From: Salibaculum griseiflavum
GTDB taxonomy: Bacteria > Pseudomonadota > Alphaproteobacteria > Rhodobacterales > Rhodobacteraceae
Length of the DNA: 64,000 nt
Reading direction: 5' to 3'
NCBI RefSeq assembly: GCF_003129565.1
Contig: NZ_QETF01000002.1
Span: forward strand, 124,001 to 188,000
Shown here: piece by piece, positions 1 through 64,000 of the stretch
Layout of the letters: each line of letters starts with the position of its first letter
Position numbering within the stretch: the stretch's first letter is position 1
Notes under the pieces: generated by a model
What the model was told of the DNA's origin: nothing
The model's database searches: none
The model's input: only the letters and a program-made list of their open reading frames with translations
Translations under genes and position numbers: made by a program

Positions 1-1824
<1,824 letters not shown>

Positions 1825-1908
1825 TCGACGACGGGCGTCCCGCGCCCCCCTTTACCCCGCCCCCGCATATCTTATATGAACGGTCAGGAATAAATCGGGA
1901 AACGCGCA

Positions 1909-2271
1909 ATGACCGACCAGAGCCAACCCTTGGAAGGCGCACCGCTGATCAAGCCCTCGACCACCGATCACCCGCTCTACGACCAGATCGTGGAAGCGTG
2001 CCGATCCGTGTATGACCCCGAGATTCCAGTAAATATCTATGACCTCGGTTTGGTCTACACGATCGAGATTTCCGAGGCCGGCGAAGTGCATGTCATCATG
2101 ACCCTGACCGCGCCGGGCTGCCCCGTTGCAGGCGAGATGCCCGGCTGGGTGCACGATGCGGTGGCCGCCGTCCCGGGCGTGCAATTGGCCGATGTCGAAC
2201 TGACATGGGACCCGCAATGGGGCATGGACATGATGTCGGACGAGGCGCGACTGGAACTGGGCTTCATGTAA
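1909..2271 (+). CDS. sufT: SufT / MIP18-family (DUF59) Fe-S assembly protein
   Basis: A 120-residue protein of the MIP18/DUF59 family, which helps mature or deliver iron-sulfur clusters with the SUF system. The signature YDPEIPVNIYDLGLVY spans residues 35-50 and the conserved cysteine of TLTAPGCPV is Cys71. The length matches the short SufT form. It lies 84 bp after the RimB-RimK gene. sufA lies 1.5 kb downstream and sufE 28 kb away, but sufB, sufC, sufD and sufS are not in the window. The assignment is secure at family level; the exact client proteins are unknown. Confidence 0.9.
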   Translation: MTDQSQPLEGAPLIKPSTTDHPLYDQIVEACRSVYDPEIPVNIYDLGLVYTIEISEAGEVHVIMTLTAPGCPVAGEMPGWVHDAVAAVPGVQLADVELTWDPQWGMDMMSDEARLELGFM

Positions 2272-2285
2272 GCAAGCCTTTTTTA

Positions 2286-2314
2286 TTGCATTTTCAAAAA
2301 GCAACCCTTATGGA
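2286..2314 (+). promoter_or_regulatory. Candidate sigma-70 promoter for the SatD-like gene
   Basis: TTGCAT (2286-2291) and TATGGA (2309-2314) are separated by exactly 17 bases, in a locally AT-rich gap that contrasts with its surroundings. The predicted start site would fall inside the palindrome at 2315-2333, the usual place for a repressor to act. Confidence 0.5.
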
Positions 2315-2333
2315 TTGCATATTGATTATGCAA
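2315..2333. promoter_or_regulatory. Palindromic operator candidate upstream of the SatD-like gene
   Basis: TTGCATA (2315-2321), spacer TTGAT, then TATGCAA (2327-2333) form a perfect 7+7 inverted repeat. It directly abuts the predicted -10 box and lies 14 bases before the chosen ATG. The downstream gene encodes a C-terminal helix-turn-helix, so autoregulation is a natural hypothesis; this is inference. Confidence 0.5.
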
Positions 2334-2347
2334 GGGCGAGACCCCCT

Positions 2348-2992
2348 ATGAATGCCACCGTCTTCACCGGTGACCTGATCGGATCGCGCGAGGCGACTAC
2401 CGAGGTGATCGAGGACAGCCTTGCCGCCCTGTCGGATGCCGCATCCCGCGCCGCGCGGCTGCTCGACACCGACCTGCGGTTTACCCGCCACCGGGGCGAT
2501 GGCTGGCAAATCCTACTGACGCAACCGCGCCAAACGCTGTTCCTCTGCTTGGCCCTGCTGGCCGGGTTGCGGGCCGCAGATACAGGTCTGGACACACGTA
2601 TCGGCATCGGCATCGACCGGATCGAGAGTCCCGGCACAAGCGACTTGTCGGATGCCGCCGGGCCGGCCTTCGTCATGGCCGGTGACATGCTGCACGCCTT
2701 GGGCGCGCCACGCCGGAAGGAACTGGTGCTGCTGGGTGGCGGCGGGGCCCAACCCTGGCACAATGCCGTCGTGGCCCTTGTCGATTGGATTGCCCGTGGC
2801 TGGACGCCGGAGCAGGCCGAAGCCCTGTCGCTGGTCCTGCTGGAGACCGGGCAGGACACCAATGCCAAACGTGCCGAACGGCTGGGCATCTCGCGGCAGG
2901 CGTTCGAATCCCGCCTCAAGGGGACTGGCCATGACGCGCTGGCTGTCGCAAGATCGGCCTTCGAGGCCCATGATTTCGAAGGCACGCCATGA
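2348..2992 (+). CDS. SatD-family protein with C-terminal helix-turn-helix
   Basis: A 214-residue protein resembling the SatD family (named for secretion and acid tolerance in streptococci; molecular function not established). It begins with FTGDLIGSR, carries RHRGDGWQ at about 47-54, and ends with a helix-turn-helix-like stretch, residues 170-192 (TNAKRAERLGISRQAFESRL), suggesting DNA binding. An in-frame TTG at 2315 could extend it by 11 residues, but that would place the palindrome inside the gene, and GGGCGAG sits at a good distance before the ATG at 2348. It overlaps the DUF3307 gene by 4 bases (ATGA), so the two are probably translationally coupled. Confidence 0.75.
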   Translation: MNATVFTGDLIGSREATTEVIEDSLAALSDAASRAARLLDTDLRFTRHRGDGWQILLTQPRQTLFLCLALLAGLRAADTGLDTRIGIGIDRIESPGTSDLSDAAGPAFVMAGDMLHALGAPRRKELVLLGGGGAQPWHNAVVALVDWIARGWTPEQAEALSLVLLETGQDTNAKRAERLGISRQAFESRLKGTGHDALAVARSAFEAHDFEGTP

Positions 2993-3699
2993 TCGCCACC
3001 TTCACCGCCCTGCTGCTGGCCCATACGGCTGCCGATTTCCTGATGCAGACCGGCTGGATGGTCAGGCGCAAGGCGCATCCGGGGGTGCTCTTGCTGCATG
3101 GCGCGCTGGTGCTGGGCACGGCGCAGCTTGCCATCGGCACAGTGACCGCGCCCGCGCTGGTGGCGCTGGCTGCGGCCCATGTCGCCATCGATGCGATCAA
3201 GACCTATGGCGGGTTCCGGTCGTTGACGGCCTTTCTGCTGGACCAGGCCGCACACCTGGCGACCCTGGCGGCGGTCGCAGTCTATGCGCCCGAGCTTTGG
3301 GCCAACGGGGCCTGGGCGGGTCAGGACTGGCTGCTGCCGGTCATGGCGGTGACGGCGGGCGCGATCCTGGCGCTTGCCGGCGGGCAATACGCGGTCGGCA
3401 TCCTGATGCAGCCCCACAGCCCGCGCATCCGCAATACCGGGCTGCGCGACGGCGGGCGCCAGATCGGCCTGCTGGAACGCGGTTTGATCTTTGCCTTCAT
3501 CCTGACCAGCCATCCGATCGGCGTTGGCTTTCTGATCGCGGCCAAGTCGATCCTGCGTTTCGACACCGCCTCGCGCGACCAGCGCAGCGCGGAATATGTC
3601 ATCATCGGCACGCTAGCCTCTTTCGGCTGGGCCATCCTGGCGGCGCTGGCGACAAAGGGCCTGCTGGACAGCCTGCCGCCTTTCGCCCTGCCCCGGTAA
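2989..3699 (+). CDS. DUF3307 polytopic membrane protein (SatE-like partner)
   Basis: A 236-residue, very hydrophobic protein of the DUF3307 family, starting with LLLAHTAADFLMQTGWM, a typical opening for this family. About six membrane-spanning stretches can be read (residues roughly 1-20, 35-60, 75-100, 110-130, 165-185, 205-225). DUF3307 proteins commonly sit beside SatD genes, and here the start codon overlaps the SatD stop (ATGA). No enzyme motif is visible and the substrate or role is unknown; the pairing suggests a sensor or regulated transporter controlled by SatD. Confidence 0.8.
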   Translation: MIATFTALLLAHTAADFLMQTGWMVRRKAHPGVLLLHGALVLGTAQLAIGTVTAPALVALAAAHVAIDAIKTYGGFRSLTAFLLDQAAHLATLAAVAVYAPELWANGAWAGQDWLLPVMAVTAGAILALAGGQYAVGILMQPHSPRIRNTGLRDGGRQIGLLERGLIFAFILTSHPIGVGFLIAAKSILRFDTASRDQRSAEYVIIGTLASFGWAILAALATKGLLDSLPPFALPR

Positions 3700-3707
3700 G
3701 CCGCCCC

Positions 3708-3736
3708 TTGAGATCACCGCCTTGCCCAACTAGATT
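3708..3736 (+). promoter_or_regulatory. Candidate promoter for sufA
   Basis: TTGAGA (3708-3713) and TAGATT (3731-3736) are 17 bases apart, 30 bases before the sufA start codon. The position suggests that sufA is transcribed separately from the SatD/DUF3307 pair. No obvious iron-responsive palindrome is seen. Confidence 0.45.
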
Positions 3737-3766
3737 GGTCAGGAAAGCGAAAGCAGGAGCTCTCAG

Positions 3767-4147
3767 ATGTTCGGTATTCCCGGCAAACAGGCCGTCACCC
3801 TGACGCCCAAGGCAACGGAACAGATTGCCAAGCTGATGCAGCGCGACGGCAAGTCCGGCCTGCGCATCGGCGTCAAGAAGGGCGGCTGCGCGGGCATGGA
3901 ATATACCATGGATTACGCCGACGAGATCGACCCCAATGACGAGGTGGTCGAACAGGACGGCGCACGGGTGATGATCGCCCCCATGGCGCAGATGTTCCTC
4001 TTCGGCACGGAAATCGACTACGAGGTCAGCCTGCTGGAAGCCGGGTTCAAGTTCCGCAATCCCAATGTCGAGGATGCCTGCGGCTGCGGCGAATCCATCA
4101 AGTTCAAGGATGTCGAGGAACTGTCGGCGGAACAGGGCCGCGGCTGA
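3767..4147 (+). CDS. sufA: A-type Fe-S carrier protein SufA/IscA-like
   Basis: A 126-residue HesB/IscA-family protein. The three cysteines that hold the cluster are all present: Cys41 in KKGGCAGMEY and Cys105/Cys107 in DACGCGES. It accepts clusters from the SufBCD scaffold and passes them to apoproteins. GCAGGAGC lies just before the ATG. The next gene starts on the last base of the stop codon, so the two are coupled. It is the second Fe-S assembly gene within 2 kb of sufT. SufA, IscA and ErpA cannot be told apart by sequence alone; SufA is chosen because the other assembly genes here are of SUF type. Confidence 0.9.
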   Translation: MFGIPGKQAVTLTPKATEQIAKLMQRDGKSGLRIGVKKGGCAGMEYTMDYADEIDPNDEVVEQDGARVMIAPMAQMFLFGTEIDYEVSLLEAGFKFRNPNVEDACGCGESIKFKDVEELSAEQGRG

Positions 4148-4473
4148 TGGGGGTCTCGGACGCCGAGATCGCCTATGCCAAAGACCTTTTTTCAGACCTT
4201 CCCGGTGACATCACAACACGCAGGATGATGGGTGGGCTTTGCCTTTACCATGACGGCAGGATTTTCGCGATCCTCCACCCCGATCACGGGCTGATGATCA
4301 AGGGGGCTGGTGCGTTTCAGGATCACCTTGAGGCCAAGGGCTGCACCCGCTGGGTGCATAAACGCGCCGATGGCGGCACCAGTGCCATGCCTTACTGGAC
4401 GATACCGGATGACGCCCGCGAAGACCCATCAGAGGCCAGCGCGCTGGCGCGAGAGGCGTTGCGGTTCCTGTAA
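4147..4473 (+). CDS. TfoX/Sxy N-terminal-domain protein
   Basis: A 108-residue protein consisting only of the TfoX N-terminal domain: DLFSDLPGDITTRRMMGGL near residues 14-32 and a basic C-terminal half. Full-length TfoX/Sxy regulates competence genes in gammaproteobacteria; stand-alone N-domains are widespread in alphaproteobacteria and their role is not known. Its start overlaps the sufA stop by one base (TGATG), so it is co-translated with the Fe-S carrier. A competence role should not be assumed. Confidence 0.8.
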   Translation: MGVSDAEIAYAKDLFSDLPGDITTRRMMGGLCLYHDGRIFAILHPDHGLMIKGAGAFQDHLEAKGCTRWVHKRADGGTSAMPYWTIPDDAREDPSEASALAREALRFL

Positions 4474-4476
4474 CCT

Positions 4477-4494
4477 GGCGCAGGGCCTTGCGCC
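4477..4494. terminator. Short hairpin between convergent genes (possible terminator)
   Basis: GGCGCA-GGGCCT-TGCGCC is a perfect 6+6 inverted repeat just after the TfoX-N stop. A second inverted repeat, GCTGAAC (4518-4524) with GTTCAGC (4538-4544), overlaps the stop of the facing oxygenase gene. Neither has a U-tract, so termination is only suggested by position between convergent genes. Confidence 0.3.
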
Positions 4495-4539
4495 CGCCCA
4501 AGCGGCCGGTTTCACCCGCTGAACCCGTGTGGCACCTGT

Positions 4540-5439
4540 TCAGCCCGCCTTGTCCTGCAAATGGACATAGGTTTCGTCGTAGCGCTTTTGCAGGTGGTCG
4601 GCGGCCAGGATCACGTCGTCCGACCCGATCGGCGCGACATTGGTGTCGTGGTTGGGGTTGAAGAACAGCGGCACCGAGATGCGTTCATCGCTGCTGCCCT
4701 TGACCCGGTGCGGTGTGGCCACGACCCGGCCATCGGTCCACATCTCCAGCATCTCGCCGAAATTGATGATGAACTCGCCCGGCGCGGCATTGACGGCGAT
4801 CCAGCCGCCGCCGCGCTTGCGCACCTCCAGCCCCGGCGTGCCATCCGTGGCCAGCAGCGTCAGGCAGCCGTAATCGGTATGGGTGGCGATGCCGAAATCC
4901 CTGTCCCCCGCCCAGGCCGGGCGTTGCGGGTAATAGTTCCCGCGCAGCAGCGCCATGGGCCGGTCGAACTTGTCGGCGAAATAGCCCCTGTCCTCGCCAA
5001 TGGCCCCGGCAATGGCGCCCAGCAGGTCCACCGAAAAGGCGCAGGCGGCCTTGTAATAGGCCTCGATCGTTTCGCGGAACCCCTCGGGCTTGTCGGGCCA
5101 GAGGTTGGGCGCATAGGTGCGCAGGCCGGTTTCGGGCGCCTCGAACCCGCAGTCGAAGACCTGCTTGTAATCGGGGTTCGCGTCCGGATCGACCTGCTCG
5201 GACCGTGCCCCGCCCCATCCCCGGCTGGCCCCGGTGCGCGCCATGTCCACCTGCGCCTTCTCCGCCGCCGGAAGGGTAAAGAAGGCCCGGTAGGCGGCGA
5301 TTACGTCCTGCACCTGCGCCGCCGGGATCGGCGTATTGTAAAGGGTCAGGAATCCCATGTCGGATGCCCCGTGGCGCACCGCCGAAACCGCATCGGGATC
5401 GCCCGCCAACAAGGCCGCCGTATCTATTCTCGGGATCAT
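4540..5439 (-). CDS. Isopenicillin-N-synthase-family 2-oxoglutarate/Fe(II) oxygenase
   Basis: A 299-residue double-stranded beta-helix oxygenase. The metal triad is His187 and Asp189 (ATHTDYGCL) with His244 (ATPHRV), and the RxS co-substrate motif is Arg253-Ile-Ser255 (DERISVPLFF). The N-terminal DIOX_N-like part opens MIPRIDTAALLAG. The start at the complement of 5437-5439 was chosen because GGAAGGGGG precedes it and it fits the family N-terminus; a longer reading frame upstream has no family match. Plant-type members oxidise secondary metabolites, but bacterial substrates are mostly unknown. It is divergent from tpiA with 92 bp between them. Confidence 0.85.
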   Translation of the reverse strand: MIPRIDTAALLAGDPDAVSAVRHGASDMGFLTLYNTPIPAAQVQDVIAAYRAFFTLPAAEKAQVDMARTGASRGWGGARSEQVDPDANPDYKQVFDCGFEAPETGLRTYAPNLWPDKPEGFRETIEAYYKAACAFSVDLLGAIAGAIGEDRGYFADKFDRPMALLRGNYYPQRPAWAGDRDFGIATHTDYGCLTLLATDGTPGLEVRKRGGGWIAVNAAPGEFIINFGEMLEMWTDGRVVATPHRVKGSSDERISVPLFFNPNHDTNVAPIGSDDVILAADHLQKRYDETYVHLQDKAG

Positions 5440-5531
5440 TTCAGCCCCCTTCCTGCTTGCATTCGCCCCCAAATGCCGTGATCTCTTGGCAAAGCCAAGC
5501 CGAAACCCGTCCATCCTGAGGAGACCCGCCC

Positions 5532-6272
5532 ATGCGCCGCAAATTCGCCGCCGGAAACTGGAAGATGAACGGGCTTGCCGCCGACCTGGCCGAGCTGGAA
5601 AAGATGGTTGCGGCCAAGCCCGCCCCGTCGGTCGACACCGCGATCTGCGGACCGGCGACACTGGTGCACCGCATGGCGGCCCTTGGCTGGCCCGTGGGGG
5701 GCGAGGACTGCCACGCCGTCGCGAGCGGTGCCCATACCGGCGATATCTCGGCCGAGATGCTGGCCGATGCGGGCGCCAGCTATGTCATCACAGGCCATTC
5801 CGAGCGCCGCGCCGACCACGGCGAAACCGATGCCGACGTCAATGCCAAGACCCGGGCCGCCTGGCGCGCCGGGCTGACTGCAATCCTGTGCATCGGCGAG
5901 ACCGAGGCGGAATATCGCGCGGGCGACACGCTGGATGTGCTGCATCGGCAGATGGCCGGGTCCATGCCCGAGGGCTGCACCGGTGAAAACACGGTCCTGG
6001 CCTATGAGCCGGTCTGGGCCATCGGCACCGGGCTGACCCCCACCCGTGACGAGATCGGCGCGGTCCACAACGCCCTGCGCGATGCGCTGATCGAACGGTT
6101 CGGCACCGAGACAGGTCTGGCCATCCGCATTCTTTACGGCGGATCGGTCAAGGCCGCGAATGCCGCCGAGATCTTCGGCGTCGCCGATGTGGACGGGGCA
6201 CTTGTGGGCGGGGCGTCGCTCAAGGCCGACGATTTCCTGCCCATCGTCGCCGCGCTGGAAGCTGCCGACTGA
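5532..6272 (+). CDS. tpiA: Triosephosphate isomerase
   Basis: A 246-residue TIM-barrel enzyme interconverting dihydroxyacetone phosphate and glyceraldehyde 3-phosphate. Catalytic residues are all visible: Asn9 and Lys11 (GNWKMN), His89 (VITGHSERR), Glu159 ([11 protein letters not shown]), and the phosphate-binding ILYGGSVK and LVGGASLK loops. The length is standard. CTGAGGAGA precedes the start. It is followed by a cytochrome P450 gene only 3 bp after its stop, so the two are probably cotranscribed, an unusual partner for a glycolytic gene. Confidence 0.97.
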
Positions 6273-6275
6273 CCC

Positions 6276-7448
6276 ATGCAGCGGCTGCGACAATCCCCGA
6301 CCGATCCCGATTTCGTCCAGAACCCCTACCCGTTCTACGACCGGGCCCGCGCCGGCGGCGACCTGTTCTGGTGGGAAGATTATGCCGCGGTCTGCGCGAC
6401 CTCCTACGCGGCGGTCATGGCGCTGCTCAAGGATCGGCGTCTGGGCCGCGAGGTGCCCGAGGGCCACGCGGCCCCGATCCCGGACCGGTTGCGCCCCTTC
6501 TATGACATCGAGGCCCATTCCATGCTGGAACTGGAGCCGCCGCGCCATACCCGGCTGCGGTCTCTGGTCCTGCGCGCCTTTACCTCGCGGCGCATCATCG
6601 GCATGCGTGACGAGGTCGAGACCCTCGCACATGAATTGATCGACGCCTTTCCCCAAGGCGAATTCGACCTCCTGCCCGCCTATTGCCAGCGGATTCCGGT
6701 GATCGTCATCTGCCGCCTGCTGGGCGTCCCCGAGGCCATGGCGGACCAATTGCTGGCCTGGTCCACCGCGATGGTCGCCATGTATCAGGCTGGCCGCACC
6801 CCGCAGATCGAAGAAGAGGCGATGACTGCCTCCACGGAGTTTTCGAATTTCCTCCGAGGCTATATCGACGAGCGCCGCAGCCGCCCCGGCGAGGACCTGA
6901 TAACCGAGTTGATCGCCGCCGAGGAAGCGGGCGAAAAGCTGTCCACGGACGAACTGATCTCGACCTGCATCCTGCTGCTGAACGCGGGCCACGAGGCCAC
7001 GGTTCACGCCATGGGCAACGCGGTGAAACTGTTGATCGAACAGGATCACCGTCAGGTGGACGAGGAGGTGGTCGAGGAGTGCCTGCGTTTCGATCCGCCG
7101 CTGCATATCTTCGACCGTTGGGTTTACGAGGACGTGGAGCTATTCGGCCATCGGTTCCGGCGCGGCGACCAGGTGAAATGCATGCTGGGCGCGGCCAATC
7201 GCTGCCCTTTGACCTTCGAGGACCCGACCCGCTTCGCCCCGAAACGCGACGGTGTGCTGTCCACCAGCTTCGGCGGTGGCATCCATTTCTGTGTGGGCGC
7301 GCCGCTGGCGCGGATGGAATTGCTGTTGGGGCTGCGGGTGTTGTTCGATCGCTGCCCGGATCTGGCGCTGGCCGCGCCGCCCCGCTATGCGGATGTCTAC
7401 CATTTTCACGGGCTTGAGCGGTTGATGGTCTCATGTCCCAACCCCTAG
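6276..7448 (+). CDS. Cytochrome P450 (first of two)
   Basis: A 390-residue soluble bacterial P450 with all hallmark motifs: the haem-cysteine loop FGGGIHFCVG with Cys339, the K-helix ExxR in EECLRF, and an I-helix LLNAGHEAT. The oxygen-activating motif reads AGHEAT rather than the common AGxET/D-T spacing, which can occur in this superfamily. The short length and lack of a membrane anchor suggest a soluble enzyme needing a separate ferredoxin and reductase, neither of which is adjacent. It starts 3 bp after tpiA and overlaps the chromate-transporter gene by 16 bp. The substrate cannot be predicted. Confidence 0.93.
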   Translation: MQRLRQSPTDPDFVQNPYPFYDRARAGGDLFWWEDYAAVCATSYAAVMALLKDRRLGREVPEGHAAPIPDRLRPFYDIEAHSMLELEPPRHTRLRSLVLRAFTSRRIIGMRDEVETLAHELIDAFPQGEFDLLPAYCQRIPVIVICRLLGVPEAMADQLLAWSTAMVAMYQAGRTPQIEEEAMTASTEFSNFLRGYIDERRSRPGEDLITELIAAEEAGEKLSTDELISTCILLLNAGHEATVHAMGNAVKLLIEQDHRQVDEEVVEECLRFDPPLHIFDRWVYEDVELFGHRFRRGDQVKCMLGAANRCPLTFEDPTRFAPKRDGVLSTSFGGGIHFCVGAPLARMELLLGLRVLFDRCPDLALAAPPRYADVYHFHGLERLMVSCPNP

Positions 7449-8680
7449 GCGCGCTGACCCGCGTCTTCGGGCGCATCGGCCTTCTGTCTTTTGGCGGACC
7501 GGCCGCCCAGATCGCCCTGATGCACCGCGAACTTGTCGAGGACCGCCCGTGGTTGACCGAGGCGCAATTCCTGCGCGCCCTGTCCTTCTGCATGTTGCTG
7601 CCGGGTCCAGAGGCGATGCAGCTGGCCACCTATGCGGGATGGCGGCTGCGCGGGGCGCCCGGCGGGCTGATCGCGGGCGGGCTGTTCGTGCTGCCCGGCG
7701 CCCTGGTCATCGCGGCGCTGGCCATGGCCTATGGCGCCTATGCCGACCTGCCGCTGGTGCAGGCCGGGTTCCTGGGGGTCAAGGCCACCGTTGTCGTCAT
7801 CGTGATCCAGGCCATTCTGCGCCTGTCGGCCAAGGCTTTGATCGCGCCCGGCGCCAAGGCGCTGGCGGTGCTGTCCTTCCTGGCGCTGTTCCTGTTCAAC
7901 CTGCCCTTTCCGCTGGTGATCGCACTCGCCGCGCTCTGGGGGGCGCTGCGGTATTCCGGCCCCACCCCGGACGGGGGCCAGCGCCCCGACCTGCGGCGCA
8001 GCCTGCGGCCGCTGGCGATCGGCGGCGCACTTTGGGCCGCACCACTGGCCGCCGCCGCGCTGGCCGGGCACAGTTTCCTGCTGTCCGTGGGTCTGTTCTT
8101 TTCCAAGTTGGCCGTCGTCACCTTCGGTGGGGCTTATGCAGTGCTGGCCTACATGACGCAGGAAGTGGTCACCGCCCAGGGCTGGATCACCACCGGGCAG
8201 ATGCTGGACGCGCTGGGGCTGGCCGAGACGACGCCCGGGCCTCTGATCCTTGTCACCGAATTCGTCGGCATCACCGCCGGTTCGAACCTCGGCGGCGTCT
8301 GGCTGGGGCTGTTGGCGGGGCTGATGACGCTTTGGGTCACCTTCGTGCCCTGCTTCATCTGGATCTTCGCGGGCGCGCCCCTGATCGACTGGCTGGAACA
8401 CCGCCCCCGGATCAACGCGGCCCTTTCGGCGATCACCGCCGCCGTGGTCGGTGTCATCGCAAACCTGTCGGTCTGGTTCGCGGCGCATGTGCTGTTCACC
8501 TCCGTCCAGACGCTCAATATGGGCCCGATGCAGCTTCTGGCACCGGACTGGGGCAGTTTCTCGCCGCTGGCCCTCGGTCTCGCCTGTTTTGCCGCCGCGC
8601 TGCTTTTTTGGCGAAAATGGTCTCTTTTGCAGGCGCTTGGGGCGACCACGGCGGCCGCCGTCCTCGCCGGTTTGTTCTAG
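7433..8680 (+). CDS. chrA: Chromate transporter, ChrA (CHR) family, two-domain form
   Basis: A 415-residue polytopic membrane protein with two homologous CHR halves. The first half has RIGLLSFGGPAAQIALMHRE and the second has SKLAVVTFGGAYAVLAYM; each carries a family-type FGG motif. GLAETTPGPLILVTEF is also typical. Long ChrA proteins export chromate and give resistance, though many are uncharacterised and may move other oxyanions such as sulfate. The start overlaps the P450 end by 16 bp. No chrB regulator is nearby, so the resistance role is only inferred. Confidence 0.88.
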   Translation: MSQPLGALTRVFGRIGLLSFGGPAAQIALMHRELVEDRPWLTEAQFLRALSFCMLLPGPEAMQLATYAGWRLRGAPGGLIAGGLFVLPGALVIAALAMAYGAYADLPLVQAGFLGVKATVVVIVIQAILRLSAKALIAPGAKALAVLSFLALFLFNLPFPLVIALAALWGALRYSGPTPDGGQRPDLRRSLRPLAIGGALWAAPLAAAALAGHSFLLSVGLFFSKLAVVTFGGAYAVLAYMTQEVVTAQGWITTGQMLDALGLAETTPGPLILVTEFVGITAGSNLGGVWLGLLAGLMTLWVTFVPCFIWIFAGAPLIDWLEHRPRINAALSAITAAVVGVIANLSVWFAAHVLFTSVQTLNMGPMQLLAPDWGSFSPLALGLACFAAALLFWRKWSLLQALGATTAAAVLAGLF

Positions 8681-8740
8681 GCCCTTTCCTCCCCTTCCGA
8701 ATCCCGTATGCTGACCGAGACAGAGCAAAGGATCCCCCAA

Positions 8741-9205
8741 GTGACCCGCACCATCGACTACGGCAACCTGATGCACGAGGCCATGCGCGGCCTGATCCGC
8801 AAGGTGTTGCACGGGATCGAACAGGACGGCCTGCCAGGCCAGCACCATTTCTTCATCACGTTCGACACACTGCACCCGGACGTGGAAATCGCCGATTGTC
8901 TGTCCGATCGCTACCCCGGTGAAATGACCATCGTGATCCAGCACTGGTTCGACAACCTGACCGTGACCGAGGACGGCTTTGCCATCACGCTGAATTTCGG
9001 CGATGCGCCGGAACCGCTCTACATCCCCTATGACGCGATCAAGACCTTCGTGGACCCCTCGGTCGAGTTCGGCCTGCGCTTCGAGACCCAGCCCGACGAA
9101 GACGAGGTCGACGACGCCCCGATGGAGGAAATGGCCGAACCCGAGGCAGAGGATGAGGACCACCGGGACGCCGAGGTGGTCAGCCTCGACCAGTTCCGCA
9201 AATAG
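8741..9205 (+). CDS. sspB: SspB-family ClpXP adaptor (alphaproteobacterial type)
   Basis: A 154-residue protein matching alphaproteobacterial SspB, which tethers ssrA-tagged and other substrates to ClpXP. The body begins TIDYGNLMHEAMRGLI, contains HHFFITFDTLHPDVEI, and ends in an acidic flexible tail followed by VVSLDQFRK, a plausible ClpX-docking peptide. I choose the GTG at 8741 because AAAGGA sits 8 bases upstream and it gives the family N-terminus; an ATG at 8708 would add 11 residues with no family match. It lies alone between chrA and fumC. Confidence 0.88.
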   Translation: MTRTIDYGNLMHEAMRGLIRKVLHGIEQDGLPGQHHFFITFDTLHPDVEIADCLSDRYPGEMTIVIQHWFDNLTVTEDGFAITLNFGDAPEPLYIPYDAIKTFVDPSVEFGLRFETQPDEDEVDDAPMEEMAEPEAEDEDHRDAEVVSLDQFRK

Positions 9206-9298
9206 CCCCGAAATAGCGCTAACGCCGCATTCTGGCCGTTGCGGTCACAGGTTCGGGGCGGTATTTGGCATACAACGGCATACCGCAAGGACAGATCC

Positions 9299-10702
9299 AT
9301 GACCAAGACCCGCCCAGAAACCCGCACCGAATCCGACAGCTTTGGCCCGCTTGAGGTCCCCGCCGACCGCTACTGGGGCGCCCAGACCCAGCGCAGCCTG
9401 ATGAATTTTCCCATCGGCTGGGAAAAGCAGCCCGTGGCCATTGTGCGGGCTCTGGGTGTTATCAAGCAGGCCTGCGCGCAAGCGAACAAGGAAAGCGGCA
9501 AGCTCGACCCCAAGCTGGCCGATGCGATGATCCAGGCTGCCTCGGAGGTCGTCGCAGGCGAGCTGGATGACCATTTCCCCCTTGTTGTTTGGCAAACCGG
9601 GTCCGGCACCCAGTCGAACATGAACGCCAACGAGGTGATCTCGAACCGCGCCATCGAGATCCTTGGCGGTGAGATCGGATCGAAGGACCCGGTCCACCCA
9701 AATGACCATTGCAACATGGGCCAGTCCTCGAACGACACCTTCCCCACCGCCATGCATATCGCCACTGCCATGACGGTGCATGACACATTGTTGCCGGGGC
9801 TGGAAAAGCTGTTGGCCGGGCTGCGGGCCAAGTCCGAGGAATTCCGCGACATCATCAAGATCGGCCGCACCCATACCCAGGATGCCACCCCGCTGACCCT
9901 GGGGCAGGAATTCTCCGGCTATGCCCAGCAGATCGAGAACGGCATCGAACGCATCAAGCAGGCCCTCCCCAAGATCTACGAACTGGCCCAGGGCGGCACC
10001 GCCGTGGGCACCGGGTTGAACACCTCCAAGGGCTGGGACACCACCGTCGCCGCCAACATGGCCGAGATCGCCGGCCTGCCCTTCGTGACCGCGCCCAACA
10101 AGTTCGAGGCCCTGGCCGCCCATGACGCGATGGTCTTCATGTCCGGCGCGGTCAAGACCACGGCGATGGCCTGCTACAAGATCGCCAACGACATCCGCTT
10201 TCTCGGCTCCGGCCCCCGGTCGGGCCTGGGCGAGCTGATCCTGCCTGAAAACGAACCGGGCAGCTCGATCATGCCGGGCAAGGTCAACCCCACCCAGGCC
10301 GAGGCCATGACACAGGTCTGCGCCCATGTGCTGGGCAATGACGCGGCGATCGGCTTTGCCGGCTCGCAGGGCCATTTCGAACTGAACGTCTACAACCCGA
10401 TGATGGCTTACAACCTGTTGCAGAGCATGCAATTGCTCGGGGATGCGGCGGACAGCTTCACCGAGCGGATGCTGATGGGTATCGAGGCCAATGAAGAGCG
10501 CATCGAAAAGCTGATGACCGAATCCCTGATGCTGGTCACGGCCCTTGCGCCGACCATCGGCTATGACAACGCCACCACCGTCGCCAAGACCGCCCACAAG
10601 AACGGCACCACCCTGCGCGAAGAGGCGGTAAAGCTGGGCTTTGTCGACGAAGAGACCTTTGACCGCGTCGTGCGCCCAGAGGACATGATCGGACCGAAAT
10701 GA
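9299..10702 (+). CDS. fumC: Class II fumarate hydratase
   Basis: A 467-residue Fe-independent fumarase of the TCA cycle (fumarate to malate). Motifs include [30 protein letters not shown] and the superfamily signature [11 protein letters not shown]. The ATG at 9299 was chosen over one at 9239 because AAGGAC lies just upstream and the product then starts in the family-typical way. Upstream, GGCATAC occurs twice with a 3-base spacer (within about 9267-9286) and may be regulatory. The next gene begins inside the fumC stop, so at least three genes form a unit. Aspartase is excluded by the overall sequence and length. Confidence 0.97.
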
Positions 10703-10875
10703 GCATCGTGAACCTTGGCAAGCATCGCAAGGCAAAGGCCCGGGCCGAGAAAAAGGCCCGGGCCGATGCGAACGCGGTCAAGCATGGACGCACCAAGGCG
10801 CAGAAGCTGCTGGACGCCGCGCGGGACGAAAAGGCGCGGCGTCACCTTGACCAGCACAAGTTCGAGGAAGAATGA
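10699..10875 (+). CDS. DUF4169 family small basic protein
   Basis: A 58-residue, strongly charged protein ([20 protein letters not shown] at the start) of the DUF4169 type. It is rich in Lys, Arg and Ala and probably helical. It overlaps the end of fumC by 4 bases (ATGA) and in turn overlaps the following ribbon-helix-helix gene by 4 bases. That fumC-DUF4169-RHH order is a recurring alphaproteobacterial arrangement as far as I recall. The function is unknown; the composition would suit nucleic-acid binding, but that is inference. Confidence 0.75.
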
Positions 10876-11102
10876 GCGGCCGCCCGGTCAAGCATTCCCT
10901 GACCTTGCGGGGCCATCGAACCTCGGTCTCGCTGGAGGATGAATTCTGGCATGAGTTTCGACGCATCGCCGCCGAACGCGGTCAGACCATCAACGGTCTG
11001 GCCATCGAGATCGACGAGGCGCGTGGCGATATGGGGCTGGCCTCGGCCATCCGGGTTTTCGTGCTGCAGACGATCAGACGGGACCCGGCTCAGTCCTCGT
11101 AA
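10872..11102 (+). CDS. Ribbon-helix-helix domain protein
   Basis: A 76-residue protein whose core (HRTSVSLEDEFWHEFRRIAAE, broken into a beta strand then a helix at about residues 16-36) matches the RHH_4 family of small DNA-binding proteins. The second helix is TINGLAIEIDEAR. It overlaps the DUF4169 gene by 4 bases and its 3' end overlaps the facing gene at 11090 by 13 bases. Targets are not known; regulation of fumC is possible but unsupported. Confidence 0.75.
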   Translation: MSGRPVKHSLTLRGHRTSVSLEDEFWHEFRRIAAERGQTINGLAIEIDEARGDMGLASAIRVFVLQTIRRDPAQSS

Positions 11103-11317
11103 AGCGCGGAGCGCACGCGGTTGAGCATCTCCACATCGTGGCGCTCGACCTCGGTCAGCAGTTCCTTGTCACGCTCATGTTCGGCAAGGCGTTTGAGTCG
11201 GCGTTCGTCGGCCACCGGTTCGGCGGCCTCACGGCTGGCACGGAAATGGCCCTTGGCCGCTTCCAGAAGTCGGGCGCCCATATTGCCCCGGGTCCGAAAC
11301 ATTTCGGTCATACTCAT
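11090..11317 (-). CDS. Small charged protein of unknown function
   Basis: A 75-residue protein rich in Arg and Glu (MSMTEMFRTRGNMGARLLEA at the start), mostly predicted helical. The start ATG, complement of 11315-11317, was chosen because GGGGGAAT precedes it; a longer frame starting at 11389 lacks such a site. The C-terminal half (RDKELLTEVERHDVEMLNRV) looks like one long amphipathic helix. I do not recognise a family. It ends within the RHH gene on the other strand (13 bp overlap). Confidence 0.55.
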   Translation of the reverse strand: MSMTEMFRTRGNMGARLLEAAKGHFRASREAAEPVADERRLKRLAEHERDKELLTEVERHDVEMLNRVRSALYED

Positions 11318-11562
11318 GCTACATTCCCCCAGATTGCGTGCTTTGAGTATCGACAAGGGCAGGAATGAGGCAAGATGGGGCCGCCTCAACCACAGCGCGA
11401 CTCCGCAGAAAGGAATTTGTTAATAGCCTGTTATCATTTTCCTTTTTCGACCCAGGGCGGCACGAGTGCTGCCCTGCAAGTCAACGGACGCGCCGCCGGA
11501 TCGTTGCAGTTGCAGCCACAATGTCCCGCAAAGCGGAGGCATGTTTCCCGCGCCTGAACGAC
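11318..11562. other. Intergenic stretch, no gene seen
   Basis: This 245 bp gap lies between the small unknown gene and the second P450, both on the minus strand. It has an AT-richer core (about 11414-11456) and an imperfect hairpin GGGCGGCA-CGAG-TGCTGCCC near 11456-11475, which could end P450 transcription. No coding frame with family resemblance is seen. Confidence 0.4.
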
Positions 11563-12930
11563 TCAGGGCGAGCGCGGCTCCAGTTGCAGCCAGATCCCCT
11601 CGCGCGACCGCACGGTCAGATGCGCGACGGGCACCGGCACCCGCCCCTCGACGGCGCGCAGGCGATAACGGCGCAGCAACATCGACAACAAAAGCGGCCC
11701 CTCGACCATGGCGAAGCCCGCGCCGGTGCAAACGCGCGGCCCCGACGAAAACGGGATATAGGCATCGCGCTGGCAGGTCTTGCCGTTTTCCGTCGCCCAA
11801 CGCGCCGGATCGAACCCGTCGGGGTTGTCCCAAAGCCGCGTATGGCGATGCAGGTGCCAGGGCGACAGCACCACCTGGCTGCCCACGGGCGCCGCGCGCC
11901 CGCGCATCTTCTCCGGGCAGGCCGTCTCGCGCACCATCATCGGCACCGGCGGGTAGAGGCGCAGCGCCTCGCGGAACACGTCGCGGCTGAGTTTCAGCTC
12001 TGACATGACCTTGAAATCGCAGCCACCCTCCAACGCGCGGGCTTCTTCGGCCACCTTGTCCTGCCAATCCGGGTACATCGCCATGAGGTAGAGCGTCCAG
12101 GCCAGGGCGCTGGCGCTTGTCTCGTGGCCCGCCAGAAAGAAGATCGCAACTTGGTCGACCATTTCGGCGGTGTCGAACCGTTCGCCGGTCAGCGGATCGG
12201 CGGTGGTCATGATCTTGGTGGCCAGGTCGTCCGGTGCCGTGCCCGCCGCGATCTCGGCCATGCGGTCACGGGTAAGCCGCGTGATCAGCGCACGGATCTC
12301 GCGCGCGGTGCGCTTGGTTTCGGCCTTGAAGAAGCGCGGCATCCAGCGCGGCCCGCGCAGGAACGCGGCGAGGTTCAGGATCGGCTGGGTGCGCTGATGC
12401 GCCTTGAACTGGTCGAAGACCTCGCGCGCGATCTCATGCTCGATCGGGATGGAGAACAGGGTGCGAAAGATCACGTCGGCGGCCGCATGGCTGGTCTCCG
12501 GCTCCACATCGAAGGGACCGCCCTGCCCGGCCCGACCGAACCGGTCCACCGCCGCCTCGCCCGCCGCCCACATCGCCGGAAAGGTGTCACGCAGCCGCCC
12601 GCCTTCGAAGGCCGGGTCGATGATGCGGCGCTGACGCTTCCATGTCTCGCCATTGGTCAGGAAGACGCTGTCGCCCAGAAGCGGCCGCAGCCCGGCGCCG
12701 ACGCGGTCGGATTTCGGGAAATCCTCGGGCCGGTCCTTGAGCACCCGTTTCACCAGGTCCGGGTCATTGGCCAGGTAGGATCGGAAGAACGGCGTCCGGA
12801 ATTCTGCCATCCACGCGCGATAGAGCTTGGCCGGCTGTGCCGACAGGATGTCCTGCCGAAACAGCCGCATGTAGCGCCAGAGCGAGACCTTGTCAGGCCG
12901 TGAGGGCGGTTTCGGCGGGATCGGCGTCAT
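11563..12930 (-). CDS. Cytochrome P450 (second of two)
   Basis: A 455-residue P450 of the larger CYP102/CYP4-like type: haem loop FSSGPRVCTG with Cys401, I-helix FLAGHETSASAL with the classic AGHETS, K-helix EALR, and the NGETWKRQRRIIDPAF C-helix region that contacts the haem propionate. The start at the complement of 12928-12930 (MTPIPPKPPSRPDKVSLWRY) is the family-typical one. Its first 38 bases overlap the end of the alpha/beta-hydrolase gene, so the two are very likely coexpressed and may act on the same lipophilic substrate. The substrate is unknown. Confidence 0.92.
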   Translation of the reverse strand: MTPIPPKPPSRPDKVSLWRYMRLFRQDILSAQPAKLYRAWMAEFRTPFFRSYLANDPDLVKRVLKDRPEDFPKSDRVGAGLRPLLGDSVFLTNGETWKRQRRIIDPAFEGGRLRDTFPAMWAAGEAAVDRFGRAGQGGPFDVEPETSHAAADVIFRTLFSIPIEHEIAREVFDQFKAHQRTQPILNLAAFLRGPRWMPRFFKAETKRTAREIRALITRLTRDRMAEIAAGTAPDDLATKIMTTADPLTGERFDTAEMVDQVAIFFLAGHETSASALAWTLYLMAMYPDWQDKVAEEARALEGGCDFKVMSELKLSRDVFREALRLYPPVPMMVRETACPEKMRGRAAPVGSQVVLSPWHLHRHTRLWDNPDGFDPARWATENGKTCQRDAYIPFSSGPRVCTGAGFAMVEGPLLLSMLLRRYRLRAVEGRVPVPVAHLTVRSREGIWLQLEPRSP

Positions 12931-14239
12931 GGCCCATGCTTGTGTATTTCGAGGCCGGAACGTCAATACGGCTTTTCGACGGCGCGCGCCCCTCAAAGCG
13001 GCGGGCCAGGGTGCGGGGGCCGGCGGTGATGCGGAAATAATCGTAGTCGCCGGGCCGGTCGAAGGCGCAGAGATACTGGAAATGCAGCCGGAAGAACCGC
13101 CAGCGCAATGCCTTCCAACGCTCGGGTGACAGGGTCTGCGTGAAGGCGGCCGAAAGCACCAGCGGCCAGCGCTTGCCGGTCTCGGGGGCGACACCCGACA
13201 CCGCCACCGGGTCACACAGTGCAAAGGCGCAGCCATCACCGGGCGCGGTCACGTCCACCCAGGTCAGCTCCTCGCGCTGAGACAGGTAATGCAGGTCGGC
13301 GCGCAACCGCTCGGCATCGGGCAGGAACGAGACCATCGGCACCACCTGGCCCAGGCTGAGGAAGGCCAGCGCCGGGCCGTCCTTGGGCACCTCGCCCGCG
13401 CGGATCATGTCGGCGAGGATCGACACCGCCAGATGCGCGCCCGAGGAATGGCCGACGACCAGCACCTCGTCCACAGGGTCTTGCAGGGCACGCGCGATCG
13501 TCGCGCGAAACTCGGCCATACGGACTTCCAGCTCGGGCGGGTTGGCGCCCAGCCAGCGGGCTGAAAACGCGTAGTCATGCATCAGGTAATAGGCGAAGAA
13601 CCGGCCATCCCGGCGCTTGAACCATTGCAGGACGCGCCAGAAAACGAAGCCCCCGAGCGCCCACATCAGCACGATACGCGCGAAGACGAGGACCGAGAGA
13701 TCCAGCGGCGGGGCATCGGGCGGTGTCGGCACCCAGCGCCCGATCGGGCCTGCAACGGCCTCGAACCCCGCAGCCAGCCCCCACCCCAGCAGCCGGGCCG
13801 CCAGAAGCCCCGCAAATATTGCCAGCACGGCCTGCAGGATCAGCATTCCCACCGGATAGAGCGCGGCGATGACCGGCCCCTTGCGCAGCCACATCAGGCG
13901 CCGCAGCGCACCGGTGCGGATATAGGTCCACGAGGTGCGCAGCAATTGCCAATAGGTGGCCGGAATGGACTTGCCCATGGACCGACGCACGATATCGGAC
14001 CAGACCAGAACGTCGATCTCGGCGCGGGTTTCCTTATCGTCGATCCGGGCGTTGGTGGTCCAGCCGAAGTCCTTGCCCGCCGATTTCGGTGCAATAGAGA
14101 TCTCGTAATCGGAAATCTCGGCCTGGGCCGCGGATTCGGTGCGGTAAAGCTCTCGGTAGCGGCGCGGGTGAATCGGGTCGTAGCCGGGGATGTAGAACAC
14201 CCGGCGCCGCGCGACTTCACGATGGGTTTCACTGGTCAT
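12893..14239 (-). CDS. Membrane-anchored alpha/beta hydrolase (lipase/esterase-like)
   Basis: A 448-residue protein with RRRVFYIPGYDP near residue 11 (strand plus oxyanion-type HG-like turn), two membrane stretches at about 125-152 and 183-203, and the nucleophile elbow VVGHSSGAHLA with Ser265. A C-terminal region holds DVTAPGDGCAF and FRLHFQYLCAFD; the catalytic His is probably the one in RFFRLHFQY. It is an alpha/beta-hydrolase split by a membrane hairpin. It precedes and overlaps the P450 gene (38 bp), suggesting one pathway. I do not recognise a named family, so function stays at hydrolase level. Confidence 0.7.
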   Translation of the reverse strand: MTSETHREVARRRVFYIPGYDPIHPRRYRELYRTESAAQAEISDYEISIAPKSAGKDFGWTTNARIDDKETRAEIDVLVWSDIVRRSMGKSIPATYWQLLRTSWTYIRTGALRRLMWLRKGPVIAALYPVGMLILQAVLAIFAGLLAARLLGWGLAAGFEAVAGPIGRWVPTPPDAPPLDLSVLVFARIVLMWALGGFVFWRVLQWFKRRDGRFFAYYLMHDYAFSARWLGANPPELEVRMAEFRATIARALQDPVDEVLVVGHSSGAHLAVSILADMIRAGEVPKDGPALAFLSLGQVVPMVSFLPDAERLRADLHYLSQREELTWVDVTAPGDGCAFALCDPVAVSGVAPETGKRWPLVLSAAFTQTLSPERWKALRWRFFRLHFQYLCAFDRPGDYDYFRITAGPRTLARRFEGRAPSKSRIDVPASKYTSMGHDADPAETALTA

Positions 14240-14317
14240 GGATCACGCCCGAAACTGCCTGCCCCGAAGTCTAGCCGCGATTTCTGGCAAAAATAAGGGC
14301 CCGCCGTGCCGGCCTTG

Positions 14318-15076
14318 TCAGCCCAGCGTGGCCAGCGCCGGAAAGGCTTCGAGCAGCCAGTAGCTGAAGGCGGTGAACTGGCCGGTGATCATCATGAGAC
14401 CGACCAGCACCAGCAGCACCCCCGAGGTCTTCTCGATGGCGCCCATATGGCGCTTCATCCAGGCCATCACGCCGGTGAGGCTGGGAAAGAAGGCCGCGAC
14501 CAGCAGGAAGGGAATGCCCAGCCCCACCGCGTAGGCCGCCAGCATGGTGACGCCCCGGCCGATATCCGCCTCGGTCGCCGCCAGCCCGAGGATCGCGCCC
14601 AGGATCGGCCCCAGGCAGGGCGTCCAGCCAAAAGCGAAGGCCAGGCCCAGCACATAGGCTCCCAGCGCCGAACCGCCCCGGTCGCCCGCATCGACGCGCA
14701 ATTCGCGGTCCATGAAGCCGATGCGGTAGAGCCCGATGAAATGCAGCCCGAAACCGATGATGACCACGCCCGCCCCGATCAGCATCCAGTCCTGGTAGGC
14801 CAGCAACATGCGCCCCAGCCCCGAGGCAGCAGCCCCGAGCAGCAGGAAGATCGTGGACAGGCCCAACACGAAGAACAGCGCCGCACCGACCGCCTTGCGC
14901 CGCGAGGCCCGGTCGCCCTCGCCCATATCGGCCACGCTGACCCCGCCCATATAGGCCAGGTAGGGCGGCACGATCGGCAGCACGCAGGGGCTGAGGAACG
15001 ACAGCACCCCGGCCGAGATCGCGATCAGAAGCGCGGGCAGCAGCGTGGCATCGAGAAAGGTTTCAGCGGCGAACAT
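14318..15076 (-). CDS. ccdA: Cytochrome c biogenesis protein CcdA
   Basis: A 252-residue inner-membrane thiol-disulfide transporter that carries reductant from thioredoxin to periplasmic apocytochrome c. Six membrane helices can be read. The redox cysteines are Cys31 in FLSPCVLPIVPPYL and Cys154 in GWTPCLGPILGA, both next to prolines as in the family. The length is normal for stand-alone CcdA. It is flanked by the hydrolase gene (78 bp away, same strand) and tusA (divergent). No ccm or ccs gene lies nearby. Confidence 0.93.
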   Translation of the reverse strand: MFAAETFLDATLLPALLIAISAGVLSFLSPCVLPIVPPYLAYMGGVSVADMGEGDRASRRKAVGAALFFVLGLSTIFLLLGAAASGLGRMLLAYQDWMLIGAGVVIIGFGLHFIGLYRIGFMDRELRVDAGDRGGSALGAYVLGLAFAFGWTPCLGPILGAILGLAATEADIGRGVTMLAAYAVGLGIPFLLVAAFFPSLTGVMAWMKRHMGAIEKTSGVLLVLVGLMMITGQFTAFSYWLLEAFPALATLG

Positions 15077-15202
15077 GGTGTCCTCTGGTCCGTTTCTCCC
15101 CAGATAGCGATTGTCGCGCCCAAGGTCACGCCACTCTTTGTCACAGGGGCGTCAGACCGTTGTAGCTGGACAAGGGGAGCTGTTTTGCCCCATTGGACGG
15201 GC

Positions 15203-15439
15203 ATGAGCGCCGATGCGACCCTCGATGCCCGCGGGCTGAAATGCCCCCTGCCCGTTCTGCGGGCCGGCAAGTTTCTGCGCGAGATGGCGCCGGGCGACCG
15301 GTTGCGGGTTCTGGCCGATGATCCGGTCGCGGTGATCGACATCCCGCATTTCTGCCACGAGGCCGGGCATGACCTGCTGGAGCAGTCCGAGGCATCCGAC
15401 CATCAGCTTTACCTGATCGCGCGCGGCCCCGATCGCTGA
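15203..15439 (+). CDS. tusA: TusA-family sulfurtransferase
   Basis: A 78-residue TusA/SirA-like protein that carries persulfide sulfur. The catalytic cysteine is Cys14 in the family motif DARGLKCPLPVL; VLADDPVAVIDIPHFC follows. A second cysteine, Cys51, is at the end of that stretch. It starts at the ATG at 15203 and is divergent from ccdA, sharing a 126 bp upstream region. Whether it serves tRNA 2-thiolation or another sulfur route cannot be told from the window. Confidence 0.9.
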   Translation: MSADATLDARGLKCPLPVLRAGKFLREMAPGDRLRVLADDPVAVIDIPHFCHEAGHDLLEQSEASDHQLYLIARGPDR

Positions 15440-15462
15440 CCAGCACCGTTTCCAAAAGAAAA

Positions 15463-15486
15463 CCGCCGCGCGGTGAAGCGCGGCGG
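15463..15486. terminator. Bidirectional terminator between tusA and rne
   Basis: CCGCCGCGC, loop GGTGAA, then GCGCGGCGG form a perfect 9 bp stem between two convergent genes. A/T runs lie on both sides (AAAAGAAAA before, AGCTTTT after), so the hairpin can end transcription in either direction. Confidence 0.8.
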
Positions 15487-15509
15487 CTAGCTTTTCCCTT
15501 GGATGCGCT

Positions 15510-18167
15510 TCAGCGCCCCAGCGCCCACCAGCCGCGCCGCTTGGGCTTGGCCGGTTCCTCGGGCTTGTCCTCTGCCTTGGCCTCGGCTGCCACAGGCTCG
15601 GCGGGCTTCTCCTCGGCTGCCGGCGGCTCGGCCGGTGCCGGCTGTTCAGCGGCCTGAGCGGCCTCTGCGGGGGCCTCCTCGGTCTTCTTCTTGCGCGTCC
15701 GTGTCCGCTTGGGCTTCGGTTTGTCCTCGGCTTCGGGGGCCTCGGACGACGCGGCCGCGTCCTCGGCGGCGGGTTGCGCCTCGGGGGCCTCTTCCACCTT
15801 CTTCTTGCGGCTGCGCGTCCGCTTGGGCTTGGGTTTCTCTTCGGTCTCCGGCGCCTCGGAGGCTGCCTGCTCCATCGGGGCGGCCTCCTCGGGCTGGGCC
15901 TCGGGGGTCTCCTCGGTCTTCTTGCGGCGGCTGCGCGTCCGCTTCGGCTTGGGGCTTTCCTCGCCCTCCGGCGCATCAGGCGTCGCGGCCTCTTGCGGCG
16001 CCGCGTCCGCGGTCTTGCTATCCTCGGATGCGCCCTCGGCCTGCGGCTGATCGCCGTTCTGGCCTTCACCGCCTCCATTGCCCTTGCGGCGACGACGCCG
16101 GCGACGGCGCTTCTTCTTGGGTTGCTCCTCGCCCTCGACCGAAGCCTCGGGCTGCGGGGCCGGCTCGACCTCGTCCTCAACCTCGGCCATGACGGCCGTA
16201 TCCGAGGAAATCACCGGTTGTTCCACCTCGGCCACGTTGCGGGTGGCCTGCTTGAACTTCTCAATCTGGTAATCGGGCGAAACCAGCGTCACATCGGCCT
16301 CGAGGCGCACGGACAGGCCGTATCGCGCCTCGATCTGGGCGATATGCTCGCGCTTCTGGTTCATCAAGTAGTTGACGATATTGACCGGTGCCTTGATCAG
16401 CACCTCGCGGGTGCGGCCCCGCACGCCCTCTTCCTCGACCTGGCGCAGGATCGCAAGCGCCACGTTGTCATCGGAGCGCAGCAAGCCGGTGCCGTGGCAA
16501 TGCGGGCAAGGCTGCGTCGTGGCCTCCAGCATGCCGGGGCGCAGACGCTGGCGCGACATTTCCATCAGGCCGAAACCCGAGATGCGGCCGACCTGGATCC
16601 GCGCCCGGTCGGTCTTGAGCCGTTCCTTCATGCGCTTCTCGACGGCGGCGTTGTTCTTGCGCTCGTCCATGTCGATGAAGTCGATCACGATCAGACCGGC
16701 CAGGTCCCGCAGGCGCAATTGGCGTGCAACCTCGTCGGCGGCTTCCAGGTTGGTCTTGGTCGCGGTCTGCTCGATCGAGCCTTCCTTGGTGGCCCGGCCG
16801 GAGTTCACGTCGATGGCAACCAGCGCTTCGGTCACGCCGATGACGATGTAACCGCCCGAGGGCAGCTGCACTGTCGGGTTGAACATGTTACCGAGATAGC
16901 CATCGACCTGGTAGCGCGCGAACAGCGGCAGGCCGTCGGTGTAGTGCTTCACGTTGCGGGCATGGGACGGCATGATCATCTTCATGAAGTCCTTGGCCGT
17001 GCGATAGCCCACGTCGCCCTCGACCAGCACCTCGTCGATCTCCTTGTTGTAGAGATCGCGGATCGAGCGCTTGATGAGATTGCCTTCTTCGTAGATCGGC
17101 GCGGGGGCGATGGATTTCAGCGTCAGCTCGCGGATCTGTTCCCACAGGCGCTGAAGGTATTCGTAGTCGCGCTTGATCTCGGTCTTGGTGCGCTGCGACC
17201 CGGCGGTGCGAATGATCAGGCCCGCGCCTTCGGGCACGTCCAACTCGCCCGCGATCGCCTTGAGCTTCTTGCGGTCGGCGGCATTGGTGATCTTGCGCGA
17301 AATGCCGCCGCCACGGGCCGTATTCGGCATCAGGACGCAGTAGCGGCCCGCCAGCGACAGATAGGTCGTCAGGGCGGCGCCCTTGTTGCCGCGCTCCTCT
17401 TTCACCACCTGCACCAGCAGGATCTGGCGGACCTTGATGACTTCCTGGATCTTGTAGCGGCGCGGGCGCGGCTTGCGCACCGGGCGCACTTCTTCGCTGT
17501 CATCTTCGACGGCGACGCTTTCGATGCTGTCATCCTTGGCGGTGGCATCGCTGGCGTCGGGGCCGTCGTCGTCCTCGGCGGCGGCATCCTCGCCCTCTTC
17601 ATCGGTTGCGGGGGTCTCCACCGGGGTCTCGGCCACGGTTTCCATGGGCGAGCTGCCTTCCTCGGCACCCGGCAGCACGCCGTCCAGCACCTGCATGCCT
17701 TCGATGTCGCCCGAAGTCTCCTCCTCGGGGGTTTCGACGGGGTTGCTATCGGGCTCGGCGCTGATCACAGCATCGGCACCCTCGGTCGCGGCGGGCTTCG
17801 GCTTGGCGCGGGACCGGCGGCGCTTGGGCTTGGGCTTTTCCTCGGCCTCGGCTTCGGCTTCGGCCTTCATGGCCTCGGCATAGGCCTTTTCCTCGGCCAG
17901 CAGCGCCTCACGATCCGCGGTCGGGATCTGGTAGTAGTCGGGGTGAATTTCCGAGAACGCCAGGAAGCCGTGGCGATTGCCGCCGTAATCCACAAAGGCC
18001 GCCTGCAGCGACGGTTCGACGCGCGTGACCTTTGCCAGATAGATGTTGCCCGCTAGTTGACGGCGGGACTGGGTTTCGAAGTCGAATTCCTCGACCTTGT
18101 TTCCGTCAACCACCACGACGCGGGTTTCTTCCGCGTGGGTGGCGTCGATAAGCATTTTCTTAGCCAT
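15510..18167 (-). CDS. rne: Ribonuclease E
   Basis: An 885-residue endoribonuclease that initiates mRNA decay and processes rRNA. The start MAKKMLIDATHAEETRVVVV is standard; I use the ATG complementary to 18165-18167 rather than one five codons upstream. An S1 domain (about 35-120 and beyond) is interrupted by a long acidic/Lys-Arg insertion (about residues 95-235). The catalytic DNase-I-like part has VAIDVNSGR and LIVIDFIDMD (the two magnesium-binding aspartates), and the zinc link is CPHCHGTG. The C-terminal 250 residues are a disordered scaffold with repeated KPKPKRTRSR blocks, the degradosome and RNA-binding region. Genes upstream and downstream are unrelated. Confidence 0.96.
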   Translation of the reverse strand: MAKKMLIDATHAEETRVVVVDGNKVEEFDFETQSRRQLAGNIYLAKVTRVEPSLQAAFVDYGGNRHGFLAFSEIHPDYYQIPTADREALLAEEKAYAEAMKAEAEAEAEEKPKPKRRRSRAKPKPAATEGADAVISAEPDSNPVETPEEETSGDIEGMQVLDGVLPGAEEGSSPMETVAETPVETPATDEEGEDAAAEDDDGPDASDATAKDDSIESVAVEDDSEEVRPVRKPRPRRYKIQEVIKVRQILLVQVVKEERGNKGAALTTYLSLAGRYCVLMPNTARGGGISRKITNAADRKKLKAIAGELDVPEGAGLIIRTAGSQRTKTEIKRDYEYLQRLWEQIRELTLKSIAPAPIYEEGNLIKRSIRDLYNKEIDEVLVEGDVGYRTAKDFMKMIMPSHARNVKHYTDGLPLFARYQVDGYLGNMFNPTVQLPSGGYIVIGVTEALVAIDVNSGRATKEGSIEQTATKTNLEAADEVARQLRLRDLAGLIVIDFIDMDERKNNAAVEKRMKERLKTDRARIQVGRISGFGLMEMSRQRLRPGMLEATTQPCPHCHGTGLLRSDDNVALAILRQVEEEGVRGRTREVLIKAPVNIVNYLMNQKREHIAQIEARYGLSVRLEADVTLVSPDYQIEKFKQATRNVAEVEQPVISSDTAVMAEVEDEVEPAPQPEASVEGEEQPKKKRRRRRRRRKGNGGGEGQNGDQPQAEGASEDSKTADAAPQEAATPDAPEGEESPKPKRTRSRRKKTEETPEAQPEEAAPMEQAASEAPETEEKPKPKRTRSRKKKVEEAPEAQPAAEDAAASSEAPEAEDKPKPKRTRTRKKKTEEAPAEAAQAAEQPAPAEPPAAEEKPAEPVAAEAKAEDKPEEPAKPKRRGWWALGR
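15684..15965 (-). repeat. Three imperfect tandem repeats coding the RNase E tail
   Basis: Units beginning near 15684, 15798 and 15918 are spaced 114 and 120 bases apart. Each encodes a KPKPKRTRSR-like basic block followed by an acidic, proline/alanine-rich spacer. They lie within the RNase E C-terminal scaffold and may vary in copy number between strains. Confidence 0.7.
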
Positions 18168-18581
18168 GTTTTCCGTTCGCAAGACGCAACCGGCCCCGCC
18201 CCGGGGGGCGCGAGCGCGGAAACGTCTTGTCCAGTAGTGGCGATGATGCGCGCGGCGACGGCGGATGCAGGCCCTTGGGCCGCCCCTGTCCTGTCTGTCA
18301 TGCTCGCGCCACGCATCGCGTTTCTTCTCCGACGGCCGAAATAAGCCGCCAATTCAATGGCCCGGCACGATGAGTTTCGAATCGTCGCGCCCGAGGGCTG
18401 TTCAAATGGCCCCACAACGCTGAGCCATATTCGCTGTCCGTGAAGGTCGGGTCTCTCTCCGCGGGTCCTTGACGGAAAATCCTACCGGACCCCAGGGCAC
18501 ACCGTCGTGCCAGCGATCCGTTCTCCTTACATAAGGGAGGCGCGGGGCAAATTACAATCTGAAACTGCCGATCCGACGAAA
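18168..18581 (-). other. rne leader region (no gene seen)
   Basis: The 414 bp between the HAD gene and rne carry no convincing coding frame, although short frames exist in several phases. It probably holds the rne promoter and a long 5' leader. On the minus strand, TTGTAA and TATGTA spaced about 18 bases apart (near 18528-18558) are a weak promoter candidate. A strong hairpin sits next to the start codon at 18181-18228. Confidence 0.5.
18181..18228 (-). promoter_or_regulatory. Hairpin in the rne 5' leader
   Basis: Read on the rne strand, AAGACG...CCG pairs with CGG...CGTCTT around a C/G-rich inner stem (CCCC/GGGG), ending 13 bases before the rne ATG. RNase E autoregulates through its 5' leader in enteric bacteria; a similar role here is inference, as the sequence is not the enteric one. 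Confidence 0.5.
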
Positions 18582-19243
18582 TCAGCCCGGCAGATCGAAC
18601 AGCGCCAGACCCTCGGCGAGGCTGTCGCAGACATGCTGGCCCAGTTCCGGAAGGGGCAAGCCCGCGGGGCGCAGGTCGGGAATCTGCACCGTGGTGCAGC
18701 CGGCGCGGACCGCGGCGGTGGTGCCGCTGTCACTGTCCTCGAAGGCCAGCGCCCGTGCCGGAGCGTGCCCCAACCGTTCTGCGGCCATCAGGTAGGGTGC
18801 CGGGTCGGGTTTGGTCGCCGGAACCTCGTCCCCGCCCAGCACGAACCTGAAATGCCCCAGCAGACCTGCCCGGTCGAGGTGATCGCGGGCCCGGCTGCCG
18901 CCGGTCGAGGTGACAACGGCCATGTCATGCCCGGCCGCCGCAAGCGCCGGGATGACCTCGGCCACGCCGGGGCGCAGCGCCACACCACCCGCCAGGCGGC
19001 GGTCGAAATTGGCCTCCATCGCGGCGACGAAACCGGCCATGTCCACCCCGGACCCGAGGAACGCGCCCGTCCGCGCCGTGGACTCGGCGCCGGATGTGCC
19101 CACCAGCGTCAGGAAGAATTCGCGCGCGGCATCCGCCGTCCGCCCCAGCCGTTCGCATTCCTCGACAAAGGCCGCCTGCACCACCCTTTCGGTGTCCAGC
19201 AGCAACCCGTCCATGTCGAACAAAAGGGCGCGGGGGGCCGTGT

Positions 19244-19247
<4 letters not shown>
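18582..19247 (-). CDS. HAD-superfamily phosphatase (beta-phosphoglucomutase-like)
   Basis: A 221-residue haloacid-dehalogenase protein. Motif I is LLFDMDGLLLDTE with the two catalytic aspartates, motif II is VVTSTG, and motifs III/IV are KPDPAPYL and ALAFEDSDSG. The cap domain sits between motifs I and II, as in phosphoglycolate phosphatase and beta-phosphoglucomutase relatives. Its start overlaps the dctD stop by 4 bases, so it is the last gene of the purC-to-dctD run. The substrate is unknown; a sugar or glycolate phosphate is typical of the family. Confidence 0.85.
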
Positions 19248-20578
<1,331 letters not shown>

Positions 20579-20586
20579 AGCTCACC

Positions 20587-22335
20587 TCACTCCGCTGCTT
20601 CCATTTCGGCCGTCCAGACGGGCAATTGCACTTCGAACACGGCGCCCCCGTCCACCGCATTGCGCGCGGTCAGCCGGCCACCAAAGTCGTTCACGATGCC
20701 CGAGGAAATGGCAAGGCCCAGTCCGACCCCGTCTCCGGGCTGCTTGGTGGTGTAGAAGGGCTCGAACAGGCTATCCAGATCCTCGATGCCGGGGCCGTTG
20801 TCGCGCAGGCTGAGCCGCACGGTCTCGCCCTGGGCCAGCAGGATATCCACCGCCGGGTCCTCGACCAGCTTGGTGGCGTCCAGCGCATTGCGCAGCAGGT
20901 TGATGATGACCTGTTCCAGCCGCAGCCGGTCGGCCAGAACCCGGACCGGCCCATCCGGCAGGGTCTGGGTGATCGCGACATGGCGCTGGCGCAGTTGCGG
21001 CTCCATCATGGACAGCGCCGAAAGCACTGCATCCTTGACGTCCACGGGCTCCAGCGCATCGCTGCCCTTGCGCGCATAGGACTTCAATTGCTTGGTGATC
21101 TGGCCCATCCGTTCGATCAGACCGTCGATGCGCTGGAAGCTGGCCAGCGCCTCTTCGGGGCGGTGGCGCGACAGCAGAAGCCGGGCGCCTGCAAGGTAGG
21201 TTTTCATCGCCGCGAGCGGCTGGTTCAACTCGTGGCTGACCGCCGCAGACATCTCGCCCAGGGCCGCCAGTTTCGAGGTCTGCGCGACGGTCTGTTCGGC
21301 CACCTGCAGGTCCTTTTCGACCTTCTCGCGCTCGGCGATTTCCCGCTGCAGGCGGATGTTCAACTGGCGAAGCTCCGCCGATTCCCGTTGGAAGACGCGC
21401 ATCCGCAGGGCCGATTTCCGGCTGAACGCCCAGAAGACCAGCGACAGCAGAATCGCGAACCCCATGATTTCGAGCGCCAGGATCGAGTTCACCCGCTCGC
21501 GCACCGAGGTATAGGTCGTGAAACTGACGAGCCGCCATCCCTGGAACGGCACCCGCACCTCCTGGCGCATCACGCCGTCGCCGCGCAGATAGGCGTCGAT
21601 GGGCAGCGCCGACCAGACCGGGGCACTGCGCAGACCGCGCTCGATCGCGGTTTGCGGCGCAACCAGCGCCAGCGCCTCGTCCACAATCCGGCCCCGCCAG
21701 CGCGGCTCGGTCGCCAGGATCACCCGCCCCTCGCTGTCGGTGACCATCACCGCATCGGATATGCCCGCCCAGCCGCGTTCCAACTTGGCCAGGTCGACCT
21801 CGACGGCGACGACGCCAAGCGTCCGCTGGTTGGCCTCGATCCGGCGCGCATAGGTGAAGGCAAACCCACCTTCCGCGCGTTCCTCGACGGTAAAGACCGT
21901 TTCGTTGGACCGCAGCGCGTTGACGAAATGCGGTGTCGCACGCTGGTTCTCGCCCAGCCGCTCCCGCTCGGTCGCGGCGACGATGCGCCCGTCACGGTCC
22001 AGAAGCAACAACGATGCCGCACCGATCTCATCGACAAATCCCAGAAGCCGCGCTGTCGATTGTGAATAATCCCCGGAATTGAGCGCCCCGATCAGGGCCG
22101 GGTCGCGCGCCAGAAGCTGCGGAACGATGGAATTGCGCTGCAACTCGCTCAGCAGGCTGGCCGAATAAAGAGCCATACGGACTTCCGCGCTGCTGCGCGT
22201 GCGTTCGGTGAACCGCTCGGTCAGCAGGCGGTTGGACCAGAAGACCACGATCGCGGCCACGATCAACAGGCCGACTACCGTCAGCCGCAAGGTCCATGCG
22301 CCGCTGGTGCGGCGGCTTTTGTCATCCCCGCTCAT
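20587..22335 (-). CDS. dctB: DctB-like sensor histidine kinase
   Basis: A 582-residue inner-membrane kinase: transmembrane helices at about 16-34 and 286-304 frame a periplasmic double-PAS sensor of roughly 250 residues, then a coiled coil (about 315-350), the phosphorylated His368 in AVSHELNQPLAAMKTY, and the ATPase with NLLRNALDA, DNGPGI and GLGLAISSGI. This layout and the NQPLAAMKTY motif match DctB, which senses succinate, malate or fumarate. The next gene is its regulator. The dctPQM or dctA transporter is not in the window, and purQ lies 35 bp upstream on the same strand. Confidence 0.9.
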   Translation of the reverse strand: MSGDDKSRRTSGAWTLRLTVVGLLIVAAIVVFWSNRLLTERFTERTRSSAEVRMALYSASLLSELQRNSIVPQLLARDPALIGALNSGDYSQSTARLLGFVDEIGAASLLLLDRDGRIVAATERERLGENQRATPHFVNALRSNETVFTVEERAEGGFAFTYARRIEANQRTLGVVAVEVDLAKLERGWAGISDAVMVTDSEGRVILATEPRWRGRIVDEALALVAPQTAIERGLRSAPVWSALPIDAYLRGDGVMRQEVRVPFQGWRLVSFTTYTSVRERVNSILALEIMGFAILLSLVFWAFSRKSALRMRVFQRESAELRQLNIRLQREIAEREKVEKDLQVAEQTVAQTSKLAALGEMSAAVSHELNQPLAAMKTYLAGARLLLSRHRPEEALASFQRIDGLIERMGQITKQLKSYARKGSDALEPVDVKDAVLSALSMMEPQLRQRHVAITQTLPDGPVRVLADRLRLEQVIINLLRNALDATKLVEDPAVDILLAQGETVRLSLRDNGPGIEDLDSLFEPFYTTKQPGDGVGLGLAISSGIVNDFGGRLTARNAVDGGAVFEVQLPVWTAEMEAAE

Positions 22336-22370
22336 GCCGCGAATCTATCCCGGCCCCGCGGCCGCGTCCA

Positions 22371-23039
22371 TCAGGCGTTGGCCAACTGGCCGACCAATGT
22401 GCGGAACAGCGCCGCCCCGTCCGTGCCGCCCTGCGCCGGATCGGCGGCGCGTTCGGGATGCGGCATCATCCCCAGAACCCTGCGGTTTTCCGACAGGATC
22501 CCGGCGATATCGGCGACCGATCCGTTCGGATTGTCGAGATAGGTAAAGGCGATCCCGTCCGCGTCGCGCAGACTGGCAAGGGTCGCCTCGTCGGCAAAGT
22601 AGTTGCCGTCGTGATGGGCGATCGGCACGGTGATCACATCCCCGGCCCCATAGCCTTCGGTGAAGGCGCTTTCAGCGGTTTCCACTTTCAGTTCAACGGA
22701 TTTGCAGATGTACTTGAGGTTCATGTTGCGCATCAGGGCGCCCGGCAGCAGCCCGGTTTCGGTCAGAACCTGGAACCCGTTGCACACGCCCAGAACGTAG
22801 CCGCCGCGCTCTGCATGAGCGACCAGCGCCTTGCAGATCGGCGAATTGGCGGCGATGGCGCCGCAGCGGAGGTAATCCCCGAAGGAGAACCCACCGGGCA
22901 CTGCGACAAGGTCAACGCCGTCGGGCAAACCATTGTCCTTGTGCCAAACCACGGTGACATCCGCACCCGCCTGGCGCAGGGCCACGGCCATGTCACGGTC
23001 GCAGTTGGACCCCGGAAATTGCAGAACGGCGGCTTTCAT
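22371..23039 (-). CDS. purQ: Phosphoribosylformylglycinamidine synthase subunit PurQ (glutaminase)
   Basis: A 222-residue class I glutamine amidotransferase supplying ammonia to PurL in the fourth step of purine synthesis. The nucleophile is Cys86 ([11 protein letters not shown]) and the His/Glu pair is in MMPHPERA; the N-terminus [16 protein letters not shown] is typical. The ATG complementary to 23037-23039 overlaps the preceding gene's stop by 4 bases. PurS lies upstream in the same run but is separated by a frameshifted dehydrogenase and a DUF3592 gene. PurL is not present in the window. Confidence 0.96.
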
Positions 23040-23506
23040 GTCTTTTCCCTCTCGCGAAAGAACGGTTTCATCAGCAACCAGAGCAGGCTCGCCAGCACCA
23101 GCGATCCGGCCCCGATCATCCCCAGCATGGCGGGCACAAACCACAAGCCTTGCCATGTGTCCATGCGCACATTGCCCCGGCTGCCCGGGATGATCCGTAT
23201 GGCGGCGGTCTCGCCGACCTCCAGATCAAAGGACGCGTGGCCGCTGCCGACACTGGCCCGGCGCGTCTCGCCGCCATCATCGTAAGTGAAAATCGGCTCG
23301 TAATTCATTGTTCCCCGGTCGAAAATCGTTTCACCGGGCCAGTCGTAGCGCTGCACCACCGTGCCCGGCACGCGCTCGGAGCGCAGAACGTAGACCCCGG
23401 CCTCGGCGGCGAATAGCCCGGCGGCCAGCAGCATCAGAACCGGAAAGGCGAACAGGATGATCCGCACCCGCATGGCCCAGGACATGGTCAACAGCCAGCG
23501 GATCAT
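23036..23506 (-). CDS. DUF3592-like membrane protein
   Basis: A 156-residue protein with membrane helices at both ends (about 15-35 and 122-147) and a small extracytoplasmic or cytoplasmic beta-rich domain between them ([20 protein letters not shown]), the usual layout for DUF3592 proteins. The function is unknown. The start overlaps the dehydrogenase stop by 4 bases and its stop overlaps the purQ start by 4 bases, so it is embedded in a tight purine gene run without a purine role. Confidence 0.7.
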
Positions 23507-24542
23507 GCCCCGAACTCCGTGATAACGGCGATTCCGGGCGGAGTCGGCCCGTCGAAGGCCGCGAGCTCGGCGCTGGCCTGGGACAGTGCCACCCGGCAGG
23601 TGACAAGCGGCGACAGGTCCAGCCCCGCACCCTCGATGAATTGCAGAAGCGAAGGATAGCGCCATGCCGGCATGCCCCGTGTCCCGAACAGCGCCAGTTG
23701 CCCCGAATAGACCGCATCCATCGGGATCGGCATGGTCAGGTGGGCCCCGGCCGGCATACCGACCTGCACCATGCGCCCAAGCTTGCGCAGGGATTTCAGG
23801 GCGTTGGCGGTTGTTTCGGGATGCCCCAGCGCCTCGACAGCCACGTCCGCGCCGCCTTGCGTGGCCGCGCGCACGGCCGCTGCCGGGTCCGCCTCTCGGG
23901 CATTGAGGGTCACATCCGCGCCCAGCCGGGCGGCTTCCGCCAGTTTCTCCGGAACGACATCGACCACGACGATCTTGGCGCCCAGCCCCTTGGCCAGAAG
24001 AAGGGCGGACATGCCGATGCCGCCGCCCCCGTAGATCACCAGCCATTCGCCGGGCCGCAGGGCCGCGCGCCCCGTCAGCGCATGCCAGGCGGTGGTGACG
24101 CGACAGCCCAGCGCCGCGGCCAGGGCCGGGTCCAGCCCCTCGGGCAGCGCGGTCAGGTTGTGGTCGGCATGAGGGACGGCGATGAATTCGGCGAAGGACC
24201 CCGCACAGGTGAACCCCGGCACCACCTGCCCGGCACAGATCGTCTGGTTGCCCGCCGCGCAATCGGGGCAGGCCCCGCAAGCCAGGATGAAGGGCGCGAT
24301 CACCCTGTCGCCCACGGCCCAGCGCGTGACGTCGCGCCCCACGGCCACGACTCGCCGCAATATTCATGACCGGGGATATGGGGCATCGGCACCGGATCGC
24401 CGCCCTCCCAGGCATGCCAGTCGCTGCGGCAGATGCCGGAGGCCAGTACCCGGCAGACCACCCCGTCCGTGGGGCAATCCGGGTCGGGCCATTCCTCAAG
24501 GCTCAGCGGCTGGCGAATCTCGCGCAGAACCGCCGCGCGCAT
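23503..24542 (-). pseudogene. Zinc-dependent alcohol dehydrogenase, broken by a single-base frameshift
   Basis: The two parts lie in different frames. The N-terminal part starts at the complement of 24540-24542 (MRAAVLREIRQPLSLEEWPD) and runs through SGICRSDWH and IPGHEYCG. The remaining part (VVAVGRDVTRWAVGDRV to the stop at 23503) carries the structural zinc cysteines CGACPDCAAGNQTIC and the nucleotide-binding GGGGIGMSALLLA. Restoring one G near 24350, so that GAGTC reads GAGGTC, gives one open frame of about 346 residues, the family length. It is either a real inactivation or a sequencing error. It sits between purS (1-base overlap) and DUF3592 (4-base overlap). Confidence 0.85.
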
Positions 24543-24772
24543 CAGTCGATCTCGATCCGGTAGCTTTCGATGACCGTGTTCGCCAGCAGCTTCTCGCACA
24601 TCTCGGTGACGGTGGCCTCGCTGGTGCCATCAGCCAGGTCCAGCTCGATCACCTTGCCCTGGCGCACGCCCTCGACCCCGTCGAAGCCCAGCGCACCGAG
24701 CGCGTGGCGCACGGCCTCGCCCTGGGGGTCCAGAACGCCCTGTTTCAGCATGACGGTGACTTTGGCTTTCAT
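24542..24772 (-). CDS. purS: Phosphoribosylformylglycinamidine synthase subunit PurS
   Basis: A 76-residue accessory subunit that joins PurL and PurQ. The family pattern is clear: MKAKVTVMLKQGVLDPQGEA at the start, then HALGALGFDGVEGVRQGK and a C-terminal MCEKLLANTVIESYRIE. The stop shares one base with the following dehydrogenase start (TGATG). It lies 14 bp after purC, so purC and purS are cotranscribed. Confidence 0.95.
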   Translation of the reverse strand: MKAKVTVMLKQGVLDPQGEAVRHALGALGFDGVEGVRQGKVIELDLADGTSEATVTEMCEKLLANTVIESYRIEID

Positions 24773-24786
24773 CGGCGTCGGTCCTT

Positions 24787-25545
24787 CTAGTTGATCAGCG
24801 TCGGCTTGGGATGGGCGGAATTGGCGGGCAGCACGCCGAGGCGGCGGGCCACCTCGGTATAGGCGTCGGTCAGGTTGCCAAGGTCGCGGCGGAACACGTC
24901 CTTGTCCAGCTTCTTGCCGGTTTCGACGTCCCACAGGCGGCAACTGTCGGGACTGATCTCGTCGGCCACCACAAGGCGCATGAAATCATTGTCCCAGATG
25001 CGGCCGATCTCGATCTTGAAATCCACCAGCTTGATGCCGACCCCGTGCATCACGCCGGACATGAAATCGTTGACCCGCAGCGCCAGGGCCACGATGTCGT
25101 CCAGGTCCTGCTGCGAGGCCCAGCCGAAAGCGATGATGTATTCCTCGGGCACCAGCGGATCGCCAAGGGCGTCGTCCTTGTAGGAGTATTCCACGATCGG
25201 GCGCGGCAGCGGCGTGCCCTCTTCGAGGCCCAGCCGCTTGGAAATCGACCCGGCGGCGAAATTGCGCACGATGACTTCCAGCGGAATGATTTCCACCTGC
25301 CGGACCAGCTGTTCGCGCATGTTCAGGCGCTTGATGAAATGGGTCGGCACGCCGATATTCATCAGCCCGGTCATGAAGAACTCGCTGAGGCGGTTGTTGA
25401 GCACGCCCTTGCCGTCGATCACGTCCTTCTTCTCGGCGTTGAAGGCGGTGGCGTCATCCTTGAAATACTGGACGAGCGTTCCCGGTTCGGGGCCTTCGTA
25501 CAGAACCTTCGCCTTGCCTTCGTAGATCTTCTTGCGACGTGCCAT
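24787..25545 (-). CDS. purC: SAICAR synthase
   Basis: A 252-residue phosphoribosylaminoimidazole-succinocarboxamide synthase of de novo purine synthesis, joining CAIR and aspartate with ATP. Family motifs: [19 protein letters not shown] at the N-terminus, [17 protein letters not shown] in the middle and LVDFKIEIG, then [16 protein letters not shown]. The start is the ATG complementary to 25543-25545. It heads the minus-strand run ending at the HAD gene, divergent from DUF1476 with 132 bp between them that probably hold both promoters. Confidence 0.97.
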
Positions 25546-25677
25546 GCTGTCTCCGTGTCTGCCGCCCTGCCCGGCATGGGCTGCGGCATGTGCGCCTCTT
25601 ACGGCAAGCCCCACTTGCGGGCAAGCCTTCCAGCGGGCATATCAGAGTCAAACACCTGCAACGACGAGGTTCGCCCC

Positions 25678-25992
25678 ATGTCCACCTTCGATGATCGCGA
25701 GAACGCGTTCGAGAACAAGTTCGCCCATGACGCCGAGATGCAATTCAAGGCCGATGCCCGCCGCAACAAACTGGTCGGTCTCTGGGCCGCCGAGCTGCTG
25801 GGCAAATCCGGTGACGACGCCGAGGCCTATGCCCGCGAAGTCGTGAAGGCCGATTTCGAAGAAGCCGGTCACGAGGATGTCTACCGCAAGCTGGCCGGCG
25901 ATCTCGGCGACAAGGCTGACGAGGCGACGATCCGCAGCAAGATGGACGAATGCCTCAAGGAGGCCAAGGCGCAGATCATGTCCGAGACCTGA
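25678..25992 (+). CDS. DUF1476 protein, zeta-type F1F0-ATPase inhibitor
   Basis: A 104-residue helical protein matching DUF1476, whose Paracoccus member is the zeta subunit that blocks ATP hydrolysis by the F1 motor. The N-terminus STFDDRENAFENKFAHDAEM is the inhibitory segment in the characterised protein, and RRNKLVGLWAAELLGKSG follows. Flanking genes are purC (divergent) and, after a terminator-like hairpin, bmt; no atp operon is nearby. The family call is strong and the activity is transferred from Paracoccus. Confidence 0.88.
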   Translation: MSTFDDRENAFENKFAHDAEMQFKADARRNKLVGLWAAELLGKSGDDAEAYAREVVKADFEEAGHEDVYRKLAGDLGDKADEATIRSKMDECLKEAKAQIMSET

Positions 25993-26015
25993 TCGGTCCG
26001 GACTGCACGCGTGCG

Positions 26016-26039
26016 ACGGGGCCGGATTTCCGGCCCCGT
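26016..26039 (+). terminator. Rho-independent terminator after DUF1476
   Basis: ACGGGGCCGG, loop ATTT, then CCGGCCCCGT form a perfect 10 bp stem 23 bases after the DUF1476 stop, followed by TCTCGTT. The U-tract is weak, but the stem is strong. Confidence 0.75.
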
Positions 26040-26155
26040 TCTCGTTCAGGCTTGTTCGGAGCCGCCCTCAAGACCATCTTGCAGGGAATTCAATTGATCC
26101 CCGCGCGCGCCCGTGCCATCCGCGGGCATCCTGATCCTTCCAGCCGGAGCATCCC

Positions 26156-27181
26156 ATGCCCACCAATGCCCTGTCCCGCCTTCTGGAAACCCGCGACTGG
26201 CTGCTGGCCGACGGGGCGACCGGCACCAACCTGTTCAACATGGGGCTGCAATCGGGCGATGCGCCGGAATTCTGGAATGTCGACCACCCCGACCGCATCC
26301 GCAAACTCTATTCCGACGCGGTCGAAGCCGGGTCAGACCTGTTCCTCACCAACAGCTTCGGCGGCAATGCCTCGCGGCTGGCGCTGCATGACGGGCAGTC
26401 CCGCGTGGGCGAGCTGAACCGCGCCGCCGCCGAACTCGGCCGCGAGGTCGCCGATGCCGCCGGGCGCGACGTCGTCGTCGCCGGCTCGGTCGGCCCCACG
26501 GGCGAGATCATGGCCCCGATGGGCAGCCTGACCCACGAGATCGCCGTCGAGATGTTCCACGAACAGGCCGAGGCCCTGAAAGAGGGCGGCGTCGATGTGC
26601 TCTGGGTCGAGACGATCAGCGCGCCCGAGGAATTCAAGGCCGCCGCCGAGGCCTTCGCCAAGGCCGACATGCCGTGGTGCGGCACCATGAGCTTCGATAC
26701 CGCCGGCCGCACCATGATGGGCCTGACCAGCGCCGACATGGTCAAGATGGTCGGCAAGCTGCCCAACCCGCCCTTGGCCTTCGGCGCCAATTGCGGCGTG
26801 GGGGCCTCGGACCTTCTGCGCACCGTTCTTGGCTTTGCCGCCGCCGGGCCCGAGGTGCCGATGATCGCAAAGGGCAATGCCGGCATCCCGAAATATGTCG
26901 ATGGTCATATCCACTACGACGGCACACCCGAACTGATGGGGGACTATGCCGTTCTGGCGCGCGATTGCGGCGCCACCATCATCGGCGGCTGCTGTGGCAC
27001 CACCCCGGAACACCTGCGGTCCATGCGCAAGGCGCTGGAAACCCGCCCCCGTGGCGAGCGCCCCACGCTGGACCAGATCGCCGCCGCGCTGGGGGGCTTT
27101 TCCTCGACCGTGGATGGCACAGAAGAAGGCGGGGCCGACACCCCCAGCCCGCGCCGCGGCGGGCGCCGTCGCCGGGGCTGA
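26156..27181 (+). CDS. bmt: Homocysteine S-methyltransferase-domain protein (Bmt; homocysteine-binding part of split methionine synthase)
   Basis: A 341-residue zinc methyltransferase barrel. The zinc-binding cysteines are in FGANCGVGAS and GGCCGTTPEH; LLADGATGTNLFNMGL near residue 16 is the N-terminal family motif. It is usually labelled betaine-homocysteine methyltransferase. A corrinoid protein and DUF1638 lie downstream on the same strand, with a radical SAM gene in between on the other strand; published genetics in Phaeobacter, as I recall it, show that such proteins act as the homocysteine-binding part of a three-protein methionine synthase. I therefore favour methionine synthesis over betaine use. 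The C-terminal tail is Arg/Gly-rich. Confidence 0.85.
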   Translation: MPTNALSRLLETRDWLLADGATGTNLFNMGLQSGDAPEFWNVDHPDRIRKLYSDAVEAGSDLFLTNSFGGNASRLALHDGQSRVGELNRAAAELGREVADAAGRDVVVAGSVGPTGEIMAPMGSLTHEIAVEMFHEQAEALKEGGVDVLWVETISAPEEFKAAAEAFAKADMPWCGTMSFDTAGRTMMGLTSADMVKMVGKLPNPPLAFGANCGVGASDLLRTVLGFAAAGPEVPMIAKGNAGIPKYVDGHIHYDGTPELMGDYAVLARDCGATIIGGCCGTTPEHLRSMRKALETRPRGERPTLDQIAAALGGFSSTVDGTEEGGADTPSPRRGGRRRRG

Positions 27182-27185
27182 CCGA

Positions 27186-28268
27186 TCAGAACAGGCTGGG
27201 CTGCTCGGGCGTGTCCAGCGGCACCTCGAACAGGTCCCTGCGCAGCGCCGGCATCTCGCGCGCCAGCCCCAGCCGGTTGCAGGCGGCCTCGAACCGTGAC
27301 CGGTAGAGCGCGGCCCACGTCCCCTGCCCGGTCATCCTGCGGCCGAATTCCGCATCATACTCCTGCCCGCCATGCAGGTCCTGCACCCGGCGCATGATCT
27401 TGCCCGCGCGGTCGGGAAAAGCCGCCTCGACCCAATCCCGGAACAGCCCCGCAACCTCGCGCGGCAGGCGCAGCGGGATCATCGAGGCGGCAACCGCGCC
27501 CGCCCCGGCCCCCGCTTCGAGGATCGCTTCCAGTTCGTGATCGGTCAGCCCCGGCACCAGCGGCGAGGCACAGATGCGCACCGGCACTCCCGCCGCCGCC
27601 AGCCGCTCGATCACCTGCAAGCGCCGCGCGGGCGTCGGCACGCGGGGCTCCATGGCACGGGACACGTCCCGGTCCAGCGTCGTCACCGACACCCCAACGG
27701 CACAAAGGCCCTGCGCGGCCATATCCGACAACAGGTCGATGTCGCGTTCGATCAGACAGCCCTTGGTCACGATCCCGACAGGGTGGCGGAACCGGCGCAA
27801 GACCTCCAGCACCTCGCGCATCAAGCGGTGGCTCGCTTCGATGGGCTGGTAGGGGTCGGTGTAGGTGCCGATCGCGATGGTCGCTGGCCGATAGGTGCGG
27901 CGCCGCAATTCCTTTTCCAGGACCGCCGCGATGCCCGTTCGGGCCACCAGCCGGGTTTCGAAATCCAACCCCGGCGAGAGGCCCAGCCAGGCGTGACCCG
28001 GGCGTGCGAAACAGTAGATGCAGCCATGTTCACAGCCCCGGTAAACATTCACCGAGCGGTCGAAGGACAGGTCGGGCGAGGCATTCCGTGTGATCGCCGA
28101 GCGCGGCCGTTCCCGCGCCACCTCGGTGCGCAGAACCGACGCCTCCTCCGGCGTCCAGCCGTCGTCGATACGCTGCCGCGCATAGGGTTCGAATCGCCCG
28201 ACCGCGTTGCTTCGGGCGCCGCGCCCGCGCGCCTGGCCTGCCTGCATGGGATCATCGGAAATCTGCAT
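27186..28268 (-). CDS. PA0069-family radical SAM protein (SplB-related)
   Basis: A 360-residue radical SAM enzyme with the [4Fe-4S] motif CEHGCIYC (in NVYRGCEHGCIYCFARPGH, about residues 75-93), IAIGTYTDPYQPIE and GIVTKGCLIERDI. The family is related to spore photoproduct lyase but its reaction is unknown. It is inserted on the opposite strand between bmt and the corrinoid gene, with only 4 bp to the bmt stop. A LexA-type box (28280-28294) lies 11 bp before the start, hinting at DNA-damage control. An alternative start at Met8 is possible. Confidence 0.88.
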   Translation of the reverse strand: MQISDDPMQAGQARGRGARSNAVGRFEPYARQRIDDGWTPEEASVLRTEVARERPRSAITRNASPDLSFDRSVNVYRGCEHGCIYCFARPGHAWLGLSPGLDFETRLVARTGIAAVLEKELRRRTYRPATIAIGTYTDPYQPIEASHRLMREVLEVLRRFRHPVGIVTKGCLIERDIDLLSDMAAQGLCAVGVSVTTLDRDVSRAMEPRVPTPARRLQVIERLAAAGVPVRICASPLVPGLTDHELEAILEAGAGAGAVAASMIPLRLPREVAGLFRDWVEAAFPDRAGKIMRRVQDLHGGQEYDAEFGRRMTGQGTWAALYRSRFEAACNRLGLAREMPALRRDLFEVPLDTPEQPSLF

Positions 28269-28279
28269 GGCTCAACCAT

Positions 28280-28294
28280 GAACAAAACACGAAC
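28280..28294 (-). promoter_or_regulatory. LexA-type SOS box (GTTC-N7-GTTC)
   Basis: Read on the minus strand the sequence is GTTCGTGTTTTGTTC, a full match to the alphaproteobacterial LexA consensus GTTC-N7-GTTC with a T-rich spacer. It lies between the radical SAM start and its neighbour. With eight fixed bases, one or two chance matches are expected in 64 kb, so the position in the promoter of a repair-related family is what makes it notable. Confidence 0.55.
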
Positions 28295-28439
28295 AAATGA
28301 AAAGCCCTCACATTAACCGCGCGCCGATTTCATTTGCGCTTGAGTCGTTTGACGGGCACTCCATGTCGCAATCGGCTCAGACCGGTTGCGTCAATTCGGC
28401 GCAAATCCCGGGCAAGTTACGATCAATGAGGGATCCCCC

Positions 28440-29139
<700 letters not shown>

Positions 29140-29141
<2 letters not shown>

Positions 29142-29171
29142 GGCCGCGACCCGTTGCATTTTCGCGGCCTC
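29140..29171 (+). terminator. Hairpin between corrinoid protein and DUF1638 (terminator or attenuator)
   Basis: GAGGCCGCGA (29140-29149) pairs perfectly with TCGCGGCCTC (29162-29171), a 10 bp stem that starts in the stop codon. A second pair, GCCCC/GGGGC, follows at about 29172-29187. No U-tract follows closely, and the DUF1638 gene begins 38 bases later, so partial readthrough or mRNA stabilisation is as likely as full termination. Confidence 0.55.
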
Positions 29172-29209
29172 GCCCCAAGGGCGGGGCCGTCTTCGTTTCA
29201 GGGATAGAC

Positions 29210-29839
29210 ATGGACGACAGGCAACTGACTGAAGCAGGATTGGCCGCCACAGGAGAGGGGCGCGTCCTGTTGCTGGCCTGCGGGGCGCTGGCGCATGAGA
29301 TTCTGGCGCTGAAACGCGCCAATGGCTGGTCCCACATGGACCTGCACTGCCTGCCCGCCATCCTGCACAACACGCCCGAAAAGATCACCCCGGCCGTGAT
29401 CGCCGCCGCGGAAAAGCACCGCGCCGCCTACGACCGCGTCTTCGTGGTCTATGCCGATTGCGGCACCGGCGGGGCGTTGCAACACGCCTGCGCAGAGCTG
29501 GGGGTCGAGATGGTCCCCGGACCGCATTGCTATTCCTTCTTCGAAGGCAATGACGTTTTCACGACCCATGAAGACAGCAATGTCACCGCGTTTTTCCTCA
29601 CGGATTTCCTGACCCGGCAGTTCGAGGCTTTCGTCATCAAACCCCTTGGCCTCGACCGCCACCCCGAGCTGCGCGACATGTATTTCGGGAATTACGAAAC
29701 GCTGGTCTACCTTGCCCAGACCGACGACCCCGGCCTGACCGACAAGGCCCGCGCGGCAGCCGACCGGCTGGGCCTTGCCTTCGAGCGGCGCTTCACCGGA
29801 TACGGCGATCTTGCATCGGAACTGGCGAAACGCGCCTGA
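29210..29839 (+). CDS. DUF1638 protein, accessory to the corrinoid methyltransferase
   Basis: A 209-residue protein of the DUF1638 family, opening MDDRQLTEAGLAATGEGRVL with the conserved LLACGALAHEILAL and CLPAILHNTPEKITPAV. Cysteines in ACGALA, LHCLPA, YADCGTGG, HACAEL and PHCYSF could bind a metal or cofactor. CAGGGAT precedes the ATG at 29210. DUF1638 genes sit beside corrinoid proteins in many Rhodobacterales and a homologue was, to my knowledge, required for the split methionine synthase. The exact chemistry is unknown. Confidence 0.82.
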   Translation: MDDRQLTEAGLAATGEGRVLLLACGALAHEILALKRANGWSHMDLHCLPAILHNTPEKITPAVIAAAEKHRAAYDRVFVVYADCGTGGALQHACAELGVEMVPGPHCYSFFEGNDVFTTHEDSNVTAFFLTDFLTRQFEAFVIKPLGLDRHPELRDMYFGNYETLVYLAQTDDPGLTDKARAAADRLGLAFERRFTGYGDLASELAKRA

Positions 29840-29968
29840 TACGGGACGGCGGGCGGGGCGATGATGGCGCCCCTTGGGGCGGCAGCGAGCGGCGTCCCGC
29901 CGTCCCCCTTGCCAGCTGCGCGTCGCTTTGCCAGCATCGCTGCCGACCCACCCCCGAAAGGATCCGCC

Positions 29969-30583
29969 ATGCTCCGCCGCCTTGCCCTTGCGCTCACTCT
30001 GCTACCGGTCGCCGCCCTCGCCCAGGACGGCCCGTCTTTCGACTGCGCCCGCGCCGAAAGCACCGTCGAAACCCTGCTCTGCGAGGATGCCGATCTCGCC
30101 CGTCTGGACCGTCGCCTGGCCGACCGCTTCGCCGCGGCGCTCGACACGGTCCGATCAATGGCCGGCGGCGCGGAAGAGGCGGAGGCCGACCTGCGCGCCT
30201 ATCAGCGCGGCTGGATCGGCGGGCGCGACGAGTGCTGGAAGGCCGAGGATCTGCGCAGCTGCGTCGAGGCCGCCTATCTGCGCCGCGAGGGCGAGCTTGT
30301 CGCCCGTTACCAGCTGGAGGAGCCGACGAATATCGTATTCTGGGCCTGCGACGGCAATCCGGCGAACGAGGTCGTCACCTTTTTCTTCGACACCGAACTG
30401 CCCAGCCTGCGCTTTGAGCGCGGTGACAGCATCGACACCGGAGCGCTGGTGCCCACGGCCTCCGGCGCGCGCTACACGGGCAGCTTTGGACGCGAAATCT
30501 GGATCAAGGGCGACGAGGCGACCTATCGCGACCCCGACCCGGATGGCAGCGCATTCTCCTGCGTGGTCAGCAGCGAAGGCTAG
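29969..30583 (+). CDS. Periplasmic lysozyme-inhibitor-like protein (LprI-like N-domain, MliC-like C-domain)
   Basis: A 204-residue secreted protein. A signal peptide (MLRRLALALTLLPVAALAQ, cut near residue 19) is followed by an LprI-type helical domain with paired cysteines (Cys26, Cys38, and CWKAEDLRSC near 90-99), then a C-terminal beta domain beginning IVFWACDGN that resembles MliC/PliC lysozyme inhibitors and ends with a cysteine in SAFSCVV. Both domain types have been linked to lysozyme inhibition. CGAAAGGA precedes the ATG. The stop overlaps the sufE stop on the other strand. Confidence 0.7.
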   Translation: MLRRLALALTLLPVAALAQDGPSFDCARAESTVETLLCEDADLARLDRRLADRFAAALDTVRSMAGGAEEAEADLRAYQRGWIGGRDECWKAEDLRSCVEAAYLRREGELVARYQLEEPTNIVFWACDGNPANEVVTFFFDTELPSLRFERGDSIDTGALVPTASGARYTGSFGREIWIKGDEATYRDPDPDGSAFSCVVSSEG

Positions 30584-30981
30584 GCCGCGGAGTGGCGAAT
30601 CCGCTCGATCATGGCGCGCAGCCCGTTCGAGCGTTGCGCCGAAAGGTTCTCCTCCAGCCCCAACCGGGCGAATTCCGCCCTGGCGTCGATCTTCGGCACC
30701 TCGGCCACGGGCACGCCATTATAGAGCGCGCCGAGGATCGCGATCAGACCGCGCACGATCATCGCGTCGCTGTCACCGCGAAAAGAGAATTCTCCCGACT
30801 CGACATGCGGCACCAACCAGACCTGGCTGGCGCAGCCCTCAACCTTGGTCGCGGGCACTTTCAACGCCTCGTCAAGCGGCTCCATCGCCTTTCCCATGTC
30901 GATCACATGGGCATAGCGATCTTCCCAGTCATCCAGGAACTCGAAGGTTTCGACGATGTCTTCAAAGGCGTCCGTGGCCAT
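30580..30981 (-). CDS. sufE: SufE-family cysteine-desulfurase activator
   Basis: A 133-residue SufE protein that takes sulfur from SufS for Fe-S assembly. The acceptor cysteine is Cys50 in KVEGCASQVWLV; the N-terminal ETFEFLDDWEDRYAHVIDMG and the DSDAMIVRGLIAIL helix are typical. It is a stand-alone gene, convergent with the lysozyme-inhibitor-like gene and divergent from a lipoprotein gene. With sufT and sufA elsewhere in the window, Fe-S genes are scattered rather than in one operon. Confidence 0.93.
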   Translation of the reverse strand: MATDAFEDIVETFEFLDDWEDRYAHVIDMGKAMEPLDEALKVPATKVEGCASQVWLVPHVESGEFSFRGDSDAMIVRGLIAILGALYNGVPVAEVPKIDARAEFARLGLEENLSAQRSNGLRAMIERIRHSAA

Positions 30982-31102
30982 CCCGCGCTCCTTCTTCGGT
31001 CGTCCGTGATGTAAGCTGCCTGCCCCGGCACGTCCAGTGGGCGCTTTTCACGCGGGCAAAGCTGCGGTAAGCCTTTGACAGGGAATGAATTGGGGACATG
31101 AC

Positions 31103-31597
31103 ATGCGGCGCGGTTTTCTTCTGACAGCACTGATCTTGACGACCACGACGGGCTGCGCCCGGCTGGCGGACAGCCCGGTGAATCCGCTCAACTGGTTCGG
31201 CGGCGGTGGGGGCACCCAGGAGGCCGCGGCGCCCGGCGAGGCCGAGATCCGCCCCCTCGTGCCCGCAAATCCCCGCGAAATCGTCGTGGATCAGCGTGGA
31301 CCGGTGGAGACCATCACCGCGCTGTCGGTCGACCGCACGCCCTATGGCGCGCTCGTCACGGCAACCGGCCAGACCGATATCCAGGGCTATTTCAACGCCG
31401 AGCTTGTGCCGGTCTCGATCGAGGACGGAACTTTGACGCTGGAATTTCGCGCAGAGGCCCCTCCGGCCTTCACCGGCCTGGGATCACCCCGCAGCCGGCT
31501 GATCACCGTGGCCTACCGTCTGGACGCCGCCGAGCTGGCCACGATCCGCACTGTCCGGGTCACAAGCGCCCGGAACAGCCGCAGCGCGCGGCCCTGA
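31103..31597 (+). CDS. Lipoprotein of unknown function
   Basis: A 164-residue lipoprotein: a type II signal MRRGFLLTALILTTTTGCAR with the lipobox cysteine at 18, a low-complexity glycine/alanine linker, and a beta-rich domain (about 60-160) with TALSVDRTPYGALVTATG and VAYRLDAAELATIRTVRVTS. I do not recognise the family. The ATG at 31103 was chosen for the TGGGGAC before it and for the signal peptide. It faces rnd with a 5 bp gap between stops. Confidence 0.65.
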   Translation: MRRGFLLTALILTTTTGCARLADSPVNPLNWFGGGGGTQEAAAPGEAEIRPLVPANPREIVVDQRGPVETITALSVDRTPYGALVTATGQTDIQGYFNAELVPVSIEDGTLTLEFRAEAPPAFTGLGSPRSRLITVAYRLDAAELATIRTVRVTSARNSRSARP

Positions 31598-31602
31598 CAG
31601 GT

Positions 31603-32760
31603 CTACAAAGCCCGCGTCACCACCTTCTGACCTTGCACGACGAGGCCGATTTCCCCGTCGCAGAGCCGTAGCGCGTCGGCACCGAAGACCTCCTTGCGCC
31701 AACCCTTGAGCGCGGGCACATCCCGTTCCCCGGCAGCCAGCGCATCGAGATCGGCGGAACTGGCGATCAGTTTCTGCGCCACCCCCTCGCCATCGGCCTT
31801 GGCTTTCAGCAGCACGCGCAGCATGTCGGCCAGGGCCGGGTTCACCTGCAGTTTCTCGCGGCTGCGGTCGGGTTTGGGCATGTCCTCCGGATCGGTTTCC
31901 AGGCCAGCCTTGACCGCGTGCAGGATACCCTCGGCGATCTCGCCCCGCCGGGCCTCGCGCAGCAGAAGCCGCGAGCGGGACAGGTCCTTGTCCGATTGCG
32001 GTTTGGTCGAGGCCAGCTCGACCAGCGCATCATCCTTGAACACCCGGTTACGGGGCACGTTGCGCGCCTGGGCATAACCTTCGCGGAACCGCGCCAATTC
32101 CCGCACCACGGCCAGGAACTTGCCCGAACTGGTGCGTGTCTTGATGCGTTTCCACGCCTCGGCGGGATCGACCCGGTAGGTGGCGGGGTCCTGAAGCACG
32201 GCCATTTCCTCGGCCACCCATTTCTTGCGCCCTGACTGCGCGATCTGGCGGTCCAGCTCTTCGTAGATCACACGCAGATGGGTCACGTCAGCCAGCGCGT
32301 ATTTCTTCTGCGCCTCGGTCAACGGGCGGCGCGACCAATCGGTGAAGCGGCTGGATTTGTCCAGCGAGGCCTTGGCGATCTTGCGCACAAGGGTTTCATA
32401 GCCCACCTGCTCGCCAAAACCGCAGACCATTGCGGCCACCTGCGTGTCGAACAATGGCTCGGGAATCAGCCCGGCATCCACGTGGAAGATTTCCAGATCC
32501 TGGCGTGCGGCATGGAACACCTTGACGACGCCATGATCCCGGAAGAGCTCGTAAAGAGGATCCAGCGACAGGCCTTCGGCCAGCGGATCGACCAGCACGG
32601 CGTTTGCATCGCCCTCGCCCGGATAGGCCAGCTGCACGAGACACAGCTTGGAATAATAGGTCCGTTCGCGCAGGAATTCGGTATCGACGGTGACGTAGGG
32701 GTGCTGGGCGGCCTCGGCGCAGAAGGCCGCGAGGTCCTCGGTCTTGGTAATGGTTTTCAT
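31603..32760 (-). CDS. rnd: Ribonuclease D
   Basis: A 385-residue 3'-5' exonuclease trimming tRNA precursors. Exo I is VTVDTEFLRERTYYSKL, Exo II is VKVFHAARQDLEIFH, and Exo III is KKYALADVTHLRVIYEEL, all with their acidic residues. Two HRDC-like helical domains follow. The gene lies 36 bp after purN on the same strand, so it is probably the tail of a purM-purN-rnd unit. Confidence 0.95.
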   Translation of the reverse strand: MKTITKTEDLAAFCAEAAQHPYVTVDTEFLRERTYYSKLCLVQLAYPGEGDANAVLVDPLAEGLSLDPLYELFRDHGVVKVFHAARQDLEIFHVDAGLIPEPLFDTQVAAMVCGFGEQVGYETLVRKIAKASLDKSSRFTDWSRRPLTEAQKKYALADVTHLRVIYEELDRQIAQSGRKKWVAEEMAVLQDPATYRVDPAEAWKRIKTRTSSGKFLAVVRELARFREGYAQARNVPRNRVFKDDALVELASTKPQSDKDLSRSRLLLREARRGEIAEGILHAVKAGLETDPEDMPKPDRSREKLQVNPALADMLRVLLKAKADGEGVAQKLIASSADLDALAAGERDVPALKGWRKEVFGADALRLCDGEIGLVVQGQKVVTRAL

Positions 32761-32796
32761 GGCATTGCCTTAGCCTGTTTTTGCGAGGACCGAAAG

Positions 32797-33390
32797 TCAG
32801 GACAGGTGGACCGGCGTCCGGTCCCCCGCCGCGAAGCGCCGCAGCACCGCCGGGTAGAGCCGGTGTTCCTGTTCCAGCACCCGTGCGGCCAGCCGGTCGG
32901 GCGTGTCGCCGGGGCGGATCGGCACCCTTGCCTGCCCAAGGATCGGGCCGCCGTCGAGTTCCGCCGTTACCTCGTGCACGCTGCACCCGGCCTCCGTATC
33001 GCCGGCCTCCAGCGCGCGGGCATGGGTGTTCAGCCCCTTGTATTTGGGCAGAAGCGAGGGGTGGATATTCAGCATCTTCCCGACGTAGTGGGTAATGAAA
33101 AGCGGCGTCAGGATACGCATGAATCCGGCCAGGCACAGGATGTCAGGCACATGAGGGTCGATTGCTGAAACAAGCGCCTTTTCAAAACCTTCTCGATCAC
33201 CTTTGAAGCCCCGATGGTCCACGACCGCCGTGGGAATCCCCCTTGCCTCGGCCTTGGCCAGCCCGCCCGCGCCCGGCACGTTCGAGAGCACCAGACAGGG
33301 CCGCGCGGGATGGTCGCCCACCATGCTGTCGGCCAGGGTCACCATGTTGGACCCGCCGCCCGAAATCAGGATCGCGACCCGCTTGGTCAA
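32797..33390 (-). CDS. purN: Phosphoribosylglycinamide formyltransferase
   Basis: A 197-residue GAR transformylase using 10-formyltetrahydrofolate in purine synthesis. The N-terminal [19 protein letters not shown] binds the phosphoribosyl group, and the catalytic site is [20 protein letters not shown] with the family His and Asn, then [19 protein letters not shown]. It overlaps purM by 4 bases, the common purM-purN arrangement. Confidence 0.96.
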
Positions 33391-34427
33391 AGAAGCGTGC
33401 CCAGGTAGCGGACGCCCTCGCCTTGCGTGACCCGGCCCAGCTCGACCACGGTTTCACCCTCGCCTGCCAATACTGCGGCGATGCGCTGTGCCTGCTCCTC
33501 GGCCACGACGACGACCATGCCGATGCCGCTGTTGAAGGTCTTGAGCATCTCGGCCGCGTCCATCCCGCCCTGCTCGGCCAGCCACCTGAAGACCGGTGGC
33601 AGGTCCCAGGCATCGAGGTTGACCTCGGCGCCCAACCCCTCGGGCAGAACCCGTGGCAGGTTCTCGGTCAGTCCGCCGCCGGTGATATGGGCGAGGCCAT
33701 GTACGCCGCCGGCACGGATCGCCGCCAGCACTTGCGTCACATAAAGCCGCGTGGGCGCCAGAAGCGCCGCACCCAGTGTCCCCTCGTCCCAGGGGCAGGC
33801 ATCGTCCCAGCCCAGGCCCGAGCGTTCAACGACGCGGCGCACCAGCGAATAGCCGTTGGAGTGCACCCCGTTGGAGGCGAGCCCCAGCAGTACGTCGCCC
33901 TCGGCCACGTCGGCGGGCAGCGCCGCCCCCCGTTCCATCGCGCCCACGGCAAAGCCCGCAAGGTCGAAATCCCCGGCGGGATACATGCCCGGCATTTCCG
34001 CCGTCTCGCCGCCGATCAGGGCGCAGCCGCTATCCTCGCAACCCTTGGCGATGCCCTCGATCACGCGGGCGGCGGCGTCCAGCTCCAGCTTGCCGGTTGC
34101 GAAGTAATCCAGAAAGAACAGCGGCTCGGCGCCCTGGCAAACAAGGTCGTTCACGCACATGGCAACAAGGTCGATGCCGACGCCGTCCACCTCGCCGGTG
34201 TCGATGGCGATGCGCAGCTTGGTGCCCACGCCATCGGTCGCGGCCACCAGCACCGGGTCGTCATAGCCCGCCGCCTTGAGATCGAAGAGACCGCCAAAGC
34301 CCCCCAGTCCGGCCATCACACCTGGCCGGTTGGTACGTTTTGCGGCGGGCTTGATCCGGTCGATCAGGGCGTTACCCGCATCGATATCCACCCCGGCATC
34401 CGCATAGGTCAGGCCGTTCTTCGTCAT
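33387..34427 (-). CDS. purM: Phosphoribosylformylglycinamidine cyclo-ligase (AIR synthetase)
   Basis: A 346-residue AIR synthetase of de novo purine synthesis, in the PurM/ThiL fold: [20 protein letters not shown] at the N-terminus, [32 protein letters not shown] and [17 protein letters not shown]. The ATG complementary to 34425-34427 is the family-type start; a longer frame upstream lacks a match. It overlaps purN by 4 bases. The 125 bp before it is shared with the divergent desaturase-like gene. Confidence 0.97.
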
Positions 34428-34552
34428 GTCCACGATCCCCCGATTGGCGTTCTGCGCTGCCGATACAGGGTTTGCCCCATGCGGGCAACTGCCGCGGCCA
34501 AGCACCTCGCAGTAATCTTGACGCAGTTCGCGCCCGCGGTAATGGTGGCGGC

Positions 34553-35461
34553 ATGCAGGGGATCTGGGACTTTCTGGTAGAGCATCTGGGGCCGACAGAA
34601 GTTCTGTCGCCCATCTACCTCGCCTGCTTCTGCCTGATCGCCTTCTGGCTCTATCTGGTGCGCAAGGAAGAAGGCAGCTTTCTCGCTTATCTCCTGCCGC
34701 GAGACATCTGGCGTCACAAGTCGATCCGGATCGACTTCGCCATGCTGATCATCAACCGGCTCATCGCCGCAGTCGGCATCACCGCGCGCCTCGCCGCGGC
34801 CCCGGCCGTGGCGGCCTGGGTCGCCCAACAGATGCCCCGCCCTTTGCTGGCCGAAGACCAGCTGACACCCCTCATGCTGGCGCTTATCGTCTTTCTGATC
34901 GGGGATTTCTTCCTCTACTGGGTGCATCGTTCCTATCACCGGATCCCGACGATCTGGCCGCTGCACGCGGTGCATCACAGCGCCTCGGTGCTGACACCGG
35001 TGACCACCTATCGCCAGCACCCGGTCGGCTCGCTCATCACGACCGCACTGAACACCGTGGTTTTCGGGGTGCTGTTCGGGGTGATTGCGGGCGCCTATGG
35101 CCCGCATCTGACCTTCGCCGAGATTGCCGGGGCCAATGCCTTCGTCTTCCTGGCCAATGCCACGATGACGAATTTCCAGCACTCGCATATCTGGATCAGC
35201 TTCGGCCCGGTGCTGGAACGCATCTTCATCTCGCCTGCGCAACACCAGGTTCACCACTCGATCGAGCGGCGCCATTACAATCGCAATTTCGGACAGACCC
35301 TGGCCATATGGGACTGGATGTTCGGAACGCTCTACCTGATCCGGGAAAAGGAAGAGATCCGATTTGGCCTTACGGATGATGCCGATGCGCCACTGATGAC
35401 GCATCGGCTTGACCACATGCTGATCGATCCCGTGCGGCGGATGTTGAGGCCGTCGCGTTAG
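34553..35461 (+). CDS. Sterol-desaturase / fatty-acid-hydroxylase-family membrane protein
   Basis: A 302-residue membrane di-iron protein. The histidine clusters that hold iron are present: HRSYH, HAVHHS, and [17 protein letters not shown], with a further His earlier in [10 protein letters not shown]. Four or so membrane helices surround them. Members hydroxylate or desaturate lipids, sterols, carotenoids or alkylglycerols; the substrate here is not known. The ATG at 34553 follows a weak GGTGGCGG site. Confidence 0.85.
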
Positions 35462-35477
35462 GGACCGACCCCGGTCC

Positions 35478-35729
35478 TCAGAACTTCATCAGGATGTCGT
35501 CGTCGTCCTGGCTTTCCTGCGCATCGCTCGCGTTCTTGCTGCGCGATGAGGTCAGGCTGCCGGCGCCGTTCAACAGCATGACCGCCCCAACGACAAGAAG
35601 CACCAGCAAGGCGCCGGACGGATCGCTGTCCGCGCCCAATGCAGGCGGCTCGGGCGAATAGGACCACGAGCCCGCATGGGCGGCTGTGGCCATGACAGAG
35701 GCGACGGCCCCCAGGAATAATCTCTTCAT
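35478..35729 (-). CDS. Small secreted or membrane protein of unknown function
   Basis: An 83-residue protein with a signal peptide (MKRLFLGAVASVMATAAHAG, cleavage after AHA), a Ser/Pro-rich linker, one membrane helix (about 40-57, ALLVLLVVGAVMLLNGAG) and an acidic C-terminal tail ending DDDDILMKF. AAGGAGAAA precedes the ATG. It is convergent with the desaturase-like gene (16 bp apart). The family is not recognised. Confidence 0.65.
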   Translation of the reverse strand: MKRLFLGAVASVMATAAHAGSWSYSPEPPALGADSDPSGALLVLLVVGAVMLLNGAGSLTSSRSKNASDAQESQDDDDILMKF

Positions 35730-35953
35730 TGGTTTCTCCTTCCCCAAGGCTTCCTAATGATACCGAGATTATCAGCTTATCCCGAATGAGAAACGTTTTT
35801 CTGCAATAGCGCTCTGTTTGCATGGCCCGGTTGACGCGCGCAGCCGACGCGGTGCCTTCGTCCATAGCCGCATCCTCTTCAGTCCCGGGCAACGCCCGGC
35901 TTTGCAACCCGTGGCATCACGGGGGTTGACCCGCGTTTCTTCGCCCCCACATC

Positions 35954-35973
35954 ACATTAAAGTTTTCTAATGT
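35954..35973. promoter_or_regulatory. Palindrome upstream of persulfide-dioxygenase-like gene (BigR/SqrR-like site)
   Basis: ACATTA, spacer AAGTTTTC, then TAATGT form a perfect 6+6 inverted repeat ending 15 bases before the ATG at 35989. The core ATTA-N8-TAAT has the same spacing as the sulfide-responsive SqrR site of Rhodobacter (ATTC-N8-GAAT) and resembles the AT-rich BigR palindrome. No ArsR-type regulator gene is adjacent. Confidence 0.5.
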
Positions 35974-35988
35974 TTGAAAGGAACGATC

Positions 35989-36870
35989 ATGACCTCACAA
36001 TCGCCTTCTCCCGTCGTCCGCGCGTTTTTCGATCGACCGACCGGTAGCCTGCAATATGTCTTCCACGACCCCAAGACGCGGCGCGCGGCCATCGTGGACC
36101 CGGTCTGGAACTATTTCCCCGAGGCCGGCGCCGTCAGCACGCAAAGCGCCGACGAGATCCTTGCCTATGTTCAGGCCGAGGGGCTGACCGTCGACTGGAT
36201 CCTCGACACGCACCCCCATGCCGACCATTTCAGCGCTGGCCCCTACCTGAAGGAAAAGCTGGGCGCGCCCCACGGGATCGGGGAAAAGGTCACCGGTGTG
36301 CAGAAGCTGTGGCAGGAACTCTACAACCTGCCCGACCTGGCCACCGATGGCAGCCAGTGGGACCGGCTCTTTGCCGAAGGCGAGGAATTCATGGTCGGCG
36401 AGATCCCCGTGAAAGTGATGTTCTCGCCCGGGCACACGCTGGCCTCGATCACTTATGTGGCCGGGGACGCGGCCTTTGTGCATGACACCCTGATGATGCC
36501 CGCCTCCGGCACCAGCCGCGCGGATTTCCCCGGCGGCAGCACCGAGGATCTGTGGAATTCCATCCGCGCGATCCTGGACCTGCCCGGGCAGACACGGCTC
36601 TACATCGGGCATGACTACCCCGCCCCCGGCGTGGCGCCGCAATACATGGCCACGGTGGCCGAGCACCGGCTGAGCAACCGCCATGTCAAGGACGGCATCG
36701 GGAAGGCCGAATTCACCGCCACGCGTGACGCCCGCGACCAGACGCTGAAACTGCCCGCGCGGATGCTGGAAGCGCTTCAGGTCAACATCCGGGGTGGCCG
36801 TCTGCCCGAGCCCGAGGCGGATGGGCACAGCTACCTCAAGAAGCCCATCGGCCGGTTCGACCCGCGGTGA
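35989..36870 (+). CDS. Metallo-beta-lactamase-fold persulfide-dioxygenase-like enzyme (Blh type)
   Basis: A 293-residue MBL-fold protein. The metal motif is DTHPHADH (HxHxDH), followed by FSPGHTLASITYV and LYIGHDYPAPG, as in ETHE1/Blh persulfide dioxygenases that oxidise glutathione persulfide during sulfide detoxification. GAAAGGAACG lies before the ATG at 35989; an ATG five codons earlier has a poorer site. A palindrome of the BigR/SqrR type directly precedes it. It is followed by an inverted repeat and a tRNA. No rhodanese or SQR gene is adjacent. Confidence 0.85.
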   Translation: MTSQSPSPVVRAFFDRPTGSLQYVFHDPKTRRAAIVDPVWNYFPEAGAVSTQSADEILAYVQAEGLTVDWILDTHPHADHFSAGPYLKEKLGAPHGIGEKVTGVQKLWQELYNLPDLATDGSQWDRLFAEGEEFMVGEIPVKVMFSPGHTLASITYVAGDAAFVHDTLMMPASGTSRADFPGGSTEDLWNSIRAILDLPGQTRLYIGHDYPAPGVAPQYMATVAEHRLSNRHVKDGIGKAEFTATRDARDQTLKLPARMLEALQVNIRGGRLPEPEADGHSYLKKPIGRFDPR

Positions 36871-36880
36871 TGGTCCGGTA

Positions 36881-36910
36881 TTGACGCGCCAGCCCTTTTC
36901 GGCGTAGCGG
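36881..36910 (+). promoter_or_regulatory. Candidate promoter for the CAT-anticodon tRNA
   Basis: TTGACG (36881-36886) and TAGCGG (36905-36910) are separated by 18 bases, with the predicted start a few bases before the tRNA at 36921. The -35 box is good, the -10 box poor. Confidence 0.4.
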
Positions 36911-36921
36911 GAGGGCTGGCG
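36887..36921. repeat. Perfect 10 bp inverted repeat before the tRNA
   Basis: CGCCAGCCCT (36887-36896) and AGGGCTGGCG (36912-36921) pair perfectly, the right arm ending on the first base of the tRNA. It may terminate the upstream gene's transcript, or it may compete with the tRNA promoter spacer it overlaps. Confidence 0.6.
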
Positions 36922-36997
36922 GGCCTGTAGCTCAATTGGTTAGAGCAGAGCGCTCATAACGCTTTGGTTGCGGGTTCGAGTCCTGCCGGGCCTACCA
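36921..36997 (+). tRNA. tRNA with CAT anticodon (Ile2-like or elongator Met)
   Basis: A full cloverleaf of 77 bases with CCA encoded. Acceptor GGGCCTG pairs with CGGGCCT (G1-U72 and U6-G67 wobbles), D stem GCTC/GAGC, anticodon stem GAGCG/CGCTT with anticodon CAT at 36955-36957, T stem GCGGG/CCTGC with TTCGAGT loop, discriminator A. It is not initiator tRNA: no GGG/CCC anticodon stem and no C1-A72 mismatch. The variable loop TGGTT resembles tRNA-Ile2, where C34 becomes lysidine, more than elongator Met, but this is not decisive. Confidence 0.9.
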
Positions 36998-37077
36998 CCG
37001 CCGACATTGCAAAGACGATGTTCGGCGGCCTGCGCAAGGCACGTTTGCCACCGGCAAATGCGCCGCAGCACCTCCAC

Positions 37078-38397
37078 CTACCGCGGCAGAACGATATCAA
37101 CGCGCAAGCCGCCGAGTGCTTCGCTGTCATCGAGTCGCAGGGTGCCGCCGTGACTCCGGGCAATATCGGCCACGATGGCCAACCCCAGCCCGACACCCGG
37201 ACCCTGATCCTGGTTGCGGGCCGGGTCCAGCCGGGTAAAGGGCCGCACCGCGTCCTCGCGCGCCCGGGGCGGAATGCCCGGCCCGTTATCCTCGACCGAG
37301 AAGCGCACCGCGCGCGGACTGACCTGCACGCTCAGTCGGGCCTTGTCGCCGTAGCGCAAAGCGTTGCCAATCAGGTTTTCCAGCGCACGCCGGATGGCCA
37401 TGGGGCGCAATTGCACCTCGGCACCGTCCCCGGTCATCTCGCCTGCGTCCACGGCCTGGTCCATACGCGCGGCATCGTCCAGCACCTGCTTGGCAAGGGC
37501 CACCGGGTCTACGGGGCTGCGTTCGTCCTCGGCCGCGCCGCGCGCATAGTCGAGGAAAGCGTCCAGCAGGCGCTCCATGTCGGCCACGTCGCGGGTCAGC
37601 GGCGCCACCTCGTCGTCATCCAGCAACCCCAATCCCAGCTTGAGCCGGGTCAGCGGTGTGCGCAGATCATGCGAAATCCCCGACAGCATCAGCGTGCGCG
37701 CCTGGGTCTGGCGCTCCAGTCGGGCCCGCATATCGAGGAAGGCGTGACCTGCCGCGCGCACCTCGTTGGCCCCGGCCGGTGAATAGGGAATCACCCGCCC
37801 GCGCCCGTATTCGGCCGAGGCGTTGGCGAGCCGCTTGATCGGACGCAGCTGGTTGCGCAGGTAGATGTAGGCGATCACCGTCATCAGCACGCCGAGAAAC
37901 ACCATCAAAACCAGCAATTGGTGCGGATTCGACGCCGAGACGCGCTGACGCTGGAACCCCACCGACATCTGGCCATGCTCGGTCTCGATCCACAACATGA
38001 CCCGCCGATCATCAGGCAGGAGGATCGGCCCCAGGCCCGGCAGCCCCTCGCGCAGCACCCGGCGCAGGACCAGCCCGGAAAAGTCGTACCAGCGCCGCTG
38101 ATCGGCCGCCGGCAGGTCGGGGTCCGGCAGGCGCACATCCAGCGCCAGGGCCGGGGCGATTCCGTCAATGGCCGCCTGTGCCCCTGCCCGGTCCGGCGCC
38201 GCGTTCACCGTGTCCGTCAGGTAGGTCAGGTCATACAGCACCGAGCGGGTCATCTGTTCGGTCACGTCCTCGAAATGGCGCTGGATGAAGGCCACCGAGA
38301 TCGTCAGCTGCAAGGTGATCACCGGCAGGATCAGGATCAGGGCGGCCCGGCCATAGAGGCTGCGGGGCATGTATCGTTTGAGCCACTGGAACATCAT
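37078..38397 (-). CDS. EnvZ-like sensor histidine kinase (no partner gene adjacent)
   Basis: A 439-residue kinase: membrane helices at about 17-38 and 160-180 around a 120-residue periplasmic domain, a HAMP domain (about 181-232), the phosphorylated His243 in SGISHDLRTPLTRLKL, and an ATPase with NLIGNALRYG, DNGPGIP and GVGLGLAIV. The HDLRTPLTRLKL motif is the EnvZ type. No response regulator is next to it: the upstream neighbour is a divergent MBL gene and downstream is a tRNA. The signal and partner are unknown. Confidence 0.85.
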   Translation of the reverse strand: MMFQWLKRYMPRSLYGRAALILILPVITLQLTISVAFIQRHFEDVTEQMTRSVLYDLTYLTDTVNAAPDRAGAQAAIDGIAPALALDVRLPDPDLPAADQRRWYDFSGLVLRRVLREGLPGLGPILLPDDRRVMLWIETEHGQMSVGFQRQRVSASNPHQLLVLMVFLGVLMTVIAYIYLRNQLRPIKRLANASAEYGRGRVIPYSPAGANEVRAAGHAFLDMRARLERQTQARTLMLSGISHDLRTPLTRLKLGLGLLDDDEVAPLTRDVADMERLLDAFLDYARGAAEDERSPVDPVALAKQVLDDAARMDQAVDAGEMTGDGAEVQLRPMAIRRALENLIGNALRYGDKARLSVQVSPRAVRFSVEDNGPGIPPRAREDAVRPFTRLDPARNQDQGPGVGLGLAIVADIARSHGGTLRLDDSEALGGLRVDIVLPR

Positions 38398-38438
38398 GGG
38401 CTAAGGCTATCCCCGGCGCGCGGCGAAGGAAACGCAAG

Positions 38439-39347
38439 ATGCAGGACGACATGGAAAAACCGCAACCGGGCAGCCCGGTGACCCTGGCCGATGAGCTGAC
38501 CATGGTGCTGGCGCCGAACCCCTCGCCCATGACCCATTGGGGCACCAATACCTACCTGCTGGGCGACAGCCGCCTTGCGGTGATCGACCCCGGCCCCGAC
38601 GATGCACGCCACCTGGCCGCGCTGCGGGCCGCGATCCGCGGGCGCCCGGTGAGCCATATCCTCGTCACCCATGCCCATCTGGACCACGCGCCCCTTGCCC
38701 GCGCTTTGTCGCGCGAAACCGGCGCGCCGGTGCTGGCCTTTGGCGATGCAAGCGCCGGGCGCAGCGCGGTGATGCAGGACCTCGCAAAGTCCGGTCTTGT
38801 TGGCGGCGGCGAAGGGGTCGATACGGGGTTCTGCCCGGATGAGACGCTGGCCGACGGGGACCGGATTGCGGGCGACGGCTGGACGCTCGAGGCGCTGCAC
38901 ACGCCCGGCCACATGGGCAATCACCTGTGCTTTCTGTGGGAGGACAGCGCGTTCAGCGGTGATCACGTGATGGGCTGGGCCAGCTCGCTGGTCTCGCCGC
39001 CCGATGGCGACCTGACGGATTTCATGGCTGCCTGCCATCGGCTGGCAGCCACCGGGGTGACACGCCTCTGGCCCGGCCATGGCGGCCCGGTAACCAGCGC
39101 ACAGGACCGTATCGCCGAGCTGATCGCCCATCGCAGGGCGAGAGAGACACAAATCCGCGCGGCCCTTGTCGACGCGCCCGGCACTGCCGCTGAAATCGCC
39201 GCACGGGTCTATACCGATATCCCCCCGCCCCTTCTGCCCGCCGCCGAACGCAATGTGCTGGCCCACCTGATCGACCTGAGGGAACGCGATCTGGCGCACA
39301 CCGAAACACCCCTGACGACCGCCGCGCGTTTCACCGCCACAGGATAA
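38439..39347 (+). CDS. Metallo-beta-lactamase-fold hydrolase (LACTB2-like)
   Basis: A 302-residue MBL-fold protein with the metal motif VTHAHLDHAPLA, then EALHTPGHMGNHLCF and FSGDHVMGW, and a C-terminal helical winged-helix-like tail (TAAEIAARVYTDIPPPLLPA) typical of the LACTB2/RNase-Z-like group, whose animal member cuts single-stranded RNA. GAAGGA lies 8 bases before the ATG. Here HAHLDH replaces the more common HxHxDH with Leu, which is normal for the group. The substrate is unknown. Confidence 0.82.
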   Translation: MQDDMEKPQPGSPVTLADELTMVLAPNPSPMTHWGTNTYLLGDSRLAVIDPGPDDARHLAALRAAIRGRPVSHILVTHAHLDHAPLARALSRETGAPVLAFGDASAGRSAVMQDLAKSGLVGGGEGVDTGFCPDETLADGDRIAGDGWTLEALHTPGHMGNHLCFLWEDSAFSGDHVMGWASSLVSPPDGDLTDFMAACHRLAATGVTRLWPGHGGPVTSAQDRIAELIAHRRARETQIRAALVDAPGTAAEIAARVYTDIPPPLLPAAERNVLAHLIDLRERDLAHTETPLTTAARFTATG

Positions 39348-39381
39348 TCCGGGCCCTTTCAAAAAACTGAAAAGAACCCTC

Positions 39382-39410
39382 TGGACGCGCCAGAATCCTG
39401 TTGCTATATG
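39382..39410 (+). promoter_or_regulatory. Candidate promoter for tRNA-Asn
   Basis: TGGACG (39382-39387) and TATATG (39405-39410) are exactly 17 bases apart, with the tRNA starting 11 bases after the -10 box, a typical stable-RNA layout. Confidence 0.55.
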
Positions 39411-39421
39411 CGCCCTCGTGT

Positions 39422-39496
39422 TCCGGCGTAGCTCAGCGGTAGAGCAGTTGACTGTTAATCAATTGGTCGTAGGTTCGATCCCTACCGCCGGAGCCA
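39422..39496 (+). tRNA. tRNA-Asn (GTT anticodon)
   Basis: A 75-base cloverleaf with encoded CCA. Acceptor TCCGGCG pairs with CGCCGGA, D stem GCTC/GAGC, anticodon stem GTTGA/TCAAT with GTT at 39454-39456, T stem GTAGG/CCTAC with TTCGATC loop, discriminator G. Confidence 0.97.
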
Positions 39497-40038
39497 AAAT
39501 TCACTGACAAAACCAAGGTCGTTCCGCATCTGGCGGAGGATATGCCATGAAATGGCCATATTTCCGCCCCGTTTTTGCCGCGCAGGCCTGCTGGGCTTGA
39601 TCCACGGCCCATCAAGAGGCCGCCAGGCAGAGACCCAGAGGCAGAGCAGGTTCACGTTATGGCAAAAGACAGCACCACACGGCCAACACCGCCGTCGTCC
39701 CGCACCCCCAGCAACACCGGCACGCGGCGCAGGCCGGGGCCTCCGAAACCCGTGGTTTTCCGGGACTTCGCCAGCATCTGAGTCTCCGCCAGCACATGTC
39801 GCGGCGTTCCCTGCGCCATGATGCTGACGCGCGGATCGGCCATCCGGTTGCGCGGCTTTCTCCCTCCGCGCCGCGCCGGAGCCGATCCGTTTTTCTTGCC
39901 ACCTATTGCCGGAATTGCCCGGTGGGCAGGCCCGTTCGGCAGTCCTTCGCTGCGGGGCCGGGTCTGTCAGATCGGCTGACCCTTGCCGAGCGCGATCGCC
40001 AGGCTTTGCGGAACACCCGGCAGAGGCTATCACAAGAC
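39497..40038. other. Sparse region after tRNA-Asn
   Basis: A 542 bp stretch between tRNA-Asn and the lytic transglycosylase gene. Apart from one possible small plus-strand gene (39659-39781), frames on both strands show no family resemblance. tRNA 3' ends are common integration sites, but I see no repeat of the tRNA end and no integrase here. Confidence 0.5.
39659..39781 (+). CDS. Possible small protein, 40 residues
   Basis: The frame starts ATG GCA AAA GAC and encodes MAKDSTTRPTPPSSRTPSNT followed by an arginine/proline-rich stretch and the ending KPVVFRDFASI. AGG lies about 9 bases upstream. The proline/arginine/threonine-rich, probably unstructured composition with a more hydrophobic end is unlike random GC-rich frames, but length makes it uncertain. 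A minus-strand frame over the same bases (39652-39843) competes with it. Confidence 0.35.
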   Translation: MAKDSTTRPTPPSSRTPSNTGTRRRPGPPKPVVFRDFASI

Positions 40039-40530
40039 ATGCGCCTCTTGTCCGCCTTCCTCGGTCTCGTCCTTCTGGCTGCCTGTGGTAGCGGACCCCC
40101 GGATGCCGAGACCCGCAAACTCGCGCCGGTCGCGCTCTATCCCGGTGAAACCCCGCAAATGCGGGCCTTGGTCGAGGAATACGCCGCGGTGCATGACATC
40201 CCCGAGGCGCTGCTGCACCGTGTCATCCAGCGCGAGAGCGATTATCGCCCCGGCGCCCGTAACGGCCCCTATTGGGGGCTGATGCAGATCCTGCCCGAGA
40301 CCGCCGCGCAGATGGGCCATTCCGGGCCGCCGGAAACCCTTCTGGATGCGGAAACCAACCTGAAATACGCGGGCCGCTACCTGAAAGGGGCGTGGCTGGT
40401 GGCCGATGGCGATATCGACGCGGCGGTGATGTGGTATGCCCGAGGCTATTACTACGAGGCCCGTGACCGCTGTTTGCTGGTGGAAACCGGGCTGCGCGAC
40501 CGCGAAATCGCCCGCCACTGCCGCGCTTGA
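40039..40530 (+). CDS. Lytic transglycosylase lipoprotein (SLT domain)
   Basis: A 163-residue lipoprotein: signal MRLLSAFLGLVLLAACGSG with the lipobox cysteine at 16, then a short SLT domain with catalytic Glu in VIQRESDYRPGARNGPYWG, GLMQILPETAAQMG, and NLKYAGRYLKGAWLVADGD ending with AVMWYARGYYYEA. It cuts peptidoglycan between MurNAc and GlcNAc from the outer membrane. The ATG at 40039 gives the lipoprotein signal; a longer upstream frame has no match. It is close to the minimum size for this domain. Confidence 0.88.
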   Translation: MRLLSAFLGLVLLAACGSGPPDAETRKLAPVALYPGETPQMRALVEEYAAVHDIPEALLHRVIQRESDYRPGARNGPYWGLMQILPETAAQMGHSGPPETLLDAETNLKYAGRYLKGAWLVADGDIDAAVMWYARGYYYEARDRCLLVETGLRDREIARHCRA

Positions 40531-40561
40531 GGCCCCGGCCCGCGCGGCCTAACGTGGGGTC

Positions 40562-41731
40562 ATGACGCCCGAGATCGTGATCCTTGCCCTTGGCATCCTG
40601 TTCCTGGCCGGTCTCGCGCTGGATGCAGTGGGGCACGCGGTGCATGTGCCGCGCGTGACCCTGCTGATCCTGCTGGGAGTGCTCGTCGGCCCGCCGGGGC
40701 TGGACTGGCTCCCGATCGACATCCATTCCGCACACGAGGTCCTGGCGCCCACGGCCCTGACCATGGTCGCCTTCCTGATGGGCGGCAGCCTCGACCGCGG
40801 CACCTTGGCCGCCCAGGGCCGGTCGATCCTGGTGCTGTCGGTCGCGCTGGTGGTGGTCACGGCGACGGTCGTCGGGCTGGGGCTTTGGGCCGTGGGCCTG
40901 CCGCTGACCGCCGCGCTGCTGCTTGCGGGTATCTCGACGGCGACCGCCCCGGCGGCGACGCTCGACGTCATCCGCCAGGCCGGTGCCCAAAACACGGCTT
41001 TCGGCAAGCTGCTGACCGGGATCGTCGCCATCGACGACGCCTGGGGGCTACTGGCCTTCTCACTGTTGCTGACCCTCGCGGCCACGGCCGGCGGCAATGG
41101 CGACGCGCAGGTGCTGGCCCACGCGGGCTACGAGATCGGGGGCGCGGTGCTGCTGGGCCTCGCCATCGGGCTGCCGGGCGCGGTGCTGAGCGGTCGGGTG
41201 AAACCGGGTGAGCCGACCCTGATCGAGGCGCTGGGGCTGGTCTTCCTGCTGGCCGGGCTGGCAATGTTGCTGGAGGTTTCCTTCCTGATCGCGGGTATGA
41301 CCGCGGGGGCGCTGATCGCCAATATCGCGCGCCACCATGACCGCCCTTTTCACGAAATCGAGCGGATCGAATGGCCCTTCCTGCTGCTGTTCTTCGTCAT
41401 GGCGGGCGCGTCACTGGACATCTCGGCGCTGCTGGCCGCCGGCTGGGCGGGGCTGGCCTATATGGTCTTGCGCGTGACCGGCCGTTTGCTGGGCGGGGGC
41501 CTTGCCGGCCCGGCGGCGGGGCTGAACGTGACCCGCGGCACCCGCACCGCCGCCGCCCTTCTGCCACAGGCCGGGGTGGCAGTGGGCATGGCCCTTGTCG
41601 CCGCCGAGCGATTTCCGCAGATGGGTGAGATCGTGCTGGCGGTCACCATCGCCTCGACCGTGGTCTTCGAAGTGGCTGGTCCGCCCCTGACCCAATGGGC
41701 ATTGGCAAAGGAAAACCGCCCGGACGGTTAG
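40562..41731 (+). CDS. Cation:proton antiporter (CPA2/NhaA-like Na+/H+ exchanger domain)
   Basis: A 389-residue membrane protein with about 11-12 helices. Family features are TLLILLGVLVGPPGLDW at the N-terminus, LLAGISTATAPAATLDVIRQ and TGIVAIDDAWGLLAFSLLL, where the paired acidic residues of AIDDAW sit at the ion-binding site as in CPA2 exchangers. No C-terminal TrkA-N domain is present. The stop codon lies in a terminator hairpin shared with ndk. Confidence 0.85.
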   Translation: MTPEIVILALGILFLAGLALDAVGHAVHVPRVTLLILLGVLVGPPGLDWLPIDIHSAHEVLAPTALTMVAFLMGGSLDRGTLAAQGRSILVLSVALVVVTATVVGLGLWAVGLPLTAALLLAGISTATAPAATLDVIRQAGAQNTAFGKLLTGIVAIDDAWGLLAFSLLLTLAATAGGNGDAQVLAHAGYEIGGAVLLGLAIGLPGAVLSGRVKPGEPTLIEALGLVFLLAGLAMLLEVSFLIAGMTAGALIANIARHHDRPFHEIERIEWPFLLLFFVMAGASLDISALLAAGWAGLAYMVLRVTGRLLGGGLAGPAAGLNVTRGTRTAAALLPQAGVAVGMALVAAERFPQMGEIVLAVTIASTVVFEVAGPPLTQWALAKENRPDG

Positions 41732-41741
41732 GTCCGGGCGG
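41716..41741. terminator. Bidirectional terminator between antiporter gene and ndk
   Basis: CCGCCCGGA (41716-41724) pairs with TCCGGGCGG (41733-41741) around an 8-base loop that contains the antiporter stop codon. The two genes are convergent. AAAA lies before and CAGATTTTC after the stem. Confidence 0.75.
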
Positions 41742-41769
41742 CTCCAGATTTTCGATATCCTGTTCGCGC

Positions 41770-42192
41770 TCAGCCGACCAGTTCGAGACCGGAGAAGAAG
41801 AAGGCGATCTCTTCGGCGGCGGTGTCCGGCGCGTCGGAACCGTGGACCGAGTTTTCACCGACCGACTCGGCGAACTCGGCACGGATCGTGCCCGGCGCGG
41901 CATCGGCGGGGTTGGTCGCGCCCATGACTTCGCGGTTCTTGGCAATGGCGCCTTCGCCTTCCAGCACCTGCACGACGACAGGGGCCGAGGCCATGAAATC
42001 GGTCAGTTCGTCAAAGAAGGGGCGTTCGGCGTGGACGGCGTAGAACTGGCCGGCCTGGGCCTTGGTCAGCTGGATCCGCTTCTGGGCGACGATGCGCAGA
42101 CCGGCCTCTTCGAACTTGGCATTGATCTTGCCGGTCAGGTTACGGTTGGTGGCGTCGGGCTTGATGATCGACAGGGTGCGTTCGGTGGCCAT
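41770..42192 (-). CDS. ndk: Nucleoside diphosphate kinase
   Basis: A 140-residue NDP kinase balancing nucleoside triphosphate pools. The phosphorylated histidine is His117 in NSVHGSDA, the family active-site motif; [13 protein letters not shown] at the N-terminus and [19 protein letters not shown] are also typical. The start at the complement of 42190-42192 is the family-type one; GGAAAGACCC lies before it. It is divergent from the ABC-F gene with 109 bp between them. Confidence 0.97.
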
Positions 42193-42301
42193 GGGTCTTT
42201 CCTCGATGGTCAGTGTGAATATCGCCGCGCCGATAGCATGGGGGGTGCGGCTTGAAAAGGTGCGATTGACGCGCCCCGCCGGCTCTGGCACCCCCTGCCC
42301 C

Positions 42302-44146
42302 ATGCTACGGATCGAGGATATCTCCTATTCGGTCGAGGGCCGCCCCCTGATCGAGAATGCCAGCGCGGTCATCCCCACCGGCCACAAGGTCGGTGTCGTC
42401 GGCCGCAACGGCACGGGCAAGACCACCCTGTTCCGCCTGATCCGGGGTGAGTTGACGCTGGAGACCGGGCGGATCGACCTGCCCAAGGGGGCACGGATCG
42501 GCGGTGTCAGCCAGGAAGTGCCCGGCTCCGAGACATCGCTGTTGGACACGGTGCTTGAGGCCGATACCGAGCGTCTGGCCCTGATGGAAGAGGACAGCGA
42601 CGATCCGGCCCGCATCGCCGAGATCCAGACCCGGCTTGCGGATATCGACGCCTGGTCGGCCGAGGCGCGGGCCAGCGCCATCCTCAAGGGGCTGGGCTTC
42701 ACCGATGCCGAGCAACGCATGCCCTGTTCGGCCTTTTCGGGCGGCTGGCGGATGCGCGTGGCTTTGGCCGCCGTGCTGTTCTCGGCCCCCGACCTGCTGC
42801 TTCTGGACGAGCCGACCAACTATCTCGATCTCGAAGGGGCGCTGTGGCTGGAAAGCTATCTCGCGAAATATCCCCATACGGTTCTGGTGGTCAGCCATGA
42901 CCGGGGCCTTCTGAACCGGGCCGTGGGCGGCATCCTGCACCTGGAAGACCGCAAGCTGACCTATTACGCGACCCCGTATGACCAGTTCGCCCAGCAACGC
43001 GCCGCGCGGCTGGCCGTGGCCGAGGCGCAGAACCGCAAGGCGCAGGAACGGGTCGCCCATCTGCAGAGTTTCGTCGACCGGTTCCGCTACAAGGCCTCGA
43101 AGGCGAAACAGGCGCAAAGCCGCCTGAAGATGATCGAGCGGATCAACCTGATCTCGACCCCGCAAGAGGCGGCCCTGCGCGCCTTTTCCTTCCCCGAACC
43201 CGAAGAGCTTTCGCCGCCGATCATCACCACGGACGGGGCCGCCGTGGGCTATGGCGACACCACGGTGCTGGACCGGCTCACCCTGCGTATCGACCAGGAT
43301 GACCGGATCGCCCTGCTGGGGCGAAACGGCGAGGGGAAATCCACGCTTTCCAAACTGTTGGCAGGCAAACTTGATCCGCAGAAGGGCAAGTTCACCGCCC
43401 ATAACAAGCTGCGCGTCGGCTATTTCGCCCAGCACCAGCTGGACGAGCTGCGCCCCGAGGAAACCCCGCTGGACCATGTCCGCCGCCTGCGCCCCGACGA
43501 GGCCCCGGGCAAGCTGCGCGCGCGCCTGGCCGGGTTCGGGCTGACGGCCGATCAGGCGGAACTGCCGGCGGCCAAGCTCTCGGGCGGTCAGAAGGCGCGC
43601 CTGTCGCTATTGCTGGCCACGATCGATGCGCCACACCTGCTGATCCTCGACGAGCCGACCAACCACCTCGACATCGAAAGCCGCGAGGCGCTGGTCGAGG
43701 CCCTGACCGCCTATTCCGGCGCCGTCGTGCTGGTCAGCCACGACATGCACCTGCTCAGCCTCGTCGCCGACCGGCTGTGGCTGGTCAAGGATGGCCGCGT
43801 CACCCCGTTCGAGGATGACCTCGACGCCTATCGCAAACTGCTTCTGTCCGGCGACAAACCCGCGAAAGCCGACAAGCCCAAACCCAAGGCCCCGCGCCCC
43901 TCGCGCGACAAGATCCTCGAATTGCGCTCGGAAGTGCGCAAATGCGAGGCCCGCGTCGCCAAGATCGAGGAGATGCGCGAGAAACTCGCCGCCAAGCTGG
44001 CCGATCCGGCGCTTTACGAAGAGGCGAAGGCGGGTGAACTTGAAACCTGGAACCGCAAATATGCAGAGGTGATGCAGGGGCTGGACCGCGCCGAAACCCT
44101 GTGGCTGGCGGCGCAGGAAAAGCTGGACGTGGCCGAGGCCGGCTGA
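42302..44146 (+). CDS. ABC-F family ATPase (Uup/YheS-like)
   Basis: A 614-residue cytoplasmic protein with two ABC domains and no membrane part. Domain 1 has [16 protein letters not shown] and [12 protein letters not shown] with [18 protein letters not shown]; domain 2 has [16 protein letters not shown] and [13 protein letters not shown] with [20 protein letters not shown]. The linker between them is basic and helical ([17 protein letters not shown]), as in the ABC-F group. A Lys/Glu-rich coiled coil ends the protein (about 520-610). ABC-F proteins act on ribosomes. The start ATG at 42302 matches the family. Confidence 0.9.
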
Positions 44147-44245
44147 CGCCAGGGGGCGCTGCCCACAGCGGCTGTGTTCTCAACCCAAAGACGCCGGGCG
44201 GATCGGTGCTGGCGTCCGGCTGCGGGTCGCACTAGGGTCGGACCC

Positions 44246-44872
44246 ATGATCGACATGGCCTTTCTCGTCACCGCCTTCGCCGCGCTTTTCGTGGTCATCG
44301 ACCCGATCGGGCTGACCCCGATCTTCGTGGCGCTGACCCAGGGCATGAGCGCCGCCAAGCGTCGCGCGCTGGCCATTCGGGCCTGCGTCATCGGCTTCCT
44401 GATCCTGCTGGTCTTCGCACTGTTCGGCGAGGCGGTGCTGGGCTTCATCGGCATTTCCATGCCCGCCTTTCGCGTGGCGGGCGGTATCCTGCTGTTCCTG
44501 ACCGCGCTCGACATGCTGTTCGAGCGGCGCCAGAAACGCCGCCGCGACCAGGCCGACGAGGAAGATGAGGACGACGAGGACCCGTCGGTCTTTCCCCTGG
44601 CCATTCCGCTGATCGCCGGGCCGGGCGCCATCGCCACGATCATCCTGCTGGTGGGCCAGACCGAGGGGCCGACCGGGTTCGCCGCGGTGATGGGCGTGTT
44701 GCTGGCGGTGCTGGCGCTGGTGATGGTGCTGTTCCTGGCCGCAGGCTTGCTGGAACGGCTGTTGGGCCGGGTCGGGATCAACGTGGTCACGCGGCTTCTG
44801 GGGATGTTGCTGGCGGCGCTGTCGGTGCAATTCGTGCTCGACGGGCTGCGCTCTTTCGGTTTGGGCGGCTAG
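44246..44872 (+). CDS. MarC-family membrane protein
   Basis: A 208-residue protein with about six membrane helices: FLVTAFAALFVVIDPIGLTP at the N-terminus matches the MarC/YchE family, and FPLAIPLIAGPGAIATIILL the family mid-region. A cytoplasmic acidic loop DQADEEDEDDEDPSVFPLAI sits near residue 95. Despite the name, no antibiotic efflux role has been shown for MarC. The stop is 16 bp before the next gene, so they are cotranscribed. Confidence 0.88.
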   Translation: MIDMAFLVTAFAALFVVIDPIGLTPIFVALTQGMSAAKRRALAIRACVIGFLILLVFALFGEAVLGFIGISMPAFRVAGGILLFLTALDMLFERRQKRRRDQADEEDEDDEDPSVFPLAIPLIAGPGAIATIILLVGQTEGPTGFAAVMGVLLAVLALVMVLFLAAGLLERLLGRVGINVVTRLLGMLLAALSVQFVLDGLRSFGLGG

Positions 44873-44888
44873 GCCCTATCTATCCCCC

Positions 44889-45467
44889 ATGACCGGAGAT
44901 CAGACCGCATCCTTCATCTTCCTGGCCCTGCTCGGTGTGGCCATTCTGGGATCTTATATCGCCCATAGCCGCCTGAAGGGCAGCCAGATGCTGCAACAGG
45001 CGATGATCTGGGTGCTGATCTTCGTGGGCGCCATCGCGGCCGCCGGGCTGTGGCAGGACATGAAGGGCGATCTGACGCTGACCCAGGCCACGATTTCCGA
45101 CAATATGGTCGAGGTGCCGCGCGGGCGTGACGGGCATTTCCACCTTGATTTGCAGATCAACGGCGTGACCGTCCCCTTCCTGGTGGATACCGGGGCGACG
45201 CAGGTGGTCCTGACCCGTGCCGATGCGGCCCGCGTGGGGCTAGACCCGGCAGAGCTGAATTTCATCGGCACCGCCTTCACCGCCAATGGCGAAGTGCGCA
45301 TCGCTCCGGTGGTGCTGGAGAGGGTCACGCTCGGCCCGATCGAAGACCGCAACCTGCGCGCCACGGTCAATAGCGGGCAGATGGAACAGTCGCTGCTGGG
45401 GATGACCTATCTGAACCGGTTCGAGCGGATCGAGATCCAGAACGACCGGCTGGTTTTGACGCGGTAG
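44889..45467 (+). CDS. Membrane-anchored retropepsin-like aspartic protease (clan AA, TIGR02281-like)
   Basis: A 192-residue protein with two N-terminal membrane helices (about 8-25 and 36-55) and an aspartic-protease-like domain (about 78-192). The catalytic DTGA is in VPFLVDTGATQVVLTRADA, followed by NFIGTAFTANGEVRIAPVV and a second half ending LLGMTYLNRFERIEI. Only one DTG is present, so a dimer is expected. This matches the TIGR02281-like group common in alphaproteobacteria; substrates are unknown. The start is 16 bp after marC. Confidence 0.85.
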   Translation: MTGDQTASFIFLALLGVAILGSYIAHSRLKGSQMLQQAMIWVLIFVGAIAAAGLWQDMKGDLTLTQATISDNMVEVPRGRDGHFHLDLQINGVTVPFLVDTGATQVVLTRADAARVGLDPAELNFIGTAFTANGEVRIAPVVLERVTLGPIEDRNLRATVNSGQMEQSLLGMTYLNRFERIEIQNDRLVLTR

Positions 45468-45701
45468 GGGTGGCGTGCTTTCATGGCTAGATGTCCGCTG
45501 GCAGCCCTTTATGGACAGTCGTTCTGCACTTGCATCGGATGAGTCTGCCAGCAGGACGGGCGGGCAGTGTGCATTCGCTGAATGAGAATAAGGAAACTGG
45601 CAATGAACTGAAAGGGGACCTTAAATCTCGGGACCGTAGCTGTTGCCAAGGATTTGAGGTAGTCATCTTACTGACTACTCTACAGAGTGAGACCTGTTGG
45701 A
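45468..45701. other. AT-richer leader of the accessory patch
   Basis: Base composition drops here compared with the genes on either side. No gene is seen. An inverted repeat at 45659-45678 lies just before the next gene. This marks the left edge of a patch that looks acquired. Confidence 0.45.
45659..45678. repeat. Perfect inverted repeat before the accessory gene
   Basis: GTAGTCA (45659-45665), spacer TCTTAC, then TGACTAC (45672-45678), a perfect 7+7 stem 23 bases upstream of the probable start at 45702. It may be an operator or a short hairpin in the leader. Confidence 0.5.
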
Positions 45702-46217
45702 ATGTATGAAAGCGCTCCTCGGCGTACAGAACTGCGCAAGTTTGCTGTCACACTCAGAGACGCGCCCACTTGGCCCGTCAAAGAGGTGCCTTTCGAGCTT
45801 GAGCGCGCAATTTTCTATTCCGCAGTTGTGCTGAGGAAGCTGATCGAAGATCGAAAGCTCACTGACTCTTTCGCGGCTGAGAAACTCAGAGTTCGAGTCC
45901 ACGCCGCCAACGCGCCGGAAAAATCCTCCTGGTGGCGCAACATGCCCGGCTCCGTCGAATTCGACTGGCAAAATGCTTCTGTAACTGACGTAGCAGTTAA
46001 CGAACTTTGCTCCCAGATTGTACATTTATTCGGACGATATTGGTGGGTGGATGAGGATGATGAACTCAGTGGCATGGTTGTATGTTCCCACCGCCACCAA
46101 GACAGGCAAGGCTTCCATATTGGCTTCATCATGTGGGCTGGCTTGTTGGAAAAAGCAGCTAAGGATTGGCCGACACAACGCACGATACATGCAGGAGGTG
46201 AACACAAAGTCGAGTGA
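45702..46217 (+). CDS. Unrecognised protein in a lower-GC accessory patch
   Basis: A 171-residue soluble protein (MYESAPRRTELRKFAVTLRD at the start), with no signal peptide or membrane helix. Features are an aromatic-acidic stretch FGRYWWVDEDDELSGMVV near the middle and HRHQDRQGFHIGFIMWAGLL, which contains His residues but no known motif. A GTG at 45687 would add five residues; neither start has a clear ribosome site. Codon use is more AT-tolerant than neighbours, and an IS3 remnant lies 90 bp downstream. I do not recognise a family. Confidence 0.6.
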   Translation: MYESAPRRTELRKFAVTLRDAPTWPVKEVPFELERAIFYSAVVLRKLIEDRKLTDSFAAEKLRVRVHAANAPEKSSWWRNMPGSVEFDWQNASVTDVAVNELCSQIVHLFGRYWWVDEDDELSGMVVCSHRHQDRQGFHIGFIMWAGLLEKAAKDWPTQRTIHAGGEHKVE

Positions 46218-46607
46218 AGCGTTCTGAAGCTGATTGGCGCCGACCTGCCCCCGAAACCTCCCTCGTTCTGATGTAGTGCTTGCTCAACCTTTCGAAGGAG
46301 CAAACGGTTGGGAAGAACTAGTTTCACTGAGGCGCAAATCATCGGGATGATAAGAGAACAGGAAGCAGAGATGCCGACAGCGGCGAATGTCCGCAATTCG
46401 GGCTGCGACGGCAGCATCCCAACTGGTGGGTCAATGGGCGGTATGGGCCGTCAGTTCGATAAAGGCGAACATCGCCGCCAACTTTGCAAACCCCGCTCCC
46501 TGCGCAGAGCCGCCATCCCCGCCATCCCACCGAACGGTGCTTTGCGCCCTTCGCCACTCTCCGCAATTTCCGCGCCCTGCCCCCGATAAAAAACGGCCGG
46601 CCAGGGG
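46218..46607. other. Region with IS3-type remnant and no intact gene
   Basis: 390 bp between the unrecognised gene and holC. Bases from about 46243 look like the left flank of an IS3-family element, 46308-46400 is its orfA start, and the rest (to about 46590) is proline/alanine-rich in several frames with no family match. The holC 3' end lies at the right. Confidence 0.5.
46308..46400 (+). mobile_element. IS3-family transposase OrfA fragment
   Basis: The frame starting TTG at 46308 reads GRTSFTEAQIIGMIREQEAE then MPTA, which matches the N-terminal helix-turn-helix of IS3-type OrfA proteins (the usual continuation is EVCRKHGLSxxTFYxWKAKYG). From about 46388 the frame loses the match and a related but frameshifted degenerate stretch may run to about 46440. 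No orfB or right end follows. AAGGAG precedes the TTG. Confidence 0.7.
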
Positions 46608-47072
46608 TCAGCCCCCCGCCTCGGCCTTCATTTCCCAGCGGCCGCTTTCCTGAGACCAGTATTGCGCCGGGCAGCCGGCCTGGGTCAGGGCCTTCCACTG
46701 GTCGCGCGCCTGCTGCAAGGCCGCGCCGTCATGGCCGTCGAAGATCACGCAGACCCGTTCCATCGCCTGCACTTCCTCGGGGCTGACCGCCGCGCCGTCC
46801 ACGGACATGACGCAGGTCGGGGCATTGGCGGCGCCCTCTCCCATCGTCAGCAGCACCGGCTGGTCGGCATCATGGGGGCCGCCGTCCAGCCCGTGCGGCA
46901 GGAACCCCTCTTCCGGGCCCAGCCACAGGGCGGCATCCAGCGCCTGCATCCGCGCGCCATCGACGCCCCGGACCTCGATGCGCCAACCGACCTCGCGCGC
47001 CTTGCCCAGCAACATGGGCAGGACGCGCTCCAGCGGCTGCGTCGTCAGGTGATAGAAATAGGCGGCCCCCAT
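46608..47072 (-). CDS. holC: DNA polymerase III chi subunit
   Basis: A 154-residue HolC-like protein, the chi subunit of the clamp loader that contacts single-stranded-DNA-binding protein. The family opening is YFYHLTTQPLERVLPMLLGK and the core contains LDAALWLGPEEGFLPHGLDG and VCVIFDGHDGAALQQARDQW. It begins 4 bp after the pepA stop, so pepA-holC is one unit, the common arrangement. The C-terminal end is at the border of the accessory patch but looks complete. Confidence 0.93.
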   Translation of the reverse strand: MGAAYFYHLTTQPLERVLPMLLGKAREVGWRIEVRGVDGARMQALDAALWLGPEEGFLPHGLDGGPHDADQPVLLTMGEGAANAPTCVMSVDGAAVSPEEVQAMERVCVIFDGHDGAALQQARDQWKALTQAGCPAQYWSQESGRWEMKAEAGG

Positions 47073-47076
47073 GCCC

Positions 47077-48543
47077 CTAGCCTTCGTAGCGATCCGCGAT
47101 CAGCCGGTTGAGCGCCATCACCCCCCAGCCCGTCGCACCTTTGGGGGCGAGCGTCGTGTCCCTGGATTGCAGCGCCACGCCCGCGATGTCCAGGTGACAC
47201 CACGGCACCTCGTCCTTGACGAAGCGCCTCAGGAACTGCGCCGCGGTGATCGACCCGGCCGGCCGGCCGCCCACGTTCTTCATATCGGCGATGCGGCTTT
47301 TCAGCTGGTCGTCATAGGCCTGCCCCATGGGCAATTGCCAGGCGCCCTCGCCCTCGGCCCCGGCGGATTTGATGAAATCGGCGGCCAGCTTGTCATCATT
47401 GCCGAAAACGCCCGCGTTTTCATGGCCCAGCGCGATTATCATCGCGCCGGTGAGGGTGGCCAGGTCGATCATGCCCGACGGCTTGAACCGGTCCTGCGCG
47501 TACCAGAGCACATCGGCCAGGACCATGCGTCCCTCGGCATCGGTATTGATGACCTCGATCGTGTCGCCCTTCATGGATTTCACCACGTCGCCGGGCCGGG
47601 TGGCATTGCCCGAGGGCATGTTTTCCACCAGGCCGACTAGACCCACCACATTGGCCTTGGCCTTGCGCAGGGCCAGCGTGCGCATGACGCCGCTGACAAC
47701 ACCCGCGCCGCCCATGTCCATGGTCATGTCCTCCATGCCCCCCGCCGGTTTCAGGGAGATCCCGCCGGTGTCGAAGACCACCCCCTTGCCGACCAGCGCA
47801 AAGGGGGCTTCGTCGCCGCCGCCCTTCCACTGCATGACCACCAGCTTGGAAGGGCTTACGCTGCCCTGCCCCACGGCCAGCAGCGCGCCCATCCCGAGCG
47901 TTTCCATATCGGCCTCTTCGAGGATCTCGACCTCCAGCCCGATCTCCTGCATCGCGGCCAGCCGTGCGGCGAAATCGTCGGTCGTCAGCACGTTGGCCGG
48001 CTCGTTCACCAGGTCACGGGTGAAGAACACCCCCTCGGCCACGGCGGCCATGGGGGCGGCGGCGCGGGCCAGCTCCTCGGGTTTGGAGGCCATGATGTCC
48101 ACCGGGCCGGGCGCCTCTGCGGGGTCGGTCTTGTGGGTTTCGAATCCATAGCCGCGCAGCGCCAGGCCAAGCGACAAATCCGCCCCTCGGCCAGTGCTGC
48201 CCAGAAGAACCAGCAGGTCGCCCTTGCCCCGCGCCTTGGCCAGCTCGGCGCCGGCGCGGCGCGCCTCGTCCACGCTGGGCCGGCGCGGCAATTTCACGAC
48301 CAGAACCGCCTCGGCGGCCATGCCGGCGGGCCAGTCCAGCGCCAGCACATCGCCGATCTTGGCCTTTTCGAACCGTTCGCTTTCGGCCAGGCGCGCCACG
48401 GCCTTTTTCGTCAGCGAATTCACCTTGCGCGCGCCTTGGTCCAGCTTGCCATCGGGCGTGACGACCACCGCGATGCGGCCGGCGCGATCGGCCAGCCCGT
48501 CCAGGTCGGTTTCGTGAAAGCGAATCTCGGCAGGTCGGGACAT
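47077..48543 (-). CDS. pepA: Leucyl aminopeptidase (M17)
   Basis: A 488-residue di-zinc M17 aminopeptidase. The family signature NTDAEGRMVL and the catalytic lysine region VFDTGGISLKPAGG with MTMDMGGAG are all present; the N-terminal macro-like domain is about 1-170. The ATG complementary to 48541-48543 was chosen for the family-like N-terminus. It heads the minus-strand pepA-holC unit and is divergent from lptF (161 bp between starts). In some bacteria PepA also binds DNA for site-specific recombination; that is not shown here. Confidence 0.96.
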   Translation of the reverse strand: MSRPAEIRFHETDLDGLADRAGRIAVVVTPDGKLDQGARKVNSLTKKAVARLAESERFEKAKIGDVLALDWPAGMAAEAVLVVKLPRRPSVDEARRAGAELAKARGKGDLLVLLGSTGRGADLSLGLALRGYGFETHKTDPAEAPGPVDIMASKPEELARAAAPMAAVAEGVFFTRDLVNEPANVLTTDDFAARLAAMQEIGLEVEILEEADMETLGMGALLAVGQGSVSPSKLVVMQWKGGGDEAPFALVGKGVVFDTGGISLKPAGGMEDMTMDMGGAGVVSGVMRTLALRKAKANVVGLVGLVENMPSGNATRPGDVVKSMKGDTIEVINTDAEGRMVLADVLWYAQDRFKPSGMIDLATLTGAMIIALGHENAGVFGNDDKLAADFIKSAGAEGEGAWQLPMGQAYDDQLKSRIADMKNVGGRPAGSITAAQFLRRFVKDEVPWCHLDIAGVALQSRDTTLAPKGATGWGVMALNRLIADRYEG

Positions 48544-48704
48544 GCGGCGTCTCCTGTGGTGTGGGGGGTGTGGAATGCTGAGCAATTGGTAGCCTGCCCC
48601 CCGCCGGATGGCCAGAGAGCACTTGGGTTGCCCAAAAAACTGATATAGCGTCCCGCTACTGCCAGGACGGGCCATCGGCCCTAGACGAAACGGGGGAAAA
48701 ACAG

Positions 48705-49841
48705 GTGCCGCGATTCGACCGCTACATGCTGTCGCAATTCCTCACCGTGTTCGGCTTCTTTTCCCTTGTTCTCGTGCTGATGTACTGGATCAACCAGGCG
48801 GTGCACCTGTTCGACCAGATCATCGCAGACGGACAATCGGCCTGGGTGTTCCTGGAACTGACCGCCCTCTCCCTGCCTGCCCTGATCCAGCTGGTCCTGC
48901 CGCTCGCCGCCTTCGCCGCCTCGGTCTACGTCACCAACCGCATGGCTTCGGAAAGCGAACTGGTCGTGGTCCAGGCCACGGGCTACTCCACCTTTCGCAT
49001 GGCCCGCCCGGTTCTTGTCTTCGGGGCCATCGTGACCGGCCTGCTACTGATCCTGTCGCATGTGCTGGTCCCCGTCAGCCAGGGCCGGCTGATCGAGCGT
49101 CAGGCCGAGATATCGCGCAACCTGACCGCCCGGCTGCTGACCGAGGGGCAGTTCATGTCACCCTCGGCCGGGGTCACGCTGTTCGTGCGCGACGTCACCC
49201 CCGAGGGCGAGCTGCGCGACATTTTCCTGTCCGACAGCCGCCGCGAGGATCGCCATATCGGCTATACGGCCAGCCGTGCCTTCCTGGTGCGCGCCGAGGC
49301 CGGTCCGCAGCTGGTGATGATCGACGGGCTTGCCCAGACACTCGACAAGGACAGTCAACGCCTTTTCACCACCCGGTTCGATGATTTCGCCTATGACATC
49401 TCGGCCCTTGTCCCCGAGGTGGGCAATCGGCGCCGCTCGGTCCAGGAGGTCTCGACCTTCGAGCTGCTCAATCCTAGCCCCGCCCTGCAAGACGAAACCC
49501 GCCGCGATGCGGCCTACCTGCTGCATGCGGGTCACGAACGGTTCGCCCAACCGCTGACGGCATTGGTCGGGGCGTTCCTTGGCTTCGCGACGCTGCTCGT
49601 GGGCGGGTTCAGCCGGTTCGGCCTGTGGCAACAGATCCTGGGCGCGATTGCCCTGGTCGTGGTCATGAAATCCATCGAAAGCGCCGCTATGGGCGCCGCG
49701 CGCGCCAGCGTATCCGCCTGGCCGCTGACCTACGCAGGGCTGATCTTCGGCCTTGTCGCCGGGCTGACCCTGCTTTTCGTGAGCACCCGCCCCTACCTGT
49801 TGCGCCGCCGCCCGACCCTGCCCGCGGGGACCGGCGCATGA
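48705..49841 (+). CDS. lptF: LPS export permease LptF
   Basis: A 378-residue inner-membrane permease of the LptB2FGC transporter that lifts LPS from the inner membrane. It has the six-helix pattern with a periplasmic beta-jellyroll (about 120-270), the N-terminal RFDRYMLSQFLTVFGFFSLV and LALPALIQLVLPLA-type helix (SLPALIQLVLPLAAFAASVY), and MASESELVVVQATG. The start is GTG at 48705, preceded by GGGGGAAAA. lptG begins 4 bases before its stop. Confidence 0.95.
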   Translation: MPRFDRYMLSQFLTVFGFFSLVLVLMYWINQAVHLFDQIIADGQSAWVFLELTALSLPALIQLVLPLAAFAASVYVTNRMASESELVVVQATGYSTFRMARPVLVFGAIVTGLLLILSHVLVPVSQGRLIERQAEISRNLTARLLTEGQFMSPSAGVTLFVRDVTPEGELRDIFLSDSRREDRHIGYTASRAFLVRAEAGPQLVMIDGLAQTLDKDSQRLFTTRFDDFAYDISALVPEVGNRRRSVQEVSTFELLNPSPALQDETRRDAAYLLHAGHERFAQPLTALVGAFLGFATLLVGGFSRFGLWQQILGAIALVVVMKSIESAAMGAARASVSAWPLTYAGLIFGLVAGLTLLFVSTRPYLLRRRPTLPAGTGA

Positions 49842-50935
49842 TCCTGTTTCGCTACTTTTCGCGTCGGTTCCTGATCACGTTCGGCAGCACGTTCGCGGTC
49901 TTCCTGCTGCTGAACGGCTTTATCGACCTGGTGGAACAGGGGCGCCGCTTCGCCCGGACCGAGGCCGGTTTCGCCCAGATCCTCGGCCTGACGCTGCTGA
50001 ACCTGCCGCAGGCGCTCTACCAGATGCTGCCACTGATCACAGTGCTCAGCGCCATCGCGCTGTTCCTGGGCCTTTCGCGATCCTCGGAGCTGGTCGTGAC
50101 GCGCGCGGCCGGGCGCTCGGCCCTGCGCGCCTTCCTGGGGCCGCTTCTGATGACCCTGATGATCGGACTCGTGGCGGTTGCGGTCTTCAACCCGATCGTC
50201 GCGGCGACACTGAAGGAATACGAAGACCGGTCCTCTGGCCTGCGCCAGGACCCGTCCAGCATCCTGGCGATCTCGGATGACGGGCTATGGCTGCGGCAGG
50301 GCGATGCGGATCGACAGACGGTCATCCGCGCCGAAGCCACCAATCTTGACGGCACCGTCCTGCAAGACGTCACGTTCATCACCTTCACCCAGGCCGGCGG
50401 GCCAGTGCGCCGGATCGAGGCCGCCACCGCGCAGCTTGTCGAAGGGGCCTGGGAACTGACGCAGGCCAAGGCCTGGCCGCTCTCGGATGGCCGTGTGGCC
50501 GAACAATGGGCGACCACCCATCCGACCTTGCGCATTCCCTCGACACTGTCCGCCGACCAGATCCGCGACAGTTTCGGCACGCCCAGCTCGATTCCGATCT
50601 GGGACTTGCCCGCCTTCATCAACCGGCTCGAAGCCGCCGGGTTCTCCGCGCTGCGTCACCGCGTCTGGTTCCAGATGGAACTGGCCCAGCCCTTGTTCCT
50701 CTGCGCCATGATGCTGATCGCCGCCGGCTTCACCATGCGCCATCAGCGCGGGCGGCGCGTGGGCCTTCTGGTGCTGACCGCGGTGATCCTGAGTTTCGGG
50801 CTGTATTTCCTGCGCAACTTCGCGCAAATCCTGGGCGACAACGGCCAGATCCCCGTGGCACTGGCCGCCTGGGCACCGCCCCTTGCGGGAATAGCGGCCT
50901 CGCTGGGGCTGCTCTTGCACCTGGAGGACGGATGA
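49838..50935 (+). CDS. lptG: LPS export permease LptG
   Basis: A 365-residue partner of LptF with the same topology: MILFRYFSRRFLITFGSTF, TLLNLPQALYQMLPLITVL, RSSELVVTRAAGRSAL, a periplasmic jellyroll (about 110-260) and three C-terminal helices. It overlaps lptF by 4 bases and lptD by 4 bases (ATGA in both cases), so lptF, lptG and lptD are translationally linked. lptA, lptB and lptC are not in the window. Confidence 0.95.
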   Translation: MILFRYFSRRFLITFGSTFAVFLLLNGFIDLVEQGRRFARTEAGFAQILGLTLLNLPQALYQMLPLITVLSAIALFLGLSRSSELVVTRAAGRSALRAFLGPLLMTLMIGLVAVAVFNPIVAATLKEYEDRSSGLRQDPSSILAISDDGLWLRQGDADRQTVIRAEATNLDGTVLQDVTFITFTQAGGPVRRIEAATAQLVEGAWELTQAKAWPLSDGRVAEQWATTHPTLRIPSTLSADQIRDSFGTPSSIPIWDLPAFINRLEAAGFSALRHRVWFQMELAQPLFLCAMMLIAAGFTMRHQRGRRVGLLVLTAVILSFGLYFLRNFAQILGDNGQIPVALAAWAPPLAGIAASLGLLLHLEDG

Positions 50936-53034
50936 TACGGCGGATTGCCCTGGTCGTTCTGCTATGGCTCTGGCCGCTGGCGCTTGCGGCGCAGGCCCCG
51001 GCCACGCTGGTCGCCGACCGGATCCTGGTGCAGGACAGCGGCAACCAGCTGATCGCCGAAGGAAATGTCGAGGTCTTTCATGATGGCACCCGCCTGTCAG
51101 CGGCGCGCATCACCTATGACCGCAGCACCGACCAACTGGCGATTATCGGTCCGATCTTCATCCGCACCGCCGAGGGCGAAATCCTGACCGCCGACCGCGC
51201 CAGCCTCGACGCCCGCCTCGAAAGGGGCCTTCTTCGCGGGGCACGGCTGATCCTGGACGAACGGCTGCAACTGGCCGCCGACCGGATCGACCGGGTCGAC
51301 AGCCGCTACACCCAGCTGACGCGGACCGCAGCGACCTCGTGCAAGGTCTGCGATGACGGCCGGCCGCCGCTATGGGAAATTCGCGCCGGCCGGGTTGTCC
51401 ATGACAGCGAGGCGCGCCAGCTCTATTTCGAGGATGCCCAGTTCCGGGTCTACGATCTGCCCATCTTCTGGCTGCCCCGCATGCGCCTTCCGGACCCGAC
51501 CCTGACCCGGGCGACCGGCCTGCTGATCCCGGAACCCCGGGCCACCGACCAGCTCGGGCTGGGCATCAAGCTGCCCTATTTCATCCGCCTCGGCGATCAC
51601 CGCGACCTGACCCTGACGCCCTACCTGTCACCCGAAACCACCACCTTGGATGCGCGCTACCGGCAGGCCTATCTGAACGGGCTGATCGAGTTGCGCGGCG
51701 GCATCACGAACGACACCCTGACCGATGCGCCGCGCGGCTATCTCTTTGCCGAAGGAGCATTCCGACTGAAGGATGGCGGCATATTGCGCTTCGACGTGGA
51801 GTCGGCCTCGGATGACGCCTACCTGCTGGATTACGACATCAGCGGGGCCGACCGTCTGGACAGCGAGCTCAGCTATACCCGCGTCGAGGACCGGCAGATG
51901 CGCCGCGCCCATGTGACGCTCTACCAGAGCCTGCGCGCCGCCGAGGACAATGACCGTCTGCCGCCGGTCGTGGCCGAAGCGGCCTGGGAACGGCGCACGA
52001 CGCCGTCCATCGGCGGGACGTTGACCTTCGGCGGGGCATTGGAAGGCCATCTGCGCACGCTCGATGCCGGGCCGGACGGCCTGGGCGACACATTGCGCGC
52101 CGGGGCGACGCTGGATTGGCGCCGGTCTTTCGTCACCCGGCCGGGTCTGATGATCGAAACCGAGGCCGGGCTGCGGCTGGACCATTACGCCTTTTCCGAC
52201 GATGCGCTGGCCGATGACACGACCCGCACCCGGACGCAGCTGGGAACCACCCTGCGCTACCCGTTGATCCGGAAGGGCCCGCAGGCCACCCACCTGCTGG
52301 AGCCGGTGCTACAGTTTGCCTGGTCCGACCAGTCGGGCGGTGCCGTCCCGAACGAAGACAGCTCCACCGCCGAGTTCGACCAGACCAGCCTGCTGTCCCT
52401 GTCGCGATTCCCCGGAGAGGACGCCACCGAAACCGGCGCCCGCGCCGCCCTGGGCCTGAGCTGGGCCCGGCGCGGTGACCGGGGCTGGAACAGCCGGCTG
52501 ACCTTCGGCCGGGTATTGCGGGACCGGGCAGAGCCGGACTTCACCCACACCTCCGGCCTCGACGGCACGGCGTCGGACTGGCTGATTGCCGCAGCGCTGG
52601 AAAGCCCGGAAGGTCTGGCACTACAGGGCCGGACCCTTGTCGATGACGCGGCGCAGGTCACCCGCGCCGAGGCCTTGCTGGACTGGTCCAACGCCCGGCT
52701 CGACCTGACCGCCGGCTATATCTTCCTGCCCCCCGACACCGAGGAGGACCGGGCCGACCCGGTGCGCGAGATCAGCTTCGACGGCACCTACAGGTTCAAC
52801 GAAAACTGGTCGGCGGGACTGGACATGCGCTATGATCTGGCCGCCGGGTCACCCTCGCAGGCGGGGCTGGATGTCGGCTGGCGCAACGAATGTGTCACGG
52901 TCGATTTTTCGGTGTCGCGCCGCTTCACGTCTTCGACTAGTGTGCAACCGACAACCGATTTCGGCCTGCTGGTGGGGCTTACCGGGTTTTCCGCCGGGCG
53001 CGTTGGCGCCAGCCCCGGACGCTGCCAGGACTGA
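50932..53034 (+). CDS. lptD: LPS-assembly outer-membrane protein LptD
   Basis: A 700-residue outer-membrane protein that with LptE places LPS in the outer leaflet. It has a signal peptide (about 1-20), an OstA/LptA-like beta-jellyroll N-domain (about 22-150, with LVADRILVQDSGNQLIAEGN) and a large beta-barrel. Cysteine content is low: a CKVC pair near residue 131 and two C-terminal cysteines (in WRNECVTV and PGRCQD), so the disulfide pattern of the enteric protein is only partly conserved. It overlaps lptG by 4 bases and surA follows after 26 bp. Confidence 0.95.
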   Translation: MIRRIALVVLLWLWPLALAAQAPATLVADRILVQDSGNQLIAEGNVEVFHDGTRLSAARITYDRSTDQLAIIGPIFIRTAEGEILTADRASLDARLERGLLRGARLILDERLQLAADRIDRVDSRYTQLTRTAATSCKVCDDGRPPLWEIRAGRVVHDSEARQLYFEDAQFRVYDLPIFWLPRMRLPDPTLTRATGLLIPEPRATDQLGLGIKLPYFIRLGDHRDLTLTPYLSPETTTLDARYRQAYLNGLIELRGGITNDTLTDAPRGYLFAEGAFRLKDGGILRFDVESASDDAYLLDYDISGADRLDSELSYTRVEDRQMRRAHVTLYQSLRAAEDNDRLPPVVAEAAWERRTTPSIGGTLTFGGALEGHLRTLDAGPDGLGDTLRAGATLDWRRSFVTRPGLMIETEAGLRLDHYAFSDDALADDTTRTRTQLGTTLRYPLIRKGPQATHLLEPVLQFAWSDQSGGAVPNEDSSTAEFDQTSLLSLSRFPGEDATETGARAALGLSWARRGDRGWNSRLTFGRVLRDRAEPDFTHTSGLDGTASDWLIAAALESPEGLALQGRTLVDDAAQVTRAEALLDWSNARLDLTAGYIFLPPDTEEDRADPVREISFDGTYRFNENWSAGLDMRYDLAAGSPSQAGLDVGWRNECVTVDFSVSRRFTSSTSVQPTTDFGLLVGLTGFSAGRVGASPGRCQD

Positions 53035-53060
53035 GACACTGACCAAATCAAGAGGTTCCA

Positions 53061-54260
53061 ATGCGTGCCCTTCTGTCACTGATCGCCCTCTTCGCCACGC
53101 TGGCCCTGCCGGTGCAGGCACAATTCTCACCGGCGATCACGGTGAATGACAAGGTCATCACCCAATACGAAATCGACCAGCGCGCGCGGATGCTGCGCGT
53201 GTTCAACAGCCCAGGCAATCTGGCCGAACTGGCGCGTGAACAACTGGTCGAGGAACGCCTGAAGCAAGAGGCGCTCGATCAGGCCGGGATGCGCTTGACC
53301 GAGGATGGCCTGCAGCGGGCAATGGCGGATTTCGCCGCGCGCGCCAACCAGGAGTTGGAGCAGTTCCTGACGGTGCTCGCGCAGAACGGCATCGACGAGG
53401 AAACCCTCCGCGACTTCGTGCGGATCAACGTCACCTGGCGCGACTTCATCCGGTCCCGATACGGGGACCGGGCCCAGATCTCCGAGGCAGAGATCGACCA
53501 GGCCCTCGGCCAGTCCGAGGGGGGCGCCGGGATCGAGGTTCTGCTGAACGAGATCATCATCGCCGCCCCGCCACCCGAGGCCGCCCGCGCCATGGCCACA
53601 GCCGAACGCATCAGCGAGATCACCTCCTTCGCGGCCTTCGAGGCCGAAGCGCGCCGTGTCTCCGCCCTGCCCTCGCGTGAACGCGGCGGGCGATTGAACT
53701 GGCTGCCGATCAGCAATTTCCCCGCTCCGCTGCGGCCGATCTTCCTGGGGCTGGCCCCGGGCGAGGTGACCGACCCGCTGCCCATCGAGAATGGCGTCGC
53801 CCTGTTCCAGCTGCGCGATGTGCGCGAGGTGCCGCGCGCCCCGGCTGCCCCCGCAGCCATCGAATACGCGGCCTACTTCATCGACGGGGGCCTGTCGGAT
53901 CGGGCGATCGCGCGGGCTGAACGCCTCTCGGGGCAGGTCGATACCTGCGACGATCTTTACGGCGTGGCCCAGGGCCAGCCGCCCGAAGTGCTGCAGCGCG
54001 ACGCGCTGCCGCCTGCCGAGATCCCCGAGGACGTGGCCTTGGAACTGGCCAAGCTCGACCCGGGCGAAACCTCCTACGGGCTGACCCGGGCCAACGGCGA
54101 AACGCTGGTCTTCCTGATGCTGTGCGGGCGCACCGCTACCCTTGAGACCGAGCAGGACCGCGACGCGATCCGCAACCAGTTGCGCTCGCAGCGGCTGGAA
54201 GGCTACGCGGACGCGCTGCTGGCCGAACTGCGCGCCTCGGCCCGCATCGTCGAGAATTGA
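53061..54260 (+). CDS. surA: Periplasmic chaperone/peptidyl-prolyl isomerase SurA-like
   Basis: A 399-residue secreted chaperone for outer-membrane proteins. A signal peptide (cut near residue 20, LPVQAQ), a SurA N-terminal domain with ITVNDKVITQYEIDQRARML, and one recognisable parvulin-type rotamase (about 170-260, RERGGRLNWLPISNFPAPLR) are present; the C-terminal third is degenerate. The gene follows lptD and precedes pdxA and rsmA, the classic lptD-surA-pdxA-rsmA order. The pdxA start overlaps its stop. Confidence 0.93.
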   Translation: MRALLSLIALFATLALPVQAQFSPAITVNDKVITQYEIDQRARMLRVFNSPGNLAELAREQLVEERLKQEALDQAGMRLTEDGLQRAMADFAARANQELEQFLTVLAQNGIDEETLRDFVRINVTWRDFIRSRYGDRAQISEAEIDQALGQSEGGAGIEVLLNEIIIAAPPPEAARAMATAERISEITSFAAFEAEARRVSALPSRERGGRLNWLPISNFPAPLRPIFLGLAPGEVTDPLPIENGVALFQLRDVREVPRAPAAPAAIEYAAYFIDGGLSDRAIARAERLSGQVDTCDDLYGVAQGQPPEVLQRDALPPAEIPEDVALELAKLDPGETSYGLTRANGETLVFLMLCGRTATLETEQDRDAIRNQLRSQRLEGYADALLAELRASARIVEN

Positions 54261-55231
54261 TGCGGCCCATCGCGGTCAGCTGCGGCGAACCGGCCGGGAT
54301 CGGGCCCGAGATCGCCGCAGGGGCCTGGGCCGCCTTGCGCGACACGGTGCCGATCCTGTGGATCGGTGACCCGGCCCACCTGCCCGAGGGCACGCCCTGG
54401 CAGGCTGTGGCGAGCGCGGACCAAGCCAAGACGGCCGCCGCGACGGCCTTGCCCGTTCTGGCCCAGGATTTCGGGGCACCGCGCCGCCCCGGCACGCCGG
54501 ATCCCGCCCATGCGCCCCATGTGATCGCCGCGATCGAAGCGGCCGTGCGCCTGGTCGATAGTGGGGATTGCGCGGCGCTCTGCACCGCGCCCATTCACAA
54601 ACAGGCGCTGATCGACGGGGCCGGGTTCGCCTATCCCGGTCACACGGAATTCCTGGCCCATCTGGGCGGCGCCGACCGGGCGGTGATGATGCTGGCCAGC
54701 GATGCACTGCGCGTCGTGCCCGCGACGATCCATATCCCGCTGGCCGAGGTGCCCCAGGCCCTGAGTGCGCGCGGCCTGACCGACACGATCCTGATCACCC
54801 ATGCCGCCCTGATCCGTGATTTCGGCATTCCCGCCCCCCGGATGGCCGTTGCCGGGCTGAACCCCCATGCGGGCGAAGGCGGCAAGATCGGCCGTGAAGA
54901 GATCGAGATGATCACCCCGGTGCTGGACGCCCTGCGTGCCGAGGGGCTGGACATTGCCGGCCCGCTTTCCGCCGACACGATGTTCCATGGCGCCGCCCGC
55001 GCCCGCTATGACGTGGCGATCGCCATGTATCACGACCAGGCGCTGATCCCGATCAAGACGCTGGCCTTCGACGAAGGCGTGAACGTGACCCTTGGCCTGC
55101 CGTTCATCCGCACCTCGCCCGACCATGGCACGGCCTTCGACATCGCCGGGACCGGCACCGCCAACCCCGCCTCGATGATCGCGGCACTTCGCATGGCCGC
55201 GCGAATGGCCGAGGCCCGGCATGGGCGGTGA
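54260..55231 (+). CDS. pdxA: 4-hydroxythreonine-4-phosphate dehydrogenase
   Basis: A 323-residue NAD-dependent enzyme of pyridoxal phosphate synthesis. Motifs include SCGEPAGIGPEIA, CTAPIHKQAL, GHTEFLAHLGG, GLNPHAGEGGKIG and MYHDQALIPIKTLAFD, which hold the metal-binding histidines. The ATG at 54260 shares its A with the surA stop (TGATG); a TTG one codon earlier is less likely. It is the third gene of the lptD-surA-pdxA-rsmA order. Confidence 0.96.
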   Translation: MRPIAVSCGEPAGIGPEIAAGAWAALRDTVPILWIGDPAHLPEGTPWQAVASADQAKTAAATALPVLAQDFGAPRRPGTPDPAHAPHVIAAIEAAVRLVDSGDCAALCTAPIHKQALIDGAGFAYPGHTEFLAHLGGADRAVMMLASDALRVVPATIHIPLAEVPQALSARGLTDTILITHAALIRDFGIPAPRMAVAGLNPHAGEGGKIGREEIEMITPVLDALRAEGLDIAGPLSADTMFHGAARARYDVAIAMYHDQALIPIKTLAFDEGVNVTLGLPFIRTSPDHGTAFDIAGTGTANPASMIAALRMAARMAEARHGR

Positions 55232-55276
55232 GCGGCCCTCCGGGGGGAGTTTATTGCCAAGATGAAGAGAGAGAAA

Positions 55277-56107
55277 ATGGATGACCTGCCCCCGCTGCGG
55301 GACGTGATCGCGGAACATGGCCTGTCGGCCCGGAAGGCGCTGGGGCAGAATTTCCTGCTGGACCTCAACCTCACCGCCAAGATCGCCCGCATGGCCGGGT
55401 CGCTGCACGATCATGACGTGCTGGAAATCGGCCCCGGCCCCGGCGGCCTGACCCGGGGCCTGCTGTCCGAGGGGGCGCGGCGCGTGGTGGCGGTGGAAAA
55501 GGATGCCCGCTGCCTGCCCGCCCTGCAGGAGATCGCCGCCGCCTATCCGGGGCGGCTGGAGGTGCTGAATGCCGACGCGCTGGACATCGATCCGGGCGCG
55601 CACCTGACCCCGCCCATCCGCATCGCCGCCAACCTGCCCTACAACGTGGGCACGGAATTGCTGGTGCGCTGGCTCACGCCGCCGGATTGGCCCCCCTTCT
55701 GGGACAGTCTGACTCTGATGTTTCAAAAGGAGGTGGCGCAGCGAATCGTCGCCGCCCCCGGGTCGAAAGCCTATGGCAGGCTGGCGATCCTGGCCCAGTG
55801 GCGGACCGACGCGGAGATCGTCATGGAATTGCCGCCGCAAGCGTTTTCACCGCCGCCCAAGGTGCATAGCGCCGTCGTCCACCTGACGGCCCTGGCCGAA
55901 CCGCGCTTTCCCGCGGATGCAAAGACATTGGAAATGGTGGTGGCCAAGGCCTTCAACCAGCGGCGCAAGATGCTGCGCGCCGCGTTGAAGGGCCTGCGCC
56001 CGGATATCGAGGACCGGCTGATCGCGGCCGGGATCGCGCCAACGGACCGCGCCGAACAGGTGGACCTTGAACGGTTCTGCGCCCTTTCGCGGGCCATGGA
56101 TGGCTAG
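55277..56107 (+). CDS. rsmA: 16S rRNA dimethyladenosine methyltransferase
   Basis: A 276-residue SAM-dependent enzyme that dimethylates A1518 and A1519 of 16S rRNA. The SAM motif is [16 protein letters not shown] and the catalytic one NLPYNVG, with [14 protein letters not shown] at the N-terminus. I take the second in-frame ATG (55277); one at 55262 would add five residues, and AAGAGAGAG lies close before the chosen one. It ends the lptF-to-rsmA run. Confidence 0.95.
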
Positions 56108-56110
56108 GGT

Positions 56111-56638
56111 CTACTCGGCCGCTTCGGTCGTGCCGCCGCTCTTGTCACCGCCCTCAGCGTTCCCGCTGTCTGATTGATCACTGCCCTTTGGCTTGCGGGG
56201 TTTGCGCTTGGGCTTCGGCCTGGGGGCGTTTTCCGGGGTCTCGACGAGGCCCGTCTCGCTGCCGCCCTGATCCGAGCTGCCCTCGCCGGAGGCCGCGGCT
56301 TCCTGCGCCTTGAGCCGTTCAGCGCGTTCGCGATCGCGCTCGGCCTGGCGTTCGCGGTTCTGGCGTTCCTGTTCCTCGCGCTTGGCCTCGACCTCGCGCT
56401 GTGCCTCGGCCAGCAGGCGCAGGTAATGCTCTGCGTGCTGGGCGAAGTTCTCGGCGTTCACGCGGTCACCGGCCAGCACGGCATCACGATGCAGCTGCTG
56501 GTACTTGTCGATGATCTGTTGCGGCGTGCCACGCACCTTGCCTTCGGGGCCCGAGCTATCGAAAACCCGGTTGATGATATTGCCGCCCGAGGGCCGGTTG
56601 TTGCGGTTCTTCCGCGACCTGGATCGTGAGGATTTCAT
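56111..56638 (-). CDS. DUF4167 protein
   Basis: A 175-residue protein of the DUF4167 family: MKSSRSRSRKNRNNRPSGGN at the start, a conserved helical middle (GTPQQIIDKYQQLHRDAVLA and ENFAQHAEHYLRLLAEAQRE), a long charged coiled coil, then a disordered KPKPKRKPRKPKGS tail. It is strongly basic and probably binds RNA or ribosomes. In many alphaproteobacteria it follows prfA and prmC, as here. It ends 3 bp from the rsmA stop on the other strand. Confidence 0.88.
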   Translation of the reverse strand: MKSSRSRSRKNRNNRPSGGNIINRVFDSSGPEGKVRGTPQQIIDKYQQLHRDAVLAGDRVNAENFAQHAEHYLRLLAEAQREVEAKREEQERQNRERQAERDRERAERLKAQEAAASGEGSSDQGGSETGLVETPENAPRPKPKRKPRKPKGSDQSDSGNAEGGDKSGGTTEAAE

Positions 56639-56835
56639 GAACGTCTGGTTCCAGCTGTGTTTCTTGTCGAGGCCCGACCCCGCCTCATGCGGGGGTCTTT
56701 GGGTTCGGTGGCCTGCGATGTTCTGGCTATGGTCGAAGAGCGGGCGAACCCACGTCCATCCGACACCTCTGACTAAGCATTGGGGGGCGGGTTCCGCAAG
56801 GGGATTCGGACGAAAAGGCCTCGAAATGCGATGAT

Positions 56836-57612
56836 TCAGCGCTTTGTGGGCACCATTGTGCCGATCACGACACGGTCGCGCCCGTCGATATCCGGGCGGA
56901 TTTCGACGCTTTCCAGCCCCGCCGCCTCGAACATCGCGGCAACCTCGGCGCCCTGAGTGGGGCCGATCTCCACCATCAGGCGACCGCTCGGGGCCAAGTG
57001 CGCGGGCGCGCCAGAGACCAGCACACGATAGGCCGATAACCCGTCGCCCTCGTCCGTGAGCGCCATGCGCGGCTCGTAGGACAGTTCCGGTTGCAGGGCC
57101 GCCATCTCGTCCGCCGCGATATAGGGCGGGTTCGACACGATCAGGTCGAAACTGCCCGAGACCGCCTGCCACCAGTCAGACCGGATCAGTGCGGCCCGGT
57201 CCTGCACCCCCAGCCGCCGGGCATTGCGCCCGGCCACGGCCAGAGCTGCCTCGGACAGGTCCGTGCCCAGACCCGTCGCGTGATTCCGTGCGGCCAGAAG
57301 GCTCAGCACGATGCAGCCGGATCCGGTGCCCAGGTCCAACACCCGCGAGAACGGGGCCTCCAGCGCCGCCGCCACCAGTGTTTCGGTATCGGGGCGCGGG
57401 TCCAGCACGTCCGCCGTCACTTCGAAGCGGTGCTCCCAGAAATCCCGGTAGCCCAGAATGTGCGACATCGGTTCTCCAGCGGCCCGACGGGCGGCCAGTT
57501 CCGCGAGGGAGACGCCACGGTCCTCGGCGATGCGGGTCAGCTTGCGCGCCTCGCGACGGGCATCGGCAAGCCCGGCCTCGGCCAGCCTTTCGGCGGCCTC
57601 AGCCTCGGTCAC
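56836..57612 (-). CDS. prmC: Release factor glutamine methyltransferase
   Basis: A 258-residue SAM-dependent enzyme that N5-methylates the GGQ glutamine of RF1 and RF2. It has the SAM motif [13 protein letters not shown], the substrate motif VSNPPYIA and the N-terminal helical domain with [16 protein letters not shown]. It overlaps prfA by 4 bases, so enzyme and substrate are co-translated. DUF4167 lies 197 bp downstream. Confidence 0.96.
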
Positions 57613-58664
57613 CCGCCCATCTCCGCCAACATTGTGGCTTGCGCGTCCTGGATCAGCGCGTCGATGATCTCGTCCAGATCGCCCGCCATGACCTTGTCCA
57701 GCGCATAGAGCGTCAGATTGATCCGGTGGTCGGTCATGCGGCCCTGCGGAAAGTTGTAGGTGCGGATGCGTTCGCTGCGATCGCCCGACCCCACCTGCAA
57801 GGCCCGCGCCTCGGACCGTTCGTCATGGGCCTTCTGCCGTTCCATGTCGAACAGCCGGGTCTTGAGCACCTGCATGGCGATCTCGCGGTTGCGGTGCTGG
57901 GATTTCTCGGACGAGGTCACAACGATGCCGGTGGGCAGATGGGTGATGCGCACCGCCGAATCGGTGGTGTTCACATGCTGCCCGCCAGAGCCGGAGCTGC
58001 GCATCGTGTCGATCCGCAAGTCATTGGGGTCAATACGGATATCGACATCCTCGGCCTCGGGCAGAACCGCCACGGTCGCCGCCGATGTATGGATGCGGCC
58101 GCCGCTTTCAGTTTCGGGCACGCGCTGCACCCGGTGCACGCCGGATTCGAACTTCAGCCGGGCAAAGACACTGTCGCCACTGATCCGGGCCGTAACCTCC
58201 TTGATCCCGCCCAGTTCGGTCTGGGCCTCTTCCAGCACCTCGAATTTCCAGCCTTTGCCCTCGGCATAGCGCTGGTACATGCGCAGCAGGTCGCCGGCGA
58301 AGAGCGCCGCCTCTTCGCCGCCCGTGCCGGGGCGGATCTCGATGATGGCGGGGCGGCTGTCGGCGGCATCCTTGGGCAGCAACGCCAGCTTCACGGCCTG
58401 TTCCAGCTCGGGCAGTTTCTCGCGCAGCTCTGGCAGTTCGGCCTCGGCCAGTTCCTTCATTTCGGGATCGTCCAGCATCGCTTCGGCGCCTTCGATCTCT
58501 TCCATAAGGGACTTATAGGCACGGACGGTTTCGACCACCGGGCGCAGCTCGGCGTATTCGCGGCTGACCTGGGCGAAGTCGTCACCGGACAACCCCTCGG
58601 CCATGCGGGCTTCGAGATATTCGAAACGGTCGGTGATCTGGTGCAGTCGGTCCTGGGGGATCAT
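57609..58664 (-). CDS. prfA: Peptide chain release factor 1
   Basis: A 351-residue class I release factor for UAA and UAG. The catalytic GGQ is in [18 protein letters not shown], and the stop-codon-reading PxT tripeptide reads PET in [15 protein letters not shown]. The length is standard. It overlaps prmC (4 bases downstream) and DUF1499 (4 bases upstream). Confidence 0.97.
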
Positions 58665-59155
58665 GGGCCTGCTTTTGCCTTTTCGCCGGGGCTTTGCAAG
58701 GCCCCCTCGGGCATGGCCCCCAGCCAGGCCCGCACGCGGGCGGCGTTGACGCCCAGATCGGACTGGCCGAAACGCAGCCGCGCGTGGAGGGTCAGGGTCG
58801 TGGCCCCATCCGCCTGCGGGTCATCATCGGTGATGTAGACGGTGGTATAGTCCGGAAAGCCCCAAAGCGCGGACCGGGTGACATAGGTGACGAAGCCCGC
58901 CTCGGCGCTACCCGCCAACACCGTGGTCCGGGGCGTTTCCTTTGCGATGCGGTCCAGCGCCTGCAGGACCACGGCCGGATCGCCTGTGACCACCCGCCGA
59001 GCCTCGAATCCGCCGGGGGACGGGTAATCGCCCGGCGCTTTCGGATAGGCAAAACGGTGCCAACGGTCAGCATCGCTGGGCGCAACCCGCACATAGGCGG
59101 CCCCCATGACCAACAGAAGGACAACGAGAACGATGAGGACGACGAACCAGCGCAT
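58661..59155 (-). CDS. DUF1499 membrane-anchored protein
   Basis: A 164-residue protein with one N-terminal membrane helix (about 3-23, [19 protein letters not shown]), then the DUF1499 domain: [34 protein letters not shown] and [19 protein letters not shown]. The fold is soluble and extracytoplasmic and its role unknown. It overlaps prfA by 4 bases and starts 3 bp after the ureohydrolase stop. Confidence 0.85.
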
Positions 59156-59158
59156 GGA

Positions 59159-60100
59159 TCACCGATAGGTCACGCCAGGCAGGATGCAAAGCAATTCGTA
59201 TAGGATATTGGCCCCGGTCAGCGCCGTGTTGCCGGATGGATCATAGGGGGGCGACACCTCGACAAGATCGCAGCCCACCACGTTGAGACCGCGCAGCGCC
59301 CGGATCAGCTCCATCGCCTGAGGCGTGGTCAGTCCGCCGATCTCGGGCGTGCCGGTGCCGGGGGCATAGGCAGGATCGAGGCTGTCGATGTCGTAAGTGA
59401 TATAGCAGGGCTGATCGCCGATCTGCGCCACGATCTCCTGACCCAGCCCGGTCAGCGATTTATGCCACAGGTCGGGCGCCAGCCGCTGGTTGAAGCCCCA
59501 ACCGGCTGCCTCGGTGAAATCCTCGGCCGAGTAGCCCGTGCCACGCAGGCCGATTTGCCAGACTTTATAGGGATTTATCAGGCCTTCTTCGTGGGCGCGG
59601 CGAAACACGGTGCCATGGGTTTCACGCATGCCGAACATCTCGTCATTCACATCCGCATGGGCATCCACATGGACCAGCGCAACGGGGCCGTGTTTGCGGG
59701 CCATGGCGCGCAGGATCGGCAGGGTCAGCGCATGGTCGCCTCCGATCCCCATTGGGATCACCGGGTGCTGCAACAACGCGTCGTAATGGGACTCGATGAT
59801 CTTCAGGCTGTCGGCAAGGCTGAACGTATTGATCGCGATATCGCCGGTATCGGCGCAATTCAGGCTGTCGAATGGCGCCGCCCCGGTCTGAAGATTGTAG
59901 GGCCGGATCATCGCGCTTTCCTGCCGGACCTGTTTCGGCCCGAACCGCGTGCCGCTGCGCCATGAGGTGCCGATATCCATGGGGATTCCGACAAATGCCA
60001 CGTCCAGCCCCGCCGCGTCAGCCTGTTCCGGCAGCCGCATGAAACTTTGCGGTCCGGAAAAGCGCGCCAGGTCGTTGCCGCTGATGGGTTGGTTGGGCAT
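59159..60100 (-). CDS. speB: Ureohydrolase: agmatinase or guanidinobutyrase-like
   Basis: A 313-residue arginase-superfamily enzyme releasing urea from a guanidino compound. The di-manganese motifs are all present: GIGGDHALTLPI, VHVDAHADVND and YDIDSLDPAYAPGTGTPE. AAGGA precedes the ATG at the complement of 60098-60100 with a 7-base spacer. The family includes agmatinases, guanidinobutyrases and guanidinopropionases, which sequence alone does not separate. An aminotransferase and an M20 hydrolase lie directly upstream, so the substrate may be a guanidino acid rather than agmatine. Confidence 0.87.
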   Translation of the reverse strand: MPNQPISGNDLARFSGPQSFMRLPEQADAAGLDVAFVGIPMDIGTSWRSGTRFGPKQVRQESAMIRPYNLQTGAAPFDSLNCADTGDIAINTFSLADSLKIIESHYDALLQHPVIPMGIGGDHALTLPILRAMARKHGPVALVHVDAHADVNDEMFGMRETHGTVFRRAHEEGLINPYKVWQIGLRGTGYSAEDFTEAAGWGFNQRLAPDLWHKSLTGLGQEIVAQIGDQPCYITYDIDSLDPAYAPGTGTPEIGGLTTPQAMELIRALRGLNVVGCDLVEVSPPYDPSGNTALTGANILYELLCILPGVTYR

Positions 60101-60133
60101 ATGCTTATCCTTCAACGCCTTGCAGCGCGATGT

Positions 60134-61510
60134 TCATCCGATCTTGACGCCGTCGCGAACCAGCTGATCCGTGACCTCAATGATCGCTGCACGCAGGATT
60201 TCGGCAACGAAGTCGATCTGGTCCGGCGTGATGACAAGCGGCGGCGACATGACGTTGAGCGACCCCATGGGCCGCACGATCAGGCCCCGCGCCTCGGCCG
60301 CGTCGGTGATGCGGCGGCCAATGTCGATGCCTTCGTCAAAATCCCGCCGTGTCGTCTTGTCGGCGACGTTTTCCACGCAGCCGATCAGGGTATGGCCGCG
60401 CACGTCGCCCACGATGGGCAGGTCCTCCAGCCCGTGCAAGGCCTGCTGGAACAGCGCCCCCATCTCCTTGGCATGGGACAGAAGCCCTTCATCCTCGATG
60501 ATCTCGATATTCTTGAGCGCGGCGGCGCAGGCCACCGGATGCCCCGAATAGGTAAAGCCCGACGTATACCAGCGATCGCCTGACATATCGAGCCAGAGAT
60601 CATCGGAGAATATAACGGCGCCAATCGGTTGATAGCCAGAGCTCAACCCCTTCGCACAGCAGATGATATCCGGCGTCACGCCGTAGATCGTCTCCGACGC
60701 GAACCATTCGCCGCAACGCCCGAACCCCGTCACCACTTCGTCGGCAACGAAGAGGATGCCGTGACGCTGGCAGACCTCCCACATCCGTTTCAGATAGCCG
60801 GGGGGCGGCACCAGCACCCCACCCGAGGCCTGGATCGGTTCGGCGAAGAAAGCCGCGATCTTCTCGGCGCCGACCTCTTCGATCTTGGCCTCGAATTCGG
60901 CGATCAGGCTGTCCTCGAACTCTTCGACACTCATTCCTTCAGGGCGGCGATAGACGTAAGGCGCCTCGACATGGTGGATCGTGTCGGATTTGTAGGTGAA
61001 TTCCGGCGACCGGTCCCCATCGCGCATGCCCAGCGACATCGAAACGAAGGTCGAGCCATGGTAGGAATGTCGCCGCGCGATGACGTGGGTGCGGCCCTCG
61101 AAGCCCCGCGCCGCCTGAACGAACTGCACCATGCGATAAGCACTGTCGATGGCCGTGGAGCCGCCGGTGGTGAAATGCACCCGATTCAGGCCCTCGGGCG
61201 CGATCTGCGCCAGTTTCGCAGACAGGAGCGCCTGCGGATCATGGCTCTGATCGACGAAGGTATTGGCAAAACCCAACCGCTCGGCCTGTTCGGCAATGGC
61301 CTGCGCCATTTCCTTGCGGCCCAAACCGATATTGGTGCACCACAGCCCGCCAACCGCATCGAGATAGCGCTTGCCATCCACATCCCACAGGTCACACCCC
61401 TTGCCACGGGTTATGACCATGGGGCCGTCCCGTTCAAAGCTTTCGAAATGGGTCCAAGGGTGCAGGGCGTGCGCCTTGTCGAGCGCGGCGAGGTCATTGT
61501 GCTGTGTCAT
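60134..61510 (-). CDS. Class III pyridoxal-phosphate aminotransferase (omega-type)
   Basis: A 458-residue PLP enzyme. Motifs are THVIARRHSYHGSTFVSMSL, GILFVADEVVTGFGRCGEWF with the PLP-ring aspartate, and the lysine motif IICCAKGLSSGYQPIGAVIF, plus SGFTYSGHPVACAAAL. It resembles pyruvate- or 2-oxoglutarate-dependent omega-amine transaminases. The start is set at the complement of 61508-61510; a second ATG two codons upstream is possible. It lies 33 bp before the ureohydrolase and 31 bp after the M20 gene. Confidence 0.9.
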   Translation of the reverse strand: MTQHNDLAALDKAHALHPWTHFESFERDGPMVITRGKGCDLWDVDGKRYLDAVGGLWCTNIGLGRKEMAQAIAEQAERLGFANTFVDQSHDPQALLSAKLAQIAPEGLNRVHFTTGGSTAIDSAYRMVQFVQAARGFEGRTHVIARRHSYHGSTFVSMSLGMRDGDRSPEFTYKSDTIHHVEAPYVYRRPEGMSVEEFEDSLIAEFEAKIEEVGAEKIAAFFAEPIQASGGVLVPPPGYLKRMWEVCQRHGILFVADEVVTGFGRCGEWFASETIYGVTPDIICCAKGLSSGYQPIGAVIFSDDLWLDMSGDRWYTSGFTYSGHPVACAAALKNIEIIEDEGLLSHAKEMGALFQQALHGLEDLPIVGDVRGHTLIGCVENVADKTTRRDFDEGIDIGRRITDAAEARGLIVRPMGSLNVMSPPLVITPDQIDFVAEILRAAIIEVTDQLVRDGVKIG

Positions 61511-61541
61511 GCGCATATCAGACGCCAGCGCCGCGACGGCG

Positions 61542-62717
61542 TCAATCCCGCTCGGCACCCATCGGCAGGGCCCGTTCGACGGCACGCGCCAGGAAACTGG
61601 CCCCCACGGGGGCGGCCCGGTCGTCGAAATCGTATTCTGGATGATGCACCATGGCGGTTTCACCATTGCCGAGGAACAGGTAGGCGCCCGGCACCTTTTC
61701 CAGGAAAAACGCGAAATCCTCGGCGCCCATTTCCTTGACCCCGTCGCCCTCGACCGCGTCCGGCCCGACGATCTCTTCAGCCACTGAAACAGCGAACCCG
61801 GCCGCCTCCGGATCGTTGATCGTCGGCGGATACCCTTCTTCATAGTCCAGCCGCGCGGTCACGCCGAAGCTGGCCGCCTGCCCCGCGACGATCTCTTCCA
61901 TGCGGCGTTTGACCATGGCCTGAACCTCCTTGTCGAAGGTGCGCACCGTGCCGCCAAGGTAGGCGGTGCCGGGGATCACGTTGTCGGCGCTGCCGGCATG
62001 GATCATCGTCACCGACACCACCAGATCATCGAGCGCGTAGTGATTGCGGCTGACGATGGTGGCCATGGCCTGCCCGATGGACAAGGCCGCCGGGATCGGG
62101 TCCAGCGCATCATGCGGATAGGCCCCGTGCCCGCCCTTGCCGGTGATATGGACGTGAAAGGTATCCACCGCAGCCATGACCGCACCGCGCGTGGTATAGA
62201 ACTGGCCCAGCGGCACACCGGGCATGGTATGCAGCGCATAGATCTCGCGGATGCCAAAGCGGCCCAGCACCCCTTCCTTCACCATCAGCTCGGCGCCGTC
62301 GCCAACCTCTTCGGCGGGCTGGAACACAAGCGCGACACGGCCCGCGAAATTACGCGTTTCGGCCAGGTAGCGCGCGGCCCCCAGCAGCATAGCCGTATGC
62401 CCGTCATGGCCACAGGCATGCATCTTGCCGGGCCGCGTGCTGGCCCAGTCGGCGCCGGTCGCCTCTTCGATGGGCAGCGCGTCCATATCGGCCCGAAGGC
62501 CCACCGTGGGCCCCGCACCCTGCCCTTCGATGATCGCGACGACACCGGAGACCGCGATCCCCTCGTGGATTTCATCGACGCCGAATTCCTTGAGACGGCC
62601 CACGACATAGGCGGCGGTCTCGTGGCACTCCTGGCCGAGTTCGGGATGCTGATGGATATGACGCCGCCATGCGGCCATCTCGTCCGCGAAGCCGGCAATG
62701 CGGTTGATAACAGCCAT
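61542..62717 (-). CDS. M20-family amidohydrolase (hippurate/IAA-amino-acid hydrolase-like)
   Basis: A 391-residue di-metal peptidase/amidohydrolase. The metal motif is GKMHACGHDGHTAMLLGAA, with VALVFQPAEEVGDGAELMV following and HIHQHPELGQECHETAAYV at the N-terminus; ending EMGAEDFAFFLEKVPGAYLF is typical of M20D. The start Met is taken at the complement of 62715-62717, 9 bases after AAAAGG; one at 62723 is closer. It heads a co-directional series of six genes. Substrates are N-acyl or amide compounds. Confidence 0.9.
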   Translation of the reverse strand: MAVINRIAGFADEMAAWRRHIHQHPELGQECHETAAYVVGRLKEFGVDEIHEGIAVSGVVAIIEGQGAGPTVGLRADMDALPIEEATGADWASTRPGKMHACGHDGHTAMLLGAARYLAETRNFAGRVALVFQPAEEVGDGAELMVKEGVLGRFGIREIYALHTMPGVPLGQFYTTRGAVMAAVDTFHVHITGKGGHGAYPHDALDPIPAALSIGQAMATIVSRNHYALDDLVVSVTMIHAGSADNVIPGTAYLGGTVRTFDKEVQAMVKRRMEEIVAGQAASFGVTARLDYEEGYPPTINDPEAAGFAVSVAEEIVGPDAVEGDGVKEMGAEDFAFFLEKVPGAYLFLGNGETAMVHHPEYDFDDRAAPVGASFLARAVERALPMGAERD

Positions 62718-62886
62718 GGGCATATGCCTTTTGAAGTTGCGTTGAGCCGGTCGCCGAGACAGCGTTTTGGGGTCACGCGTTGCATCACGGGAACGGGTCG
62801 GACCTTCATCCCCGCCCCACTGGAATCGCGCGCTCTTGGTATGTTAGCTCCACTGAACAGAAACAACGATTTCAGGAGGGGAGACA

Positions 62887-63522
62887 ATGCGTTTTTTTGT
62901 TTTCACAGCCTTTGCCGCTGTCACCGCGTCAACCGCCGTTGCCGGTAACATGAACGAGGCGACACCGGCGCCGGCGCCCACGCCGGTTCAGGCGACACCT
63001 GAAGTGGCTGACTTCTCGGGTGCCTATGCCGGGATAGGCTATGGCGTGGCGCAGGGCGAGATCGGCTTCAACGGTGCCGACGACGACTACGAATTCAACG
63101 ATGGCATGGTCGTCTCGGCCTTCGGCGGCTACAATTTCCAGCAGGGCAACTTCGTCTATGGTGGAGAGATCGCCTTTAACAGCATTTCGGATCTTTACGT
63201 GCCCGGTGGCTTTGGCGACGACGACCATATTGAGTCGCTCATCGACCTGCGCGCGCGCGCCGGTTATGTCGTAGGCAACGCCATGATTTACGGGGCGCTG
63301 GGTTACTCCTTTGGCGACTATGTCGAGAACCCCGGCACCTCTGCCACATTCAGGATGAATGGGCCAGCCGTGGGCGTAGGTGCTGATTACAAGATCTCTG
63401 AGAACCTGTTCATCGGGGCCGACTACATGCTGCGCAAGCTTGACGGGAACGAAATAGATACTGACCAGCCGGCCGCCTCGAACGTGTCGACCATCAACCT
63501 GAGGGTCGGCTACAGCTTCTGA
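62887..63522 (+). CDS. Outer-membrane beta-barrel protein (OmpA-like transmembrane domain)
   Basis: A 211-residue secreted protein. A signal peptide (MRFFVFTAFAAVTASTAVAG) and a proline/alanine-rich linker (about 21-42) precede an eight-strand-type barrel: YAGIGYGVAQGEIGF, VVSAFGGYNFQQGNFVYGGE, DLRARAGYVVGNAMIYGALG and a terminal INLRVGYSF ending in Phe, the usual signal for outer-membrane insertion. GGAGGGGAGA precedes the ATG. There is no OmpA peptidoglycan-binding domain. Confidence 0.82.
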   Translation: MRFFVFTAFAAVTASTAVAGNMNEATPAPAPTPVQATPEVADFSGAYAGIGYGVAQGEIGFNGADDDYEFNDGMVVSAFGGYNFQQGNFVYGGEIAFNSISDLYVPGGFGDDDHIESLIDLRARAGYVVGNAMIYGALGYSFGDYVENPGTSATFRMNGPAVGVGADYKISENLFIGADYMLRKLDGNEIDTDQPAASNVSTINLRVGYSF

Positions 63523-63543
63523 AAAGAAGGTCTGGTCTCACGG

Positions 63544-63576
63544 AAGGGGCGACGGTGTGTTAACCGCCGCCCCTTT
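63544..63576 (+). terminator. Terminator after the outer-membrane protein gene
   Basis: AAGGGGCGACGGT (63544-63556) pairs with ACCGCCGCCCCTT (63563-63575) with one mismatch around loop GTGTTA, and the stem ends with CCCCTTTC. It lies 22 bases after the stop. Confidence 0.8.
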
Positions 63577-63671
63577 CTGCATTGGCGTCCGGCCCACGCG
63601 GCCCCGTGCATCGCCCCTTGGCCCCCGGCACCGGTCTGGTAGGGTCCGGCTGCTATCGAAGGGACGAAACC

Positions 63672-64000
63672 ATGAGCGACGACCTGATCCGCGACACCCG
63701 GCCCGAGGTGCAGATGGACCGCCTGCTGGAAATCATGCGACGGTTGCGTGACCCGGACTCGGGCTGTCCCTGGGATATCGAACAGAGTTTCGACACGATC
63801 GCTCCCTACACCATCGAAGAGGCCTACGAAGTCGCCGATGCCATCGCCCGCGACGACATGGCCGACCTCAAGGGCGAGTTGGGCGACCTTCTGTTCCAGT
63901 CCGTCTTTCACGCGCAAATGGCCGAGGAGGCCGGGCATTTCAGCTTTGCCGACGTGGCCCGCACCATGTCCGACAAGATGGTGGCGCGGCATCCGCATGT
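63672..64000 (+). CDS. mazG: Nucleoside triphosphate pyrophosphohydrolase MazG, N-terminal part (cut by window edge)
   Basis: The first 109 residues of a MazG protein; the full family length is about 270. It has QMDRLLEIMRRLRDPDSGCP near residue 14, CPWDIEQSFDTIAPYTIEEA and the acidic pair EEAYEVADAI, then GELGDLLFQSVFHAQMAEE, which hold the metal ions. It removes damaged or non-canonical NTPs. GAAGGGACGAAACC precedes the ATG. The rest is off the right edge. Confidence 0.95.
   Translation, partial: MSDDLIRDTRPEVQMDRLLEIMRRLRDPDSGCPWDIEQSFDTIAPYTIEEAYEVADAIARDDMADLKGELGDLLFQSVFHAQMAEEAGHFSFADVARTMSDKMVARHPH

Follow-up and report, generated by a model that had tools for sequence, protein, structure and literature searches.

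The satD-DUF3307 locus and its neighbours

The window analyzed here is a 64,000-nucleotide stretch of the Salibaculum griseiflavum genome (contig NZ_QETF01000002.1), in which a SatD-like gene and a DUF3307 membrane protein gene lie between a sufT-like and a sufA-like gene. The first-pass annotation of this DNA, made by reading the letters, had described this gene order, a helix-turn-helix (HTH) at the C-terminus of the SatD-like protein and a 4-bp overlap of the two genes, and each of these was recovered: the HTH is present, the overlap is the ATGA formed by the satD stop (2992) and the DUF3307 start (2989), and the flanking genes are located at 1909–2271 (TIGR02945) and 3767–4147. The features of the locus, with predicted promoter hexamers and putative operator units, are as follows.

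1909–2271, + strand: sufT-like Fe-S assembly gene (DUF59, TIGR02945), a conserved upstream neighbour outside the circuit
2272–2289, + strand: operator unit 1, GCAAGCCTTTTTTATTGC, an 18-bp imperfect palindrome immediately after the sufT stop codon
2286–2291, + strand: -35 hexamer TTGCAT, equal to the right arm of unit 1, an arrangement conserved in relatives
2301–2318, + strand: operator unit 2, GCAACCCTTATGGATTGC, the last full unit, 29 bp after unit 1 and holding the -10 hexamer
2309–2314, + strand: -10 hexamer TATGGA, at offset 8 of unit 2
2315–2333, no strand assigned: 19-bp palindrome TTGCATA-N5-TATGCAA, composed of the right arm of unit 2 and the left arm of unit 3
2330–2347, + strand: decayed unit 3, with the left arm GCAAG (2330–2334) in phase at 29 bp and the right arm gone
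2348–2992, + strand: satD-like gene, 214 residues, with the start taken at the ATG at 2348
2804–2923, + strand: HTH, approximately residues 153–192, with the recognition helix at about 182–191 and the putative specificity residues R183 and S188
2989–3699, + strand: DUF3307 membrane protein gene, 236 residues, with the DUF3307 domain at residues 5–99 followed by a C-terminal domain
3708–3736, + strand: promoter-like TTGAGA-17-TAGATT ahead of sufA, distinct from the satD promoter
3767–4147, + strand: sufA-like Fe-S carrier gene, a conserved downstream neighbour outside the circuit

Within the literature searched, the SatD family is merely named, as 'secretion and acid tolerance' (PMC10326533), and the search retrieved no paper on the mechanism, DNA binding or arrays of SatD. 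The window protein scored 22.3 bits against the Pfam SatD model (PF16264), below the cut-off of 29, and is therefore called SatD-like, i.e., related by profile. When the Rhodobacterales proteins were aligned with the PF16264 members that pass the cut-off (L220–L222), the match extended over 186 columns and both domains (hhalign probability 98%, E 2.6e−13). In the AlphaFold model (pLDDT 96.7) the N-terminal domain (approximately residues 1–120) has the class III nucleotidyl-cyclase fold (38 of 38 Foldseek matches at E ≤ 0.001, best E 1.5e−5), and the cyclase Ma1120 was also matched by the SatD profile; in that alignment the metal-site Asp coincide and Arg47 corresponds to a Lys of Ma1120. D9 and D51, the metal-site Asp residues, were invariant (in 63, 77 and 9 sequences). 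As for the transition-state residues, whose motif was aligned by eye only, position 109 (Asn in cyclases) was variable, with Asn not among the common residues, while position 113 (Arg in cyclases) was occupied by Arg in 31 of 77 sequences and by Asp in the window. The catalytic Asn seems to have been lost, and, since its position is variable and the Arg position holds an Asp in the window, a sensing rather than a catalytic role is favoured for the cyclase-like domain, and the protein is not classed as an active cyclase.

The partner protein matched DUF3307 (PF11750) at residues 5–99 with 55.6 bits (cut-off 23), and its AlphaFold model reached a pLDDT of 95.1. Residues H12, D16, H37, H64, D68, K71, D85 and H89, together with a Gln, are invariant in the helices of its N-terminal half, while its C-terminal domain, for which there was no Pfam match, accompanies SatD most constantly at other loci. 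Searches for solved relatives gave none by sequence and no significant Foldseek match, a second structure comparison (VIA) gave only middling scores (Z ≤ 7.2), which were taken as uninformative for a protein that is helical, and no match to DUF3307 was found in phage records. About half of the DUF3307-bearing genomes of the family (e.g., L213–L219) carry only a short DUF3307 protein (often 130–200 residues) and no SatD match, and a genome of the same genus (L212, G080:C43:1-5000) has a long DUF3307 gene before sufA and no satD match.

The flanking by sufT and sufA is kept in most Rhodobacteraceae that carry the pair, and the pair is also found elsewhere without suf genes. In the examined genomes without the pair, sufT and sufA are mostly close together. 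A promoter-like element of sufA's own (TTGAN-(16-19)-TANNNT) was present in 42 of 114 loci (control 0). Gene position alone connects the pair with Fe-S assembly, as the first-pass annotation had stated. Further upstream in the window (412–1824), a 470-residue protein combines a RimB-like retropepsin domain with a fused RimK glutamate ligase.

A cyclase-family fold adjoining a membrane protein could also point to a nucleotide-signalling defence or toxin-antitoxin-like pair, in which SatD would make or sense a nucleotide that restrains the membrane protein, and on a Sphingomonas insulae plasmid (L224, NZ_CP048421.1, 1-6636) the pair is found beside Pycsar effector, adenylate/guanylate cyclase and TIR-domain genes. 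We nevertheless consider this explanation improbable: neither protein had a PADLOC match (E 0.1), the catalytic Asn is apparently missing, the same-genus genome mentioned above has kept the partner but shows no satD match, and in dozens of Rhodobacteraceae genera the pair sits at one constant chromosomal position, between sufT and sufA, unlike most defence genes.

A phased array of palindromes upstream of satD

Of 295 genomes from the family, 65 were found to contain SatD homologues; with 80 further named loci added, this resulted in 132 non-redundant loci. These were scanned for arrays in which any half-site is repeated at 28–30 bp, with no sequence preset and a score of at least 18. The conserved element upstream of satD consists of tandem 18-bp palindromes of the form H5-N8-H5', most commonly GCAAG-N8-CTTGC. 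At least two units were present in 113 of the 132 loci, compared with a null fraction of 0.0008 (0.08% of shuffles), where the null was obtained from single-base shuffles and an earlier dinucleotide-preserving run on 65 loci agreed with it. Over the arrayed loci the units are spaced mainly by 29 bp (n = 144) and otherwise by 28 bp (n = 28) or 30 bp (n = 26), and the arrays reach up to about 140 bp upstream. Two single-unit loci (L066 and L172) still have the GCAAG-N8-CTTGC form.

The array of the window, taken alone, is modest: it has two full units, and its score was reached by 1 of 400 dinucleotide shuffles, although an exact GCAA-N10-TTGC pair at 29 bp did not appear in any of 20,000 shuffles. 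It carries weight because of the arrays in relatives. The 19-bp palindrome TTGCATA-N5-TATGCAA had been proposed as the operator itself, lying at the transcription start site. The sequence is real, exact and unique as an exact match in the genome, where just two further matches, each with two mismatches, were found; however, it begins at 2315 and not at 2286, and it corresponds to the junction of two adjacent repeat units. Among shuffled versions of this short region, 1.2% contained a perfect 7-N5-7 palindrome of some kind. When its conservation before homologues was checked, all seven arm positions, examined at the corresponding distance from the last unit, were complementary in just 2 of the 113 arrayed loci, the window included, whereas the full arrays of relatives and the two single-unit loci define the unit as GCAAG-N8-CTTGC. 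We therefore regard the 19-bp palindrome as a very improbable operator; what had been observed at the locus was largely real, but the phase of the palindrome had been misread.

Exact two-unit arrays were detected in 11 of 16 GCAAG-type genomes and in 5 of 7 TCAAG-type genomes, each match being located beside satD (reversed-pattern control 0), and the satD locus was the sole exact match in the window's own genome. A wider regulon was considered and rejected, as no second exact array was found in this genome or in the 23 scanned genomes. In the sufT-sufA gaps without satD an array was present at 0 of 10 loci. In other Alphaproteobacteria and in Gammaproteobacteria, SatD genes are preceded by palindromes of other sequence (GACCC, GAACC, ATAGCC, TGTAAT and GCAAG types) in which a period of 28–29 bp is kept, and 10 of these 17 distant SatD loci exceeded all 100 dinucleotide shuffles. 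As every exact array in the scanned genomes is located at satD, the sufT-sufA gaps that lack satD have none, and arrays of other sequence precede distant SatD genes, the array belongs to satD and not to the Fe-S genes.

No array was detected in 19 of the 132 loci, many of which have a recognition helix other than [ST]RQ. In six homologues (L093, L094, L098, L075, L082 and L079) QQ or KQ replaces RQ in the helix and an array was likewise not detected; such proteins may use a different operator. The Sphingomonas insulae plasmid locus, whose setting resembles a defence island, also had no detectable operator array. Three loci from public MAGs that are labelled Gemmatimonadetes (L107, L118 and L125) contain the pair with GCAAG arrays and no suf neighbours, which may reflect horizontal transfer or a MAG binning error.

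Co-variation of the recognition helix and the half-site

The half-site differs by lineage (GCAAG, TCAAG, ACAAG, GAAAG, GCAAC/GCACC and GCAGG), and its changes are paired with changes in the SatD protein. When 100 combinations of an HTH column with a half-site position were compared, the association between residue 183 and base 1 was the strongest (MI 0.641 vs 0.042, z = 24.6). In 106 of 107 loci, Arg183 goes together with G as the outermost base, and Pro, Thr, Lys, Ala or Gln at this residue with T or A; in the sole exception, L155, the two kinds of unit occur once each. A tree built from the N-terminal domain alone contains seven disjoint pairs in which base 1 differs, and in six of them residue 183 differs too, as predicted. 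A second pairing, of K/R188 with C at half-site position 5, was recovered in 3 of 4 disjoint comparisons, and in the largest clade of this kind the spacing is also 30 bp. The loci that had not been used to derive the rule, three from the family (L230, L233 and L235) and three from Gammaproteobacteria (L246, L247 and L249), conform to it by combining [ST]RQ with GCAA-type arms. The paired changes of helix and operator can be viewed as a natural specificity-swap experiment, carried out in six or more lineages.

This co-variation points strongly, though indirectly, to SatD itself as the protein that reads the array, and autoregulation by SatD on a phased array appears well supported by the comparison of sequences. 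The first-pass annotation had read the gene pair as a module that regulates itself, by way of a DNA-binding domain and an operator-like site in the module's promoter; with the exception of the 19-bp palindrome in the role of operator, this proposal stands, and through the protein-DNA co-variation it is now supported far more strongly than it was originally. The same data bear on whether the repeats act as RNA hairpins (a sufT terminator or attenuator, or a leader element) instead of protein-binding DNA. Inverted repeats that start right after the sufT stop codon would suit such hairpins, and one terminator-like match lies over unit 2 on the minus strand, but neither the co-variation with an HTH residue nor the constant period of 28–30 bp is in line with them. 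Moreover, arrays are also found where sufT is absent, the ten sufT-sufA gaps without satD have none, and no Rfam match was found, so that we give RNA hairpins hardly any credence.

Promoter overlap, proposed control and comparison with known systems

TTGCAT (2286–2291) and TATGGA (2309–2314), separated by 17 bp, lead straight into the 19-bp palindrome, as had been noted from the sequence, and transcription would start near 2321. The description of this pair as a good promoter did not hold, as each hexamer has 3 of 6 consensus matches and the promoter scan did not list the pair. Despite this poor consensus match, the position of the promoter within the array is kept in relatives: TA[TA] is found at offset 8 in 43% of the last units compared to 4% of the other units, and the -35 coincides with the right arm (TTGC) of the unit preceding the last. 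In 76 of 107 loci, 0–4 nt separate the last unit from the first in-frame start codon (2 nt in 47), which suggests leaderless transcripts in many relatives. In the window, an in-frame ATT is located at 2321–2323, the codon position that the start ATG occupies in many relatives, 2 nt beyond the last unit; the start of the window satD may have shifted to the ATG at 2348, or a rare start codon may be used.

With the -35/-10 pair embedded in the array, SatD bound there would be expected to block transcription from the promoter, and the arrangement suggests direct competition between SatD and RNA polymerase. SatD thus likely represses rather than activates, a direction that is read only from the overlap of site and promoter. 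Some aspects of the arrays would suit a SatD that activates the operon or builds a nucleoprotein structure instead of blocking the promoter, as they reach up to about 140 bp upstream, beyond what occlusion needs, and the units other than the last have no -10. Nonetheless, in most relatives the last unit lies over the -10 and ends a few nucleotides from the start codon, a position typical of repressors, and we consider activation or nucleoprotein assembly unlikely.

Our preferred reading, which we hold with reasonable confidence, is that satD-DUF3307 is a self-controlled cassette in which SatD, co-transcribed with its membrane partner, acts as an autorepressor on a phased array, and its cyclase-like domain, possibly nucleotide-sensing, would set the dose of that partner. 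SatD would presumably be a dimer through its cyclase-like domain, with each dimer binding one 18-bp palindrome via the C-terminal HTH, and two to four dimers would be placed side by side, every 28–30 bp of the array. With the -35 formed by the right arm of the next-to-last unit and the -10 placed in the final unit, an occupied array would exclude RNA polymerase, and SatD would thereby repress its own operon. The cyclase-like domain, in which the metal site is kept, probably reads a nucleotide or metal-nucleotide that loosens or tightens binding, and the modulated binding would set the dose of the membrane partner. A function of SatD-DUF3307 in membrane signalling may be supposed: the partner is a predicted membrane protein, and the cyclase fold of SatD would fit signalling.

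More tentatively, SatD could represent a broad, undescribed class of nucleotide-sensing repressors, in which a non-catalytic class III cyclase domain serves as sensor and dimeriser, dimers line up on 28–30-bp arrays, the amount of a membrane protein is thereby tuned to a cytoplasmic nucleotide or metal signal, and the operator drifts together with residues 183 and 188; we see this wider generalization as possible rather than probable. If true, the operator drift paired with residues 183 and 188 would be a readable recognition code. SatD, known by name only, and DUF3307, of unknown function, become a testable circuit with a binder, a site, residues and a promoter, and a ligand-sensing function of the cyclase-like domain, if confirmed, would be a new use of a much-studied signalling fold.

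Compared with known systems, the SatD-like protein shares with the SatD family (PF16264) a full-length profile-profile match and the gene order with a membrane partner, and differs in that the window protein remains under the Pfam cut-off. With respect to DUF3307 (PF11750), it is the C-terminal domain, rather than the Pfam-defined one, that accompanies SatD at almost every other locus examined. The fold and the two metal-site Asp residues are common to class III adenylyl/guanylyl cyclases (Rv1900c, Ma1120), but in SatD the Asn was not seen where the motif would place it, its Arg partner is unconserved, and an HTH is added. In Panoptes (mCpol-2TMbeta), a nucleotide-enzyme-family protein is paired with a membrane protein (PMC12657230). 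The two-gene layout of both Panoptes and Pycsar, with a nucleotide-enzyme-family protein and a membrane protein, resembles that of SatD-DUF3307; in contrast to them, neither protein of the cassette matches a PADLOC family, and SatD bears an HTH and comes with an operator array. In repressors with tandem phased operators, dimer-sized palindromes are repeated over the promoter, as in the satD array. In this general comparison, satD differs in that its array architecture is preserved across two classes with an operator sequence that follows the recognition helix, and in that the putative sensor is cyclase-like.
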